A stretch of 64,000 bases of DNA from Pseudomonas sp. ADAK13 (GTDB lineage Bacteria > Pseudomonadota > Gammaproteobacteria > Pseudomonadales > Pseudomonadaceae): NCBI RefSeq assembly GCF_012935715.1, contig NZ_CP052860.1:4650001-4714000 (forward strand). Reading direction: 5' to 3'. Of this stretch, positions 1 to 64,000 are shown one piece after another. How positions within the stretch are numbered: the first letter of the stretch is position 1; the number at the start of each line of letters is the position of its first letter. A model generated the notes under the pieces. That model was not told the origin of the DNA, searched no databases, and worked only from the letters and a program-made list of their open reading frames with translations. A program made the translations under genes and the position numbers.

Positions 1-277
1 AGGCGTCGTTGCGCAGCACTTCGCTGAGCAAGCGCGCCTGTTGATCCTTGATCAGCGACTCGTTGAACACCGCGATCGAGGCGGGCGTATCAAGCAGTGG
101 CGCCTCGTTGAAACCGCCCACCGACGCGGTGTCGGTGTTATAGCCGGACTCATCCTGGCCCTGAACGTTCACTTCCGGTAGTTCAATGTCAGCCGCCTGG
201 CTGCTACCGATACCTGCACTGAGCAGCAGGCCTAGGGCGAAACGTGAAGGGACAGCGGGGCGAGGACGCAAAACCAT
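1..277 (-). CDS. TonB-dependent siderophore receptor, N-terminal part (runs off the left edge)
   Basis: Reading leftwards from an ATG at 277, about 92 codons are present before the window edge. The N-terminus is a basic stretch and a hydrophobic core (FALGLLLSAGIG) with a likely cleavage after SSQAA, so the protein is exported. It continues with IELPEVNVQGQ, then a 'tTPASIAVFNESLIKDQQARLLSEVLRNDA' type plug-domain start, written here in part; this pattern (cleared path of S/T-P-x-S-I then a leucine-rich plug helix) is typical of outer-membrane ferric-siderophore receptors. The rest of the plug and the barrel lie outside the window, so the ligand cannot be told. The gene is divergent from the butanediol dehydrogenase gene with 190 bp between them. 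No strong ribosome binding site is seen before the ATG, so the exact start is a little uncertain. Confidence 0.8.
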   Translation of the reverse strand, partial: MVLRPRPAVPSRFALGLLLSAGIGSSQAADIELPEVNVQGQDESGYNTDTASVGGFNEAPLLDTPASIAVFNESLIKDQQARLLSEVLRNDA

Positions 278-363
278 GGGGGAAGGCCTGAGAGCGCAGA
301 GCGGAGGGCGCATAAGCTAGGCATAACGGCGGCGTTTTACAAGTTTTCGAGAATGATTCGCTT

Positions 364-380
364 TGAGACATCCCGTCTCA
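364..380. promoter_or_regulatory. Candidate AcoR-type operator upstream of the butanediol dehydrogenase gene
   Basis: TGAGAC-N5-GTCTCA, a 17-bp inverted repeat. It has the same outer half-sites and the same length as the perfect palindrome at 3318-3334 in front of acoA. It lies about 88 bp before the dehydrogenase ATG. No convincing GG-N10-GC sigma-54 promoter follows: a TGGCAC at 420-425 has AG rather than GC at the -12 position. Confidence 0.55.
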
Positions 381-467
381 GCCCGCACACCGATCCTGCT
401 GCCGCTCGACAGCGGTGCCTGGCACCTGCGATAGACAAGGCTTCTCTCACCGTTGAAGGAGATCGTC

Positions 468-1247
468 ATGAGTATCGCTGGAAAAGTTGCGCTGGTGACC
501 GGCGCCGGGCAAGGCATCGGCCGGGCCATTGCCCTGCGCCTGGCACGGGACGGCGCCCACATCGCGTTGGTGGACATCAACAGCGCCAAGATCGAAGCGG
601 TGGCGGCCGAGGTCGTGGCACTGGGGCGCAAGGCCTCGGTGTTTGTCGCCGATGTCTCGCAGCTGGAGCAAGTGGTCGCGGCGGTCGAACACGCCCACCA
701 GGCCCTGGGCGGCTTCGACATCATCATCAACAACGCCGGCGTCGCGCAAATCGACGCGCTGCTGGACGTGACCCCGGAACAGGTCGACCGCACGCTGCGT
801 ATCAATGTGCAGGGCACCCTCTGGGGCATCCAGGCCGCAGGCAAGAAATTCAAGGCCCTTAAGCAGAAGGGCAAGATCATCAACGCCTGCTCGATTGCCG
901 GCCATGAAGGCTTCGCCTTGCTCGGGGTGTACTCGGCCACCAAGTTTGCCGTGCGCGCACTGACCCAGGCGGCAGCCAGGGAATTGGCCAGTGACGGGAT
1001 TACCGTCAACGCCTATTGCCCGGGCGTGGTGGGCACAGACATGTGGGTCGAGATCGACAAGCGCATGGCCGAGATTACCGGCGCCGAGGTGGGGGCGACG
1101 TACAAGAAGTATGTGGACGGGATTGCCTTGGGCCGGGCGGAAACGCCGGAGGATGTGGCGGGGTTGGTATCGTACCTGGCGGGGCCGGATTCGGATTACA
1201 TGACCGGGCAAGCGCCGTTGATTGATGGCGGGATTCTGTACCGCTGA
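468..1247 (+). CDS. budC: 2,3-butanediol dehydrogenase / acetoin(diacetyl) reductase, SDR family
   Basis: A 259-residue classical short-chain dehydrogenase. It has the NAD-binding glycine motif TGAGQGIG (11-18), NNAG (88-91), catalytic Ser142 and Tyr155-x3-Lys159, and the C-terminal 'SDYMTGQ..LIDGG' ending. The 'IINACSIAGHEG' and 'VNAYCPGVVGTDMW' stretches closely resemble meso-butanediol dehydrogenases of the BudC type, which interconvert acetoin and 2,3-butanediol with NADH. The start at 468 is chosen because GAAGGAG lies 8 bp upstream; an in-frame TTG at 453 has no such site. Location beside acoR/acoABC and a shared operator-like palindrome upstream support a role in feeding butanediol into acetoin cleavage. 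Stereospecificity cannot be read from sequence. Confidence 0.85.
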   Translation: MSIAGKVALVTGAGQGIGRAIALRLARDGAHIALVDINSAKIEAVAAEVVALGRKASVFVADVSQLEQVVAAVEHAHQALGGFDIIINNAGVAQIDALLDVTPEQVDRTLRINVQGTLWGIQAAGKKFKALKQKGKIINACSIAGHEGFALLGVYSATKFAVRALTQAAARELASDGITVNAYCPGVVGTDMWVEIDKRMAEITGAEVGATYKKYVDGIALGRAETPEDVAGLVSYLAGPDSDYMTGQAPLIDGGILYR

Positions 1248-1253
1248 GCCAAA

Positions 1254-1343
1254 TGTGGGAGCTGGCTTGCCTGCGATAGCGGTGCAACAGTCGCCAGATG
1301 TATTGACTGAAACACTGCAATCGCAGGCAAGCCAGCTCCTACA
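1254..1343. repeat. REPIN-type palindrome between convergent genes
   Basis: Outer halves TGTGGGAGCTGGCTTGCC and its complement ending in GCCAGCTCCTACA flank an unrelated spacer. This is the same 18-bp core as the centre of the six long repeats in this window. It separates the 3' ends of the dehydrogenase gene and acoR. Confidence 0.85.
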
Positions 1344-1358
1344 TTTGAAGGTGTTGGG

Positions 1359-3224
1359 TCAGTGCTTCCCGGGCATATCGATCCCCAGCTGGTTAACCCG
1401 TCGATACAACGTCGCCCTGGAAATCCCCAGCGCCTGCGCCGCCGCCAGCGGCTTCCAGCGATGCCGAATCAGTGCATCCAGCACCCACTGCCGCTCCGGG
1501 CTGGCGCTTTCCGATGCTTCAGCCGCAACCGCCTCACCGCGAACCTCCACCGGCAAATCCGCCAACTGAACCGTCCCTCCGTCACACACCGCACACGCAT
1601 ACGCCAGCACATGCCGCAGCTGCCGCACATTCCCCGGCCAGGCGTAACCCAGCAGCAACTCCAGCGCCGCGGATGTGATCCCTACCGAAGTACCGCTGTG
1701 CCGCGCTTCCTGCGCCAGCAGCCGGTTGATCAACGCCAGCTTGTCCGTCCGCTCCCGCAATGGTGGTATGCAGAACCGCGCACAACCCAGTCGGAAATAC
1801 AGGTCCTCACGAAAACCTCCGGCACTCACCAGCGCCGCCAAATCCCGATGGCTGGCGCAGATCACCTGGATGTCCACCGCGCGGGTTTTTGCCCCGCCCA
1901 GCGGTGCCACTTCACCTTCCGCCATCACCCGCAGCAGGCGCGTCTGCAAGGCCAGGGGCATGTCGCCGATCTCGTCGAGAAACAACGTGCCGCCATCGGC
2001 CTGCAACAGCAACCCGGTCATGCCCTTGCTGGAGGCGCCGGTGAACGCCCCGGCCACGTAGCCGAACAGCTCGCTTTCAATCAGGTTCTCCGGGATTGCC
2101 GCGCAGTTCACTGCCACAAACGGCCCGTCACGGCGGGCACTGCGTTCATGCAACTGACGGGCAAAAACCTCTTTGCCAGCGCCGGTCTCGCCCTGCACCA
2201 GCACCGGCAGGTTGCGGTCCTTGACCCGCAGGGCCAGGCGCAGGTGCTCTTCCACACGCGGGTCTGTCTGTTGACTCAAAGAAGCCGCCGCAGGCGCCGC
2301 TTTGCGCCGTGGCGCACTGACCCGCACCTGCAGCGCGCCGGGCTCGCCGAGCCAGTGCAGCTGTTGCGTCGATTGGTCGGTCACGGCGCGCAACGCGTCC
2401 AGGTCAAACACTTCACCGATATGCTCCGGCAATTGCCCGAAGCGCAATCGCAGCGCCTGCCGCGCCTTGCTGTTCAAGGCTTGCAGCCGTCCGTCCTGGT
2501 CCCACGCCAGCAACATGTCTGGCTGGCTATCGACGTAACCCGGCGTGCTGTGAGCCTGCAACACCCAATGTTGCCGGGCGCTGTGCATGAAAAACGCGTT
2601 CTCGATGGCCCGGGCGCTCTGCGCCACCATCTGCCGTACCAGGTGCTGGCTGCGCCGGTCATCCGGGGACTTGAGGGCCGACGCGTCCATCACGCCGAGC
2701 AGGTTGCCCTGGGGATCGAAAATCGGGGCGGCGGAGCAGGTCAGGCCGATAAACGCCGCGCGAAAGTGGTCGCGCTTGTGCACGGTGACCGCCGCCTTGC
2801 TGGTCAGCACCGTGGCCACGCCGCAGGTGCCTTCCTCGGCTTCCGACCAGCAGGTGCCGAGGTACAGGCCGGCTTTGCGGCAGTCATTGCGAATGCCGGC
2901 GTCCACACGGTGGTCGATGGTCTGGCCCTGGGCGTCGGTGAGCATCACGCAGTAACCGGCGTGGCGTACCCGGTTGTGAATCTGCCCGACTTCCTCGCTG
3001 GCGATGCGCATGAACAGCTCGGCGCGTTCGCGGCATTCCTTGAGCAGGGTGCTGGTGAGGATGCGCGGCCCTTGCAGGGAACCGGGGTCGAGGTGGTGCT
3101 GCTCCATGGAGCGGCGCCAGGAATCAAATATCAGCGACGGCACCGGGGCCTGGGGCAGGCGGTCGGCATTGCGTACCACGCGGCTGACACAGTCGACATG
3201 GTCCTTGGAGTTCACGGCGAGCAT
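1359..3224 (-). CDS. acoR: Acetoin catabolism sigma-54-dependent transcriptional activator AcoR
   Basis: A 621-residue bacterial enhancer-binding protein. Residues about 60-220 form a GAF-like sensor, followed by a PAS-like stretch (about 230-300). The AAA+ domain has Walker A GETGAGKE (345-352), a perfect sigma-54 contact loop GAFTGA (392-397) and Walker [12 protein letters not shown] (411-421). A Fis-type helix-turn-helix is at the C-terminus (LAAAQALGISRATLYRRVNQLGI, in part). The start at 3224 is chosen for GGAGG 6 bp upstream; a longer reading frame extends 47 codons upstream, through the operator at 3318-3334, and is unlikely. The gene is divergent from acoABC. Known AcoR proteins respond to acetoin and activate the aco operon from upstream sites, which matches the palindromes and -24/-12 promoter seen here. 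Confidence 0.93.
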   Translation of the reverse strand: MLAVNSKDHVDCVSRVVRNADRLPQAPVPSLIFDSWRRSMEQHHLDPGSLQGPRILTSTLLKECRERAELFMRIASEEVGQIHNRVRHAGYCVMLTDAQGQTIDHRVDAGIRNDCRKAGLYLGTCWSEAEEGTCGVATVLTSKAAVTVHKRDHFRAAFIGLTCSAAPIFDPQGNLLGVMDASALKSPDDRRSQHLVRQMVAQSARAIENAFFMHSARQHWVLQAHSTPGYVDSQPDMLLAWDQDGRLQALNSKARQALRLRFGQLPEHIGEVFDLDALRAVTDQSTQQLHWLGEPGALQVRVSAPRRKAAPAAASLSQQTDPRVEEHLRLALRVKDRNLPVLVQGETGAGKEVFARQLHERSARRDGPFVAVNCAAIPENLIESELFGYVAGAFTGASSKGMTGLLLQADGGTLFLDEIGDMPLALQTRLLRVMAEGEVAPLGGAKTRAVDIQVICASHRDLAALVSAGGFREDLYFRLGCARFCIPPLRERTDKLALINRLLAQEARHSGTSVGITSAALELLLGYAWPGNVRQLRHVLAYACAVCDGGTVQLADLPVEVRGEAVAAEASESASPERQWVLDALIRHRWKPLAAAQALGISRATLYRRVNQLGIDMPGKH

Positions 3225-3317
3225 TGAAGCCTCCGGTTCTCGATCCTTGTTGTTATGCCCGCCATTAAGCGCCCATGGGCCGGGACGGACAAGGGCGGCC
3301 TGACCAACTGCCCGGGG

Positions 3318-3377
3318 TGAGACGCAGCGTCTCATTGTGCCTGAGACGCTGCGGGCAGGTTGCAACGGTGCGTCTCA
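3318..3377. promoter_or_regulatory. Candidate AcoR upstream activating sites
   Basis: Position 3318-3334 is a perfect 17-bp palindrome, TGAGACGC-A-GCGTCTCA. It is followed by two degenerate copies, each keeping one full half-site: TGAGACGC at 3342-3349 and GCGTCTCA at 3370-3377. The cluster lies about 80-140 bp upstream of the -24 element at 3457, the usual distance for enhancer-type sites of a sigma-54 activator. Confidence 0.75.
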
Positions 3378-3454
3378 TTGAACGGGCCATGGTGACCTGG
3401 CCGCGACTGCGGGCAGCTGCTCTGGATCAAGGCTTTGCCGGATTTATCGACAGA

Positions 3455-3471
3455 TTGGCACAGGCCGTGCT
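3455..3471 (+). promoter_or_regulatory. Sigma-54 promoter of acoABC
   Basis: TTGGCACAGGCCGTGCT: GG at 3457-3458 and GC at 3469-3470 with exactly 10 bases between. The expected start site is near 3482, giving a leader of about 53 nt to the acoA ATG. Confidence 0.75.
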
Positions 3472-3534
3472 GAGAGCCTTGCAGCTGGCCTGATCCAGCC
3501 TTTTGTGTGTCGAGACAACCTGGAGAACAACAAG

Positions 3535-4512
3535 ATGTCCACTCACCTGTCCACCGATCAACTGCTTCATGCCTACACCGTGATGCGCACCATCCGTGAT
3601 TTCGAAGAACGCCTGCACGTGGAATTCGCCACCGGCGAGATCCCTGGTTTCGTGCATTTGTATGCCGGCCAGGAAGCCAGTGCCGCCGGGGTCATGGCCC
3701 ACCTCAACGATGAAGATTGCATCGCCTCCAACCACCGTGGCCACGGGCATTGCATCGCCAAGGGCGTGGATGTGTTCGGCATGATGGCCGAGATCTACGG
3801 CAAGAAAACCGGGGTGTGCGGCGGCAAGGGCGGCTCCATGCACATCGCCGACCAGGAGAAGGGCATGCTCGGCGCCAACGGCATTGTCGGCGCCGGTGCA
3901 CCGTTGGCAGCCGGCGCGGCCCTGGCGGCCAAGCTCAAGGGCAGCGCGGGCGTGGCGGTCGCATTTTTTGGCGACGGCGGCTCCAACGAGGGCGCGGTGT
4001 TTGAAGCGATGAACCTGGCGTCGATCATGAACCTGCCGTGCCTGTTCGTGGCCGAGAACAACGGCTATGCCGAAGCCACCGGGTCGGGCTGGTCGGTGGC
4101 CTGCAAGGACATTGCCGAGCGCGCCGTGGGCTTTGGCATGCCGGGCGTGATCGTCGACGGCAACGACTTTTTCGCCGTGCACCAAGCCCTCGGTGTCGCG
4201 GTGGAGCGCGCCCGCAGCGGCAAAGGGCCGACCTTGGTGGAAGTCAAACTGAGCCGCTTCTATGGCCACTTCGAAGGTGATGCGCAAACCTATCGCGGCC
4301 CGGATGAAGTGAAGAACCTGCGGGAAACCGGCGACTGCCTGAGCCTGTTTCGCCAGCGCTGCACCGCTGAAGGCTGGCTGGACGCGGCGCAGTTCGAGCG
4401 CATCGACGCCGAAGTCGCGCAATTGATCGAAGACGCCGTGCGCCTGGCCAAGTCCGATCCCAAACCCCAGGCCGCCGACCTGCTCAGCGACGTCTACGTC
4501 GCCTACCGCTAA
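3535..4512 (+). CDS. acoA: Acetoin dehydrogenase E1 component, alpha subunit
   Basis: A 325-residue thiamine-diphosphate-dependent E1 alpha subunit of the 2-oxoacid dehydrogenase type. The ThDP-binding motif runs from GDGGSNEG (146-153) to ENNGY (174-178). HRGHGH (68-73) and KGGSMH (98-103) are further family signatures of the cofactor site. With AcoB it cleaves acetoin to acetaldehyde and a hydroxyethyl/acetyl group passed to the lipoyl domain of AcoC. The ATG at 3535 is preceded by TGGAGAA; an in-frame GTG at 3505 is rejected because it has no ribosome binding site. First gene of the sigma-54-driven acoABC operon. Confidence 0.93.
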   Translation: MSTHLSTDQLLHAYTVMRTIRDFEERLHVEFATGEIPGFVHLYAGQEASAAGVMAHLNDEDCIASNHRGHGHCIAKGVDVFGMMAEIYGKKTGVCGGKGGSMHIADQEKGMLGANGIVGAGAPLAAGAALAAKLKGSAGVAVAFFGDGGSNEGAVFEAMNLASIMNLPCLFVAENNGYAEATGSGWSVACKDIAERAVGFGMPGVIVDGNDFFAVHQALGVAVERARSGKGPTLVEVKLSRFYGHFEGDAQTYRGPDEVKNLRETGDCLSLFRQRCTAEGWLDAAQFERIDAEVAQLIEDAVRLAKSDPKPQAADLLSDVYVAYR

Positions 4513-4551
4513 TCGCCACCCACTACAAAAACAATCCGTGGAGAAGTCATC

Positions 4552-5571
4552 ATGGCTCGAAAAATCAGCTATCAGCAGGCAATCAACGAAGCCCTGGCCC
4601 AGGAAATGCGCCGTGACCAGAGCGTGTTCATCATCGGTCAGGACGTGTCCGGCGGCACCGGCTCGCCCGGTGAGCAGGACGCCTGGGGCGGCGTGCTGGG
4701 TGTCACCAAAGGCCTGTACCCGGAATTCCCCGACCGCGTGCTGGACGCGCCACTTTCCGAAGTCGGCTACGTGGGCATGGCCGTCGGCGCCGCCACCCGC
4801 GGCATGCGCCCGGTGTGCGAGTTGATGTTCGTCGACTTTATCGGCTGCTGCCTCGACCAGTTGCTCAACCAGGCGGCGAAGTTTCGCTACATGTTCGGCG
4901 GCAAGACCACCACGCCGCTGGTGGTGCGCGCCATGTACGGCGCCGGCCTGCGTGCGGCGGCCCAGCATTCGCAGATGCTCACCTCGATGTGGACCCATAT
5001 TCCCGGGCTCAAGGTGGTGTGCCCGGCCACGCCCTATGACGCCAAGGGCATGCTGATCCAGGCGATCCGCGACAACGACCCGGTGATTTTCCTCGAACAC
5101 AAATTGCTCTACAGCCTCCAGGGCGACGTGCCGGAAGAGCTGTACACCGTGCCGTTCGGCGAAGCCAATTTCGTGCGTGAAGGCAACGACGTGACCCTGG
5201 TGACCTACGGGCGCATGGTGCATGTCGCCCTGGAAGCGGCGGCCAACCTGGCGCGCCAGGGCATCGACTGCGAAGTACTCGACCTGCGCACCACCAGCCC
5301 GCTGGACGAAGACAGCATCCTCGAAAGCGTGGAAAAAACCGGGCGCCTGGTGGTGATCGACGAGTCCAACCCGCGCTGCTCCATCGCCACGGATATCAGT
5401 GCATTGGTGGCGCAACGTGGGTTCCGTTTCCTGCGCGCACCGATCGAAATGGTCACCGCGCCCCACACGCCGGTGCCGTTCTCTGATGCCCTGGAAGACC
5501 TGTACATCCCCAACGCAGCGAAGATCGAAGCGGCCGTGCTGAAGATCGCCGACAAGAGGAACGCCGCATGA
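4552..5571 (+). CDS. acoB: Acetoin dehydrogenase E1 component, beta subunit
   Basis: A 339-residue transketolase-like E1 beta subunit. The N-terminal part 'ISYQQAINEALAQEM', the LSEVGYVGMAVGAA stretch and 'FVDFIGCCLDQLLNQAAK' are characteristic of AcoB/PdhB proteins. The C-terminal transketolase domain contains VLDLRTTSPLDEDSI and VVIDES. It completes the heterotetrameric E1 with AcoA. A 39-bp gap from acoA contains GGAGAAG as ribosome binding site. The stop overlaps the acoC start by 4 bp (ATGA), indicating translational coupling. Confidence 0.93.
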   Translation: MARKISYQQAINEALAQEMRRDQSVFIIGQDVSGGTGSPGEQDAWGGVLGVTKGLYPEFPDRVLDAPLSEVGYVGMAVGAATRGMRPVCELMFVDFIGCCLDQLLNQAAKFRYMFGGKTTTPLVVRAMYGAGLRAAAQHSQMLTSMWTHIPGLKVVCPATPYDAKGMLIQAIRDNDPVIFLEHKLLYSLQGDVPEELYTVPFGEANFVREGNDVTLVTYGRMVHVALEAAANLARQGIDCEVLDLRTTSPLDEDSILESVEKTGRLVVIDESNPRCSIATDISALVAQRGFRFLRAPIEMVTAPHTPVPFSDALEDLYIPNAAKIEAAVLKIADKRNAA

Positions 5572-6671
5572 TCCACACACTGACCATGCCCAAGTGGGGC
5601 CTGTCGATGACCGAAGGCCGGGTTGATGTCTGGCTCAAGCAGCCGGGCGACCGGGTGGAGAAGGGCGAAGAAGTGCTGGATGTCGAGACTGACAAGATCT
5701 CCAGCAGCGTCGAGGCGCCGTTCAGCGGGGTGCTGCGGCGGGTGTTGGCCCACAGCGATGAGACCTTGCCGATAGGGGCATTGCTGGCAATCGTGGTGGA
5801 GGGCGAGGCCAGCGAGGCCGAGATTGATGCGGTGATCGAGGCGTTCCAGGCCGGGTTCGTTTCCAGTGCCGCCGAGGCGCAAGCCAGCGGCCCGTCGGCG
5901 CAGAAGGTCGAAGTGAGCGGGCGCCTGCTGCGCTATCTGGAGTTGGGGGAGGGCGGCACACCGCTGGTGCTGGTGCATGGTTTTGGTGGCGACCTGAATA
6001 ACTGGCTGTTCAACCACCCGGCGCTCGCGGCTGAACGGCGGGTGGTTGCCCTGGATTTGCCGGGGCATGGCGAGTCGGGCAAGTCCCTGCAAACCGGTGA
6101 TCTTGATGAACTGAGCCAGGCGGTATTGGCGCTGCTGGATCACCTGAAGATTGACCGCGTGCACCTCGCCGGGCATTCCATGGGTGGGTTGGTGTCCCTG
6201 AACGTCGCCCGCGTGGCACCGCAGCGTGTGGCTTCCCTGACCTTGATCGCCAGCGCCGGCCTGGGTACGGAAATCAACGCTGATTACCTGCAAGGCTTTA
6301 TCGAGGCGAGCAACCGCAATGCGCTCAAGCCGCAGCTGGTCCAACTGTTCAGCGACCCGGCGCTGGTCACCCGGCAGATGCTGGAGGACATGCTCAAGTT
6401 CAAGCGGCTGGAAGGTGTGGATCAGGCACTGCGCCAGATCACCGGGACGTTGTTCAGCGGTGGTCGGCAGTTGGTGGATCTGCGCAGTGTGGTGGGGCAG
6501 CAGCCGAGCCTGGTGATCTGGGGCAGTGAGGATGCAATCATCCCGGCGGGCCATGCCCAGGGGTTGGAGGCTCAAGTGGAGATACTGCCGGGGCAGGGGC
6601 ATATGGTGCAGTTGGAGGCGGCGGAGCGGGTGAATCAGTTGATGCTGGCCTTTCTCAAAAAATATTCCTGA
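5568..6671 (+). CDS. acoC: Acetoin dehydrogenase E2-like subunit: lipoyl domain fused to alpha/beta hydrolase
   Basis: A 367-residue two-domain protein. The N-terminal biotinyl/lipoyl domain has the lipoyl-lysine in the motif ETDKISSS (Lys43). After a linker (about 80-115) comes an alpha/beta-hydrolase fold with oxyanion motif HGFGGD (137-142), nucleophile elbow GHSMGG (Ser204), acid Asp322 and His345. AcoC of Pseudomonas is known to have this layout in place of the usual E2 acyltransferase core; the hydrolase-like part acts in transfer of the acetyl group to CoA. The full catalytic triad is retained. No lipoamide dehydrogenase (E3), acoX or second alcohol dehydrogenase gene is in the window, so E3 must be supplied from elsewhere. 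G+T content of the coding strand rises towards the 3' end, next to a palindromic repeat. Confidence 0.9.
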   Translation: MIHTLTMPKWGLSMTEGRVDVWLKQPGDRVEKGEEVLDVETDKISSSVEAPFSGVLRRVLAHSDETLPIGALLAIVVEGEASEAEIDAVIEAFQAGFVSSAAEAQASGPSAQKVEVSGRLLRYLELGEGGTPLVLVHGFGGDLNNWLFNHPALAAERRVVALDLPGHGESGKSLQTGDLDELSQAVLALLDHLKIDRVHLAGHSMGGLVSLNVARVAPQRVASLTLIASAGLGTEINADYLQGFIEASNRNALKPQLVQLFSDPALVTRQMLEDMLKFKRLEGVDQALRQITGTLFSGGRQLVDLRSVVGQQPSLVIWGSEDAIIPAGHAQGLEAQVEILPGQGHMVQLEAAERVNQLMLAFLKKYS

Positions 6672-6687
6672 AAAATAAGGGCGCTTT

Positions 6688-6785
6688 TGTGGCGAGGGGG
6701 CTTGTCCCCCGTTGGAGTGCGAAGCGCTCCCGCTTTTTTTTGGGGCCGCTTCGCAGCCCAACGGGGGACAAGCCCCCTCGCCACA
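6688..6785. repeat. Long hairpin repeat, 'GGGGGCTTGTCCCCC' family
   Basis: An inverted repeat whose 28-bp outer arms are almost perfectly complementary (TGTGGCGAGGGGGCTTGTCC at the left, its complement ending at 6785). Inner arms TGCGAAGCGCTCC / CCGCTTCGCAGC are imperfect, and a T8 run lies in the loop. It lies between the convergent 3' ends of acoC and the AraC gene and could act as a two-way terminator. It belongs to the same broad class as 25053-25189. Confidence 0.85.
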
Positions 6786-6806
6786 GAAATCCCATCATCA
6801 GAAAGG

Positions 6807-7718
6807 TCAGCGGTGTTTTTGGTGGCGCTTCAGGGTCTCGCTGGGCAACTCCTGAAACAACGCCCGGTAACTGTTGGAAAACCGCCCCAAATGCCAGAAC
6901 GACCAGTTCATCGCCACCTCCGCCACAGTGGTGTCCGCTGACGGTGGGTTCAGCAACTCCCGCCGTGCACTGTTCAGCCGGCGCAACCTCAACCACTGCG
7001 CCGGACTCATCCCGGTATACGTCTTGAACCCGTGCTGCAACTGGCGCAACGGCACCCCGGCGATGCGCGCCAGTTCCAGCAGGTTGACCGTTTCATCCGG
7101 CACATCCGCCGCCCATTCGCCAATGCGCGCCATGAGGGTTCGCTCCTCGGTACGCCGCTGCAATGAGCCCTGGTCCAGGCACACGCAGGCGTTGTCGAGG
7201 ATGAACAGGCAATCGTCCAGCAACTGTTGAGTGAGGGCATCGCGGCTCGGCGGGTCAAGCGTCGCCGACAGTCGCGTCAGCGTGCCGCTGAGCCAGCGGC
7301 TGAACAACGGGTTTTGCAAGGAGTTGAGCGGGGCCATGAACAACCCCTCCAGCTTTGCCACATCCAGGCCATGGCGCTGGACAAACTGCGGCCCGAACAC
7401 CACGGCCACTTCGCGGTAGTTCTCCGGGGTGATCCAGGTGTTGCGGCTCTCGCCATTGAGCACATACAGCGCGTTGTCGCTGCCATCGAAACAGAACGCC
7501 AGGGAGCCCGGCGGCGCGTTGAAGTTCTGCTCCACCCGGGTGTTCATCCGCTCTTCATACACCTCGACCCCTTGCAGGTCGAGGTAGCGAATCTGCCCGG
7601 CAAAATGCCCCGGGGACATCTGCTGGTACTGCTGCACCCAACCGGGTGTCGCACTGCATTGAGCGACCACATCACCGGTGGTGAAGGCCTGTACGCGCAA
7701 AGCTGTTGCCTGTGTCAT
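6807..7718 (-). CDS. AraC-family transcriptional regulator, EutR-like
   Basis: A 303-residue regulator with a long N-terminal sensing domain and a C-terminal double helix-turn-helix (about 210-300: LLELARIAGVPLRQLQHGF and VAEVAMNWSFWHLGRFSNSY). The YQQMSPGHFAG and FWHLGRFSNSYRALF patterns resemble EutR-type regulators. It is divergent from the amine-utilisation genes starting at 7860 with a 141-bp intergenic region, so it probably controls them; the inducer may be an amine or amino alcohol, which is inference. A weak AGGTT precedes the ATG at 7718. The 3' half uses T/G-ending codons more than the 5' half. Confidence 0.8.
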   Translation of the reverse strand: MTQATALRVQAFTTGDVVAQCSATPGWVQQYQQMSPGHFAGQIRYLDLQGVEVYEERMNTRVEQNFNAPPGSLAFCFDGSDNALYVLNGESRNTWITPENYREVAVVFGPQFVQRHGLDVAKLEGLFMAPLNSLQNPLFSRWLSGTLTRLSATLDPPSRDALTQQLLDDCLFILDNACVCLDQGSLQRRTEERTLMARIGEWAADVPDETVNLLELARIAGVPLRQLQHGFKTYTGMSPAQWLRLRRLNSARRELLNPPSADTTVAEVAMNWSFWHLGRFSNSYRALFQELPSETLKRHQKHR

Positions 7719-7859
7719 GGGTAACCTGGGCGCACTCTATTGGTGCGTTGTGGTTGGTACAAAGTGGATAGATGCCGTTGGACGGCTGGCCCAAGATAGA
7801 CCTCAATGCGCCGCGAGGGAAGCCCGTCGGTGCATCATCCAACCCATGACGAGGTCCTT

Positions 7860-9218
7860 ATGAACGCCCCCTTCGATCAGCTGTCCGCCTGGCTGAAAGA
7901 ACACAAGATTACCGAAGTCGAATGCGTGATCAGTGATTTGACTGGCATCGCACGCGGCAAGATTTCGCCCACCAACAAGTTCCTGCATGAGCGAGGCATG
8001 CGCCTGCCGGAAAGTGTGTTGCTGCAAACGGTAACCGGGGACTTTGTCGACGATGACATCTACTACGACCTGCTGGACCCGGCCGACATCGACATGATCT
8101 GCCGCCCGGTGTCCAACGCTACCTACGTGGTGCCGTGGGCCATCGAGCCCACCGCTATCGTGATCCACGATACCTTCGACAAGCAGGGCAACCCCATCGA
8201 ACTGTCGCCGCGCAACGTGCTGAAAAAGGTCCTGCAGCTGTACACCGACCAGGGTTGGCAGCCGATTGTCGCACCGGAAATGGAGTTCTACCTGACCCAG
8301 CGCTGCGAAGACCCGGACCTGCCGCTGAAGACCCCGCTGGGCCGTTCCGGGCGTGCCGAAAGTGGACGCCAGTCGTTCTCCATCGACGCCGCCAACGAAT
8401 TCGACCCGCTGTTCGAAGACGTCTACGACTGGTGCGAAGCCCAGGGCCTGGACCTCGACACACTGATCCACGAAGACGGCCCGGCGCAGATGGAAATCAA
8501 CTTTCGCCACGGCGATGCCCTGGACCTCGCCGACCAGATCACCGTGTTCAAACGCACCCTGCGCGAGGCGGCGCTCAAGCACAACGTGGCGGCTACCTTC
8601 ATGGCCAAGCCCGTGGCCGACGAGCCCGGCAGCGCCATGCACCTGCACCAGAGCGTGGTGGAGATCGCCACCGGCAAGCAGGTGTTTGTCGATGAGCACG
8701 GCAACAAGAGCCAACTGTTCCTGAACCACATCGGCGGCTTGCAGAAGTACATCCCCAAGCTGTTGCCGATGTTTGCGCCCAACGTGAACTCATTCCGGCG
8801 CTTCCTGCCGGACACCTCGGCACCGGTCAACGTCGAGTGGGGCGAAGAAAACCGCACCGTCGGCCTGCGGGTGCCGAGTTCCAGCCCCGACGCCATGCGC
8901 GTGGAAAACCGCCTGCCGGGCGCCGACGCCAACCCGTACCTGGCCATTGCCGCGAGCCTGCTGTGCGGCTACCTCGGCATGATCGAAAAGGTCGAGCCCA
9001 GTGCGCCGGTGGAAGGCCGCGCCTATGAGCGCCGCAACCTGCGCCTGCCGATCACCATCGAAGACGCCCTGGCGCGCATGGAAGAGTGCGACACCGTCAA
9101 GCAGTACCTGGGGGACAAGTTTGTACGCGGCTACGTCGCGGTCAAGCGGGCCGAACACGAGAATTTCAAGCGGGTGATCAGTTCCTGGGAGCGTGAGTTC
9201 CTGTTGCTGAGCGTCTGA
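7860..9218 (+). CDS. Glutamine synthetase family gamma-glutamyl-amine ligase (PuuA/SpuI type)
   Basis: A 452-residue class-I glutamine-synthetase homologue. The N-terminal beta-grasp region contains 'VISDLTGIARGK', which replaces the usual GlnA start and is typical of PuuA-like ligases. Catalytic-domain signatures are EMEFYL, GPAQMEIN, AMHLHQS (the ATP/glutamate site) and GADANPYLA. Such enzymes ligate glutamate to an amine (putrescine, other polyamines, isopropylamine or ethanolamine) at the expense of ATP. ATG 7860 is preceded by GAGGT; an upstream in-frame ATG at 7806 has no ribosome binding site. It is followed by a polyamine-type binding protein and a PuuB-like oxidase, giving the first two steps of a gamma-glutamylation pathway. 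The exact amine is not deducible. Confidence 0.87.
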   Translation: MNAPFDQLSAWLKEHKITEVECVISDLTGIARGKISPTNKFLHERGMRLPESVLLQTVTGDFVDDDIYYDLLDPADIDMICRPVSNATYVVPWAIEPTAIVIHDTFDKQGNPIELSPRNVLKKVLQLYTDQGWQPIVAPEMEFYLTQRCEDPDLPLKTPLGRSGRAESGRQSFSIDAANEFDPLFEDVYDWCEAQGLDLDTLIHEDGPAQMEINFRHGDALDLADQITVFKRTLREAALKHNVAATFMAKPVADEPGSAMHLHQSVVEIATGKQVFVDEHGNKSQLFLNHIGGLQKYIPKLLPMFAPNVNSFRRFLPDTSAPVNVEWGEENRTVGLRVPSSSPDAMRVENRLPGADANPYLAIAASLLCGYLGMIEKVEPSAPVEGRAYERRNLRLPITIEDALARMEECDTVKQYLGDKFVRGYVAVKRAEHENFKRVISSWEREFLLLSV

Positions 9219-9231
9219 GAAACCACACTAA

Positions 9232-11636
<2,405 letters not shown>

Positions 11637-11644
11637 TTGATTGT

Positions 11645-12461
11645 GTACATATCCGTTTCTTCGGTAACGGCGGCTTATGGTTTCGCTCTTACAGCGACTC
11701 ACTTTGGAAGAGCCCCAAAGTAAGCAAAGGGCTCTGCCCCGCCTGTCGGCACCTCGCTAAGGCTCGGTGTTCCCTCACTCCGGCATTGCTCCGCGGGCCG
11801 CCGCGACGGGGCGTCCCTGCCCCGTCGCGGCTAAACCGGCGTCCTGCCGGTTTACCCGCTCCTCAATCCCTGCGTTCGGCCTCGGGCTTATTGGGGCAGT
11901 CAGGGCCAGATCAAGATCAAAAGCAAGAGCACAGCGGCCTACAGGCCGGCTTGAGTGGTAGAAGCCAGATCAAAAGCCAAAGCGAAAACAGAGCTGCTTT
12001 TCTGTGGGAGCTGGCTTGCCTGCGATGCAGACAACTCGGTTTTTCAGATGCACCCAGTTGATGCCATCGCAGGCAAGCCAGCTCCTACAGGGGGACTGTG
12101 TCCGCTTTAGATTTTGATTTTGCTCCACACCACTCAAGCCGGCCTGTAGGCCGCTGTGTTCTTGATCTTGCTTTTGATCTTGATCTTAGGCGCCCCGTTA
12201 AACCACGCTGGCCGAACGCAGGCTTTGGAGCGTGGGTAACCCGGCAGGACGCCGGGTTAGCCGCGCTGGGCCAAGGATGGCCCATCGCGGCGGCCCACGG
12301 TCCAAAGCCGGAGTGAGGGAACACCGAGCCTAGGCGAGGTGCCGAGTGGTGGGGCAAGAGCCTTTTGGTTACTTTTGGCTGGGCCGGCATTCCGGCTCCT
12401 TTCAAAAGTGACCCGCTGTAAGAGCGGAACCAATTTAAGCCATCACCCAAATAACGGATAT
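11645..12461. repeat. Long REPIN-centred inverted repeat, copy A
   Basis: It begins GTACATATCCGTTTCTTCGG and ends in AACGGATAT. Left arm is about 358 bp, an 87-bp REPIN lies at 12003-12089, and the right arm is about 372 bp and imperfectly complementary to the left. Arms contain nested hairpins. Left-arm block is of the CGACGGGGC...GCCCCGTCG form; the right arm carries the alternative GGCCATCC/TGGCCC form. It fills the space between the amine oxidase gene and the convergent binding-protein gene; no convincing gene lies inside. Confidence 0.9.
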
Positions 12462-12474
12462 TCACCCCCAAAGC

Positions 12475-13512
12475 CTACCGCTCAATCGACCGACTCCACC
12501 GCGCATTCCACTCCGGCCGCGCCTGGTTCACCTGGTCCCAATCAATCGAAATCGCCGTCTGCAAATAACGGTTCATGGCCTCCACCCGCGCCCGGGTTTT
12601 GTCGGTCGTCGGCGTAGTAGGGTTCGAAGGAATCTGATCCCCCAATTCCAGCGCCGGTGCCTGCGCCTCAGCGGTCAACAAGAACTGCGCCAGTTTCTGC
12701 GCCAACTCCGGCTGGTCATTCCGCGCAATCACACACTCCGCCACGTTCAGCACCACCGCACCTTCCTTCGGCTGCGCATACTCCATCGGCACACCCAACA
12801 ACTGCTGGGTGGTCACCTGCGTCGGCGTCAGCGGAAAGATCGCCGCCTCATCCGTCTGCACCATCTCGGAAATCTTCGCCGAACTGGCGATGTATTCCAG
12901 CACGTTAGGCCCAACCGTTTTCGGCCAGGCCTTGAACCCCGGCTCCACGTTGGTCTCGCTGCCGCCCTGAATCCGGTTGAACATCAGGAACCCGTGCAGC
13001 CCAAAGGTGGAGGAGGCCAGGGACTGGAACACTACCTTGTCCTTGAAGCGCGGGTCTGCCAAATCCATCCACGACGTCGGCGCCGCCCAGCCCTTTTCCT
13101 TGAACATCTTGGCGTTGTAACCCAACCCGGTCACCCCGAGCGTCACCGCAACTGCCTCTTCCTTGATTTTGGCCTTGGCCGGAATCTGGTCCAGGGTCGG
13201 GTTGGGCGTGAGCTTCTCGCACAGCCCCATGGAGATCGCGCGGTACATGATGCCGTCATCGAGGAACATCACGTGCATCTGCGGGTTGTCCTTGTTGGCC
13301 TGCACCTTGGCGAGGATGTCCGACGAGGTGCCGGGCACGATCACTACCTTGACGTTGTTGGCCTTCTCGAACGCGGGCAGCACTTTGTCGGCGTAGACCC
13401 GTTCCATGGTGCCGCCGTTCATGCCCAGGTACAGCGTCGGTGCGGCGTGTGCCGCCGTGCTCAACAGGGTGAGGCACAGGCAAGACAGCGCAGTACGTTT
13501 GATCATGTGCAT
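12475..13512 (-). CDS. Periplasmic ABC transporter substrate-binding protein (spermidine/putrescine or Fe3+/opine type)
   Basis: A 345-residue protein with signal peptide (RTALSCLCLTLLSTAAHA). The mature region 'LYLGMNGGTMERVYADKVLPAFEKANNVKVVIV', cited in part, is the fold start of PotD-like and AfuA-like binding proteins. LGVTGLGYN and the C-terminal 'VEAMNRYLQTAISIDWDQVN' are typical of this group. AGGAAG precedes the ATG. It is the last gene of the operon 18923 to 12475 and presumably supplies the substrate specificity of the PotABC-like transporter in it. It is only 11 bp downstream of the dehydrogenase gene. Confidence 0.85.
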   Translation of the reverse strand: MHMIKRTALSCLCLTLLSTAAHAAPTLYLGMNGGTMERVYADKVLPAFEKANNVKVVIVPGTSSDILAKVQANKDNPQMHVMFLDDGIMYRAISMGLCEKLTPNPTLDQIPAKAKIKEEAVAVTLGVTGLGYNAKMFKEKGWAAPTSWMDLADPRFKDKVVFQSLASSTFGLHGFLMFNRIQGGSETNVEPGFKAWPKTVGPNVLEYIASSAKISEMVQTDEAAIFPLTPTQVTTQQLLGVPMEYAQPKEGAVVLNVAECVIARNDQPELAQKLAQFLLTAEAQAPALELGDQIPSNPTTPTTDKTRARVEAMNRYLQTAISIDWDQVNQARPEWNARWSRSIER

Positions 13513-13523
13513 AAATCTTCCTC

Positions 13524-14627
13524 TCAGACTTGGAAACGACGGATGGAAAACGCTTCGATGGGTTGCCGGCTGGCCCCCGCGCAGACGATCTCTGCCAGGG
13601 CTTCACCGACCGCAGGGCCGAGCTGGAACCCGGCGCCGGCAAAGCCGAATCCGTGGAGCAGGCCGGGTTGGGTGCTGCTGTCGCCGATCACCGGTTCGTG
13701 GTCGGGCAGGTAACCTTCGGTGCCGCTCCAGGTACGGATCGCCTGGGCACCTTTGAGGAACGGGTACAGCTCGCCGGCGTTGCGCAGGATCTCCAGCACC
13801 GCCGCCTGGCCCGGGCGGGCCTGTTGCGGGCCCAGGGCAAAGCCGCGACCGCCACCGAGGATGCAATTGCCCCGGGCGACTTGCCGCGCATAAATCCCGC
13901 CGCCTTCGACGCCGGTGCTTACGTCCATCACCACCGGCAGCGGCTCGGTGACCAGCATGGCCGGGTGCGCCGAGGTCATCGGCACCGGCTCGCCAAACTG
14001 CGCGGCCACGGTGCCGGCCCAGGCGCCGGCGCAGTTCAGCAGCCAGGGGGCTTGCAGCTGCAGCCCATTGGTACAGCGCAACTGAAACCGCTGGCCGTCA
14101 TGTTCAAGATGGGTGACTTCGGTTTGCTCCATCACCCGGGCGCCGTGGCGTTGCGCGGCGCGGGCAAAGGCGGGGGAGACCAGGCGCGGATTGGCATGCC
14201 CGTCTTCTGGGCATAGCGAAGCGCCGACCGCCACATCACCCACCCACGGGAACCGGGCGCGCAGTTGAGCGTGATCGAGCATCTGCAGGCCCAGGCCAAA
14301 TCCCCGGGTGGCGTCGGCGTAAGCTTGCAGGGCGGCCAGGTCTTCGTGGCTGCGGGCCAGTTTCAAATGCCCGGAGCGCACGTATTCGCCGTCGATGCCG
14401 ATCAATCCCGGCAGGTCGGACCACAGTTCATGGGAACGTTGCGACAATGGCAATTGATGCAAGGGCCGACCCTGGCGCCGCACGCCGCCATAGTTCACGC
14501 CGCTGGAATGGGAGCCGCAGAAATCCCGCTCCAGCAGCACCACGCGCCGGCCTTTTTGCGCCAGCATCAAGGCCGCCGAAGCGCCGACAATCCCGCCGCC
14601 CAGCACGATCACTTCGCTGTCGATCAT
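13524..14627 (-). CDS. FAD-dependent oxidoreductase, DAO family (HcnC/OoxB-like beta subunit)
   Basis: A 367-residue DAO-fold flavoprotein with N-terminal dinucleotide motif VLGGGIVGASAALMLAQKG (in part GGGIVG). C-terminal 'GTEGYLPDHEPVIGDSS' and 'HGFGFAGAGFQLGPAVGEALAEI' (in part) are conserved in the catalytic subunit of opine oxidases, D-hydroxyproline dehydrogenases and hydrogen cyanide synthase HcnC. It is expected to oxidise an amino acid or amine and pass electrons to the partner subunits encoded just upstream. Overlaps the previous gene by 4 bp. Confidence 0.85.
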   Translation of the reverse strand: MIDSEVIVLGGGIVGASAALMLAQKGRRVVLLERDFCGSHSSGVNYGGVRRQGRPLHQLPLSQRSHELWSDLPGLIGIDGEYVRSGHLKLARSHEDLAALQAYADATRGFGLGLQMLDHAQLRARFPWVGDVAVGASLCPEDGHANPRLVSPAFARAAQRHGARVMEQTEVTHLEHDGQRFQLRCTNGLQLQAPWLLNCAGAWAGTVAAQFGEPVPMTSAHPAMLVTEPLPVVMDVSTGVEGGGIYARQVARGNCILGGGRGFALGPQQARPGQAAVLEILRNAGELYPFLKGAQAIRTWSGTEGYLPDHEPVIGDSSTQPGLLHGFGFAGAGFQLGPAVGEALAEIVCAGASRQPIEAFSIRRFQV

Positions 14628-15967
14628 GGCTGCACCTCCACACCAAACGGCAAGGGTTTGATCGGGGCTTGGCCCCGCAGGCGGCCAACGTTTTCAATCT
14701 CGCGCCCACTGCGCTGGGCAATGATCTCTGCTGCCGCCAAACCACACATCCGGCCCTGGCAACGGCCCATGCCGACCCGGCAATGGGCCTTGACCCGGTT
14801 CACTTCCCAGTGGCCTTCATCCACCACCGCGCGCACTTCACCGACGCTGACTTCTTCACAGCGGCACAGGATCAGGTGATCCGGGGCTTCAGCGGCCCAG
14901 TTTTGCGGGAACGGAAAGGCGGTTTCCAGGCCATGCCGAAAGCGCTGGATGCCTGCCAGTTGCTGCTCCAACACAGGCCCGCGACGGTGGTCGATGGCAA
15001 TGCCGGTATCTTCCAGCAGCGCCAATGCCGCTCGCTCGCCGGCCATCTGCGCCGCATCGGCGCCCATGATTCCGGCACCGTCGCCCGCCAAATACACGCC
15101 CGCGACACTGCTGCGCCCGGCCGCATCCCGCTCGGGCAACCAGGCGCGGTTCAACGCATTCCAGGCAAACTCACAACCGAGCAAATCCGCCAGTTGGGTC
15201 TCGCTGCGCAGGGCGTGGGCGAAGGCCACGGCGTCACAGGCAATCTCCTGATCATCCCAGTGGATGCCTGTCACTCGCTGCTCGCCCTCAACCCGCGACA
15301 GCGTTGCACCCTGATGCACCGGGATGCCATGGGCCGTGAGCCAGGCGCGGTAATACAGACCCTTGGCCAGCGTCACCGGTTGGCCAAGCAGCGCCGGCAA
15401 GGCCCGGCATTGGGCGCTGAACGGTGCACTGTCGAGCACCGCCACCACCTTCGCCCCGGCCTTCGCGTATTGATACGCCACCAGGTACAGCAACGGCCCG
15501 CTGCCGCAAAACGCCACGCGCTCACCGATGGCGCAGCCTTGGTACTTCAGGGCAATTTGCGCAGCGCCCAGGCTGTACACACCGGGCAGCGTCCAACCCG
15601 GCACCGGCAGGATACGGTCGGTGGCGCCGGTGGCGACGATGATCTGCGAATACTCGAGACTTTCGGCGTGGCCGTGATTGAGCATGTCCAGGCGACCGTT
15701 TTCGGCGTTCCACACCAGGGTTTCCGGCCGGTAATCGATCTGCGTGGCCAGCGCGTCCATGGTGCGATGCAGCGCCGTCGCCTTGTCCGCTTCAAAGCCA
15801 TACAACTGCTTGGCCGAGCGCTGGAAATTCGCCGGTTGGCGCCGGTAAATCTGCCCGCCACCGCGCAGGCTTTCGTCCACCAAAACCGGGGTTACACCAT
15901 GATCGAGCAAGGTCCGTGCTGCGGTAATGCCCGCCGGGCCTGCGCCCACTATCACCACTGGATTCAT
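14624..15967 (-). CDS. NAD(P)/FAD-dependent oxidoreductase with C-terminal BFD-like [2Fe-2S] domain (HcnB/OoxA-like)
   Basis: A 447-residue protein. The N-terminal FAD site is VGAGPAGITAARTL; an internal nucleotide site is VAFCGSGPLLYLVAYQYAKAG (in part GSGPLL). GVYLAGDGAGIMGADAA is the second FAD contact. The C-terminus holds a bacterioferritin-associated-ferredoxin-like cluster with cysteines in CRCEE...CRVGMGRCQGRMCG. This architecture is the alpha subunit of opine oxidase, HCN synthase and D-hydroxyproline dehydrogenase complexes. Coupled by 4-bp overlaps to both neighbours, which encode the other two subunits. Confidence 0.87.
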   Translation of the reverse strand: MNPVVIVGAGPAGITAARTLLDHGVTPVLVDESLRGGGQIYRRQPANFQRSAKQLYGFEADKATALHRTMDALATQIDYRPETLVWNAENGRLDMLNHGHAESLEYSQIIVATGATDRILPVPGWTLPGVYSLGAAQIALKYQGCAIGERVAFCGSGPLLYLVAYQYAKAGAKVVAVLDSAPFSAQCRALPALLGQPVTLAKGLYYRAWLTAHGIPVHQGATLSRVEGEQRVTGIHWDDQEIACDAVAFAHALRSETQLADLLGCEFAWNALNRAWLPERDAAGRSSVAGVYLAGDGAGIMGADAAQMAGERAALALLEDTGIAIDHRRGPVLEQQLAGIQRFRHGLETAFPFPQNWAAEAPDHLILCRCEEVSVGEVRAVVDEGHWEVNRVKAHCRVGMGRCQGRMCGLAAAEIIAQRSGREIENVGRLRGQAPIKPLPFGVEVQP

Positions 15968-16254
15968 GCCTGGCGCCCCGGATCACGTCGAATCGCCTGG
16001 CCGTCTTCGAGCAACGTTGAGCAGGCGCGTACCCGCCGCCCATCTTCCAGCCGCACCCAGCAATCCTGGCAGGCGCCCATCAGGCAGAAGCCGGCGCGGC
16101 GCTCGGCGCTGAAATCACTGCCCCGCAGATGCTCGGCGCAGGTCAATACGGCGGTCAGCAAGGTGTCCCCGAGCAAGCCCGTGGCAGGCTGCCCGTCGAG
16201 GGTGAACGCCAGGGTGGGCCGCTCGGTTTCGGCCAATCGTTTGAACAGAGCCAT
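15964..16254 (-). CDS. Small [2Fe-2S] ferredoxin-like subunit (HcnA-like)
   Basis: A 96-residue protein of the Fer2_4 type. Its cluster cysteines are in GFCLMGACQDCWV with a further Cys in VRACST. It is the third part of the heterotrimeric dehydrogenase encoded with the two downstream genes, carrying electrons from the flavin subunit. The ATG at 16254 shares its A with the upstream permease stop (TGATG), so the start is well fixed. Confidence 0.87.
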   Translation of the reverse strand: MALFKRLAETERPTLAFTLDGQPATGLLGDTLLTAVLTCAEHLRGSDFSAERRAGFCLMGACQDCWVRLEDGRRVRACSTLLEDGQAIRRDPGRQA

Positions 16255-17048
16255 CAATGCTTCCCTACCAACACGCGATCCAGGCCGTAGACCCGGTCCA
16301 GCAAAATCATCGCCGCCGCCGTCAACGCAATCACCAGGGCTGACACGGCCGCCATCATCGGGTCGATGGATTCGGTGGCGTATACGTACATGCGCACCGG
16401 CAAGGTTTGGGTGGCCGGCGAGCTGACAAAAATCGACAGGGTGACTTCATCGAAGCTGTTGATGAACGCCAGCAACCAGCCGCCGGCCACGCCGGGCAAA
16501 ATCATCGGCAAGGTGATCTGGCGAAACAGCGTGAAGCGGCTGGCCCCCAGGGATTCGGCGGCCTGCTCGGCGCTGCGGTCAATGCCGATGGCGGCGGCCA
16601 ATACCAGGCGCAGCACGTACGGGGTGATGATCACCACGTGGGCCAGCATCAACCAGGTAAAGCTGCCGTTGACGCCCATCATGGCGAACAGGCGTAGCAT
16701 CGCCACCCCCAGCACCAGGTGCGGGATGATGATGGGTGACAAAAACAGTGCGCTGAAAAAGTTGCGACCGGGGAACTGGTAGCGACTGATCGCCAGCGCC
16801 GCCGGCACTGCAATCAATGTCGCCAGGGTGGCGGCAACGAACGCCAGGACCAGGCTGTTATAGAACGCCTGGATAAAATCCGCGCGTTCGAACACCGCAT
16901 GAAACCAGCGCAGGGAGAAGCCCGAAGTGGGCAGGCTCAAGGTGTTTTCCGGGGTGAAGGCCACCAGGCAGACCACCACCAGCGGCGCCATCATGAACAG
17001 CACCACCAGGCCGTGAAAGCCCAGGGCCAAAGGACCGTTTCTGGACAT
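16254..17048 (-). CDS. ABC transporter permease, PotC-like
   Basis: A 264-residue inner-membrane permease with six predicted hydrophobic segments. The EAA loop is EQAAESLGASRFTLFRQITLP (in part EQAAESLGAS), which contacts the ATPase. 'TPENTLSLPTSGFSLRWF' after the first segment is typical of PotC/AfuB permeases of the spermidine/putrescine-iron-opine class. It pairs with the PotB-like permease encoded 4 bp upstream. Confidence 0.88.
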   Translation of the reverse strand: MSRNGPLALGFHGLVVLFMMAPLVVVCLVAFTPENTLSLPTSGFSLRWFHAVFERADFIQAFYNSLVLAFVAATLATLIAVPAALAISRYQFPGRNFFSALFLSPIIIPHLVLGVAMLRLFAMMGVNGSFTWLMLAHVVIITPYVLRLVLAAAIGIDRSAEQAAESLGASRFTLFRQITLPMILPGVAGGWLLAFINSFDEVTLSIFVSSPATQTLPVRMYVYATESIDPMMAAVSALVIALTAAAMILLDRVYGLDRVLVGKH

Positions 17049-17052
17049 CGTC

Positions 17053-17898
17053 TTATACTCCCAGGGACTTTTTATAGCGGCCTTCGACCATGCGGTTCCA
17101 GCTCAGCATGATCAGCAGATTGACCAACAGCAGCACCACCGCGATGGTCGCGCCCATGGGCCAGTTGAGTTCCGAGAGGTATTGGTCATAGACCACCGTG
17201 GCGACCATCTTCAGCCGGCGTCCGCCCAACAGGCCGGGGATCGCGAAGGAGCTGGCGGCCAGGCCGAACACGATCAGCGTGCCGGAGAGCACACCGGGCA
17301 TCACCTGCGGCAAGACGATCTTGCGCATCACCGTTGCCTGGCTGGCACCGAGGGACAACGCCGCCTGTTCCGCCGACGGGTCGAGCTTTTGCAGGGAGGT
17401 CCACACCGGGATGATCATGAACGGCAGCATCACGTGCACCAGTGCGATGATCACCGCGAACGAGGTGTACAGCAGCTTCACCGGCTTGCCGCCGAGAGCC
17501 TGGATCATCTGGTTCACCAGGCCGTCGGCGCCCAGCAGCAGGCTCCAGCCAAACGCCCGCACCACCACTGAAATCAGCAGCGGGGTGAGGATCAGGATCA
17601 GGAAAATCGAGCGCCACGGCGTGCCCATGCGGCTGAGAATGTAGGCCTCGGGCACCCCGATCACCACGCACAGCAGGGTCACCAGGGCGCTGATCCAGAA
17701 GGTGCGCCAGAAGATTTCGTAGAAGTACGAATCGCTGAACAGCGACAGGTAATGGGCGAATGTCCACTCATCAGCCTTCACCCCCACCTGATAGTCGAAC
17801 ACGTTGAACGACAGCACCAGCGTCAGGCCCAGGGGCAGAATCAGTAGCCCGAAAAACAGCACCAGAGCGGGCAGCGACAACAGGTAGCCACGGCTCAT
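17053..17898 (-). CDS. ABC transporter permease, PotB-like
   Basis: A 281-residue permease with about six hydrophobic segments and an EAA loop (EQAALSLGASQATVMRKIVLP, in part EQAALSLGAS). Second membrane subunit of the transporter. The start overlaps the ATPase stop by 4 bp. Confidence 0.88.
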   Translation of the reverse strand: MSRGYLLSLPALVLFFGLLILPLGLTLVLSFNVFDYQVGVKADEWTFAHYLSLFSDSYFYEIFWRTFWISALVTLLCVVIGVPEAYILSRMGTPWRSIFLILILTPLLISVVVRAFGWSLLLGADGLVNQMIQALGGKPVKLLYTSFAVIIALVHVMLPFMIIPVWTSLQKLDPSAEQAALSLGASQATVMRKIVLPQVMPGVLSGTLIVFGLAASSFAIPGLLGGRRLKMVATVVYDQYLSELNWPMGATIAVVLLLVNLLIMLSWNRMVEGRYKKSLGV

Positions 17899-18923
17899 GC
17901 GTGCACCTCATCGGCGGCCAGCACCCGCAGCAGGCTCGACTCCCAGTCCAGGCCCACCGCTGCACCGCAACCCAAAGGCGCGCTGCCGTCGTTGCGCCGC
18001 ACCACGGTCAGCTCACCGATGTCGGTCTTGATGCGGTACAGCCATTGGCTGCCGAAGAAGTAGCTGTCGAGGATCTTGCCTTGCAGGCGACCGCTGCCTG
18101 CGGTCACCAGGTCGATTTTTTCCGGGCGCAGGCTCAGGGTCAGTTCGCCCTGGCCAGGCTCGAAACGCACTTGTGGGGTGCCGAGTTGATCGAAGTCGCC
18201 CGCCAGCAGGTTGGCCTTGCCGACAAAGTCCGAGATAAAGCGCGTGCGCGGGTGTTCATAGAGCTTGTAGGGGGCGTCGATCTGGGTGACGCGTCCGGCC
18301 TGCATCACCACCACGCGGTCGCTGATGGACAACGCTTCGGCCTGGTCGTGAGTGACCATCAAGGTGGTGATCCCGACTTCGCACTGGATACGGCGGATTT
18401 CGAACTGCATCTCCTCGCGCAGGTTGGCGTCGAGGTTCGACAGCGGCTCGTCCAGCAGCAACACCGGCGGCTCGATCACCAGGGCGCGGGCCAGGGCCAC
18501 GCGCTGGCGCTGGCCGCCGGAGAGTTCCCGCGGGTAGCGTTCGGCGTGGGGCGCCAGGCGCACCAGTTCCAGCACAGTCTTGACGCGGCTGGCGATCTCG
18601 CCGGCGGGCACCTTGCGCATCTTCAGGCCGAAGGCGACGTTGTCGGCCACGGTCATGTGGGGGAAGAGGGCGTAGCTCTGGAACACCACGCCCAGGCCGC
18701 GGCTGGCGGGTTTGGCGTGGGTGATGTCGCGGCCATCGAGGAGGATCTGCCCACTCGTGACGTCGACGAAGCCGGCGATCATTTGCAAGGTGGTGGTCTT
18801 GCCGCAGCCCGAGGGACCGAGCAGGGACACGAATTCGCCTTTTTCCACCGCAAGATCAGTGGCGACCACCGCGTCGACGGCGCCGTAGCGTTTGCTCAAG
18901 GCGTTGAGTTGGAGAAAAGCCAT
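17895..18923 (-). CDS. ABC transporter ATP-binding protein, PotA-like
   Basis: A 342-residue ATPase. Walker A GPSGCGKTT, Q-loop VFQSYALFPH, signature LSGGQRQRVALARAL (in part LSGGQ), Walker B LLLDEPLSNLD and the switch His in VTHDQ are all intact. A C-terminal TOBE domain follows (about 240-340: FEPGQGELTLSLRPEKI in part), as in PotA/FbpC. First gene of the operon; AGGTGG precedes the ATG. Divergent from the IclR-type regulator. Confidence 0.9.
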   Translation of the reverse strand: MAFLQLNALSKRYGAVDAVVATDLAVEKGEFVSLLGPSGCGKTTTLQMIAGFVDVTSGQILLDGRDITHAKPASRGLGVVFQSYALFPHMTVADNVAFGLKMRKVPAGEIASRVKTVLELVRLAPHAERYPRELSGGQRQRVALARALVIEPPVLLLDEPLSNLDANLREEMQFEIRRIQCEVGITTLMVTHDQAEALSISDRVVVMQAGRVTQIDAPYKLYEHPRTRFISDFVGKANLLAGDFDQLGTPQVRFEPGQGELTLSLRPEKIDLVTAGSGRLQGKILDSYFFGSQWLYRIKTDIGELTVVRRNDGSAPLGCGAAVGLDWESSLLRVLAADEVHA

Positions 18924-19096
18924 GTCTGCGTTCCACCTTTTTGAGTCGCGTCGAAACGCGCTTTTTTGTTTTGGGCAGATGCGAAAAGGGTGTTGCGGGT
19001 GCGGTGGCGCTCGATCTTGAGTCGGCTGCCGTTAGTTGTTCATTTCGCCCCTGTGGACGCAGATTAGGGCGAAAGACTAGGATGGCGGAAGATGGA

Positions 19097-19185
19097 ATTT
19101 CACTGAACAGAGTACTTTTTTCAGTTTCATTCACTGATCAGAATTTGGTGTGAGATATCGGCGTATGGATTCCACTGAGCGGAAT
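19097..19185. promoter_or_regulatory. Candidate IclR-family operators in the divergent promoter region
   Basis: Three similar short motifs occur: TTTCACTGAACAGA at 19098-19111, TTCACTGATCAGAA at 19130-19143 (core CTGATCAG palindromic) and TTCCACTGAGCGGAA at 19170-19184. The last has outer TTCC/GGAA symmetry. Two precede the regulator gene and one overlaps its first codons, as expected for an autoregulated divergent promoter. No footprint data; assignment is inference. Confidence 0.4.
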
Positions 19186-19995
19186 GAAAGTGTCAAAGAA
19201 GTCGGCGCCGGTGGCGTCTCACGGCTGTTTGCGTTGCTGCGCATTCTGGGCGCGGTGCCGGACGGGGGGGAACGGGTGACGCAACTGGCGCAGCAGGTGG
19301 GGTTGTCGCAACCCACCACCCACCGGTTGCTGCGCAGCCTGATGGACGAGGGCATGGTGGAGCAGGATGGGCGCAGCAAGCGCTATCGCCTGAGCCTGGA
19401 GTTCTTTGCGCTGGCGGCGAATGCGGGCAACACCGGCAACCTGCGGGACCTGGTGCGGCCGAGCATGCTGCGGCTCAGTGCGTCGTTGGGGGATTCGTTG
19501 TTTCTGCTGGCGCGCAGCGGGTTTGATGCGATCTGCCTGGACCGCAGTGAAGGGCCGTACCCGATCCGTACGTTTACCGGTGACATCGGCGGGCGTGTGG
19601 CGTTGGGCGTGGGGCAGGGCAGTTTGGCGATCCTGGCGTTCCTGCCGGAGGAAGAGCGCGAGACGGTGATCCGCTACAACTTGCCGCGGCTCAAGGATTT
19701 TCACCTGTACGACGAGGTGTTTTTGCGTTCGGAGGTGGAGAGTGTGCGGCGGTTGGGGTATGCGGCGCGCAATACCGGGGTGCTGGAGGGCATGGCCGGG
19801 TTGGCGGTGCCGATCCTCGACCGCAATGGGCATGCGGTGGCGGCGCTGAGTGTGGCGACCATCAGCGACCGGCTGGGGCCGGGGAGGTTACCGACGGTGG
19901 TGGAATTGCTGAAGCGCGAGGCGGCGGCGATCGGGCCGAAGATCAATCCGTTTGACCCGACTTTGCGTCGGCCTTCGCAGATCTTTGGTGGGTAG
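19165..19995 (+). CDS. IclR-family transcriptional regulator
   Basis: A 276-residue regulator. Winged helix-turn-helix at about 20-80 (VTQLAQQVGLSQPTTHRLLRSL in part) and IclR effector domain thereafter, with GDSLFLLARSGFDAICLDR and ALGVGQGSLAILA (in part) conserved. It is divergent from the ABC/dehydrogenase operon and probably represses it. The start is uncertain: ATG 19165 is used, but GTG 19150 is possible; neither has a good ribosome binding site. The last 300 bp are G/T-rich on the coding strand, ahead of a long palindromic repeat. Confidence 0.82.
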   Translation: MDSTERNESVKEVGAGGVSRLFALLRILGAVPDGGERVTQLAQQVGLSQPTTHRLLRSLMDEGMVEQDGRSKRYRLSLEFFALAANAGNTGNLRDLVRPSMLRLSASLGDSLFLLARSGFDAICLDRSEGPYPIRTFTGDIGGRVALGVGQGSLAILAFLPEEERETVIRYNLPRLKDFHLYDEVFLRSEVESVRRLGYAARNTGVLEGMAGLAVPILDRNGHAVAALSVATISDRLGPGRLPTVVELLKREAAAIGPKINPFDPTLRRPSQIFGG

Positions 19996-20032
19996 CGGGT
20001 GTTGGCCGCAATTGAGATCAACGGGGGGGTGA

Positions 20033-20865
20033 GTACATATCCGTTTCTTCGGTAACGGCCACCTATGGTTTCGCTTTTACAGCGACTCACTTTGGAAAAG
20101 CCCCAAAGTAAGCAAAGGGCTCTGCCCCGCCTGTCGGCACCTCGCCTAGGCTCGGTGTTCCCTCACTCCGGCGATGCTCCGCGGGCCGCCGCGATGGGCC
20201 ATCCTTGGCCCAGCGCGGCTAAACCGGCGTCCTGCCGGTTTACCCGCTCCGCACCACCTGCGTTCGGCCTCGGGCTTATTGGGGCAGTTAGAGCCAGATC
20301 AAGATCAAAAGCAAGAGCACAGCGGCCTACAGGCCGGCTTGAGTGGTAGAGGCCAGATCAAAAGCCAAAGCCAAAGCGAAAGCCAAATCTGAAACTGCTG
20401 CAGCTCTGCTTTTCTGTGGGAGCTGGCTTGCCTGCGATGCAGACAACTCGGTTTTTCAGATGCACCCAGTTGATGCCATCGCAGGCAAGCCAGCTCCCAC
20501 ATTTGACCGTGCCCGCTTTTAATTTTGATTTTGCCTTTGCTTCACACCACTCAAGCCGGCCTGTAGGCCGCTGTGCTGTTGATCTGCTTTTGATCTTGAT
20601 CTTAGGCGCCCCGTTAAACCACGCTGGCCGAACGCAGGTAGTACGGAGCGGGTAAACCGGCAGGACGCCGGTTTAGCCGCGACGGGGCAGGGACGCCCCG
20701 TCGCGGCGGCCCGCGTAGTAATGCCGGAGTGAGGGCACACCGAGCCTAGGCGAGGTGCCGAGTGGTGGGGCAAGAGCCTTTTGGTTACTTTTGGGCTCCT
20801 TTCAAAAGTGACCCGCTGTAAGAGCGGAACCCATATCAGCCATCACCCAAATAACGGATATGTAC
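20033..20865. repeat. Long REPIN-centred inverted repeat, copy B (most symmetric copy)
   Basis: Termini are exact: GTACATATCCGTT at the left, ending ...AACGGATATGTAC at the right. Left arm 382 bp, 87-bp REPIN at 20415-20501, right arm 364 bp. Arms contain small hairpins such as CGCT-N5-AGCG near each end, and larger ones (AAACCGGC-GTCCT-GCCGGTTT). It lies between an IclR gene and the convergent LuxR-type regulator gene. No convincing gene inside; each arm has a mirrored open frame discussed under findings. Confidence 0.92.
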
Positions 20866-20904
20866 TCAGCCCAGCACACACCAACAGAACCCTCAGCTCC
20901 CACA

Positions 20905-21603
20905 TTAGACAGTCGCCATCGTTTGAGAACGCACCGGACTCATCGCCGCCATCGCCACCGAAGTCGCCGCCGTGCGCGTCTCCACCCCCAACTTCACATA
21001 CACATGCTCCAGATGCTTGTTCACCGTCCTCGGGCTCAACCCGAGAATGTCGCCAATGTCCCGATTGGTCTTGCCACACGCCACCCAGCGCAGCACTTCC
21101 ACTTCCCGTTCCGTCAATTGAAACCGCGCCGAGAGCAGCTTGTGCGCCGGCTCATCGTCCAGGGTGATCACGCTCGGCTGCGTCGCCGCCCGCGCCGACA
21201 GCAAAATCCGCGAGGTGCGCAAATGCGCCGCCACCCGCGCCAGCACCTCATCAGTCTGGATCGGCTTGGTCACGTAATCACTGCCACCCACCTCAAACCC
21301 CTGCACCACGTGCTTGCTGTCGGTCAGCCCGGTCATGAACACCACCGGAATGTCCGCGCTGGCCGGTTGCGCCTTGAGCCGGCGGCAGGTTTCAAAGCCG
21401 TCCAGGCCAGGCATCAGCGCATCCAGCAGGATCAGGTCCGGGCGCCGGCGTTGCACGCGGTTCAGCGCGCTGAGGCCGTCCAGCGCCACCAGCACCATGT
21501 AGCCGGCGTCGTCCAGTGCGTCGGAGAGCATCGCCAGGTTGTCCGGGGTGTCGTCGACAATCAGCACCACGCCGGGCTCAGCGCTGCGGGTCAAGGCATT
21601 CAT
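20905..21603 (-). CDS. Two-component response regulator, receiver plus LuxR-type HTH
   Basis: A 232-residue regulator. The receiver domain has acidic pocket VDD (16-18), phospho-acceptor in LILLDALMPGLDG, conserved Thr (VFMTG) and Lys (TKPI). The C-terminal LuxR/FixJ-type HTH reads LTEREVEVLRWVACGKTNRDIG (in part). Its start overlaps the 3' end of the giant sensor kinase gene by 26 bp, so the two form a pair. Located divergently from urtABCDE, which suggests control of urea uptake, an inference. Confidence 0.88.
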   Translation of the reverse strand: MNALTRSAEPGVVLIVDDTPDNLAMLSDALDDAGYMVLVALDGLSALNRVQRRRPDLILLDALMPGLDGFETCRRLKAQPASADIPVVFMTGLTDSKHVVQGFEVGGSDYVTKPIQTDEVLARVAAHLRTSRILLSARAATQPSVITLDDEPAHKLLSARFQLTEREVEVLRWVACGKTNRDIGDILGLSPRTVNKHLEHVYVKLGVETRTAATSVAMAAMSPVRSQTMATV

Positions 21604-24600
21604 CTTCGGCCTCCTTCAGGATTCGGTTGAGTTCTTCCAGGCGAAAGCTTTTCAGCAGTGCCCGAAGCTTGTTGATGAACGGCGTGGTGCCTGGGCTTTC
21701 CAGCACGATCGCGTCGAGCTTTTCATGCAGGCCACGCACGTAGCCGATGGCGCTCAGTTCGGCGAGCACGGCGAGGTCTTCGGCTCTCGGCAGCACGCCC
21801 GGTGTGGCGACCGGCGCGACGATCGGTGTTCTGCGCCGCAGCCACTGCAGATCCAGGTGCAGTTGCAGGCGCCCGAGCAATTCCGGGGTGCGCACCGGCT
21901 TGGCCAGGTAGTCGTTGCAGGCGCTGGCGATGCTGCGTTCACGGTCGTCGGTAAAGGCGTTGGCCGAGATCACGATGATCGGCGCGGTAGACAGCGCGTT
22001 ACGCCGGATCATCCGGCTGGTGGCCCAGCCGTCCATGGTCGGCATCGACAGGTCCATCAGGATCAGGTCCGGCGACAGCAGCGCTACCTGGCGGATCGCC
22101 TCCTGGCCGTTACTCGCCTGTGACACCTCAAAGCCCAAGGGCGTGAGCATGCCGCTGAGCACCTTGCGATGGTCCACATGGTCATCCACCACCAGGATGC
22201 GCCGCCGTTCGCCGTGGTAGCCGATGATGTCGTGCTCCACATGCACCACCGCCTGCGGCACCCGGACCTGGGACAGGAACAGCCGCACCTGGAAGCAGGT
22301 GCCTTTGTCCAGCTCGCTGACCACCCGCAATTCGCCGCCCATCAGCGAGGTGAGCATGCGGGTGATGGTCAGGCCGAGGCCCACGCCCTTGTCCTGGCGC
22401 ATCAGGTCGCCGCGTTCGAACGGCTGGAAAATCCGCTCGATCTGCTCGGGGTCAATGCCGATGCCGGTGTCGATAATCTCGAAGTTGGCGGTCTCGCGCA
22501 TGTAGCTGACCCGCAGGCGCACCTCGCCGCTGTCGGTGAAGTTGATCGCGTTGCCCAGCAGGTTGATCAGGATCTGCCGCACGCGTTTTTCATCGCCGCG
22601 CACCACGGCCGGGATCTTGCCCACGCAGTCCAGGCGAAAGCGCAGGCCCTTGTCTTCGGCCTGGGGGGTGAACATTTGCTCCAGGTCGTGGATCAGCTCC
22701 GGGAAGGGGATTTCGGTGAGTTCCAGGCGCAACTTGCCGGCCTCGATCTTGGCCACGTCCAGCAGGCCGTCGATCAGCGACAACAGGTGCGAGCCGCTGC
22801 GCAGGATGGTCGCCAGGGCGTCCTGGTGCTGCTCGGGCATGGCGCTGTCGCGCTGCAGGATCTGGGTGAAGCCGAGGATGCTGTTGAGCGGTGTGCGCAG
22901 CTCGTGGGACAGCCCGGTGACGTAGCGGCTCTTGGCCGCGTTCGCCGCTTCCGAGGCTTCCTTGGCCTGTTGCAGGGCCTGGTCGGTGAGGCTGTGGGCG
23001 GCGATCTCCTGCATCAGCAGCGAGGTTTGCCGGTCGGACTCTTCCTGGGCGACGCGCCGGCTTTCACGGGTCAGCACCACCCACCAGGCGAGCACGGCAG
23101 CCAATACCGAGAGCGTGAGGAACGCCTTGAAAAACGCCTGGTACAAGGTTTGCGAATGGGGCAAGCCCTGGGCCGCCTGCATGTAGATCAGGGCCAGTGC
23201 CCCGGCCAGCATCAGCACCAGCGCCAGTAACAAGCCGAGGTAGTGCGCCAGCCGGGTATGCAGGCGTGGCACCAACGTGGTCGGCAGCAACCAGCGCAAT
23301 ACGCCTTCGAACTGGCTGGCGAGGCGGGCGTGGGGTTTGCAGCGGTCGCCGCAGCGCGCATCCAGGGAGCAACACAGCGAGCAGATCGGCGTGCTGTAGG
23401 CCGGGCAGAACGCCATGTCGGCGGTTTCAAACGGGTTGCTGCACAGCCCGCAGATCACCAGGCCGGTGCCGGGTTGCGGGTGAATCAATTGTGCCTCGCT
23501 GCTGCGCGCAATGTAGTAGCGGCCCTTGGTCAGCCACGCCAGCAGCGGCGCCATGACCAGCGCGGTGCCCAGCGCGACAAACGGCGGCGCCGCCTGGGAC
23601 AGGGCGCCGAACAGGCCGAAGTGGGCGAGGATCGACAGCAGCGAGGCAATCAGCATCGACCCGACGCCCACCGGGTTGATGTCGTAGAGGTGCGCGCGCT
23701 TGAACTCGATGTGCTTGGGCGACAGGCCCAGGGGTTTGTTGATCACCAGGTCCGCCACCAGGGTGCCGATCCACGCGATGGCGATGTTGGCGTAGAGCCC
23801 CAGCACCTGCTCGATCACATCGAACACCCCCAGCTCCATCAGCATCAGCGCGATGGCGACGTTGAACACCAGCCACACCACGCGGCCGGGGTGGCTGTGG
23901 GTCACGCGGGCGAAGAAGTTCGACCAGGCCAGGGAGCCGGCGTAGGCGTTGGTCAGGTTGATCTTCATCTGCGAGATGAACACGAACAGCACCATCGCCC
24001 CCAAGGCCCATTCGGGGGAGGAGAACACATAGCCGAACGCGACGAGGTACATCTGGGTTGGCTCGGCGGCGCGCTCCATGGGGATTTCATGTTGCAGGGC
24101 AAGGAAGGCCAGGAACGCCCCTGCGAACATCTTCAGGGCGCCCGGCACGATCCAGCCGGGCCCGGCGCATAAGAGCGCTGCCCACCAGCGTTTGCGGTTG
24201 GCAGCGGTTTTTTCCGGGAGGAAGCGCAGGTAGTCCACCTGTTCGCCAATTTGCGTGACCAGCGACAGCGCCACGGTGCAGGCGGCGCAGAACGACAGCA
24301 GGTTGAAGTCGCCGCCGTCGCTGCTGCGGCCGACGAAGCTGGTCCAGTCGCTGAAGGCCTCGGGGTTTTTCCACAGTACGAAGCCGTAAGGCAGCACCAA
24401 CAGCACCAGCCACAGCGGTTGGGTCCACAGTTGCAGGCGGCTGATCAGGGTCACGCCGTAGGCCACCAGCGGGATCACCAGCAGCGAGCAAATCACATAG
24501 GCGATGGCCAGCGGGATATGGAAATACAACTCCAGGGCCAGGGCCATGATCGCCGCTTCGAGGGCGAAGAACAGAAAGGTGAAGCTGGCGTAGATCAGCG

Positions 24601-24964
24601 AGGTGATGGTGGAACCGATATAGCCGAAGCCCGCGCCGCGGGTCAGCAGGTCCATGTCCACGCCATAGCGGGCGGCGTAATAGCTGATGGGCAGGCCAGT
24701 GAGGAAGATCACCAGGCTGATGGCGAGGATCGCCCAGAAAGTGTTGGTGAACCCGTAGCTCAAGGCCAACACGCCGCCGATGGCCTCCAGCGCCAGGAAC
24801 GACACCGCGCCGAGGGCGGTGTTGGCAATGCGCAGTTCCGACCATTTGCGGAAGGATTTCGGGGTGTAGCGCAGAGCGTAGTCTTCCATGGTCTCGTCGG
24901 CGACCCAGGAGTTGTAGTCGCGGCGGATCTTGACGATGCGCTGGGTGCCGGGGAGGGGGTGCAC
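21578..24964 (-). CDS. NCS1 permease-histidine kinase-receiver fusion (hybrid sensor)
   Basis: A 1128-residue protein. Residues about 1-480 are an NCS1-family (cytosine/purine/allantoin permease-like) transporter with about 12 membrane segments. Residues 505-542 form a cysteine-rich knot with eight Cys (505, 508, 520, 528, 531, 532, 538, 542), possibly metal-binding. Two more membrane segments (about 575-630) precede a histidine kinase: H-box SHELRTP with His687, N-box NLLGNAINF, G boxes DTGIGI and GVGLGL. A receiver domain follows with phospho-acceptor Asp971 (LILMDLSMP). The GTG start at 24964 is preceded by GCAGGAG; a longer frame extends into a palindromic repeat and is rejected. Paired with the LuxR regulator downstream and divergent from the urea transporter, it probably senses urea, cyanate or a nucleobase through its permease part. 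Confidence 0.87.
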   Translation of the reverse strand: MHPLPGTQRIVKIRRDYNSWVADETMEDYALRYTPKSFRKWSELRIANTALGAVSFLALEAIGGVLALSYGFTNTFWAILAISLVIFLTGLPISYYAARYGVDMDLLTRGAGFGYIGSTITSLIYASFTFLFFALEAAIMALALELYFHIPLAIAYVICSLLVIPLVAYGVTLISRLQLWTQPLWLVLLVLPYGFVLWKNPEAFSDWTSFVGRSSDGGDFNLLSFCAACTVALSLVTQIGEQVDYLRFLPEKTAANRKRWWAALLCAGPGWIVPGALKMFAGAFLAFLALQHEIPMERAAEPTQMYLVAFGYVFSSPEWALGAMVLFVFISQMKINLTNAYAGSLAWSNFFARVTHSHPGRVVWLVFNVAIALMLMELGVFDVIEQVLGLYANIAIAWIGTLVADLVINKPLGLSPKHIEFKRAHLYDINPVGVGSMLIASLLSILAHFGLFGALSQAAPPFVALGTALVMAPLLAWLTKGRYYIARSSEAQLIHPQPGTGLVICGLCSNPFETADMAFCPAYSTPICSLCCSLDARCGDRCKPHARLASQFEGVLRWLLPTTLVPRLHTRLAHYLGLLLALVLMLAGALALIYMQAAQGLPHSQTLYQAFFKAFLTLSVLAAVLAWWVVLTRESRRVAQEESDRQTSLLMQEIAAHSLTDQALQQAKEASEAANAAKSRYVTGLSHELRTPLNSILGFTQILQRDSAMPEQHQDALATILRSGSHLLSLIDGLLDVAKIEAGKLRLELTEIPFPELIHDLEQMFTPQAEDKGLRFRLDCVGKIPAVVRGDEKRVRQILINLLGNAINFTDSGEVRLRVSYMRETANFEIIDTGIGIDPEQIERIFQPFERGDLMRQDKGVGLGLTITRMLTSLMGGELRVVSELDKGTCFQVRLFLSQVRVPQAVVHVEHDIIGYHGERRRILVVDDHVDHRKVLSGMLTPLGFEVSQASNGQEAIRQVALLSPDLILMDLSMPTMDGWATSRMIRRNALSTAPIIVISANAFTDDRERSIASACNDYLAKPVRTPELLGRLQLHLDLQWLRRRTPIVAPVATPGVLPRAEDLAVLAELSAIGYVRGLHEKLDAIVLESPGTTPFINKLRALLKSFRLEELNRILKEAEDECLDPQR

Positions 24965-25052
24965 GGTGGAGAACTCCTGCAAGAATAGGGAGATGGCAGC
25001 AATATTCGTGCCCCAGTCCTGTGGGGTGGGCTCTTTGTGGCGAGGGAGCCTG

Positions 25053-25189
25053 CTGTGGTGAGCGGGCTTGCCCCGCGCTGGGCTGCGAAGCAGCCCTAAC
25101 CAAAGCCACCGCTTATCTTCAGACAAACCGAGCCGGCAGGTTTTGGGGCTGCTTCGCAGCCCAGCGCGGGGCAAGCCCGCTCACCACAG
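25053..25189. repeat. Hairpin repeat, 'GAGCGGGCTTGCCCCGC' family
   Basis: Left arm CTGTGGTGAGCGGGCTTGCC continuing through CCGCGCTGGGCTGCGAAGCAG; the complement ends CCACAG at 25189. The loop of about 40 bp is unrelated. It lies between the divergent sensor kinase and urtA genes, unusual for these repeats because it is at a promoter side; the urtA operator-like palindrome starts 28 bp beyond it. Confidence 0.85.
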
Positions 25190-25216
25190 GCTGCTCGAAA
25201 ATGGTGCGCAACGGCA

Positions 25217-25245
25217 TACGTCAAATGACGTACTCCGTTACGTCA
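25217..25245. promoter_or_regulatory. Candidate operator of the urt operon (TACGTCA repeats)
   Basis: TACGTCA-AA-TGACGTA at 25217-25232 is a perfect 7-bp inverted repeat. A third half-site, TTACGTCA, lies at 25238-25245. The cluster is 67-95 bp before the urtA ATG. It is a good candidate binding site for the LuxR-type regulator at 20905. Confidence 0.55.
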
Positions 25246-25311
25246 GGCTGCGTATACCCGCCGTGGCCACCTGCCGCCATGCTGAACCCCTCATTGCAGA
25301 GGAGTCGCCCC

Positions 25312-26520
25312 ATGGAATCACGATTGATCCGCTCCAAACCGTTGTTGGCCTTATCACTGCTGGCGGCGAGTCTGTTCAGCCATGGCGTCATGGCCGATAA
25401 CGATGGCCTGGCGGTGACGCCTACCGAAGTCACCGTCGGCCAGTTGCACTCGGCCACCGGCACCATGGCGATTTCCGAAACCGGTTCGATCCAGGCCGAA
25501 CGCCTGGCCATCGAGCAGATCAACGCTTCGGGCGGGATTCTCGGGCGGCAGATCAAGGTGATCCAGGAAGACGGCGCGTCCGACTGGCCGACCTTCGCCG
25601 AAAAGGCCAAGAAACTGCTGGTCAACGACAAGGTGGCCGCCGTGTTCGGCTGCTGGACTTCAGCGTCGCGCAAAGCCGTGTTGCCGATCTTCGAGAAAGA
25701 AAACGGCCTGCTCTACTACCCGACCTTCTACGAAGGCCTGGAACAGTCGAAAAACGTGATCTACACCGGCCAGGAAGCCACCCAGCAGATCCTCGCCAGC
25801 CTCGACTGGATCGCCAAGACCAAGGGCGCCAAAACCTTCTACCTGGTGGGCTCGGACTACATCTGGCCGCGCACCTCGATGAAGATCGCGCGCAAGCACA
25901 TTGAAAACGTCCTGCACGGTACCGTGGTCGGCGAAGACTACTACCCGCTGGGCAACACCCAGTTCGGTTCGCTGATCAACAAGGTCAAGCTGAAAAAGCC
26001 TGACGTGGTGTTCGCCGCCGTGGTGGGCGGCTCCAACGTGGCCTTCTACAAACAACTCAACGCGGCGGGAGTGAACGCGTCCAAGCAAACCCTGTTGACC
26101 CTGTCGGTGACCGAAGACGAACTGCTGGGCATCGGCGGCGAAAACATGGCCGGCTTCTATGCCTCGATGAAGTACTTCCAGAGCCTCGACAACCCGAACA
26201 ACAAAGCCTTCGTGGAAGCGTTCAAGGCCAAGTACGGCAAGGACGCAGTCATCGGCGACGTGACCCAGGCGGCCTACCTCGGCCCATGGTTGTGGAAAGC
26301 GGCGGTGGAAAAGGCCGGCAGCTTCGACGTGGATAAAGTCGTCGCCGCGTCCCCAGGCATCGAGCTGAAAAACGCGCCGGAAGGCTACGTGAAGATCCAC
26401 GAAAACCATCACCTGTGGAGCAAGTCGCGCATCGGCGAAGTGCAGCCAAACGGCCAGTTCAAGGTGATCTACGAGTCGGATCTGATCGAGCCGAATCCGT
26501 TCCCGAAAGGCTACCAATAA
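25312..26520 (+). CDS. urtA: Urea ABC transporter substrate-binding protein
   Basis: A 402-residue periplasmic protein of the branched-chain amino-acid/amide family. Signal peptide LLALSLLAASLFSHGVMA. The core contains 'VTVGQLHSATGTMAISETGS', 'AAVFGCWTSASRKAVLPIFE' and YPTFYEGLEQSKN (quoted in part), which mark urea-binding UrtA rather than leucine- or amide-binding relatives. ATG 25312 follows GAGGAG. Codon use is strongly C-ending, suggesting high expression. First gene of urtABCDE; a REPIN separates it from urtB, a common place for mRNA processing that favours the binding protein. Confidence 0.93.
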   Translation: MESRLIRSKPLLALSLLAASLFSHGVMADNDGLAVTPTEVTVGQLHSATGTMAISETGSIQAERLAIEQINASGGILGRQIKVIQEDGASDWPTFAEKAKKLLVNDKVAAVFGCWTSASRKAVLPIFEKENGLLYYPTFYEGLEQSKNVIYTGQEATQQILASLDWIAKTKGAKTFYLVGSDYIWPRTSMKIARKHIENVLHGTVVGEDYYPLGNTQFGSLINKVKLKKPDVVFAAVVGGSNVAFYKQLNAAGVNASKQTLLTLSVTEDELLGIGGENMAGFYASMKYFQSLDNPNNKAFVEAFKAKYGKDAVIGDVTQAAYLGPWLWKAAVEKAGSFDVDKVVAASPGIELKNAPEGYVKIHENHHLWSKSRIGEVQPNGQFKVIYESDLIEPNPFPKGYQ

Positions 26521-26542
26521 CCTTAAGGGTTAACGCACCCCC

Positions 26543-26629
26543 TGTAGGAGCTGGCTTGCCGGCGATGCAGGCGACTCGGTCGGTCAGTTAAACCGAGGTG
26601 ATGCCATCGCTGGCAAGCCGGCTCCTACA
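26543..26629. repeat. REPIN between urtA and urtB
   Basis: An 87-bp inverted repeat, TGTAGGAGCTGGCTTGCC at the left and its complement ending GGCTCCTACA. It has the same length as the REPINs at the centre of the long repeats. Inside a co-directional operon it may act as a 3' stabiliser of the urtA message or a partial terminator. Confidence 0.85.
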
Positions 26630-26665
26630 GGAATGTTTTTCACCAGGTCTCAGGAGACCATCATC

Positions 26666-27583
26666 ATGGAATGGCTATCGGAATTTGGAGCCATCGCGGC
26701 GATGCAGGGGTTCAACGGCTTGTCCGTGTTCTGCGTGCTGTTGCTGATGGCATTGGGACTGGCAATCATCTTCGGCCAGATGGGCGTGATCAACATGGCC
26801 CACGGCGAGTTCCTGACCATTGGCGCCTATACCACGTACGTCTGTTCCAGCCTCACCGCGCACTTTGCGCCGAGCTTCCAGCCGTATTACTTTTTCTTTG
26901 CCATTGCCCTGTCATTCCTCGTCGCCGGCGCCGTGGGCTGGCTGGTGGAATGGGCGATGATCAGCCGTTTGTACAAACGGCCGCTGGACACCTTGCTCGC
27001 CACCTGGGGCTTGTCCCTGGTGATGCAGCAAACCTTCCGCTCGGTATTCGGCGCGCGTGAAGTGAGCGCCGAACCGCCGGCCTGGCTGATGGGGTCGGTG
27101 AACCTCACCGACGCCATCGAAATCCCGCGCAACGGCCTGTTCATGATGGGCCTGACCCTGCTGCTGACCGGGGCGATCTTCGTCATGCTCTACCGCTCGC
27201 GCTGGGGCCTGCAAGTGCGCGCCACCGTGCAGAACCGCCTGATGAGCCGCGCGGTGGGCATCAATACGCGCAAGGTCGACCGCATGACCTTCGCCCTCGG
27301 TTGCGGCGTGGCGGGCGTGGCCGGTGCGGCGTTCACCACCATCGGCTCCACCGGGCCGACCGCCGGTTCGCAGTACATCGTCGACACCTTCCTGGTGGTG
27401 GTGTTTGGCGGCGCGCAAAGCCTGTTCGGCACCATCGCCTCGGCGTTCGTGATTGCCCAGACCCAATCGCTGTCGGAGTTTTTCCTAAGTGGCTCGATGG
27501 CCAAGGTGCTGACGCTGTCGTCGGTGATTCTGATCCTGATGCTGCGCCCGCAAGGGTTGTTCTCCATCAAAGTGCGCAAGTAG
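26666..27583 (+). CDS. urtB: Urea ABC transporter permease UrtB
   Basis: A 305-residue LivH-like permease with about eight hydrophobic segments. ALGLAIIFGQMGVINMAHGE (in part) and the C-terminal TFLVVVFGGAQSLFGT are family signatures. It lacks the long N-terminal extension found in some UrtB proteins. ATG 26666 is preceded by CAGGAG. Forms the membrane channel with UrtC. Confidence 0.92.
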   Translation: MEWLSEFGAIAAMQGFNGLSVFCVLLLMALGLAIIFGQMGVINMAHGEFLTIGAYTTYVCSSLTAHFAPSFQPYYFFFAIALSFLVAGAVGWLVEWAMISRLYKRPLDTLLATWGLSLVMQQTFRSVFGAREVSAEPPAWLMGSVNLTDAIEIPRNGLFMMGLTLLLTGAIFVMLYRSRWGLQVRATVQNRLMSRAVGINTRKVDRMTFALGCGVAGVAGAAFTTIGSTGPTAGSQYIVDTFLVVVFGGAQSLFGTIASAFVIAQTQSLSEFFLSGSMAKVLTLSSVILILMLRPQGLFSIKVRK

Positions 27584-27593
27584 AGGCGAACCG

Positions 27594-28750
27594 ATGAAGG
27601 CTTTAGACAAGCTGCTGGGCGGCCAGCAAAACCTGATCGGCATCGTGCTGCTGGCGGTGTTGATCCTCGTGGTGTTCCCGCTGACCCTGGACGCGTTCCG
27701 GCTGAACATGGTCGGCAAGTACCTGACCTACGCGTTCGTCGCGGTGGGCCTGGTGCTGTGCTGGGGTTATGGCGGGATTCTCAGCCTCGGGCAGGGCGTG
27801 TTTTTCGGCGTCGGCGGCTATTGCATGGCGATGTTCCTGAAACTTGAGGCCTCGGACCCTGAGAGCACCAAGATCCAGTCCACCCCGGGCATACCGGACT
27901 TCATGGACTGGAACCAGATCACCCAGCTGCCGTTGCTCTGGCAACCGTTCCACAGTTTCTCGTTCACCCTGTTTGCGGTGATCGCCGTGCCGGTGCTGCT
28001 GGCATTCATCATCGGTATGGCGCTGTTCAAGCGGCGGGTGGGCGATGTGTATTTCTCCATCGTCACCCAGGCGATTGCACTGATCCTCACGGTGCTGATC
28101 GTCGGCCAGCAAGGCCTCACCGGTGGCGTCAACGGCATCACCGACCTCAAGACCCTGCTGGGCTGGGACCTGCGCGGTGACGGCGCGAAGATGATCCTGT
28201 ACTTCATCAACGCCGGCCTGCTGTTTGGCTGCATTTTCATCGGCCGCTTTATCCTCGCCTCGAAGCTTGGCCGGCTGTTGATGGCCATGCGCGACAAGGA
28301 AGAGCGGGTGCGTTTTTCCGGGTATGACGTGGCCAGTTTCAAGATCTTCGTGTTCTGCGTGGCGGCGGCGTTCTCGGCGATTGGCGGCGCGATGTTTGCC
28401 TTGCAGGTGGGCTTTATGTCGCCGTCGTTCGTGGGCATCGTGCCGTCGATCGAAATGGTGATTTTTGCCGCGGTCGGCGGGCGCATGTCGCTGCTGGGGG
28501 CAGTGTACGGCGCGTTGCTGGTGAACTACGGCAAGACCTACTTTTCCGAATCCTTCCCCGAGCTGTGGCTGTACCTGATGGGCGGGCTGTTTATCGCCGT
28601 GGTCATGTACTTCCCCAACGGCCTGGCCGGGCTGTGGGACAGCCATGGTCGCCAGGCGCTGGCCAGACTGCTGCGCCGCACACCGGTGGTAAACGTCGAA
28701 CCGGCGAAGATCAAGCCCAAGGCTGAAGCCAAGATCCTGGAGACACAGCC

Positions 28751-28754
<4 letters not shown>
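27594..28754 (+). CDS. urtC: Urea ABC transporter permease UrtC
   Basis: A 386-residue LivM-like permease. WGYGGILSLGQGVFFGVGGY (in part) and 'VGRMSLLGAVYGALLVNYGKT' region signatures fit UrtC. About nine hydrophobic segments and a C-terminal basic tail. The stop overlaps the urtD start by 4 bp. Confidence 0.92.
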
Positions 28755-29509
<755 letters not shown>

Positions 29510-29519
29510 GGAGTCGGGC

Positions 29520-30209
29520 ATGTTCAAGATCGACAAACTGTCGTGCGGGTACGGGCAGAGCCAGATTCTTCACGACCTGGAGCTGAACGTGGCCAAGCGT
29601 GAGATCGTCGCGGTGATGGGGCGTAACGGGATGGGCAAGACCACGTTGTTCAAGAGCCTGATGGGTATTTTGCCGCAGTGGCAGGGGCAGGTGAGTGTGG
29701 ATGGGCATGATGTGTCGAAGCTTGAAACCCATGAGCGGGTGGAGCGGGGGATTGCCTATGTGCCTCAGGGGCGGATGATTTTTCCCAGCATGAGTGTGTT
29801 GGAGAATATTCAGACCGGGTTGCCGGCTTCGGCTCGGGGCAGGGTGCCTGAGGATTTGTATGCGTTGTTTCCGGTGCTGTATGACATGCGTTCGCGCAAG
29901 GGTGGGAATTTGTCTGGGGGGCAGCAACAGCAGTTGGCGATTGCTCGGGCGTTGGCGACCAATCCGAAGGTGTTGTTGCTGGATGAGCCGACTGAGGGGA
30001 TTCAGCCTTCGATCATCAAGGACATTGCTCGTACGCTTAAGGAGATTCGCAATTTGCGGGATTTGACGATTGTTGTTTCTGAGCAGGTGTTGTCGTTTAC
30101 TTTGGAAATTGCTGATCGGTTTTTGGTGATTGAGAAGGGGAGGTTTGTGATCGAGGAAACTCGGGATCGGGTGGATGAGGCGACTATCAGTCGGTATTTG
30201 TCGGTGTGA
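29520..30209 (+). CDS. urtE: Urea ABC transporter ATP-binding protein UrtE
   Basis: A 229-residue LivF-like ATPase. Walker A GRNGMGKTT, signature LSGGQQQQLAIARAL (in part), Walker B LLLDEPTEGIQ. ATG 29520 is preceded by GAGGAG, 10 bp after the urtD stop. From about 29640 onward the codon usage shifts to T/G-ending codons, sharply unlike urtABCD; the gene ends 11 bp before a long palindromic repeat. Confidence 0.92.
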   Translation: MFKIDKLSCGYGQSQILHDLELNVAKREIVAVMGRNGMGKTTLFKSLMGILPQWQGQVSVDGHDVSKLETHERVERGIAYVPQGRMIFPSMSVLENIQTGLPASARGRVPEDLYALFPVLYDMRSRKGGNLSGGQQQQLAIARALATNPKVLLLDEPTEGIQPSIIKDIARTLKEIRNLRDLTIVVSEQVLSFTLEIADRFLVIEKGRFVIEETRDRVDEATISRYLSV

Positions 30210-30910
30210 CTTGGCGGGGTGCATATCCGTTTCTTCGGTAACGGCTGCCTATGGTTTCGCTCTTACAGCGAGTCACTTTGCAAAAGCGGCAAAGTAACCA
30301 AAACGCTCTGCCCCGCCTGTCGGCGCCTCGCTGTGGCTCGGCGTTCCCTCACTCCGGCATTGCTCCGCGGGCCGCCGCGACGGGGCGTCCCTGCCCCGTC
30401 GCGGCTAAACCGGCGTCCTGCCGGTTTACCCGCTCCTCAATCCCTGCGTTCGGCCTCGGGCTTATTGGGGCAGTCAGATCAAAATCAAAAGCAAGAGCAC
30501 AGCGGCCTACAGGCCGGCTTGAGTGGTAGAAGCCAGAGCAAAAGCCAAAGCGAAAGCAGAGCTGCTTTTCTGTAGGAGCCGGCTTGCCGGCGATGCAGAC
30601 ACCTCGGTTTTTCAGGTACACCGAGGCGATGCCATCGCAGGCAAGCCAGCTCCCACATTTGACCGTGCCCGCTGGAGATTTTGATCTTGATGTTGCCTTT
30701 GCTTCACACCACTCAAGCCGGCCTGTAGGCCGCTGTGCTGTTGATCTGCTTTTGATCTTGATCTTAGGCGCCCCGTTAAACCACGCTGGCCGAACGCAGG
30801 TAGTACGGAGCGGGTAAACCGGCAGGACGCCGGTTTAGCCGCGACGGGGCAGGGACGCCCCGTCGCGGCGGCCCGCGTAGTAATGCCGGAGTGAGCAACC
30901 GTGTCGAAAT

Positions 30911-32008
<1,098 letters not shown>

Positions 32009-32146
32009 GGCACACCGAGCCTAGGCGAGGTGCCGAGTGGTGGGGCAAGAGCCTTTTGGTTACTTTTGGGCTTTTCAAAAGTGACCCGCTGTAAGAGCGG
32101 AACCGATATCAGCCATCACCCAAATAACGGATACACACACAGCCCG

Positions 32147-33451
32147 TCACAGCACCAGCCGAACCTCGGCACACAACCCACCGCCATCCCGATTGCTCAG
32201 GGTCAACTCCCCGCCAATCGCCACAGCCAGTTGCTGGGCGATCGCCAGCCCCAGCCCTGTGCCCCCCGTGCCGCGATTGCGCGAGCTCTCCACCCGGTAA
32301 AACGGCTGCATCACCTGCACCAGTTCATCCTCGGCAATCCCCGGGCCCCGATCCAGTACTTTGATCGACAGCTCCCCGGACGATGTCGAACCCACCTCCA
32401 TCTGCGCCGCCCCGGCAAATTTCAGTGCGTTGTCCACCAGGTTCACCAGCACCCGGCGCAACGCATGGGGCCGGGTATCCAGCACCACTGCGCTTTTGCC
32501 GCTCAGGCTGACTTGCTTGTTCATGTCCTGGTAATCAAACACCAGGCTGTCGAGAAACGCGTCGAGGTTGATCCGGTGACTGGCTTCGGTCGCGCCATGC
32601 ACGCTGCGGGCATAGGCCACGCCTTCGCGCACCAGGTGCTCCATTTCCCCCAGGTCGCTCCAGAGCTTTTCCCGGTCTACCGAGTCTTCCATGAACTCGG
32701 CGCGCAATTTCATGCGGGTGATCGGCGTCTGCAAGTCGTGGGAGATCGCCGCCAGAATCTGCATGCGCTCCTTGAGGTACTCGGCAATTCGCTTTTGCAT
32801 TTCGTTGAACGCCGCCGCCGCATGCGCCACCTCGGTGGGGCCGGTTTCGTCCAGTGGCGTAGGGTGTGCATTCGGGTCAAGGGTTTCCACCGCCCGTGCC
32901 AGGCGTGTCAGCGGGCGGATGGCGATACGCACGGCGACCCAGGTGCAGACCAGCAGCACCAGCAACTGCAGCACCAGCACCACCGGCAACCAGAACGCAA
33001 ACGGGATCGGCTTGGGGTAGACGTCAATGGTGACCGGGCTGCCATCGGCCAGGGTCAGGTGCGCCTGGAAGTGTTTTTGCAGGCCTGGGATGTCGCGAAA
33101 GGTCAGCGGGTAATGCTCGCCCAAGGCATCGGAAATCGAGGTCGCGGCCATGGGCACGTCGTCGCTGGCCATCGGCTCGCCGGGTTCGCCGGCATTCAGC
33201 AGGTAGCGGTAGGCGTTGCGGTCGAGGCGCGGCAGCCAACTGGCGCGCTCGGCGGCGGGCAGGCGGTCGAGGATCGCGATGGACGTGGATACGTCGTTCT
33301 CCAGGTTGCCCAGCATCACGCTGCGGGCGCTCATGTAGCGCTCATAGAACTGCGCGCTGAACGACAGGGCGTTGGCGCACAGCAGGCTGACGATGAAAAT
33401 CACCGACAGTTGCGCCGCCAGGGTGCGCGGCCAGCGAAACGAAAGGGTCAT
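32147..33451 (-). CDS. Sensor histidine kinase, EnvZ-like
   Basis: A 434-residue membrane kinase. Membrane segments are at about 14-34 and 155-177, with a periplasmic domain between. HAMP domain follows, then H-box ISHDLQTPITR, N-box NLVDNALKF, G1 DRGPGI and G2 GTGLGLAIAQQL. The stop lies 13 bp from the end of repeat copy C. Overlaps the regulator gene by 4 bp. The stimulus is unknown; the divergent small exported-protein/thioredoxin genes suggest an envelope or redox signal. Confidence 0.88.
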   Translation of the reverse strand: MTLSFRWPRTLAAQLSVIFIVSLLCANALSFSAQFYERYMSARSVMLGNLENDVSTSIAILDRLPAAERASWLPRLDRNAYRYLLNAGEPGEPMASDDVPMAATSISDALGEHYPLTFRDIPGLQKHFQAHLTLADGSPVTIDVYPKPIPFAFWLPVVLVLQLLVLLVCTWVAVRIAIRPLTRLARAVETLDPNAHPTPLDETGPTEVAHAAAAFNEMQKRIAEYLKERMQILAAISHDLQTPITRMKLRAEFMEDSVDREKLWSDLGEMEHLVREGVAYARSVHGATEASHRINLDAFLDSLVFDYQDMNKQVSLSGKSAVVLDTRPHALRRVLVNLVDNALKFAGAAQMEVGSTSSGELSIKVLDRGPGIAEDELVQVMQPFYRVESSRNRGTGGTGLGLAIAQQLAVAIGGELTLSNRDGGGLCAEVRLVL

Positions 33452-34188
33452 GCCGAGTCCCCGAGGATTTCCACCGCCAGGGAGAACACATAGCCTTCGC
33501 TGCGCACGGTCTTGATGTAGGCCGGCTCGCGGGCGTCATCCAGCAGGCGCTGGCGCAAACGGCTGACCAGCAGGTCGATGGAACGGTCGAACAGGTCCGC
33601 GTCCCGGCCCTGGGTCAGGTTCAGCAACTGGTCACGGTTGAGCACCCGCTGCGGGTGGTCGAGAAACACCCGCAGCAGGCGGTATTCGGCGCCGCTCAAG
33701 GCCACCAGGGTGTCGTCTTCGTCCAGCAGATGGCGGGCGGTGGTGTCCAGGCGCCAGCGGCCAAAGCGGATCAGCCGGCCGCTTTCCGTCACCACCAGGT
33801 TCGGCGGCAGCATCCGGGTGCGCCGCAGCACGGCGTTGATGCGGGCCAGCAGTTCACGGGCGGCGAAGGGCTTGACCAGGTAGTCGTCGGCGCCCATTTC
33901 GAGGCCGATGATGCGGTCGGTTTCGTCGTTGCGCGCGGTGAGCATCAGGATCGGCGTGGCCTTGTGCTTGCCCACCCGCAGTTCGCGGCACAGCTGCAAG
34001 CCGTCGTCGCCGGGCATCATGATGTCCAGCACGATCAGGTCCACGGGCGTGGCGTCCAGGAAGCTGCGCATCTGCCGGCCGTCAGCCACCACGGTGGTGC
34101 GCAGGCCGTTCTTTTTCAGGTAGTTGCCCACCAGTTCGCGGATCTCCCGATCGTCATCGACAATCAGAATGTGATCGACGTGATCCAT
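33448..34188 (-). CDS. Response regulator, OmpR family
   Basis: A 246-residue regulator. Receiver with VDDDREI, phospho-acceptor in LIVLDIMMPGDDG, Thr in LTARND and Lys in VKPF. The C-terminal winged helix has 'LSGAEYRLLRVFLDHPQRVLNRDQLL' (cited in part) and the recognition helix 'DRSIDLLVSRLRQRL'. First gene of the pair with the kinase. Probably binds the direct repeats at 34259-34273. Confidence 0.9.
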   Translation of the reverse strand: MDHVDHILIVDDDREIRELVGNYLKKNGLRTTVVADGRQMRSFLDATPVDLIVLDIMMPGDDGLQLCRELRVGKHKATPILMLTARNDETDRIIGLEMGADDYLVKPFAARELLARINAVLRRTRMLPPNLVVTESGRLIRFGRWRLDTTARHLLDEDDTLVALSGAEYRLLRVFLDHPQRVLNRDQLLNLTQGRDADLFDRSIDLLVSRLRQRLLDDAREPAYIKTVRSEGYVFSLAVEILGDSA

Positions 34189-34258
34189 GCTGCCTTCCTC
34201 GTTGAATAGTCATTGATGCGCAGTCTAGCCACTGCCGGCGGGCTTGCCTTGTGCCCTT

Positions 34259-34293
34259 TGTATTGCAGTGTATCTGGCGGTGACGAGATACAC
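34259..34293. promoter_or_regulatory. Candidate OmpR-family regulator site
   Basis: TGTAT repeats at 34259-34263 and 34269-34273 are spaced 10 bp, the typical arrangement for OmpR-type dimers. The second overlaps an 8-bp inverted repeat GTGTATCT (34268-34275) / AGATACAC (34286-34293). The site lies in the divergent region between the regulator gene and the DUF2790 gene. Confidence 0.4.
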
Positions 34294-34404
34294 GTCGACG
34301 CAAAAATCCGGGCTTGGCCGACACAATCCGGATACCTCGCAAGGTTCAAATGAGCCCATCGAGGTAATCCGCCTCGGCCCACTTGAACCCCCGGGGAACC
34401 GCCC

Positions 34405-34647
34405 ATGAATCTCAAAGCTACCTATGCCGCCTGCCTGTTTGCCGCACTCACTGGCCTGAGCGTTGCCGCCCATGCCGAAACCACCGCCAGCCAGCCGGAC
34501 ATCCACCAGGTGGTGTCGATCTCCGAAGAGGCCGGCGGCGCCCTGTGCGGCATCGTCAACTCGCACCTGATTTACCTCGACTCCGAGGGCCAGCGCCACG
34601 TACTCGACTACCGAAAATTTGCCAGCAACTGCCTTGAAGGCAGCTGA
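34405..34647 (+). CDS. Small exported DUF2790-family protein
   Basis: An 80-residue protein with signal peptide (LKATYAACLFAALTGLSVAAHA). The mature part 'DIHQVVSISEEAGGALCGIVNSHLIYLDSEGQRHVLDYRKFASNC' (cited in short pieces only: VSISEE, CGIV, YLDSEG, LDYRKFAS) is the DUF2790 pattern common in Pseudomonas. Two cysteines could form a disulfide. Function unknown. Followed by another small exported protein and a thioredoxin-like protein, and divergent from the two-component genes. Confidence 0.82.
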   Translation: MNLKATYAACLFAALTGLSVAAHAETTASQPDIHQVVSISEEAGGALCGIVNSHLIYLDSEGQRHVLDYRKFASNCLEGS

Positions 34648-34658
34648 GGAGACCGGCC

Positions 34659-34838
34659 ATGAACCCACTCAACAGCTTTCTCAGCGCCCTGGCGTTTTCC
34701 ATGGCGGGTGTGGCGGCGGATGTGAATGCCGCCACCGCCCAAAAACTCACCGGCAGTGAAACCTGCTTCCAGAATACGCCGCTGGCGCAAAACGGCGCGG
34801 GTCGCAAACGCGACGAAACACCCCCGGCCACGAGGTGA
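34659..34838 (+). CDS. Small exported protein of unknown function
   Basis: A 59-residue open frame with a good ribosome binding site (GAGGAGACC) and a signal-peptide-like start (MNPLNSFLSALAFSMAGVAA). The remainder contains one Cys (SETCFQNTP) and a polar C-terminal tail. It starts 11 bp after the DUF2790 stop and its end is 5 bp before the thioredoxin-like start, so the three are co-transcribed. I do not recognise a family. Confidence 0.6.
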   Translation: MNPLNSFLSALAFSMAGVAADVNAATAQKLTGSETCFQNTPLAQNGAGRKRDETPPATR

Positions 34839-34843
34839 CACCC

Positions 34844-35434
34844 ATGAACTTCATCCGATACCTGCGCCGCTCAAAAGGCCTGCTCCTGGTGGCACTGGTG
34901 GTTACCCTGGTCGGCGTGCCCAAGGCGGTCAACTACCTGATCAACAACGTCGACGCCGAAAGCTTCAGCCAATCCGAAGAGCGCATGCCGTCCCTGGACG
35001 GCGCCGTGGCGTGGCTCAACTCGCCACCGCTGACGGCCGAGGGCTTGAAGGGCAAGGTGGTGCTGGTGGATTTCTGGACCTACGACTGTGTCAACTGCCA
35101 GCGCAGCCTGCCGTACGTCAATCAGTGGGCGAATAAGTACGCCAAGGACGGGCTGGTGGTGATCGGTGTGCACACCCCGGAAAACGCCTACGAGAAAGTC
35201 CTGGATAACGTGCGTAACCAGGTCAGGAAACTGGGCATCCAGTACCCGGTGGCCATCGACAACGATTACCGGATCTGGCGCGCCTTCGATAACCAGTACT
35301 GGCCGGCCCATTACTTCTTCGACGCTACCGGCAAAGTGCGCTACAGCCATTTCGGCGAGGGCCGCTACGACAACCAGGAGAAAGTCATCCAGGCGTTGCT
35401 GGAAGAAGCCAGGGCGGCGAACGCACCCACCTAA
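34844..35434 (+). CDS. Membrane-anchored thioredoxin-like protein (DipZ C-terminal/TlpA type)
   Basis: A 196-residue protein with an N-terminal membrane anchor (GLLLVALVVTLVGVP) and a periplasmic redoxin domain. The active site is in FWTYDCVNCQRSLPYV, a C-x2-C pair with the sequence CVNC. 'GLVVIGVHTPENAYEK', 'YPVAIDNDYRIWRAF' and the cis-proline region (WPAHYFFD) fit the thioredoxin domain of DipZ-like proteins. ATG 34844 follows GAGGTG. Probably reduces or oxidises periplasmic thiols, perhaps of the two small proteins encoded upstream. Confidence 0.85.
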   Translation: MNFIRYLRRSKGLLLVALVVTLVGVPKAVNYLINNVDAESFSQSEERMPSLDGAVAWLNSPPLTAEGLKGKVVLVDFWTYDCVNCQRSLPYVNQWANKYAKDGLVVIGVHTPENAYEKVLDNVRNQVRKLGIQYPVAIDNDYRIWRAFDNQYWPAHYFFDATGKVRYSHFGEGRYDNQEKVIQALLEEARAANAPT

Positions 35435-35520
35435 GCTAATGCCAAAAAGGTATTTATTGTCGGGTTTTTAGATCGTTTAGCTTCGCCACTCCACCACTAT
35501 GTTCATGGAGTGAGCTACCG

Positions 35521-36558
35521 ATGTCGCACCCGCTGGCAATCCATACCTTGCCCTTGCTGGACCTGGCGCTGCTCGATGGCACGCCGGCCCAGCGCGGGCA
35601 GTTTCTCGATGACCTGCGCCACGCGGCGCGGCATATCGGTTTTTTCTACCTCACCGGCCACGGCATCGACGCCGATTTGCTCACTCGGGTGCAGCAGCAG
35701 GCCCGGCAGTTCTTCGCCTTGCCGGAGGCTGACAAACTCGCCGTCGGCATGATCAATTCCCCGCACTTTCGCGGCTATAACCGCGCCGCCTCGGAGATCA
35801 CCCGTGGGCAGCCGGACCTGCGTGAGCAGTTCGACCTCGGCGCCGAGCGCGAGCCGTTGCAACAAGGCCCGAACTCACCGGCCTGGTCGCGCCTGCAAGG
35901 CCCCAACCAATGGCCCGCTGCTTTGCCCGAACTCAAGCCCTTGTTGCTGGCCTGGCAGCAGGCGATGACGCAGATGTCGTTGCGCCTGCTACGGGCCTTT
36001 GCCCAGGCCTTGTCCCTGCCGGAAAACGCCTTCGACCCGCTGTACGGCGACAAGCCCAACGAGCACATCAAGCTGATCCGCTACCCCGGCCGGCATGCCC
36101 GGCAAAGTCGCCAGGGCGTGGGTGCCCACAAGGATTCGGGGTTTCTCAGCTTCCTGCTGCAAGACCAGCAAGCCGGCCTGCAAGTGGAAGTGGAGGAGGG
36201 CCGCTGGATCGACGCCTTGCCGCGCCCCGACACCCTGGTGGTGAACATCGGCGAATTGCTGGAACTGGCCACCAACGGCTACCTGCGTGCCACGGTGCAC
36301 CGGGTCGAATCGCCGCCGTTGGGCCGCGAGCGCCTGTCCCTGGCGTTTTTCCTCGGTGCGCAACTGGACGCGGTGGTGCCGGTGTATCAGCTGCCGCCCG
36401 AGTTGCTGCGCGATGCCCACGGCCCCACCAGTGACCCGCGTAACCCGCTGCTGCGGGACGTCGGCTGGAACTACCTCAAGGGCCGCCTGCGTTCCCACCC
36501 GGATGTCGCCCAGCGTTTTTACGCCGACGCCACGATTCCCCAAGCCCTGTCCGCCTGA
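35521..36558 (+). CDS. 2-oxoglutarate/Fe(II) oxygenase, isopenicillin-N-synthase family
   Basis: A 345-residue non-haem iron oxygenase. N-terminal DIOX_N domain (about 5-120, 'GFFYLTGHGID'). Iron ligands are His203 and Asp205 (GAHKDSG) and His260 (ATVHRV); 2OG is bound by Arg271-x-Ser273. Preceded by GGAG. It is the first gene of an operon with a MetNIQ-like transporter and an SfnR-like activator, so an oxidative step in use of an organosulfur compound is likely, but the substrate is unknown. Confidence 0.87.
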   Translation: MSHPLAIHTLPLLDLALLDGTPAQRGQFLDDLRHAARHIGFFYLTGHGIDADLLTRVQQQARQFFALPEADKLAVGMINSPHFRGYNRAASEITRGQPDLREQFDLGAEREPLQQGPNSPAWSRLQGPNQWPAALPELKPLLLAWQQAMTQMSLRLLRAFAQALSLPENAFDPLYGDKPNEHIKLIRYPGRHARQSRQGVGAHKDSGFLSFLLQDQQAGLQVEVEEGRWIDALPRPDTLVVNIGELLELATNGYLRATVHRVESPPLGRERLSLAFFLGAQLDAVVPVYQLPPELLRDAHGPTSDPRNPLLRDVGWNYLKGRLRSHPDVAQRFYADATIPQALSA

Positions 36559-36572
36559 TAAGGAACATCACC

Positions 36573-37367
36573 ATGCTCAAGAAAACAGCCCTGGCCCTGG
36601 CCGTACTGATTGCGTCGTTCGACGCCCAGGCTGCCGAGGCCCTGCGTGTGGCGGCCGACCCGATTCCCCACGCGCAAATCCTCGAATACGTGCAGAAACT
36701 TGACCCGCAGTTGCAGCTTAAAATCATCGAGATCCCCAACGGCGTGAACTCCAACGAGCTGTTGGCTCACGGTGATGTCGACGCCAACTACTTCCAGCAC
36801 CTGCCCTACCTGCACTCCCAGGAACAGGCCCTCGGCCAGAAATTTGCGGTGGCGGCCACCGTGCACATTGAGCCGCTCGGCATCTATTCCCATCGCCATA
36901 CCAGCTTTGCCCAGGTGCCGGACAAAGGCACCGTGGCCGTGCCCAACAACGTCACCAACCTGAGCCGTGCGCTGTACCTGCTGCAAGCCAACGGCCTGAT
37001 CACGCTCAAGCCCGGCTTCAACGACCCGGCCAAGGACCAGGCCACGCCCAAGGACATCGCCGAGAACCCCAAGCACCTGAAGATCCTCGAAATCGAATCG
37101 CCACAGATCCCTCGCGCCCTGGATGACGTCGACCTCGCCGTGATCAACGGCAACTACGCGCTGGAAGCCGGTCTGTCGCCGGCCAAGGATGCCCTTGGCC
37201 TGGAAAAAGCCCAGGGCAATCCCTACGCCAATATCCTCGTGACCACGCCGAAATTGCAGGACGACCCACGGATCAAACAACTGGCCAAGGACCTGAATTC
37301 GCCGGAGGTGGCCGCGTTCATCACCGAGAAATATTCAGGCTCGGTGATTCCGGTAGCCGTCGAATGA
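36573..37367 (+). CDS. NlpA/MetQ-family ABC substrate-binding protein without lipobox
   Basis: A 264-residue binding protein. '[20 protein letters not shown]', '[14 protein letters not shown]' and [18 protein letters not shown] (in part) mark the MetQ/NlpA family. Unlike MetQ, the signal peptide ([18 protein letters not shown]) has no Cys at the cleavage site, so the protein is free in the periplasm rather than a lipoprotein. AAGGAAC precedes the ATG. Coupled to the ATPase gene by a 4-bp overlap. Substrate probably a sulfur compound related to methionine. Confidence 0.87.
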
Positions 37368-38110
37368 TCGTCGTCGAGCAGGTCAGCAAGACCTACGCTG
37401 ACGGGCAGCCGGCGGCGCTGGACAAGGTGTCGTTGCAGATTGCCGACGGTTCGATCTTCGGGATCGTGGGGCGTAGCGGGGCGGGCAAAAGTACCTTGCT
37501 GCGCTGCCTGAACCTGCTGGAGCGCCCGACCTCCGGGCGCATCCTCATGGATGGCCAGGACCTGACGCTGCTCAGCGACAAGCAACTGCGCCAGCAACGC
37601 CAGCGCATCGGCATGATCTTCCAGGGGTTCAACCTGCTGCATTCACGCAACGTCGCCGACAACGTGGCGGTGCCCCTGGAAATTGCCGGCCAGCCCAAGG
37701 CTGAACGCATCGCCCGGGTCAAGGAGCTGCTGGAACTGGTGGGCCTGAGTGACAAGGCCCAGGCGTTTCCTTCGCAATTGTCCGGCGGGCAGAAGCAGCG
37801 CGTGGGCATCGCCCGGGCACTGGCGGCGCGCCCGGATTATTTGCTATCGGACGAAGCCACCAGCGCCCTCGACCCGGAAACCACCGCGTCGATCCTGGAA
37901 CTGCTGCGCAGCATCAATCGGCAACTGGGGGTGACCATCGTGTTGATCACCCACGAGCTGGAAGTGGTCAAGGCCATCTGCGACAGCGCGGTGTCCCTGG
38001 CCAATGGGCGCGTGGTGGAAAGCGGCAGCCTGATTCAATTGCAGGCTGATCCCGCCTCAAGCCTGGGCCGCTCACTGGCCCCCAACCTGCCGGCGGTGAG
38101 GGCGGTATGA
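37364..38110 (+). CDS. MetN-like ABC ATPase lacking the C-terminal regulatory domain
   Basis: A 248-residue ATPase. Walker [10 protein letters not shown], signature LSGGQKQR, Walker [12 protein letters not shown], switch His in ITHELEV. MetN proteins usually have about 340 residues with a C-terminal ACT-like domain that senses intracellular methionine; this protein ends just after the nucleotide-binding domain. So it would escape methionine trans-inhibition. Confidence 0.88.
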
Positions 38111-38772
38111 AAACCGACTGGAACGACATCCTGCAATTGCTGCTCACGGCCACGGCTGAAACCCTGTACATGGTGCTGCTGGCGGCGGTGTTCACCTTGC
38201 TGATCGGCCTGCCCCTGGGCGTGCTGCTGTTTATCAGCCGTCGCGGTGGGCTGTTCCCGCTGCCGCGCCTGAATCGCGTGTTGGGGGCGGTGGTTAACCT
38301 GGGGCGCTCATTGCCTTTTGTGGTGATGTTGATTGCCTTGATTCCGCTGACCCGACTGATCGTCGGCACCACCCTGGGCAGCACCGCCGCCGTGGTGCCC
38401 ATCACGATTGGCGCTTTTCCGTTCTTTGCGCGCATCGTCGAAAACGCGTTGGATGAAGTGGACAAGGGGCGCATCGAAGCCATCGTCGCCATGGGCGGGG
38501 ATATCCGGCACGTGATCCTCAAGGTGCTGCTGCCGGAAGCGCTGCCCGCGTTGCTCGCCGGGTTGACCCTGACCCTGGTGATGCTGATCGGTTTTTCCTC
38601 CATGGCCGGCGTGATTGGTGGCGGTGGCCTGGGCGACCTGGCGATTCGTTATGGGTATCAGCGTTTCAACCACCAGATCATGGTGGTCACGGTGATTGTG
38701 TTGGTGGTGCTGGTTCAGGGCGTGCAAAGCCTGGGGGATCGTTGCGTGAGGTCGCTGGCGCATCGTCGATAA
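38107..38772 (+). CDS. MetI-like ABC permease
   Basis: A 221-residue permease with five hydrophobic segments. '[25 protein letters not shown]' (in part) and the EAA-type loop [24 protein letters not shown] (in part) match MetI. Overlaps the ATPase gene by 4 bp. Forms the membrane part of the transporter with the two preceding products. Confidence 0.88.
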
Positions 38773-38871
38773 ACGGTTATGTACTAATGAATTTTTAATA
38801 TTTCTAGTTATATGCGTGACTGAGTAAAGTTCCCCTTCGTACCTTCACCTCGTCGCCGGGAAATACTCTTC

Positions 38872-39951
38872 ATGAACCGTCCCCACGGGCATCCCACGCC
38901 GATCCTGACTTTGCCCCAGGGCGAAAAAGACCCGCTGTCGATTCGCGCCAAGGCGTTGGTCTTTGCCGACCCGCGCTCGCTGCAACTGCTTGAGTATTTG
39001 CAGCGTGTCGGCCCCAGCGAAGCGCCGGTGTTGATCAATGGCGAGACCGGCACCGGTAAGGAGCTGGTGGCGCGCTACATCCACAGTGCCAGCGGTCGCA
39101 CGGGTGCGTTTGTGCCGGTGAACTGCGGGGCCATCAGTGAGAACCTCGCCGAGAGCGAGTTTTTCGGGCATGAGGCCGGTTCGTTTTCCGGGGCCTCGGG
39201 GCGGCGGATCGGCTGGTTTGAAGAGGCCGATGGCGGCACCCTGTTCCTTGATGAAATCGGCGACTTGCCGCTGCCCTTGCAGGTGAAACTGCTGCGGGTG
39301 TTGCAGGAGCAGGAAGTGGTGCGGGTGGGGTCGCGCAAGCCGATCAAGATCAATATCCGCCTGGTAACCGCCACCAACATCGACCTGGAGCAGGCGGTGG
39401 AGGCGGGTAACTTTCGGCTTGATTTGTTCTATCGCATCAACGTTGCGCAGGTGCAGGTGTTGCCGTTGCGTGAGCGACCGCTGGATATTCTGCCGCTGGT
39501 TGAGCACTTTCGTCGGCTCTACAGTGCCAAGTTGAAAATCGCCGAGCCGATGTTGTCGGAGTCGGCGACTCAGGCGCTGCTGGATTATCCGTGGCCGGGG
39601 AATATTCGTGAGCTGGAGAATGTGGTGCACCTGGCGCTTTTGGTGGCTGGGGATAAGCCGATCATGCCCTCGCACCTGAAGTTTTCTGCGGGGTTGAGTG
39701 CGATGCATGCCAGCGTTAACAGCGGGGCGCCAAGGATTCCGCAGGAGGTGGTGCGTGAGCAGTTGCTGCGGTTGTTCGAGGTGCCTGGGGATTCGTTGTT
39801 GCACGATATTGAGGATTTGATCGTGCGGGAGGCGTTTGGGTTTTGTGGGTTTAATCAGTTGCGTACGGCGGAGTTGTTGGGGGTTACGCGTAATGCCATG
39901 CGGACGCTTTTGGTGAATCATGGGATGCTCAAGGGGCGGGTTAAACCCTGA
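38872..39951 (+). CDS. sfnR: Sigma-54-dependent activator, SfnR-like, without a sensory domain
   Basis: A 359-residue enhancer-binding protein consisting of an AAA+ domain (about 25-260) and a Fis-type HTH at the C-terminus ([18 protein letters not shown]). Walker A GETGTGKE (57-64) and Walker [12 protein letters not shown] are intact. The sigma-54 contact loop reads GSFSGA (103-108) instead of the canonical GAFTGA, a Pseudomonas SfnR-like trait. Lacking a sensor, its activity is probably set by its level under sulfur limitation, as known for SfnR of dimethylsulfone use. Its likely targets are the four sigma-54 promoters at 49748-53324. The 3' half is strongly G/T-rich, next to repeat copy D. 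Confidence 0.8.
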
Positions 39952-39964
39952 TTCTTTTGGTGTT

Positions 39965-40789
39965 GTACATATCCGTTTCTTCGGTAACGGCTGCCTATGG
40001 TTTCGCTCTTACAGCGACTCACTTTGGAAAAGCCCCAAAGTAAGCAAAGGGCTCTGCCCCGCCTGTCGGCACCTCGCTCAGGCTCGGTGTTCCCTCACTC
40101 CGGCATTGCTCCGCGGGCCGCCGCGACGGGGCGTCCCTGCCCCGTCGCGGCTAAACCGGCGTCCTGCCGGTTTAGCCGCTCCTCAATCCCTGCGTTCGGC
40201 CTCGGGCTTATTGGGGCAGTCAGAGCCAGATCAAGATCAAAAGCAAGAGCACAGCGGCCTACCGGCCGGCTTGAGTGGTAGAAGCCAGAGCAAAAGCCAA
40301 AGCCAAAGCCAAATCTGAAACTGATGCAGCTCTGCTTTTCTGTGGGAGCTGGCTTGCCTGCGATGCAGACAACTCGGTTTTTCAGGTACATCCAGTTGAT
40401 GCCATCGCCGGCAAGCCAGCTCCTACAGGGGATCGTGGCCGCTTTAGATTTTGATTTTGCTTTTGCTCCACACCACTCAAGCCGGCCTGTAGGCCGCTGT
40501 GCTGTTGATCTGCTTTTGATCTTGATCTTAGGCGCCCCGTTAAACCACGCTGGCCGAACGCAGGCTTTGGAGCGTGGGTAACCCGGCAGGACGCCGGGTT
40601 AGCCGCGCTGGGCCAAGGATGGCCCATCGCGGCGGCCCACGGTCCAAAGCCGGAGTGAGGGCACACCGAGCCTAGGCGAGGTGCCGAGTGGTGGGGCAAG
40701 AGCGTTTTGCTTACTTTTGCGCTGTTCAAAAGTGAGCCGCTGTAAGAGCGGAACCAATTTAAGCCATCACCCAAATAACGGATATGTAC
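39965..40789. repeat. Long REPIN-centred inverted repeat, copy D
   Basis: GTACATATCCGTTTCTTCGG at the left, ...AACGGATATGTAC at the right. Left arm 376 bp, 87-bp REPIN at 40341-40427, right arm 362 bp. Its last base is directly adjacent to the TGA stop of the convergent monooxygenase gene (40790). Left-arm block is the CGACGGGGC form, right arm the GGCC form, as in copy A. Confidence 0.92.
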
Positions 40790-41932
40790 TCACCCCCGGC
40801 TCACCTCAGCATCCCGCGCCAAAGCACCTATCCTGCGCAACAGGGGCAACACCTCGGCCCCCACGTGTATCGACTCTTCCAAATGCGGAAACCCGGACAA
40901 AATAAAGCTGTCCACCCCCAGCTGGTGATACTCCTCGATCCGCTCCGCCACCCGCTCATAACTCCCCACCAACGCCGTCCCGGCCCCACCACGGACCAGT
41001 CCCACCCCGGCCCAGAGGTTGGCCGAAACCTCCAACTCCCGCGCCCCACGCCCACGGCCTTTCATCAACTCCGTCTGGCGACTCTGCCCCACCGATTCGT
41101 ACTTGGCCATTTGCCGTTGCGCCTGGTCAATGGCGTCCTTGGGAATCTCCTCCAGCAGCCGCTCAACATGCGCCCAGGCCGCCTCGTCGGTGCGATCAGC
41201 AAAGATGTGCAAGCGCAACCCAAAGCGCAACGTCCGCCCCTGCAACGCGGCCAACTCGCGCATCCGCACCACCCGCTCGGCAATCATCGCCGGCGGCTCA
41301 CACCACATCAAATACGTCTGCCCATGGGCCGCTCCCACCTGCTCGGCCGCCTCGGAGGCCCCGCCAAAATAGATCGCCGGCACCTCGGCCCCCGGTGCCA
41401 CCGGGGTGTTGATGCCGCTGCGGTAATACCGCCCCGGATGCGCCGGCTGCTTGCCAGCCCACACCGCCTGGAACACCTGCAAGAACTCGGCAGTCCGCGC
41501 ATAACGCTCATCATGCTCAAGAAAATCCCCCAGCGAACGCTGCTCAAAGCGGCTGGACCCCGTCACCACATGCAGCGCCAGCCGGTTCTCGCTGAGCAAT
41601 TGCAAGGTCGCCGCACGGTGAGCCGTGTAGGCGGGCAGTTCCATGCCGGGGCGCAAGGTCAGGAGGAATTTCAGCCGCCGCACTTCCTGGGCCAGCACGG
41701 CGGTGATCAGCCACGGGTCTTCGAAGCCACTGGCGGTGGGCACCATGATCCCGTCGAACCCGGCCTGTTCGGTGGCCCGTACGATCTGGCGCAGGTAGTC
41801 GAGGGTCGGCGCGCGTTCGCCTTGCTGGAACAGCCCGACCTTGGGCAGGCCGCTGCTGGTGAGGTGGCGACCGTCGCCGTTGGTGGGCAGGAACCAGTCG
41901 AGCTGGATCGGTGGGCGAACCTCAGTGTTCAT
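40790..41932 (-). CDS. FMNH2-dependent alkanesulfonate monooxygenase, SsuD-like
   Basis: A 380-residue luciferase-like monooxygenase. 'LDWFLPTNGDGRHL', TLRPG, 'ALHVVTGSS', FGGAS and the C-terminal 'NLWAGVGLVRGGAGTALVGSY' (in part) plus SGFPHLEE match SsuD almost motif for motif. SsuD cleaves alkanesulfonates to aldehyde and sulfite using FMNH2 from a separate reductase. Last gene of a seven-gene minus-strand operon starting with a TonB receptor. No flavin reductase gene is in the window. Confidence 0.9.
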   Translation of the reverse strand: MNTEVRPPIQLDWFLPTNGDGRHLTSSGLPKVGLFQQGERAPTLDYLRQIVRATEQAGFDGIMVPTASGFEDPWLITAVLAQEVRRLKFLLTLRPGMELPAYTAHRAATLQLLSENRLALHVVTGSSRFEQRSLGDFLEHDERYARTAEFLQVFQAVWAGKQPAHPGRYYRSGINTPVAPGAEVPAIYFGGASEAAEQVGAAHGQTYLMWCEPPAMIAERVVRMRELAALQGRTLRFGLRLHIFADRTDEAAWAHVERLLEEIPKDAIDQAQRQMAKYESVGQSRQTELMKGRGRGARELEVSANLWAGVGLVRGGAGTALVGSYERVAERIEEYHQLGVDSFILSGFPHLEESIHVGAEVLPLLRRIGALARDAEVSRG

Positions 41933-42914
41933 GGTGCAGGCGCTCCTTGCGCAGGCCGTGTTGAAAAAGCAGCGGCAGGATCTGTTCCCCGAAACGCAGC
42001 ACTTCGCTGACCGCCGGGCCGCCTTGCAGGATGATGTGGCCCAGGCCCAGGCCGTGCAGTTCCTGCAGGCGCGTGGCGATTTGACGGGGCGTGCCCACCA
42101 GGATCAACGGTTGGCCGGGGTGCAGTTGCAGCAGGTTCGGGTGGATCTCCCACTGGCGCAACGGGTGACGGTCCCGGGGCACGGTGGCGATGCTGTGTTT
42201 GGGCAGGTCCTGGGTTGGCAGCAGCGCGGCGGCGGTTTCCCATGCCAGGTCTTCGCTGTCGCCGATGATCAGGCCAAAGGTACAGGCAAAGGCCAGGCCC
42301 GGTTGAAGCTGGCGCCAGCGCTGTATTTCCTGGGCCAGCCACTGCGGATGCCCGGGCCGTAACAGGCAGACCTGGGCGTGCCCGGCCACCAGCGCGTGGC
42401 TTTGGCTGTCGTCCAGCACCAGTGGCGGGGCGGGCAGCTCACGGCGGGCGACGCCGGCGTTTTCCAGTTGGAAGTAGCGGCCTTGATAATCCAGGCCGCC
42501 GTCATTCGGGGCCAGCAGTTGCTGGAGGATTTCCAGGTATTCGCCGATGCGCTCGCTGCGCTGGTCGCGGTTCAGCCATTCGCCAAAGGCGCTGCGCAGG
42601 CTGCCTTGTTCGCCGTCGGGCAAGTGCAGGCGCACCCGGTGGCTGCTGATGGATTGCAGGCTTTGCAGGGTGGTGGCCAGGGCGGCCGGCAGCATGACTT
42701 CCGGCGGCACGCTGACCGACAACTGTACCCGCCGGGTGTGGGCGCACAGTGCCGCCGCCACCCCGAGGCTGTCGGCGCACAGGGCGCCGCCGGGGATCCA
42801 CAGGCCGTCGATGCCGGCGTATTCCACCGCCTGGGCCAGCTGGATCCATTGCCCCGGCCGCGCCGCCCAGTCGGGGGTGCAGAGGGGCATCAACCAACTG
42901 AATTCAAGGGGCAT
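41922..42914 (-). CDS. LLM-class flavin-dependent monooxygenase, SsuD-related
   Basis: A 330-residue luciferase-fold protein, divergent from the classical type. 'FSWLMPLCTPDW', 'AVEYAGIDGLWIPGGALCADSLGVAAAL' (in part) and the C-terminal 'GTPRQIATRLQELHGLGLGHIILQGGPAVSEV' (in part) follow the SsuD scaffold, but the N-terminal active-site motifs differ. Overlaps the next gene by 11 bp. GGAG precedes the ATG. Probably acts on another organosulfur compound. Confidence 0.8.
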   Translation of the reverse strand: MPLEFSWLMPLCTPDWAARPGQWIQLAQAVEYAGIDGLWIPGGALCADSLGVAAALCAHTRRVQLSVSVPPEVMLPAALATTLQSLQSISSHRVRLHLPDGEQGSLRSAFGEWLNRDQRSERIGEYLEILQQLLAPNDGGLDYQGRYFQLENAGVARRELPAPPLVLDDSQSHALVAGHAQVCLLRPGHPQWLAQEIQRWRQLQPGLAFACTFGLIIGDSEDLAWETAAALLPTQDLPKHSIATVPRDRHPLRQWEIHPNLLQLHPGQPLILVGTPRQIATRLQELHGLGLGHIILQGGPAVSEVLRFGEQILPLLFQHGLRKERLHHEH

Positions 42915-42946
42915 GTACGGGCTCCATTTCGAAGGACTTGATCATC

Positions 42947-43933
42947 CTACTCTCGTCCTCGCCATCCGAGTGCCGGGGCGATGTCCCGGGCGATGATTTC
43001 CAGGCGCTTGAGGATCTGCGCCTGGGTCGAGCTTTCGGCCTGGACCACGGCGATCACGTAGTCAGCATAGGGCAGCAGCGACGGGTCCCGTTGCAGGCTT
43101 TCGATCACTTCGTCGGGATGGCCGTGGTGCACGTTCATCAGGCGCAGGTGTTCCTGCAAGTCCACGGCTTGATCAATCAAGCCTTCCCGTTGCAGGCGCG
43201 GGATGTGCCGCTCGATATCCACTGCCAGTTCCGCTTGGGCGCTGGCACGGTCGGGTGCCGGGAAAATTGCGCGCACCACGCCGATACGCGGTGGCCGGTC
43301 GGTGCGGGTCCAGGCGTTCAGGTAGGCGTCGGCCAAGGGTTTCTGCACCGTCAGCGGGTCGTGGGTGGCGGTGCCCAGCAGCAGGCCGTTGCCTTGGCTC
43401 GCGGTGTAGGCCGCACCTTCGAGACTGCCATGGGAGTGCCACAAGCGGCTGCTCAAGCCGGTCGCTGGCGGTTGCAGGGTTAATGGGGTGTGGGGCGTCA
43501 GCGGCTCGCCGTCGAGTAGCTGCTGGACCTGCTGCTGGTGGTCGCTGAAGTCGACCTGGCGTTGCAGGGCGTCGCGGCCAAAGGCGCTGAAATTGTCGAG
43601 GTTGGCGCCGCCGCTGCCCAGGCCCAATTGCACCCGGCCGCCGCTCAGCGCGTCGAGCACGCTCGCGTCTTCCGCCAGGCGGATCGGGTCTTCGAAGGGC
43701 AGCACGATCACCCCGGTGCCCAGCTCGATATGCCGGGTGCGCTCGGCCACCGCTGCCAGCAATACCAGCGGCGACGGCAGCCGGCCAAAGCCGTTGCTCA
43801 GGTGGTGCTGGGCAATCCAGCCACCGTCAAAACCCAGGGCTTCGGCGACTTCGAATTGTTCGATCAGGTCGCGATAGACCTGCTGTGGATCATCGCCAAA
43901 GGCGTGGCTGAGAAAGCCCAGTTTGAAGCTCAT
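42947..43933 (-). CDS. LLM-class flavin-dependent oxidoreductase
   Basis: A 328-residue luciferase-like protein. 'VAEALGFDGGWIAQHHLSNG', 'LGTGVIVLPFEDPIRLAEDASVLDALSGGRVQLGLGSG' (in part) are typical of the bacterial-luciferase superfamily. It resembles the adjacent product at 43930 along its length, so the two are tandem paralogues. Coupled by a 4-bp overlap. Confidence 0.85.
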   Translation of the reverse strand: MSFKLGFLSHAFGDDPQQVYRDLIEQFEVAEALGFDGGWIAQHHLSNGFGRLPSPLVLLAAVAERTRHIELGTGVIVLPFEDPIRLAEDASVLDALSGGRVQLGLGSGGANLDNFSAFGRDALQRQVDFSDHQQQVQQLLDGEPLTPHTPLTLQPPATGLSSRLWHSHGSLEGAAYTASQGNGLLLGTATHDPLTVQKPLADAYLNAWTRTDRPPRIGVVRAIFPAPDRASAQAELAVDIERHIPRLQREGLIDQAVDLQEHLRLMNVHHGHPDEVIESLQRDPSLLPYADYVIAVVQAESSTQAQILKRLEIIARDIAPALGWRGRE

Positions 43934-44919
43934 GACAGGGTTCCTTGAGGCAGGGTGGGCTGCCAGCCCAGGGCCGGGGCGATCTGTTCGCGGATGATTT
44001 CCAGCGCACGAATCGCATCACGCAGCGGGGTGCTGGCGGTCTGTACTTGCAGCACCAGATGGTCGTTGGCGGTCAGGGTCGGGCCTTGCTGCAACTGCTC
44101 GATAATCTGTTCGACGGGGCCGTGCAGGATCCCGAGGCGCTTGAGGGTGGTGTCGAAGTCATCGTCGACCGGCGCCTTGTACACGCCGATGCTTTGCTGG
44201 CGCTGTACGTAGGCCTGGATGTCCTGGCGTGTGGCGGCGTCCGGGTTCGGGATCAGCGCCTGGACCCGGGCGACGCGGGGCGCAGTGCCGTTGTCGCCGG
44301 TCCAGGCGTTGCGATAGCGGTTGACCAGCTCCACCGAGGCTTCGGGCGGCAGGTGCGGGTTGGGTGCCATGATCAGGCCGTGGCCACGCTCGGCCACCAG
44401 TTCCACCCGTGACGTGGCTTCCCAGAGGCGGTGCCCGAGGCCGGCAGTCCGTGGCAGCAAGCGCGAGCCGCTGTCGGTCAGTGGCGCGTTGCCCAGGGCG
44501 TGGAGCAACTGTTGCAGGTGCTGCTCATAGTCGCGATGGCGCGCTTGCGGCTCGCGGCCGAACGCCGTAAAGGTCTCGGGATCGAAGCCCGCGCCCAGGC
44601 CCAGTTCCAGCCGGCCATTGCTCAACAAGTCCAGCACCGAGGCGTCTTCCGCCAGGCGCAGCGGCGATTCCTGGGGCAGCACGATAATCCCGGTGCCCAG
44701 GCTGATCCGTCGGGTGCGTTGGGCGATGGCGGCAAGCAGAACCAGGGGCGAGGGCAGGCGACCGTTCTCGCTGGCGAAGTGGTGCTGCGCCACCCAGCCA
44801 CTGTCGAAGCCCAGTTCTTCAGCGACCTTGAACAGCTCCAGCGTGTCGCGGTAGACCTTGGGATCGAAGCCCGGGCTGTAGACCCGGCTGAGAAACCCCA
44901 GGGAAAAACGGGAACTCAT
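43930..44919 (-). CDS. LLM-class flavin-dependent oxidoreductase
   Basis: A 329-residue luciferase-like protein. 'LGFLSRVYSPGFDPKVYRD', 'LGFDSGWVAQHHF' and 'LGTGIIVLPQESPLRLAEDASVLDLLSNGRLELGLGAG' (in part) match its paralogue at 42947. The ATG at 44919 follows GAGGTG and overlaps the SurE-like stop (ATGA); a longer frame upstream is not used. Substrate unknown. Confidence 0.85.
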   Translation of the reverse strand: MSSRFSLGFLSRVYSPGFDPKVYRDTLELFKVAEELGFDSGWVAQHHFASENGRLPSPLVLLAAIAQRTRRISLGTGIIVLPQESPLRLAEDASVLDLLSNGRLELGLGAGFDPETFTAFGREPQARHRDYEQHLQQLLHALGNAPLTDSGSRLLPRTAGLGHRLWEATSRVELVAERGHGLIMAPNPHLPPEASVELVNRYRNAWTGDNGTAPRVARVQALIPNPDAATRQDIQAYVQRQQSIGVYKAPVDDDFDTTLKRLGILHGPVEQIIEQLQQGPTLTANDHLVLQVQTASTPLRDAIRALEIIREQIAPALGWQPTLPQGTLS

Positions 44920-45833
44920 GGCTGCACCTCGCGGGCCAGTTGTTTTTGCAGCGCGGGGCCGGCATTGATCGACTCCGGCAGGCCGCTGAACGGGCTGATG
45001 GTCAGGTAACCCTTGTTCAGCCATACCGCTTCATCCTGCTTCTGTTGCTCGGCGGTGGCGGCGGGGCTGTACTGGAAGCCAATGCCAGGTTTGCCCGGCA
45101 GCTTGAATTGCTTGAGGTCGTCGGTGTACACCGCTTCAAAGCCCACGTAGCTGCCGATGCGGGTGAGTTTCACGCCCTTGATCTGCGGGTCTTTTGGCAG
45201 GTTGATGTTCAGGCCCAGGCCCTTGGGCAAGAGCGCGCCGTCGGGTTGGCGATGCTGGTCCAGGGCGTGGACCAGCTTCGCCACCAGCAGCGCCGCGCGC
45301 TGTGGGTCGGCCTCTTTCAAATCGGTGCTGACCGCCAGCGCCGGAATGCCGGCCTGCACCGCGACACTCGCGACGTTGAACGTGCCGGAGGCGCTGTTGA
45401 TCGCCCCCAGGTTATTCCCGGGGTTGGGGCCGACGATCACCAGGTCGGGATGGGGCATGACTTTTTTCAGGCCCATCAGCAAGGCCATCACCGGCGTGCC
45501 GCTGATCTCGATCTGCACGTTTTTACCCGCGCACTCGGGGCTTTGGCACACGCCGTTTTCGGTGGTGCTGATGTAGTAACTGTCGGGGTAGGCCGGGTCG
45601 TCGTCATGGCCAACACTGACTTCGCGGCCAAAGAAAAACGCGCCACCCCGGGCGCTCTGGTCGGCTTGCGGCGCGGCAATCCGCACCGTATGCCCCTGGG
45701 CCTTGAGCTCGGTGTACAGGGCGCGAATGTTGGGGTGCTGATAGCCGTCGTCGTTGCTCAGCAAGATGTTCAGGGCGAAAGCCTTCGAGGCGACCAGGCT
45801 GCCGAGCGCCAGCATCCATGCGCTGTGCTTCAT
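44916..45833 (-). CDS. Exported SurE-family phosphatase/nucleotidase
   Basis: A 305-residue SurE homologue with a signal peptide (MLALGSLVASKAFA), unlike cytosolic SurE. The metal-binding start LSNDDGYQHPN, an SARGG loop and 'VGPNPGNNLGAINSASGT' (for the usual SG.N.G.N......SGT) carry the active-site pattern. It probably releases phosphate from a substrate in the periplasm. Its presence inside a monooxygenase operon is odd; overlaps both neighbours by 4 bp. Confidence 0.85.
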   Translation of the reverse strand: MKHSAWMLALGSLVASKAFALNILLSNDDGYQHPNIRALYTELKAQGHTVRIAAPQADQSARGGAFFFGREVSVGHDDDPAYPDSYYISTTENGVCQSPECAGKNVQIEISGTPVMALLMGLKKVMPHPDLVIVGPNPGNNLGAINSASGTFNVASVAVQAGIPALAVSTDLKEADPQRAALLVAKLVHALDQHRQPDGALLPKGLGLNINLPKDPQIKGVKLTRIGSYVGFEAVYTDDLKQFKLPGKPGIGFQYSPAATAEQQKQDEAVWLNKGYLTISPFSGLPESINAGPALQKQLAREVQP

Positions 45834-47167
45834 GGTTTGACTCCTTGGGTAAAGCGGTTGGCCGGGCGCGGCAGGCCGAGGTTTTCCCGCAGGGTGGTGC
45901 CTTCGTATTCGGTGCGGAACAGCCCGCGTTGTTGCAGCAGCGGAATCACCTTCTCGACGAACAGGTCGATGCCGCCCGGGAAGTACGGGAAGAACACGTT
46001 AAAGCCGTCACAGGCACGGGCTTCGAACCACTGCTCGAAGAAGTCGGCGATGTCTTCGGCGGTGCCAATCACCGGGTTGCCGGCGGTCAGGTGCAGGTAC
46101 AGCTGGCGGATGCTCAGGTTCTGGCTGCGGGCCAGTTCCAGCAGTTTGTCGCGACGGCTGCCGCGCTGGCCGACCGGGGTTTCCGGCAGCGGGCCGTCGA
46201 GGTCGTAGCCCGCCAGGTCGATGTCATCGCCCAGGGTATCGGCCAGGAAACGCAGGCCCAGCACCGGGTCCACCAGGGCCTGGAATTCTTCGAACAGCGC
46301 CTGGGCCTGTTCGCGGGTTTCGCCGATAAACGGGGTGACACCGGGCAGGATCTTGACGTGGTCGGGGTCACGGCCAAAGGCGGCGGCGCGTTGCTTGATG
46401 TCCTGATAGAACGCCTGGGCGCCCGCCAGGTCATGGTTGACCGCAAAAATCAGCTCGGCGACGCGGGCGGCGAGGGCCTTGCCCGGCTCCGACGCACCTG
46501 CTTGTACCAGCACCGGATGGCCCTGTGGCGGGCGGGCGACGTTGAGCGGGCCGCGCACGGAAAAGTGTTCGCCGCGATGGTTCAGGGTGTGCAGCTTGGC
46601 CGGGTCGAAGTACTCGCCGCTGGCCTTGTCGCGGGTGAAGGCGTCGTCGTCCCAGCTGTCCCACAGGCCCTTGACCACATCGTGGAATTCTTCGGCGCGC
46701 TGGTAGCGGTCGCCGTGGTCGATATGGGTTTCGCGGCCGAAGTTCCAGGCTTCATCCGAGACCACTGAGGTCACCAGGTTCCAGGCGGCGCGGCCCTTGG
46801 ACAAGTGATCCAGGGAGGCGAACTTGCGGGCGATATGGTACGGCTCGTTGTAGCTGGTGGTGGCGGTGGCGATCAGGCCGATGTGGGTGGTGACGGCGGC
46901 GAGAGCGGCCATCAGTGTGAGGGGTTCGAAGTGTTCGGCCCGTGCCGTTCGGCTGAGTGCATCGTGATGATGGCCCCACAGTGCGACCACGTCTGCGACG
47001 AACAAGGCGTCGAATTTGCCGCGTTCGGCGGTTTGCGCGATGTGCTTGAACAGCTCGAAATCCAGGCTGGCATCCGCTTGTGCCAGCGGGTGGCGCCAGG
47101 CCGATACGTGGTGGCCGCTGTTGGCCAGGAAGGCCCCCAGCTTGAGTTGATCGGTACGTCGGGTCAT
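45830..47167 (-). CDS. NtaA/SnaA/DszA-family FMNH2-dependent monooxygenase
   Basis: A 445-residue member of the nitrilotriacetate/dibenzothiophene-sulfone/EDTA monooxygenase family. 'LGAFLANSGHHVSAWRHP', 'FEPLTLMAALAAVTTHIGL', AWNLVTS, 'HRGEHFSVRGPLNVARPPQGHPVLVQAG' (in part) are its signatures. Needs FMNH2 from a partner reductase. GGGAGCC precedes the ATG. First enzyme gene after the TonB receptor; separated from it by a strong hairpin. Confidence 0.88.
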   Translation of the reverse strand: MTRRTDQLKLGAFLANSGHHVSAWRHPLAQADASLDFELFKHIAQTAERGKFDALFVADVVALWGHHHDALSRTARAEHFEPLTLMAALAAVTTHIGLIATATTSYNEPYHIARKFASLDHLSKGRAAWNLVTSVVSDEAWNFGRETHIDHGDRYQRAEEFHDVVKGLWDSWDDDAFTRDKASGEYFDPAKLHTLNHRGEHFSVRGPLNVARPPQGHPVLVQAGASEPGKALAARVAELIFAVNHDLAGAQAFYQDIKQRAAAFGRDPDHVKILPGVTPFIGETREQAQALFEEFQALVDPVLGLRFLADTLGDDIDLAGYDLDGPLPETPVGQRGSRRDKLLELARSQNLSIRQLYLHLTAGNPVIGTAEDIADFFEQWFEARACDGFNVFFPYFPGGIDLFVEKVIPLLQQRGLFRTEYEGTTLRENLGLPRPANRFTQGVKP

Positions 47168-47192
47168 GGACAGGCTCCCGGAAAAGGTCAGG

Positions 47193-47218
47193 CGCGGGAC
47201 CGGCGAGCCGGCCCCGCG
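47193..47218. other. Intercistronic hairpin
   Basis: CGCGGGACCGGC-GA-GCCGGCCCCGCG: a 12-bp stem with one mismatch and a 2-nt spacer, between the TonB receptor gene and the downstream monooxygenase gene. No T run follows on the minus strand, so it looks more like an mRNA stabiliser or partial attenuator than a terminator. Confidence 0.6.
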
Positions 47219-47225
47219 GGCTGGG

Positions 47226-49664
47226 TCAGAAGGCGTACGTCACGCCGGTGTACCAGTAGCCACCGGTGGTGCCGTAAGGCGAAAAAGTGCCGTACGGGAA
47301 GCCGCCGGAGCTGCTCACCAGGTCGGTGCGTTTCGGGTACTTGTTGAACAGGTTGTTGGCGCCGGCATTCAGGGTCACGGCCTTGGTCAGGTGGTAGTCG
47401 ATGTTCAGGTCGGTGATCCAGGTCGGTGCGAAGTTACGGTCGTAAATCTCGGCGGTGCCGTACTCGGTGTACGAGCCGTAGCGGGTCAGGTTGAGGCTGG
47501 TTTCAACTTTGTCGTAGGTCCAGGTGGTGCCCAGCAGCAGTTTGGATTGCGGCAGGCCGTACTTGAGGTTGCCCTGGCGCTGACGGTCGTAGCCACCGTC
47601 CGGGCCGAGGGCCTGGGCGGCCACGGCCGAGGCGTGGATCGAGTCGATCTGGGTGGTGTTCCAGTTGAACCCGGCGCTGTATTTCAGGCTGCCATAGGCA
47701 CCGATGTCCTGGCGGTAGTCGCCCACCAGGTCGACGCCACGGGTGGTGGTGTCGAGGGCGTTGGTGAAGTAGGTGACTGCCTGGTTCGGGTTGAGGCCGG
47801 CGGCCGCGAGGATCGCGCTGATCTGTGGGGTGCCGCCGAGGTAGCCGGTCTGGGCGATGCGGTCCTTGATCACGATCTGGTAGGCATCCAGGGTGATGTT
47901 GGTGTTGTCGGTGGGTTGCAGGGTCAGCCCGACGCTGTAGTTGGTCGACTTTTCCGGCTTGAGGGTGGTCGCACCCAACGCCTTGGCCACGTCGGAATTC
48001 ACCGCCACGTTGCGGTAGTCGAACAGCTGGCCGTTGACGCTGGTTTGCGAGGTGGAGCTGTAGATCTGCTGGGCCAGGGACGGCGCACGGAACCCGGTAC
48101 TGAAGGTACCGCGCACGGCCAGGATCGGCGTCAGCTGGTAGCGGGTGGAGATCTTGCCGTTGGTGGTGGTGCCCGAGCCATCGTTGTAGTGCTCGTAGCG
48201 TCCGGCCAGGTCCACGTGCCATTTGTCCGTGAAGTCCTGGCCGACTTCGCCGTAGCCCGCGAGGCTGATGCGGCTTTTTTCGGCAGCGTCGGCCGGGGTG
48301 GTGCCCGCACCGGAAATGGTCCCGGGTGGAATAATCGCGCCGTTGGCGCCGGTGTCGAACGGCCCGCTGGCGTAGGAGGCGAGGTCACCCTTGCCGATCT
48401 TGTAATCTTCGTAGCGCTGTTCCAGGCCCCAGGAAATCTGCGTTGGCTTGTACAGGCCGAGGTCGAAAGCGCGGGTCAGGTCGAGGTTGTTGGTCCACTG
48501 GCTGAAGGTTTTCACGCCGGTGTCTACCGAGGTCGGCGAGGTCGGGCCGTAGCTCAGGTTATAGGTGTCGGTGAGGGTGGCCCGGGCATGGTCCTGGCCG
48601 TAGGTGCTCGACAGGTCATAGTCCCAGCCGGCCGCCTGGCCCTTGCCGCCGAATGCCACCTGGAAGTCGTCTTCGATGAAGCGCAGGTTGTCTTCGATAC
48701 CTTCCGGGTACGGCGTCTGGATGCCGTTGAAACTGCCCGGCTGGTGGAAGGCCAGGGGCTTTTCCGAGTTGCGGTGGGTGTAGGTCGAGAACGAGTACAG
48801 GGTCAGCGCGTCAGCGACCGGCAGTTCGGCGTTGTAGCCCAGGCTGAAGTTCTTCGCCTCGGGCAGGCCGGTGCCGTAGTAGGTGTGGCGTTGGCTGGTG
48901 TTGCCGGCACTGTCGGTGTAGGGCGCAGCGTCGGAACGGTCCGAAACGTTCTGTTTTTTCACGTCCAGGGCAAGGTTGATGAAACCGTCGTTGGGCAGGG
49001 CCAGGCCGACGTTGCCGGTCTGGCGCACGGTTTCGCCGTCGCCGTTTTCATAGTTCTGGCCGTAAGTGGTGGACAAGCTGCCGCCGTGGTCGGTCTGCTT
49101 GAGCACGATGTTGATTACGCCGCCGATGGCGTCCGAGCCATATTGCGCCGAGGCCCCGTCACGCAGGACTTCGATGTGATCCACCAGGGCGGTGGGGATC
49201 ATGTCCAGGTCCACCGGTTGTGAGCCGGAGTTGAGGGAGGTGGCGTTGTTCAACAGCGCGCTGTTGTGGCGGCGCTTGCCGTTGACCAACACCAGCACCT
49301 GGTCACCATTCAGGCCGCGCAGGCTGATGGGGCGCACGATCGAGGTCGAACCGAAGCCCGACGAGGCCGGCTGGTTGAGCGACGGCAGCACCTTGCTCAG
49401 GGCGCGGGTCAGATCGCCCTGGCCGGTGGCGAGCAACTGCTTGGAGGAAATCACATCCACCGGCGCCGGGCTCTCGGCCAGGGTGCGCGCCTGGCCACGG
49501 TTGCCGATCACCACGACGGTGTCCAGCGGGTTGTCGCTGGCCGGGGCATCGGCGGCGAGGGTCAGGCTGCTGTAACTGGCGGCCTCGCACACGGCGAGGA
49601 ACAACAGGGTATGGGCGAAGGCCTTGCCGGGTTGGCGGCGGCCTGCGACGCGTGATGGATTCAT
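47226..49664 (-). CDS. TonB-dependent outer-membrane receptor
   Basis: An 812-residue receptor. Signal sequence (THTLLFLAVCEAASYSSLTLAA in approximate form), then TonB-box-like DTVVVIGNRG and plug domain 'LNGDQVLVLVNGKRRHNSALLN', 'LRDGASAQYGSDAIGGVINIVLK' (in part). The barrel ends with the terminal aromatic GVTYAF. ATG 49664 is chosen over GTG 49676, which would sit too close to GGAG. It is the first gene of a seven-gene operon of monooxygenases, so its ligand is probably an organosulfur compound rather than iron. Driven by a sigma-54 promoter at 49763-49748. Confidence 0.9.
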   Translation of the reverse strand: MNPSRVAGRRQPGKAFAHTLLFLAVCEAASYSSLTLAADAPASDNPLDTVVVIGNRGQARTLAESPAPVDVISSKQLLATGQGDLTRALSKVLPSLNQPASSGFGSTSIVRPISLRGLNGDQVLVLVNGKRRHNSALLNNATSLNSGSQPVDLDMIPTALVDHIEVLRDGASAQYGSDAIGGVINIVLKQTDHGGSLSTTYGQNYENGDGETVRQTGNVGLALPNDGFINLALDVKKQNVSDRSDAAPYTDSAGNTSQRHTYYGTGLPEAKNFSLGYNAELPVADALTLYSFSTYTHRNSEKPLAFHQPGSFNGIQTPYPEGIEDNLRFIEDDFQVAFGGKGQAAGWDYDLSSTYGQDHARATLTDTYNLSYGPTSPTSVDTGVKTFSQWTNNLDLTRAFDLGLYKPTQISWGLEQRYEDYKIGKGDLASYASGPFDTGANGAIIPPGTISGAGTTPADAAEKSRISLAGYGEVGQDFTDKWHVDLAGRYEHYNDGSGTTTNGKISTRYQLTPILAVRGTFSTGFRAPSLAQQIYSSTSQTSVNGQLFDYRNVAVNSDVAKALGATTLKPEKSTNYSVGLTLQPTDNTNITLDAYQIVIKDRIAQTGYLGGTPQISAILAAAGLNPNQAVTYFTNALDTTTRGVDLVGDYRQDIGAYGSLKYSAGFNWNTTQIDSIHASAVAAQALGPDGGYDRQRQGNLKYGLPQSKLLLGTTWTYDKVETSLNLTRYGSYTEYGTAEIYDRNFAPTWITDLNIDYHLTKAVTLNAGANNLFNKYPKRTDLVSSSGGFPYGTFSPYGTTGGYWYTGVTYAF

Positions 49665-49747
49665 GATGTGCAACACTCCAGTGTGGTTAGGCGACGAGCC
49701 TTGTTCGAGGGCGGCTTGTTGAGTTCAAGCTCTGGTGGAGGCAGGAG

Positions 49748-49763
49748 AGCAAAGGCTGTGCCA
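49748..49763 (-). promoter_or_regulatory. Sigma-54 promoter of the TonB receptor/monooxygenase operon
   Basis: On the minus strand TGGCACAGCCTTTGCT: GG, 10 bases, GC, with TTTGC at -12. The start site is expected near 49737, 73 nt before the ATG. Confidence 0.8.
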
Positions 49764-49915
49764 TCGCTGAAAAGTCTTGGATTACAAGGGGTTGTTGGCG
49801 GGGCGGGGCGGTGGGTGGTGTTTTTCTAACAGGCGGGAGGGCAGGGTGTTGGTTTTTGTGCAGGGGATTTTTCTGCGAAGCTGCCCGCGTACGCTGGGGC
49901 GGGGAAACACCTCCT

Positions 49916-49931
49916 TGGCACACCCCTTGCT
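49916..49931 (+). promoter_or_regulatory. Sigma-54 promoter of the P1-family peptidase gene
   Basis: TGGCACACCCCTTGCT, a near-perfect match: GG at 49917-49918 and GC at 49929-49930, 10 bases between. Expected start near 49942, 29 nt before the ATG. Between this promoter and the divergent one (49764-49915) are about 150 bp of G-rich DNA that should hold shared activator sites; I see no clear palindrome there. Confidence 0.82.
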
Positions 49932-49970
49932 CTCCCTACGCCATACCTAAACCCAAGGAAGCTTTTCTGT

Positions 49971-50963
49971 ATGCCTAGACCCGGCCCGCGCAACGCCCTC
50001 ACTGATATTCCCGGCCTGGAGGTTGGCCACGCCACAGACCTGCACGCCGACACCGGCGTCACGGTGATCCGCCCGGATGGTTTCTGGACTGCCAGTATCG
50101 ACATTCGCGGTGGCGGCCCTGGCGGTCGCGAAACAGCGGCGCTGGAGCCCGAGAACATGGTCGGCCAGCTTCACGCCCTGGTGTTTGCCGGTGGCTCGGT
50201 GTTTGGCCTGGGGGCCGCCGACGCGGTGGCGGCGAAATTGTCCCAGGACCAGGTGGGGTTGCATTTGAAGCCGGGTGCACCGGCGATTCCTATCGTGCCG
50301 GCGGCGGTGTTGCATGACCTGGCCAACGGTGGCGACAAGGATTGGGGCCTGGAGCCGCCGTATCGGCGGTTGGGGTTTGAGGCGCTGGCCAATGCCGGGC
50401 CGGACTTTGAACTGGGCTCGGTCGGGGCCGGGCGTGGGGCCATGGCCGGGGTGTTGAAAGGTGGGCTGGGTACGGCGTCCCTGGATTTAGGGGATGGCCT
50501 GGTGGTTGCCGCCTTGGTGGTGGCGAACCCGATTGGGTCGGTGTACATGCCCGATGGCGAGACGTTCTGGGCCTGGCCGTGGGAGGTGGCGGGGGAGTTT
50601 GGCGGGGCGCGGCCGGTGACACCGATGGACTGCAGTGACCCGATGCCGGAGTTGTCGCGGCTGGATTCCATGGGGCGTTTGCAAGCGGGGGCCAACACCA
50701 CGTTGGTGGTGGTGGCAAGTACGGCGCGGTTGACGGTGGCGGAGTGTAAGCGGGTGGCGATCATGGCTCAGGACGGGATTGCCCGGGCGGTGCGGCCGGC
50801 GCATTTGCCGTTTGATGGGGATACGGTGTTTGCGTTGGCCTCCGGGGCGGTGGAGTTGACGGATGGGCCGCGGCGGCAGGTGGAGATTGGGCGGATTGGG
50901 TCGGCGGCGGCTGACTGCGTGGCTCGGTCGATTGCCCGGGGGGTGTTTGCTGCGCGGGCTTAG
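49971..50963 (+). CDS. P1-family peptidase / DmpA-like aminopeptidase (S58)
   Basis: A 330-residue N-terminal-nucleophile hydrolase precursor. 'NALTDIPGLEVGHATD' opens the family fold; 'VFAGGSVFGLGAADAV' and GSVGAGRGAMAGVLKGGLGTAS (in part) follow. The self-cleavage site is expected in GANTTLVVVAS, before Thr243, which would become the nucleophile of the small chain. The family includes D-/beta-aminopeptidases and nylon-oligomer hydrolases. AAGGAAG lies upstream. Sigma-54 driven and divergent from the TonB operon. The last 450 bp are very G/T-rich. Confidence 0.87.
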   Translation: MPRPGPRNALTDIPGLEVGHATDLHADTGVTVIRPDGFWTASIDIRGGGPGGRETAALEPENMVGQLHALVFAGGSVFGLGAADAVAAKLSQDQVGLHLKPGAPAIPIVPAAVLHDLANGGDKDWGLEPPYRRLGFEALANAGPDFELGSVGAGRGAMAGVLKGGLGTASLDLGDGLVVAALVVANPIGSVYMPDGETFWAWPWEVAGEFGGARPVTPMDCSDPMPELSRLDSMGRLQAGANTTLVVVASTARLTVAECKRVAIMAQDGIARAVRPAHLPFDGDTVFALASGAVELTDGPRRQVEIGRIGSAAADCVARSIARGVFAARA

Positions 50964-50970
50964 GTTGGGG

Positions 50971-51786
50971 TGTATATCCGTTGTTTTTGTTATGGCCACT
51001 TAGGGTTTCGCTCTTACAGCGACTCACTTTGGAAAAGCCCCAAAGTAAGCAAAGGGCTCTGCCCCGCCTGTCGGCACCTCGCCTAGGCTCGGTGTTCCCT
51101 CACTCCGGCGATGCTCCGCGGGCCGCCGCGATGGGCCATCCTTGGCCCAGCGCGGCTAAACCGGCGTCCTGCCGGTTTACCCGCTCCGCACCACCTGCGT
51201 TCGGCCTCGGGCTTATTGGGGCAGTCAGATCAAGATCAAAAGCAAGAGCACAGCGGCCTACAGGCCGGCTTGAGTGGTAGAAGCCAGAGCCAAAGCGAAA
51301 ACCAAATCTGAAACGGATGCAGCTCTGCTTTTCTGTGGGAGCTGGCTTGCCTGCGATGCAGACAACTCGGTCTCTCAGGTGCACCGAGGCGAGGCCATCG
51401 CAGGCAAGCCAGCTCCCACATTTGACCGTGGCCGCTGTAGATTTTGATCTTGATGTTGCCTTTGCTTCACACCACTCAAGCCGGCCTGTAGGCCGCTGTG
51501 CTGTTGATCTGCTTTTGATCTTGATCTTAGGCGCCCCGTTAAACCACGCTGGCCGAACGCAGGTAGTACGGAGCGGGTAAACCGGCAGGACGCCGGTTTA
51601 GCCGCGACGGGGCAGGGACGCCCCGTCGCGGCGGCCCGCGGAGTAGTACCGGAGAGAGGGCACACCGAGCATTAGCGAGGTGCCGAGTGGTGGGGCAAGA
51701 GCCTTTTGGTTACTTTTGGGCTCTTTTCAAAAGTGACCCGCTGTAAGAGCGGAACCCATAGCAGCCGTTACCTAAATAACGGATAT
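50971..51786. repeat. Long REPIN-centred inverted repeat, copy E
   Basis: Left end GTATATCCGTTGTTTTTG, 87-bp REPIN at 51334-51420, right end CCTAAATAACGGATAT. Left arm about 363 bp, right arm 366 bp. The right terminus supplies the last four codons and stop of the convergent TTC38-like gene (51772). Left block is the GGCC form, right block the CGACGGGGC form. Confidence 0.9.
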
Positions 51787-53124
51787 CCCCCCAATCCGCG
51801 CCCGCGCCAGCAGCGCCTGCTCAGGCAACCCCAAAGCCTCATACACCCCCACCAAAGCCCGATTCGTCGGCACATCCAGCCCGTCATACCGCCGGCGCAA
51901 TTCCAGCGTCTGCTGCGCCCCGAGCCAATCCCCAACCCGCAACCGCGCATCCAGCTCCACCTGCGCAAACAAATCCCGCTGGGCATGACTCCCGCCAATC
52001 TCGTTCAAGCGCGGCAGCGCAATCCCCAACTGCTCCAGCGCCCGCTGAGCATCCCCCCGCGCATGGGCCAACAACCCCTCAGCCAGCGGCAACGTCACTT
52101 CCCCCCACACCGGCCGCCCATCAAGGCTGTGCCGCCGCAACGCTGCCAGCAACTGATCCGCCTCTGGCTTGCCGGCCCGGGCCAGCCCATACAGATACTG
52201 CACACTCAAAAACGGCTGCACCGCATCCCCGACCCGGCGCTGCAGGTAAGGCGCCAACGCCTGCCAGCGCTCACCCACATCAATCCCGGCGAACTCCAGC
52301 CGCGCCAGCAACGACACCGCGCCCACCTGGTCCTGGGAGTACTCCGGCAAGATCCCCCACACATGTCGGTCATAAATTTCCAGCACCCGCTGATCCTTGC
52401 CACGCGCCAGATAAAACAACGCGAGGTGCCACCAATTGTGGGTGTACATAAACGAGTTCAACCCGTCCCAGTGGTGTTTCACCTCCTCCAGAAACACGAT
52501 GCCTTCCTCGATGCGCCCCTGGGTCAGCATCACATGGGCCAGCGCGTGATGAGCCCACGGCTCGGACGCCTGCAACCGCAAGGCCTCCCGTGCGCTGGCT
52601 TCGGCTTCTTCCAGCAAATGACACTGCTCATAAGCAAACGCCAGCAACCCGTGACTGTGGGCGATGTCCGGCGCACCCGTCGTGGCCTTCAACCCGATCC
52701 GCAGCAGCGCCGGCCAATTGCCCCGGTTGAATTCCAGGTACTGGTTGAGCTTGGCCGCAAACAGGTCCCGGGGGTAAAGGTCCAGCAGGTGTTCACTGAG
52801 GCGTAGCACCTCGTCCAGCTCATCGTTGATCCAGGCCTGCAACAGCTTCAGATACAGCTGCGCCCGGGGATGCCGAGCATTCACCGCCGCCGCCCGCTGG
52901 CGGTATTTCTCGGCCAGCGCAGGGCCTTCGGGCGACTCGATAAACATCAGCAGCAAACCGGCAAACCCGTTGGCCAGGGCTGAATCGGGGTCGGCATCGG
53001 CCGCTGCCAGAATGCCCTCGGCGCGGGGCTGATAGCCGAGGAAGCCGCCGATGAAATCATCCAGGCCCTGGCGGGTGGCGGGGTTGAGGGTGTCGATGGG
53101 GTTGCCCAGGTAATCCAGTGACAT
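51772..53124 (-). CDS. TTC38-like tetratricopeptide repeat protein
   Basis: A 450-residue alpha-helical repeat protein. 'AHSHGLLAFAYEQCHLLEEAEASAREAL', 'WAHHALAHVMLTQGRIEEGIVFLEEVKHHW' (in part), 'MYTHNWWHLALFYLARGK' match the TTC38 family, whose function is unknown. The start at 53124 is supported by the sigma-54 promoter at 53176-53161, which would leave a 26-nt leader; a longer frame from 53214 would start upstream of the promoter. The final residues SVI and stop come from the terminal sequence of repeat copy E, so the native C-terminus has been replaced. Confidence 0.83.
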   Translation of the reverse strand: MSLDYLGNPIDTLNPATRQGLDDFIGGFLGYQPRAEGILAAADADPDSALANGFAGLLLMFIESPEGPALAEKYRQRAAAVNARHPRAQLYLKLLQAWINDELDEVLRLSEHLLDLYPRDLFAAKLNQYLEFNRGNWPALLRIGLKATTGAPDIAHSHGLLAFAYEQCHLLEEAEASAREALRLQASEPWAHHALAHVMLTQGRIEEGIVFLEEVKHHWDGLNSFMYTHNWWHLALFYLARGKDQRVLEIYDRHVWGILPEYSQDQVGAVSLLARLEFAGIDVGERWQALAPYLQRRVGDAVQPFLSVQYLYGLARAGKPEADQLLAALRRHSLDGRPVWGEVTLPLAEGLLAHARGDAQRALEQLGIALPRLNEIGGSHAQRDLFAQVELDARLRVGDWLGAQQTLELRRRYDGLDVPTNRALVGVYEALGLPEQALLARARIGGISVI

Positions 53125-53160
53125 GCGCTTCAAACTCAGTGGTTCAGATGACGTAACAAG

Positions 53161-53176
53161 GGCAAACCTTGTGCCA
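53161..53176 (-). promoter_or_regulatory. Sigma-54 promoter of the TTC38-like gene
   Basis: On the minus strand TGGCACAAGGTTTGCC: GG (complement of 53174-53175), 10 bases, GC (complement of 53162-53163). Expected start near 53150. Confidence 0.78.
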
Positions 53177-53308
53177 GCCGGCATAGCCTCGTGTTTGCTG
53201 CAAATGGGCCACAAGCCGCTGTTGCTTTTTCCACACTCGCCCCGGCCACTGTGGTTTTTTCATCACTGCCATGGCCCATGACGCCCGCAAACGTGGCCCG
53301 TCGTGCCA

Positions 53309-53324
53309 TGGCACAGCCCTTGCT
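53309..53324 (+). promoter_or_regulatory. Sigma-54 promoter of the dipeptide/oligopeptide importer operon
   Basis: TGGCACAGCCCTTGCT: GG at 53310-53311, GC at 53322-53323, 10 bases between. Expected start near 53335, 24 nt before the ATG. The 130 bp between this and the divergent promoter hold GGGCCAC/GTGGCCC motifs (near 53206 and 53293) that could be activator sites. Confidence 0.82.
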
Positions 53325-53358
53325 AAATCCCTGACAAAACCTTAGTCAAGGAGTCTCC

Positions 53359-54942
53359 ATGCGCCCTTTATCTTTTCGCCGCGTCCTCTCATACCTGGGA
53401 CTTGGCGCCGTGCTGCTGGCCGGCACCGCTCAGGCGCAACCCCATGACGGCGGCGTGCTGAACCTGGTGGCCCAACCCGAACCGCCGTCGCTGATGCACG
53501 GTGTGGTCAGCCACGTGTCCACCCAGTACGTCAGCGGCAAGATCCTCCAGGGCCTGCTGACTTTTGACACTGACCTTAAGCCCAAGCCGGTATTGGCCAA
53601 GGCCTGGACTGTTTCCCCCGATGGCCTGACCTACACCTTCGATTTGCAGGACAACGTGCGCTGGCATGACGGCCATGCCTTCACCGCCGATGACGTGGTG
53701 TTCAGCTTCCAGACCTTCTACCCCGAAGTGGACAAGCGCCTGGGCGGGGTCTTCACCGAGTACGTCGACAGCATCACCGCCAAGGGCCCGCTGCAAGTGG
53801 TCTTCCAGCTCAAGAAACCCTTTGCGCCGCTGCTCTCGGCCCTGGGCAGCGGGCTACGGCCTGTGGTGCCCAAGCACCTCTACGAGAACACCGATTTTCG
53901 CAACAACCCCTACAACCTCAAGCCCGTCGGCACTGGCCCGTTCGTGTTTGTGGAATGGAAGCGCGGCGCCTATATCAAGCTGGCCAAGAACCCTGACTAC
54001 TGGAAAAAAGGCCTGCCCCACCTGGACGGCATCATCTTCCACGTGATCCCGGACGGCTCGTCCCGTGCGGCCGCCTTCGAGCGCAACGACGTGCAAGTGC
54101 TGCGCAGCGGTGATGCCGATTATTCCGACCTCAAGCGCCTGACCGCCTTGCCGGACGTGCAGTCCTCCGAAAAAGGCTGGGAGCTGTACTCCGGCCTGGC
54201 CTTCCTGCAGATCAACACGCGCAAGCCGCCGCTGAACAACCCCAAGGTGCGCCAGGCGATTCTGTACGCACTGAACCGCCAGTTCATCGTCGACAACATC
54301 TTCTTCGGCTCGGGCAAGGTTGCCTCCGGCCAGTTCGTGTCCACTTCGCCGTACCACGACCCGCAATTGCCGCAGTACACCTATGACGTGAAAAAGGCCA
54401 AGGCGCTGATTGCCGAATCCGGCGTGGACGTGGGCGCGGTGCGGATTCGCCTGCTGAACGGCGAGAAGGGCGGCGCCTGGGAGCGCCTGGCCGAGTACAC
54501 CAAGCAAGCCCTGCAACCCCTGGGTTTCAAGGTGCAAGTGGTGACGTCTGATGCGGCCACCTGGTTCCAGCGCGTCAGCGACTGGGATTTCGACCTGACC
54601 TACAACTTCATCTTCCAGATCGGCGACCCGTACCTGACCAACGCCTACCTGTACCGCTCCGACTACATCCTCAAGACTTCGCCGTTTGCCAACGTCAGCG
54701 GCTACAACAGCCCCGAAGCCGATGCGCTATGGACCAAGGTCGCCAACACCCCGGAAGGCCCGGAGCGCACCCAGCTCTATAGCCAGCTGGAGAACGTGCT
54801 GAACACCGACCTGCCGATCGCGCCGATCTTCGAAATGCGCTACCCGACCCTGTTCCACAAAGAGGTGAAGAACCTGCTGCAGACCGCCACCAGCCTTAAC
54901 GAAGACTACGAAAGCGTCTACCTCGACGCACCTGCGCCATGA
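53359..54942 (+). CDS. ABC transporter substrate-binding protein, family 5 (dipeptide/oligopeptide type)
   Basis: A 527-residue periplasmic protein with signal peptide (VLSYLGLGAVLLAGTAQA). 'GLTYTFDLQDNVRWHDGHAFTADDVVFSF' (in part) is the SBP_bac_5 signature, and 'GTGPFVFVEWKRGAYIKLAKNPDYWKKG' (in part) follows. AAGGAG precedes the ATG. Start of a four-gene importer operon with 4-bp overlaps; the ligand may be a peptide or a peptide-like sulfur compound, given the sigma-54 context. Confidence 0.88.
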   Translation: MRPLSFRRVLSYLGLGAVLLAGTAQAQPHDGGVLNLVAQPEPPSLMHGVVSHVSTQYVSGKILQGLLTFDTDLKPKPVLAKAWTVSPDGLTYTFDLQDNVRWHDGHAFTADDVVFSFQTFYPEVDKRLGGVFTEYVDSITAKGPLQVVFQLKKPFAPLLSALGSGLRPVVPKHLYENTDFRNNPYNLKPVGTGPFVFVEWKRGAYIKLAKNPDYWKKGLPHLDGIIFHVIPDGSSRAAAFERNDVQVLRSGDADYSDLKRLTALPDVQSSEKGWELYSGLAFLQINTRKPPLNNPKVRQAILYALNRQFIVDNIFFGSGKVASGQFVSTSPYHDPQLPQYTYDVKKAKALIAESGVDVGAVRIRLLNGEKGGAWERLAEYTKQALQPLGFKVQVVTSDAATWFQRVSDWDFDLTYNFIFQIGDPYLTNAYLYRSDYILKTSPFANVSGYNSPEADALWTKVANTPEGPERTQLYSQLENVLNTDLPIAPIFEMRYPTLFHKEVKNLLQTATSLNEDYESVYLDAPAP

Positions 54943-55916
54943 ACGGGCTGCTGTATGTCAGCGGCCGCCTGCTCAAGGCGCTGTTGATGATTGTGGCGGT
55001 GCTGGTGCTGGGCTTTTTGCTGATCCGCCTGGCGCCGGGTGACCCGGCGCTGCTGTTGGCCGGCGAGGCGGGGGTGGACGATGTGCAGTTCATCGAACAC
55101 CTGCGCCAGACCATGGGCCTGGACAAGCCGTTGCTCCAGCAGTTGCTGATCTACCTGGGCAACATCGCCCATCTGGACCTGGGCTATTCCTATCGCAACC
55201 AGACCTCGGTGTGGTCGCTGATTGCCGAGCGTTTGCCGGCGACCTTGGCCCTGATGGGGTCGGCATTCTTGCTGTCGTCGGTGCTCGGCGTCACCCTCGG
55301 CACCTTGGCCGCGCGGGCCCGGCAGAAGCGTCACTGGCTGGACGGTGTGATCTCCCACGGCGCGTTGCTGCTGTATGCGATGCCGCCGTTCTGGCTGGCG
55401 ATGCTGTTGATCCTGCTGTTCTCCGTCAGCCTGGATTGGCTGCCGGCGTTCGGCATGGAAACGGTGGCGCAGGACTTCTCCCTGGTGGACCGTTTAAAGC
55501 ACCTGTTGCTGCCGTGCGTGTCGTTGAGCGTGCTGTTTCTCGCCTTGTACATCCACCTGACCCGCGCCGCCGTGCTCGACGCGCTCGGCCAGGAATACGT
55601 GCGCACCGCCCATGCCAAGGGCCTGCATCCACGGCGGATTCTCTACGTGCACGTATTGCGCAATGCGCTGTTGCCGGTGGTGACTTTTGCCGGTTTGCAA
55701 TTGGGCCAACTGGCCAGCGGCGCGTTGCTGGTGGAGGTGGTGTATTCCTGGCCGGGGATTGGCCGCTTGATGTACGACTCCTTGGCCCAGCGTGACTACG
55801 GCGTGTTGATGGGCGGTTTTCTGGTGATCTCGATCCTGGTGGTGGGTTTTAACGTGTTGACCGATGTGATCTGTCGTTTTCTCGACCCGCGTATCGGTGC
55901 AGGAGTGCAAGGCTGA
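54939..55916 (+). CDS. Dipeptide-type ABC permease, DppB-like
   Basis: A 325-residue permease with six hydrophobic segments. 'VLGFLLIRLAPGDPALLLAGE' (in part) and 'QEYVRTAHAKGLHPRRILYVHVLRNALLPV' (in part, the EAA-like loop) are DppB/OppB signatures. Start overlaps the binding-protein stop (ATGA). Confidence 0.9.
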   Translation: MNGLLYVSGRLLKALLMIVAVLVLGFLLIRLAPGDPALLLAGEAGVDDVQFIEHLRQTMGLDKPLLQQLLIYLGNIAHLDLGYSYRNQTSVWSLIAERLPATLALMGSAFLLSSVLGVTLGTLAARARQKRHWLDGVISHGALLLYAMPPFWLAMLLILLFSVSLDWLPAFGMETVAQDFSLVDRLKHLLLPCVSLSVLFLALYIHLTRAAVLDALGQEYVRTAHAKGLHPRRILYVHVLRNALLPVVTFAGLQLGQLASGALLVEVVYSWPGIGRLMYDSLAQRDYGVLMGGFLVISILVVGFNVLTDVICRFLDPRIGAGVQG

Positions 55917-56743
55917 TGCTGGTTCTTCGACGTTTTGTACGCCAGTCGTCGGCGCTGATTGGTGCGCTGTTTTTGCTGTTGCTGACGGTGTTGGCGATCG
56001 CTGCACCCTGGCTTACCAGCAGCTCGCCGTGGGAGATGAACAGCCAGCCGATGCTCACGCCATTCCACGACGCTGCCCATTGGCTGGGCAGTGACCTGCT
56101 CGGTCGCGACCTCGCCAGTGGCCTGCTGTACGGCGCGCGAGTGTCCCTGGCGGTGGGTGCCCTGGCCAGCCTGGCTACCCTGGTGGTCGGCCTGCTGGTG
56201 GGCGCCGTTGCCGGTTATTTTGGTGGTTGGGTCGACGGCGTGCTGATGCGCGTTGCCGAGTTCTTCCAGATCATTCCGCAACTGGTACTGGCGGTGATCC
56301 TGGTGGCGATTCTTGAGCCGTCCTTGTTCTCCATCGTGCTGGCAATCGCCCTGGTGGCCTGGCCCGCAGTGGCGCGTTTGGTCCGCAGTGAGTTCCTGAC
56401 CCTGCGCCAGCGCGAATTCGTGCAGGCCGCGCGGGTGCTGGGCCAGTCACCGCTGGGGATCATCGCCCAGCAGATTTTGCCCAACGCCCTGGCACCGTTG
56501 TTGGTGACCATGACGTTTGTCATGGCCACGGCGATCCTCACCGAAGCAGCCCTGGCGTTTCTCGGCTTGAGCGACCCGGAAGCCATGAGCTGGGGCTACA
56601 TGATCAATGCCTCCCGTGGCTTGCTGCGGGATGCCTGGTGGATGAGTTTCCTGCCGGGGCTGGCGATTGTGCTGTGTGTGCTGGCGGTCAATCGGGTGGG
56701 CGAAGGCTTGCGTGTGGCATTTGAGCCTGGGAGGTCGCTATGA
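55916..56743 (+). CDS. Dipeptide-type ABC permease, DppC-like
   Basis: A 275-residue permease. 'HWLGSDLLGRDLASGLLYGARVSLAVG' (in part) and 'REFVQAARVLGQSPLGIIAQQILPNALAP' (in part) match DppC/OppC. Its ATG shares one base with the DppB stop (TGATG). Confidence 0.9.
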   Translation: MLVLRRFVRQSSALIGALFLLLLTVLAIAAPWLTSSSPWEMNSQPMLTPFHDAAHWLGSDLLGRDLASGLLYGARVSLAVGALASLATLVVGLLVGAVAGYFGGWVDGVLMRVAEFFQIIPQLVLAVILVAILEPSLFSIVLAIALVAWPAVARLVRSEFLTLRQREFVQAARVLGQSPLGIIAQQILPNALAPLLVTMTFVMATAILTEAALAFLGLSDPEAMSWGYMINASRGLLRDAWWMSFLPGLAIVLCVLAVNRVGEGLRVAFEPGRSL

Positions 56744-58320
56744 CGTTATTGAGTGTCGAGCATCTGCGTATCGCCTTGCCGGCCGGTGCAGACCGCAGCC
56801 ATGCGCTGTATGACCTGTCGCTGCAACTGAACCGTGGCGAATGCCTGTGTGTGGTGGGTGAATCCGGCTCGGGCAAGTCGATGCTGGCCAAGGCGTTGTT
56901 GCGCCAGTTGCCGGCCCCGCTGACGGTGGAAAGCGGGCGCCTGGTGTTCCGGGATGAAGACCTGGCTGAACGCAGTGAAGAGGCCATGCGCCAACTGCGC
57001 GGGCGGGATATCAGCATGGTGTTCCAGGAACCCATGAGTGCCCTCAACCCACTGTTGCGGGTGGGCGAACAGATCGATGAAACCCTGCGCGCCCATGGCG
57101 TGGCAGCGGCACGCGTGCGGCGTCAGCGGGTGGTGGATTTGCTCGGCTATGTTGGCTTGCCCGACCCTGAGCGGCTGCGCCTGGCGTATCCGTTTGAACT
57201 GTCTGGCGGGCAGCGTCAGCGGGTGGTGATCGCCATGGCCCTGGCGTTTGATCCGGCATTGTTGATTGCCGATGAACCCACTTCGGCGCTGGACGTCACT
57301 ACCCAGGCGCAAATCCTCGACCTGCTGCGCAAGATCCAGCAGGACAAGGGCATGGCGCTGTTGTTTATCACCCACGACTTTGCCGTGGTCGAAGCGATTG
57401 CCGACCGGGTGCTGGTGCTGGAAAAAGGCCGGGTGGTGGAGCAGGGCACGGCGCCGGCGGTATTGCGTGTGCCCCGGGAAAACTACACCCGGCAATTGTT
57501 GGCGGCGGTGTCGGCGCAACCGCTGGTGCCGCGTGCGCCGGTCGCCGGTCCGGTGGTGTTGAAGGCCGAGGCATTGGGCAAGGTTTTCAGCAGTCGTAGC
57601 GGTTGGTGGGGGCGGCGTACCACCCAGGCGCTGGACGCGGTTCAGCTGCAATTGCGTGAAGGCGAGACGTTGGGGATTGTGGGGGAGTCGGGCTCGGGCA
57701 AATCGACCCTGGGCCGGTGCCTGGTGCGTTTGTTGCGCGCCGACAGTGGGCGGATCGAGTGGTTGGGGCGCGAGGTGGCGGGGCTGTCTGAAGGGCGGCT
57801 GCGACCATTGCGCCGTGAGGTGCAGATGATTTTCCAGGACCCGTTTGCGTCGCTCAATCCGCGGCAGACGGTGGGGCAGATCGTTATGACCGGGCCTTTG
57901 GTGCAAGGGGGTTCCCGGGTTGATGCTGAACGGCGGGCGCGTGAGTTACTGGAATTAGTGGGGTTGCCGGCAGCGGCGTTTGAGCGGTTTCCCCATGAGT
58001 TTTCGGGGGGGCAGCGCCAGCGGATCGGGATTGCCCGGGCGTTGGCGGTGGAGCCCAAGGTGTTGATTGCTGACGAGTGTGTGTCAGCGCTGGATGCGCT
58101 GGTTCAGGTGCAGATTCTGGAGTTGCTGGAGTCGCTGCAGCGGCGGTTGAAGTTGAGCATTGTGTTTATTACCCATGATTTGCGGGTGGCTGCGCGGTTG
58201 TGTGACCGGATTGCGGTGATGCACCGGGGGAGGGTGGTGGAGCAGGGGGAGACGGGGGTGCTGTTTGCGGATGCGCGGCATCCGTATACGCGGGAGTTGT
58301 TGATGGCTGAGGCGATCTGA
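56740..58320 (+). CDS. Fused dipeptide-type ABC ATPase (DppD-DppF fusion)
   Basis: A 526-residue protein with two complete nucleotide-binding domains. Domain 1: Walker A GESGSGKSM, signature LSGGQRQRV, Walker B LLIADEPTSALD. Domain 2: Walker A GESGSGKST, signature FSGGQRQRI, Walker B VLIADECVSALD, where Pro is replaced by Cys. It replaces the separate DppD and DppF subunits. From about 57500 the coding strand becomes increasingly G/T-rich (58021-58140: 50 G, 24 C) up to repeat copy F. Confidence 0.9.
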   Translation: MTLLSVEHLRIALPAGADRSHALYDLSLQLNRGECLCVVGESGSGKSMLAKALLRQLPAPLTVESGRLVFRDEDLAERSEEAMRQLRGRDISMVFQEPMSALNPLLRVGEQIDETLRAHGVAAARVRRQRVVDLLGYVGLPDPERLRLAYPFELSGGQRQRVVIAMALAFDPALLIADEPTSALDVTTQAQILDLLRKIQQDKGMALLFITHDFAVVEAIADRVLVLEKGRVVEQGTAPAVLRVPRENYTRQLLAAVSAQPLVPRAPVAGPVVLKAEALGKVFSSRSGWWGRRTTQALDAVQLQLREGETLGIVGESGSGKSTLGRCLVRLLRADSGRIEWLGREVAGLSEGRLRPLRREVQMIFQDPFASLNPRQTVGQIVMTGPLVQGGSRVDAERRARELLELVGLPAAAFERFPHEFSGGQRQRIGIARALAVEPKVLIADECVSALDALVQVQILELLESLQRRLKLSIVFITHDLRVAARLCDRIAVMHRGRVVEQGETGVLFADARHPYTRELLMAEAI

Positions 58321-58338
58321 TTCGTGGACGCTTTTGGG

Positions 58339-59155
58339 GTACATATCCGTTATTTAGGTAACGGCTACTTAGGGTTTCGCTCTTACAGCGACTCACTTTG
58401 GAAAAGCCCCAAAGTAAGCAAAGGGCTCTGCCCCGCCTGTCGGCACCTCGCCTAGGCTCGGTGTTCCCTCACTCCGGCGCTGCTCCGCGGGCCGCCGCGA
58501 TGGGCCATCCTTGGCCCAGCGCGGCTAAACCGGCGTCCTGCCGGTTTACCCGCTCCGCACCACCTGCGTTCGGCCTCGGGCTTATTGGGGCAGTTAGAGC
58601 CAGATCAAGATCAAAAGCCAAAGCACAGCGGCCTACAGGCCGGCTTGAGTGGTAGAAGCCAGATCAAAAGCCAAAGCGAAAACCAAATCTGAAACTGCTG
58701 CGGCTCTGCTTTTCTGTGGGAGCTGGCTTGCCTGCGATGCAGACAACTCGGTTTTTCAGATGCACCCAGTTGATGCCATCGCAGGCAAGCCAGCTCCTAC
58801 AGGGGGACTGTGTCCGCTTTAGATTTTGATTTTGCTTCACACCACTCAAGCCGGCCTGTAGGCCGCTGTGCTGTTGATCTGCTGTTGATCTTGATCTTAG
58901 GCGCCCCGTTAAACCACGCTGGCCGAACGCAGGTAGTACGGAGCGGGTAAACCGGCAGGACGCCGGTTTAGCCGCGACGGGGCAGGGACGCCCCGTCGCG
59001 GCGGCCCGCGGAGTAGTACCGGAGTGAGGGCACACCGAGCCCAAGCGAGGTGCCGAGTGGTGGGGCAAGAGCGTTTTGCTTACTTTTGCGCTGTTCAAAA
59101 GTGAGCCGCTGTAAGAGCGGAACCCATAGCGGCCATAACCGAAGAAACGGATATG
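58339..59155. repeat. Long REPIN-centred inverted repeat, copy F
   Basis: Left end GTACATATCCGTTATTTAGG, 87-bp REPIN at 58715-58801, right end GAAGAAACGGATATG. Relative to copies A-D the two outer ends are exchanged: the CGTTTCTTCGG-type end is at the right here. It is the only copy flanked by a downstream gene in the same direction, so it sits behind the importer operon and in front of a hydrolase gene. Confidence 0.9.
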
Positions 59156-59190
59156 CCCCCAATCCAAGCCACCGAGGAATCATAAACCCC

Positions 59191-60045
59191 ATGACCACCA
59201 CGTTCGATGACCTGCCACTGATCCGTGGCCAACAACTGGAAATCCGCCCCAACCGCCGCCTGAGTCTCACCCATCACGTGGGCACCACCCAACCCGACAC
59301 GGTGGTGTTCTTCTGCCACGGCGCCGGCGGCAACAAGGACCAATGGCGCCATCAATGGCAAGCCCTGAAAACAGAAGGCTACAGCCTGGTCGCCTGGGAC
59401 CTGCTAGGCCACGGCACCAGCGCAAAACCCCGCAACCCCGAGGCCTACGCCTGGCCCGAGCTGGTCGCCGACTACCTGGAAATCCTCAAACGCTACGGCG
59501 GCTCCCGCAACCTGATCATCGCCCACTCCTTCGGCACCGGCCTGACCCTCAGCACCTTGCTGGCCAAACCCGCGATCCCCATCGAATCCGCATTATTGCT
59601 GGGCACCCAACTGAACCGCCCCGGCAGAAGCGGCGGCCTGATGCGCCTGCCCGCCTGGATCCTGGAATGGCTGCGCCCACTGCTGGCCAAAGGTTTCCGT
59701 CAGGCCGCATGGAACGCCACCGCCGACCCCGCCCTGGTCGCCTACGAAGAAAAGCTCACCGAACGCAACCCGCTCTACATGTTCAAGGCCCTGATGAAAA
59801 ATGCCCAATGGCCAGACGCCAACGCACTGCTCACCCTGACTTTGCCGGTGAGCGTACAGGCCGGTGACAGTGACGGCCTGACCCCGGCCAGCGGCGGTGA
59901 AGCATTGGCCCGGCATCTACCCAATGCCACGTTCCAGTTGCTGCCCGACTGCGGCCACCAACTGATGCTGGAAAAGCCCGACGACGTGCTGGCCGCGTTT
60001 CACCGATTAAACGCCAAAACCCCGATCACGGCGCTGTCGGAATAA
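59191..60045 (+). CDS. Alpha/beta hydrolase
   Basis: A 284-residue alpha/beta-hydrolase. Oxyanion motif CHGAGGNKDQW, nucleophile elbow AHSFGTG, acid in GDSDGLTPA, His in DCGHQL. AGGAATC precedes ATG 59191; an upstream continuation into repeat copy F is not part of the gene. Its 3' end overlaps the convergent glycosyltransferase gene by 20 bp. The plus (coding) strand is C/A-rich here, the opposite of genes left of the repeats. Substrate unknown. Confidence 0.85.
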   Translation: MTTTFDDLPLIRGQQLEIRPNRRLSLTHHVGTTQPDTVVFFCHGAGGNKDQWRHQWQALKTEGYSLVAWDLLGHGTSAKPRNPEAYAWPELVADYLEILKRYGGSRNLIIAHSFGTGLTLSTLLAKPAIPIESALLLGTQLNRPGRSGGLMRLPAWILEWLRPLLAKGFRQAAWNATADPALVAYEEKLTERNPLYMFKALMKNAQWPDANALLTLTLPVSVQAGDSDGLTPASGGEALARHLPNATFQLLPDCGHQLMLEKPDDVLAAFHRLNAKTPITALSE

Positions 60046-61543
60046 ACGCCACGCTGCCACCGTCACGCTTGTGGAACAACCGCTCGCCATTGTCCGGCTG
60101 GGTACTGATCACCTGATGATCGCTGCCCAGGTAGGCCAGCGGCGCCGGGGCGTCCTTGGTGTACTGCGCGACAATAATCGTGCGCTGCGGGTCGAAGTGC
60201 CGGCCGCTGGTTTTGTCCAGCCACGCCATGAACGCTGCACTGCCACCCTCGCGCGGGAAGTCCTGGGTTTCAGCCACGTAGTAGAACGGCGCACCGTGGT
60301 TTTGCAGGTACATCGGCACCTTGTTGTCGACTTCCACCATCACCATCTGCCACTCATTCCACGGCGCGCTTTTCACCGCCTCGGCCTGCACGTCGTCGGC
60401 AAAACGGGTCACGCCGCCGTTGCCATTGGTCCACGGATACACCACCCCGAGCACCAGCAGCATCACTCCGGCGGCAATGCCGAACCCACGGTACCAGCCG
60501 CGCCCGATCGTGCCTTTGCGGGCGATACGCTCGCTGACCCACCAGGCCGCCAGCAACTGCGCGAACGGTACCAGCGGCAGCACGTAGTAACTGCGCCGGC
60601 TGCCGCTGGCGGTGAAGAACACAAACAGCAGGCCCAGGCCCCACACCAGCCAGCGCGTATTGGGCGGGGTGTCGCGCCAGTGCCGCATGGCGAGCCACAG
60701 GCCGAGGATCCAGCACGGGGCCCAGGGCAGTGTGTAGGTCGGCAGGTAGATCAGGTAGGTGTAGATCGGCCCCATGTGGTCGAACGGGTCGAAGAAGCGC
60801 ACCACGTTTTCCCGGAATACCAGTTCCAGGCCGCTTTCACCGTAGGTGGGCGCGCCGTAGAGATGGGAGAGTACAAACGGGATCGCGTAGAACGCCCCGG
60901 CGATGATCACCGCCAGCACCAGGCGCAGGTTGAGGTGGCGCTTGTAGCGCTGTTCGCTGAGCAGGTGCGGCAGCAGTACCAGGCCCGGCAGCACGAAGCC
61001 GATCAATCCCTTGAACAGCGACGTCACCGCCAGCAACAGGAAGAACACCGTGTAGCGCCCCAGCCGCGTGTCGTCCGGGCCGCGCCAGTACCACCAGACG
61101 GCCGCCAGCACACCGCACACGGTCAGCACGTCTGCCGTGGCCACCCGGGCCCAGAAGATGAAGTAGAAGGTGGTCGCGAGCATCCAGCCGGCAATCAGCC
61201 CGGTGCCCTTGCGGAACAGGCGCTCGCCGATCAGGTAGACCAGCCAGATGCTCAGCCACGCGGCGATCACCGATGACAGGCGCAGCGACCACGGCCCCAG
61301 GCCTCCCATCAGGTTGGCCAGGCCGGTGATCAGCCAGTACGACGGCAGGGGTTTGTCGTAATACGGCGTGCCCTTGAGGTACGGGTCGAAGTAGTCGCCG
61401 CTTTGCAGCATTTGCAGGGTGATGTTTGCCCAGCGGGTTTCCGGGCCCCACAGGTCGCGGGCGCCCAGGCCCAGCAGCAGAATCACGGCAGACACGCCCA
61501 GGAGCAGCAGCAGGGCGCCGCGTTCGGTTTTCCAGAAGTTCAT
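60026..61543 (-). CDS. GT39/ArnT-like glycosyltransferase
   Basis: A 505-residue multi-pass membrane protein with about 11 hydrophobic segments. The catalytic first loop contains LWGPETRWANITLQML and YLKGTPYYDKPLPSYWL, the pattern of lipid-phosphate sugar glycosyltransferases of family 39/83. ATG 61543 is chosen for the GGAAC upstream; a GTG at 61582 is possible. It follows arnT after a 59-bp gap (61544-61602) and is probably co-transcribed, acting on lipid A or another envelope glycan. Confidence 0.82.
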   Translation of the reverse strand: MNFWKTERGALLLLLGVSAVILLLGLGARDLWGPETRWANITLQMLQSGDYFDPYLKGTPYYDKPLPSYWLITGLANLMGGLGPWSLRLSSVIAAWLSIWLVYLIGERLFRKGTGLIAGWMLATTFYFIFWARVATADVLTVCGVLAAVWWYWRGPDDTRLGRYTVFFLLLAVTSLFKGLIGFVLPGLVLLPHLLSEQRYKRHLNLRLVLAVIIAGAFYAIPFVLSHLYGAPTYGESGLELVFRENVVRFFDPFDHMGPIYTYLIYLPTYTLPWAPCWILGLWLAMRHWRDTPPNTRWLVWGLGLLFVFFTASGSRRSYYVLPLVPFAQLLAAWWVSERIARKGTIGRGWYRGFGIAAGVMLLVLGVVYPWTNGNGGVTRFADDVQAEAVKSAPWNEWQMVMVEVDNKVPMYLQNHGAPFYYVAETQDFPREGGSAAFMAWLDKTSGRHFDPQRTIIVAQYTKDAPAPLAYLGSDHQVISTQPDNGERLFHKRDGGSVAFIPTAP

Positions 61544-61602
61544 GCAGCGGTTCCGATGTGGGATGAGTGTTGAATGGGTCACCCCACATTAGTGCGGCTG
61601 TG

Positions 61603-63258
61603 TTACGGCAATTGGGGGTAGATGATGATCTCCAGGTCACCCTTGTAATAACGCTTGCCCCCCAGCGGCAATTGCCCGGCTTCGCGCATTTCGCTGGTGC
61701 TCCTGACCCGCATCAGCACGCCCACCGAACCTTGCTGGCGCGCCTGTTTGAGCCAGGCCTGGACGCTGTCCAGGCCGACCTTGCGGTGCATCGCGTCGGC
61801 GTATTGCAGGCCGTAGCGCAACTCGCCTTCGGTGTCGTAGAACGCGACCTCGGGCCGGCGCAGGCGCCATGACAAGGCAGACGCAGAGCCCAGTTCGTTG
61901 CTCAGCAGTGCGTGGGTCTGTTGCAGTTCGTCCAGGTGCTGGAGCACAAACTGGTCGGGCATCTCGTTGTCTTCGATCAGCGCCGGCATGCCGGCGGGCA
62001 ACAACGCCACCAGCAGGCCGATACCCAGCGCCGGCATTGCCCACAGCGTCAGCGGGCGAAACGCTTGCAGCAGGTTGGCGAGCATCCAGCCCATCAGCAC
62101 GATGAACGTCAGGGACAGGTTGAACATCTCACTGTGGCTGTTGCCGTACAGCGGCCTGGCGATTTGCAGGTAGATCAGCGTGATCATCGCCGCCAGGCCG
62201 ATGCCCAGGTTGAGCAGGCCATTGAAGCGCAGCGTACGGGTGCGGGCATTGGCCAGCAGGTCGACCAACGCATGGCCCATCAGCAACGCCAGCGGCAGCA
62301 GGCACGGCATGATGTAGGTCGGCAACTTGCCGTTGCTCAGGCTGAAAAAGCCCAGGGGCAACAGCATCCACAGCGCGAGGAAGACGATGGGGGGCTGGCG
62401 CTTTTCCTTCCAGGTCTTGCACAGCGTCGCCGGCAGCAGTGCCGCCCACGGCAGGCAGGACACCACCATCAGCGGCAGGTAAAACCACCAGGGCCGCGCA
62501 TGCTGGGCATTGTCGGAGGCAAATCGGCGGATGTGCTCGTGCCAGAAAAAGAACCGCCAGTAGTCCGGCTCCTGCAGGTGGATCGTCAGGGCCCAGGGCA
62601 GGCACACCACGGCCGCCACCAGAATCGCCAGCGGGCCATAGCGCAGCAGCTCCCCGAGGCGCCGCTGCCAGAGCATGTAAGGCAAGGCGATCAGCACCGG
62701 CAGCAACCACGCCAGGAAGCCCTTGGTCATGAAGCCCATGCCGCAGGCGACGCCCAATAATGTCCAGCTGGCGAGGCGGGCGCGGGGAGTGGAACTGTCG
62801 AGGGCAAACCACAGCGCCGCCAGGCTCAGGTTGACCCAAAAGGTAAATTGCGGGTCCAGGTTGGAGTAACCGGCTTGCCCGGCCACCAGACCGAAACTCA
62901 TATAGAGCAGGGCGCAGGCAAAACTCTTGCGCGGGTCGTTCCACAACCGGCGGGCAACCAGGTAGGCAAGCATGACGCTCAGGCCGGTGGTCAGGGCAGA
63001 GGCAATGCGCACGCCGAACAGGTTTTCACCAAAGATCGCCTGGCCCAGCGCAATCAGCCAATAACCGGCGGCGGGCTTTTCGAAATAGCGCACGCCCATG
63101 AAATGTGGCGCCACCCAGTTGCCGCTCATGATCATTTCCTGGCTGATCTGGGCGTAGCGGGATTCGTCGGGAATCCACAGGCCGTGCAGGCCCAACGGCA
63201 ACAAATAGAACATCACGAATGCCAGTAGCAATACGGGCAAAGGTTTAAGGCGGGTCAT
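61603..63258 (-). CDS. arnT: Lipid A 4-amino-4-deoxy-L-arabinose transferase ArnT
   Basis: A 551-residue membrane glycosyltransferase, the usual ArnT length. '[20 protein letters not shown]', '[16 protein letters not shown]', '[16 protein letters not shown]' and '[31 protein letters not shown]' (in part) match ArnT. It would move L-Ara4N from undecaprenyl phosphate to lipid A, lowering polymyxin binding. The other arn genes (arnBCADEF, ugd) are not in the window. Confidence 0.87.
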
Positions 63259-63606
63259 GGCTATTGCACTCTCAGGCGGTATTGACGGTGGATCAGCGCG
63301 AGCGCTGGATCAGCCATGCGCGAGGGGTGGAGGATGGTCAGGGTCGGGTGAAAATGCGGCACAGAACGTTATTCCTTAAACAGTCTGTTAGTGGGCGCGG
63401 AATTGAATATCCATGCGCCCTAGTCAAGCTCGTTAAATGGGCGGCGTCCAATGAGTCATCGAAAGTCATCGTCATGTTGTTAACTTGTGAAAAGTTAGTG
63501 AGCTAAGAGTTTCTTGAAAAAAAGCCCAGTTAAAACTGTAAAAGATGCCATGGCTTGGCTGTCTTTTTGCTGAACGAACTTGAATGATTAAATGTAAAGA
63601 AGTGTT
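63259..63606. other. Gene-free AT-rich intergenic region
   Basis: A 348-bp stretch between arnT and the histidine phosphatase gene (both on the minus strand). It is noticeably AT-rich from about 63480. CTTAAACAG-TTAG-like and GTTAA motifs occur (63375-63550) but no clean PhoP (GTTTA-N5-GTTTA) or PmrA box. It must contain the arnT promoter and any terminator of the upstream gene; I see no reliable element. Confidence 0.5.
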
Positions 63607-64000
63607 CTAAAGTTGTTTAAGTGCGGCGGCCCAGTCCTTGCTGTTCATAATGCCCAGGGCCTTGAACTTGCCGTTGGGCAGGAGCTTCACAAACAACGCA
63701 CTGCCGTATTCAGCGTGTGCGGCGTGTTCGAAGCCCAGCGCCTCCTCAAAGTCACTGATGCAGGCGCTGTGGGTGACCAGCAGCAGGTTGCGATCAGGCA
63801 GCTTGTGGGGGCGCAGTTCCTCACCGATGGCAGGGCCGCAGATGGCCAGCGGGCCGGGTGACAACTCAGCCTTGCCGAACATGAACAGCGAGGTCTGCGC
63901 GGTGCGGGTGGTGGGGCTGCTCAGGACGTCGGTGTTTTCCATGCCCAGGGTCTGAAAGGCCTTGCCCACGGCCGTGGCAGACAACGAGCCGAGCGTGGTC
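63607..64000 (-). CDS. Histidine phosphatase family protein, C-terminal part (runs off the right edge)
   Basis: About 130 C-terminal codons. LSATAVGKAFQTLG, DVLSSPTTRTAQTSLFMFG (in part) and LLLVTHSACIS match the second half of the branch-1 histidine phosphatase fold, the last carrying the second catalytic His. The first RHG motif is outside the window. Position before arnT recalls Ais, a histidine phosphatase linked to LPS modification operons, but this is inference. Confidence 0.78.
   Translation of the reverse strand, partial: TTLGSLSATAVGKAFQTLGMENTDVLSSPTTRTAQTSLFMFGKAELSPGPLAICGPAIGEELRPHKLPDRNLLLVTHSACISDFEEALGFEHAAHAEYGSALFVKLLPNGKFKALGIMNSKDWAAALKQL

What the first reader, a model, noticed from the sequence alone, without database searches (positions are those of the whole stretch)
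57500..59560. Strand composition flips around every long palindromic repeat, like a miniature replication terminus
Left of each of the six long repeats the plus strand is G/T-rich; right of each it is C/A-rich. Hand counts: near copy A, 11341-11400 has 25 G/9 C and 12481-12540 has 12 G/28 C. Near copy F, 58021-58140 has 50 G/24 C and 59221-59340 has 30 G/48 C. A control inside acoB (4861-4920) is balanced (17 G/20 C). In five copies the flanking genes converge, so gene direction is confounded; copy F is the key case because the gene on its right is on the plus strand and is still C/A-rich. C-to-T damage on the strand running 5'-3' into the repeat would give this pattern, for instance 3' single-stranded tails after repeated breakage or nicking of the palindrome, or local fork collisions. 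If real, the element shapes the codons of its neighbours over several hundred bases. The shorter repeats at 1254 and 6688 show a similar trend; the REPIN at 26543 does not.
Basis: partly seen in the sequence, partly recalled or inferred. Interest (0 to 1): 0.85.

Follow-up and report, generated by a model that had tools for sequence, protein, structure and literature searches.

The report
Mutation halo around palindromic DNA repeats
In this Pseudomonas-like chromosome, copies of a long palindromic repeat are flanked on both sides by about 1,000 bases in which one DNA strand has lost C and gained T and G, probably the scar of repeated breakage and repair, so a repeat appears to be rewriting the codons of its neighbouring genes.

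Summary
The strand flip is real and general. Around 68 copies of the ~830-bp palindrome, the strand running 5'-3' into the element is G/T-rich on both sides, fading to background at ~1 kb; third-position C falls from 45% to 9%. Gene direction does not explain it: 33 flanks whose gene points away show it too. It follows the inverted pair of arms. Pairs in relatives show it, single arms much less; orthologous flanks without the pair lack it, orthologues with a pair share it. In nadA, changes on this lineage are C>T 34, G>A 0. C is depleted in 16 of 16 neighbour contexts, which suggests mutation pressure. Best explanation (0.6): the palindrome folds into a hairpin that is cut (SbcD is encoded), ends are resected, and the exposed 3' strands deaminate and are copied with errors. 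Breakage and resection are inferred. Against it: copies split by 1.1-1.7-kb inserts show equal skew. It is not a terminus: dif lies at 5.97 Mb, though the fork-approach side is somewhat stronger. My ten paper searches listed no description of it.

The parts
11635..12456 (+). copy A of the long palindrome (two ~290-bp inverted arms, tips ATATCCGTT...AACGGATAT, REPIN-like centre)
   Evidence: profile match; flank excess +.372/+.044
20025..20856 (+). copy B
   Evidence: flank excess +.286/+.174
30212..32129 (+). copy C, right arm split by a 1112-bp insert
   Evidence: flank excess +.212/+.083
30911..31852 (-). IS110-family transposase gene inside the insert of copy C
   Evidence: NF033542, 227.9 bits over cut-off 140
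39955..40780 (+). copy D
   Evidence: flank excess +.277/+.337
50960..51781 (+). copy E
   Evidence: flank excess +.176/+.301
58334..59149 (+). copy F, the copy of the finding; folds end to end as one hairpin when single-stranded
   Evidence: -365.8 kcal/mol against -151.9+-5.5 for 20 shuffles
57334..58333 (+). left halo of copy F: plus strand G/T-rich, in the 3' part of a plus-strand ABC-transporter ATP-binding gene (56740-58320)
   Evidence: +.217; gene family; extent from the mean profile
59150..60149 (-). right halo of copy F: minus strand G/T-rich (plus strand C/A-rich), covering the 5' part of a plus-strand alpha/beta-hydrolase-like gene (59191-60045)
   Evidence: +.183; gene family (below the family cut-offs)

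Best explanation
The element is a long quasi-palindrome of two inverted ~290-bp arms. SHOWN: wherever the inverted pair is present, the ~1 kb on each side drifts to G/T on the strand that runs 5'-3' into the element, by strand-specific C>T with A>G and C>G, regardless of the direction of the neighbouring gene; orthologous sites without the pair do not show this. INFERRED: when the element is single-stranded, mainly at the replication fork, the arms pair into a hairpin that SbcCD or a similar nuclease cuts. The 5' ends of the break are resected for a few hundred bases, the 3'-ended strands on both sides stand single-stranded, C (and A) in them deaminate or are copied with errors, and gap filling after recombination fixes the changes. 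Repeated over evolutionary time this leaves a composition halo.
For: Symmetric two-sided decay to ~1 kb with the sign expected for 3'-ended tails. Independent of gene direction, in coding and non-coding bases. Pairs versus single arms: excess .184+-.008 own pairs (135 flanks).139+-.015 in 21 relative pairs from 8 genomes (42 flanks).254 for the one pair in G120, against .083 and .057 at tips and .018 and .010 at bases of single arms (42 arms from 6 genomes; 39 in G120) (the genome count of singles is mine). Same-site orthologues, differences within 600 bp, own keto/other amino: reverse = 866:235 where the relative has one arm (12 comparisons, 8 flanks, 5 sites), 485:168 where none was found (7), but 479:323 where it has a pair (13); beyond 1 kb 263:231, 219:146, 471:347. 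nadA: own copy has 4-fold keto .89 in the last 300 bp, the highest of 81; the 80 orthologues range .29-.73. Polarised: amino>keto 46 vs keto>amino 3 on this lineage, 106 vs 78 summed over five relatives; derived sites within 350 bp 26/300 vs 10-20 of about 309. C depleted in 16 of 16 neighbour contexts and no octamer strongly over-represented. Element folds into one hairpin. SbcD is encoded, 166.8 bits. An interrupted 480-bp palindrome in E. coli forms a lagging-strand hairpin that is processed to recombination-repaired breaks (PMC4245961, abstract); inverted repeats in yeast raise mutation on both sides through breaks (PMC3681665, abstract and passages).
Against: Copies whose arms are separated by 1.1-1.7-kb inserts have the same excess (.185+-.022, 17 flanks; full .184), unless the inserts are recent. 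Among own copies arm-arm identity does not raise the excess (rho -.24, p .07, n=58); in relatives it does (rho .46, p .04, n=21). Single arms still show a weak, one-sided effect at the tip that a symmetric break does not predict. RecBCD would normally degrade both strands as far as Chi (general knowledge), so a 1-kb tail needs another resection route. The fork-approach side is stronger (.230 vs .161, 53 of 68), part of which is the ordinary leading-strand background. A>G and C>G accompany C>T. At site 20 the right flank shows no own excess over the single-arm relative (39:43). No break was observed.
Confidence: 0.6

Rival explanations
1. Replication forks pause or uncouple at the hairpin or at an arm-bound protein, without a break. 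Lagging template is exposed on the approach side and leading template on the departure side, over about one Okazaki length, and deaminates.
For: Approach side stronger in 53 of 68 own copies and in 8 of 10 pairs in G017, G010 and G120 after background subtraction (.236 vs .147; recounted from the pairs printed). The left arm faces the fork in 57 of 68 copies. Length scale about 1 kb. Single-arm effect lies on the tip side, and tips mostly face the fork.
Against: After background subtraction own approach and departure are close (.199 vs .169). Single arms in G120 give the same tip effect facing (.080 near.029 far, 26) or not facing (.033 near, -.025 far, 14) the fork. Departure-side skew opposes the usual replication sign.
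Confidence: 0.2
2. The arms are the ends of a mobile unit. A trans-acting transposase or nuclease nicks or cuts at the tips, and flanks are resected after each event; single arms are poor substrates.
For: Conserved tips, concerted similarity of arms inside each genome, insert-split copies with undiminished skew, one-sided tip effect of single arms, orientation bias.
Against: No cognate enzyme identified; I did not search for one. Pairs sit at the same sites in several species (sites 43 and 60), which does not look like frequent transposition.
Confidence: 0.12
3. The pair prefers to form or insert where such a composition flip already exists.
For: Composition was not sampled before and after an insertion in real time.
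Against: Orthologous flanks without the pair are balanced, and the own nadA changes are derived.
Confidence: 0.03
4. Transcription direction or distance to a gene end causes the skew.
For: 40 of 68 copies lie between convergent genes; element-free convergent junctions have a small excess (.038).
Against: 33 away-pointing flanks +.167 vs .010 in 399 start controls, p 2e-14; divergent copies +.150/+.161.
Confidence: 0.02
5. Selection for G/T-rich recombination signals (Chi-like) facing the break point.
For: GCTGGTGG 2.57 per 10 kb near vs 1.81 far on the strand toward the element (octamers recalled, not looked up).
Against: The excess is what composition gives: its reverse complement falls from 2.31 to .74; GCTGGCGC is not raised (1.47 vs 1.60); no octamer stands out over a Markov expectation.
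Confidence: 0.02

Closest known systems
Break-associated mutagenesis at long inverted repeats in Saccharomyces cerevisiae (Saini et al. 2013, PMC3681665; abstract and passages seen)
   Same: Inverted repeats or palindromes raise mutation on both sides; long single-stranded regions and error-prone synthesis proposed; C:G transversions among the changes.
   Different: Engineered yeast reporters, reaching 8 kb, dependent on polymerase zeta, no strand-specific composition reported in the passages I saw. Here natural, fixed, about 1 kb, bacterial, strand-specific.
SbcCD cleavage of chromosomal palindromes in Escherichia coli (Azeroglu et al. 2014, PMC4245961; abstract seen)
   Same: Long palindrome folding on a replication template, cut and repaired by recombination.
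   Different: Perfect or 20-bp-spaced arms, laboratory constructs; here arms are 82-87% alike with ~230 bp between, and cleavage is not shown.
Mutation hot spots beside double-strand breaks in E. coli (recalled from memory, not looked up)
   Same: Excess mutation close to a break.
   Different: Induced by a nuclease; no evolutionary composition halo.
Intergenic repeat families of Pseudomonas fluorescens (Silby et al. 2009, PMC2718517; passages seen)
   Same: Interspersed, hairpin-forming, mostly between convergent genes.
   Different: No composition halo described in the passages seen; I could not match the arm to a named family such as the 320-bp R200, whose consensus is in a supplement.
Replication terminus skew flip (dif region)
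   Same: Same sign: G/T-rich strand running into the point from both sides.
   Different: 1 kb instead of megabases, at least 68 places, dif is elsewhere.

Membership tests
Fragile palindrome with break-associated mutagenesis | Long inverted repeat able to form a hairpin | tested here: met
   One end-to-end hairpin, z -39; arms 82-87% alike
Fragile palindrome with break-associated mutagenesis | Changes in flanks depend on the inverted pair | tested here: met
   Pairs vs single arms, relatives, p 4e-5; same-site orthologues
Fragile palindrome with break-associated mutagenesis | Effect falls as arms are moved apart | tested here: not met
   Insert-split copies equal (.185 vs .184); recent insertion would explain it but was not dated
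Fragile palindrome with break-associated mutagenesis | Physical double-strand breaks at the repeat | not testable with these tools
   Needs break mapping
Fragile palindrome with break-associated mutagenesis | Hairpin nuclease present | tested here: met
   SbcD, TIGR00619, 166.8 bits; SbcC not searched
Replication terminus or polar fork trap | Site of the dif/terminus | tested here: not met
   dif-like exact match only at 5.974 Mb (pattern recalled)
Replication terminus or polar fork trap | Effect depends on the direction of fork arrival | tested here: inconclusive
   Approach side stronger for pairs; single arms indifferent in G120
REPIN | Short REP pair as the unit; halo around lone REPINs | tested here: not met
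   The unit is ~830 bp with a REPIN-like centre; 88 flanks of lone REPIN-like hits have weak GC and negative TA skew

The most novel reading that the evidence does not exclude
The repeats are a standing set of chromosomal break and recombination points, kept alike within a genome by the repair they provoke. The mutation halo is a readable, genome-wide record of where and in which direction ends were resected, and it continually rewrites the 3' ends of neighbouring genes.
Probability: 0.3. Interest if true: 0.92.

Novelty: new variant of a known kind. Interest (0 to 1): 0.85.

Why it matters
A repeat that looked like inert intergenic filler leaves a strong, strand-specific substitution footprint in the coding sequence of its neighbours: near it, 4-fold sites carry 10% C instead of about 46%. 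It would give a sequence-only assay for chronic breakage or fork trouble at natural palindromes, show the single-strand damage spectrum of a bacterium without a mutation-accumulation experiment, and warn that codon bias, gene calls and substitution rates near such repeats are not neutral references. Natural single-arm versions at orthologous sites make the cause directly testable.

Tried and rejected
Gene orientation, gene ends and convergent transcription: rejected. Lone REPINs as cause: weak and opposite in TA. True terminus: rejected. Pre-existing skew: rejected by orthologues. Chi selection: rejected. A purely per-arm polar effect, suggested and apparently tied to the fork in a few single arms, was weakened in G120, where facing and non-facing arms behave alike after background. 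My first replication coordinates (terminus guessed at 5.6 Mb, origin 1.9 Mb) were wrong and were replaced by dnaA at 2.249 and dif at 5.974 Mb; orientation is then 57 of 68, not 60. Arm identity and spacer length as dose: inconclusive. Rfam's TwoAYGGAY matches led no further.

Rows dropped: six partial hits; 4-fold test uses 129 flank sets with at least 40 sites within 500 bp (129 of 129 above .53), and one flank with fewer sites, left of 1241748, is .46; two flanks had no such sites. Relative loci '<><>', '><>' and '<<' are left out of the pair and single classes. Regions in relatives were chosen by me from capped listings, not at random. 'None' means no arm found within 1.5 kb of the aligned end in the DNA held; the own site near 7171086 so labelled holds half a copy and is still skewed. 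nadA sums use relatives above 86.5% identity only (5 of those aligned on one flank, 3 on the other). Several comparisons share a site, so counts are not independent. In one search, independent of the own pairs, relatives' pairs gave 209:116 against single arms (far 108:94), 770:595 against none (far 555:606) and 873:863 against other pairs (far 799:903): the same direction, weaker, with individual flanks that show nothing.
Full report
What was checked. The six long repeats are ~830-bp quasi-palindromes: two inverted arms of about 290 bp ending in ATATCCGTT...AACGGATAT and a REPIN-like centre. Genes were called with a codon-usage script.

The observation. Over 136 flanks, the strand running toward the element has GC skew .44 at 0-50 bp.26 at 100-200.20 at 300-400.11 at 600-800.05 at 800-1000 and .01-.02 beyond; TA skew .33 falling to near zero; left and right alike. 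Third codon positions of genes pointing at the element go from C .447, G .367, T .103, A .084 far away to C .086, G .599, T .256, A .060 in the last 50 bp. In two-fold codons T/(C+T) rises from .24 to .73 and G/(A+G) from .59 to .90. The first 50 bp also show amino-acid-changing positions shifted.

Not gene direction. Flanks with the gene pointing away (33) have an excess of .167+-.014, 32 of 33 positive; toward flanks (102) .189+-.010; controls are .010 (399 gene starts) and .023 (398 gene ends); five copies between divergent genes give .150 and .161. Orthologue evidence for away-pointing flanks is thinner: site 26 right is raised near (59:27, 66:34, 68:26, 83:33) but also partly far (30:15, 35:18, 38:29), and site 20 right shows nothing (39:43).

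The pair matters. Relatives carry the same arms in two states: inverted pairs, or single arms, of which G142 and G120 hold almost only the latter among the sites fetched. In 21 pairs of eight genomes GC skew is .44.35.20.12.11.08 over the first 600 bp; in 42 single arms .07.05.13.10.06.04. Against local background, relative pairs have .139+-.015 (39 of 42 flanks positive), the G120 pair .254 on both sides, single-arm tips .083 and .057, bases .018 and .010. Single tips exceed element-free convergent junctions only slightly (p .04). Thus a weak one-sided tip effect exists, and the strong two-sided effect needs the inverted pair.

It is acquired. nadA ends 3 bp from one copy; its last 300 bp have 4-fold keto .89, the highest of 81 sequences, while 80 orthologues, none with a full copy there, range from .29 to .73 (two have weak REPIN-like hits). 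Changes assigned to this lineage by comparison with five close relatives and an outgroup majority are amino>keto 46, keto>amino 3, among them C>T 34, C>G 9, A>G 3, G>A 0; the five relatives sum to 106 and 78. At other sites the own flank differs from its orthologue toward keto 866:235 where the relative has a single arm, 485:168 where none was found, but only 479:323 where it too has a pair, with far controls 263:231, 219:146 and 471:347. Reciprocal comparisons starting from relatives' pairs point the same way more weakly. Two sites have pairs in four species each (own, G017, G141, G140; own, G017, G120, G142) and share the skew.

Replication. dnaA is at 2.249 Mb and an exact dif-like match at 5.974 Mb. 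The left arm faces the arriving fork in 57 of 68 copies (p 1e-8), and the approach side is stronger.230 against .161, in 53 of 68. Part of this is the ordinary leading-strand background (+.037 and -.010 at 2-3 kb); after subtraction .199 and .169. In G120 single arms facing and not facing the fork have similar tip effects after background.

Mechanism. The sign, the symmetry, the 1-kb reach and the dependence on an inverted pair fit breaks at the hairpin with 5' resection, leaving 3'-ended single strands whose C and A change. The element folds as one hairpin, -365.8 against -151.9+-5.5 kcal/mol for 20 shuffles; SbcD is encoded. C is depleted in all 16 neighbour contexts and no octamer stands out, as expected of damage or copying errors and not of a selected motif. 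Arms are more alike within a genome (own .873) than between orthologous sites of different species (.759-.843), and left and right arms form separate classes (.93 and .91 within.82 between), so the copies recombine or are replaced in concert; single-arm genomes do so too, so this is not proof of pair-specific breaks. Against: insert-split copies are equally skewed and own arm identity does not matter.

Literature. I saw passages of PMC2718517, the abstract and passages of PMC3681665, the abstract of PMC4245961, and listings only for the rest. Ten searches listed no report of such a halo; the library lacks most subscription papers, so this is not proof of absence.

Verdict.

Noticed in passing
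window 30911-31852 (copy C); also 831817-833778 and 3695411-3697336 of the chromosome: A 1112-bp insert sits at the same arm position (profile 706/707) in three copies; in copy C it encodes an IS110-family RNA-guided transposase, so the arm looks like a preferred target. The other two inserts were not annotated.
   Followed up: partly
chromosome copies at 92945, 106136, 288002, 5002502, 5106299, 5385962: Inserts of 1650-1661 bp in six copies, at several positions of the element; not identified.
   Followed up: no
68 copies, chromosome-wide: Element orientation follows replication: the left arm faces the arriving fork in 57 of 68. Single arms in G120 face it in 26 of 40.
   Followed up: partly
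arms in the own genome and eleven relatives: Concerted evolution: arms resemble others of the same genome more than those at the same site in another species.
   Followed up: partly
own chromosome 7171086-7171554: A half copy whose flanks are still skewed (+.109/+.341), possibly the fossil of a lost pair.
   Followed up: partly
window 58489-58551, 20183-20245, 51120-51182 (minus), 12214-12316, 40556-40658 (plus): Arms match Rfam TwoAYGGAY RNA just above its cut-off (43.4-45.6 vs 43); that family may partly describe such repeats.
   Followed up: no
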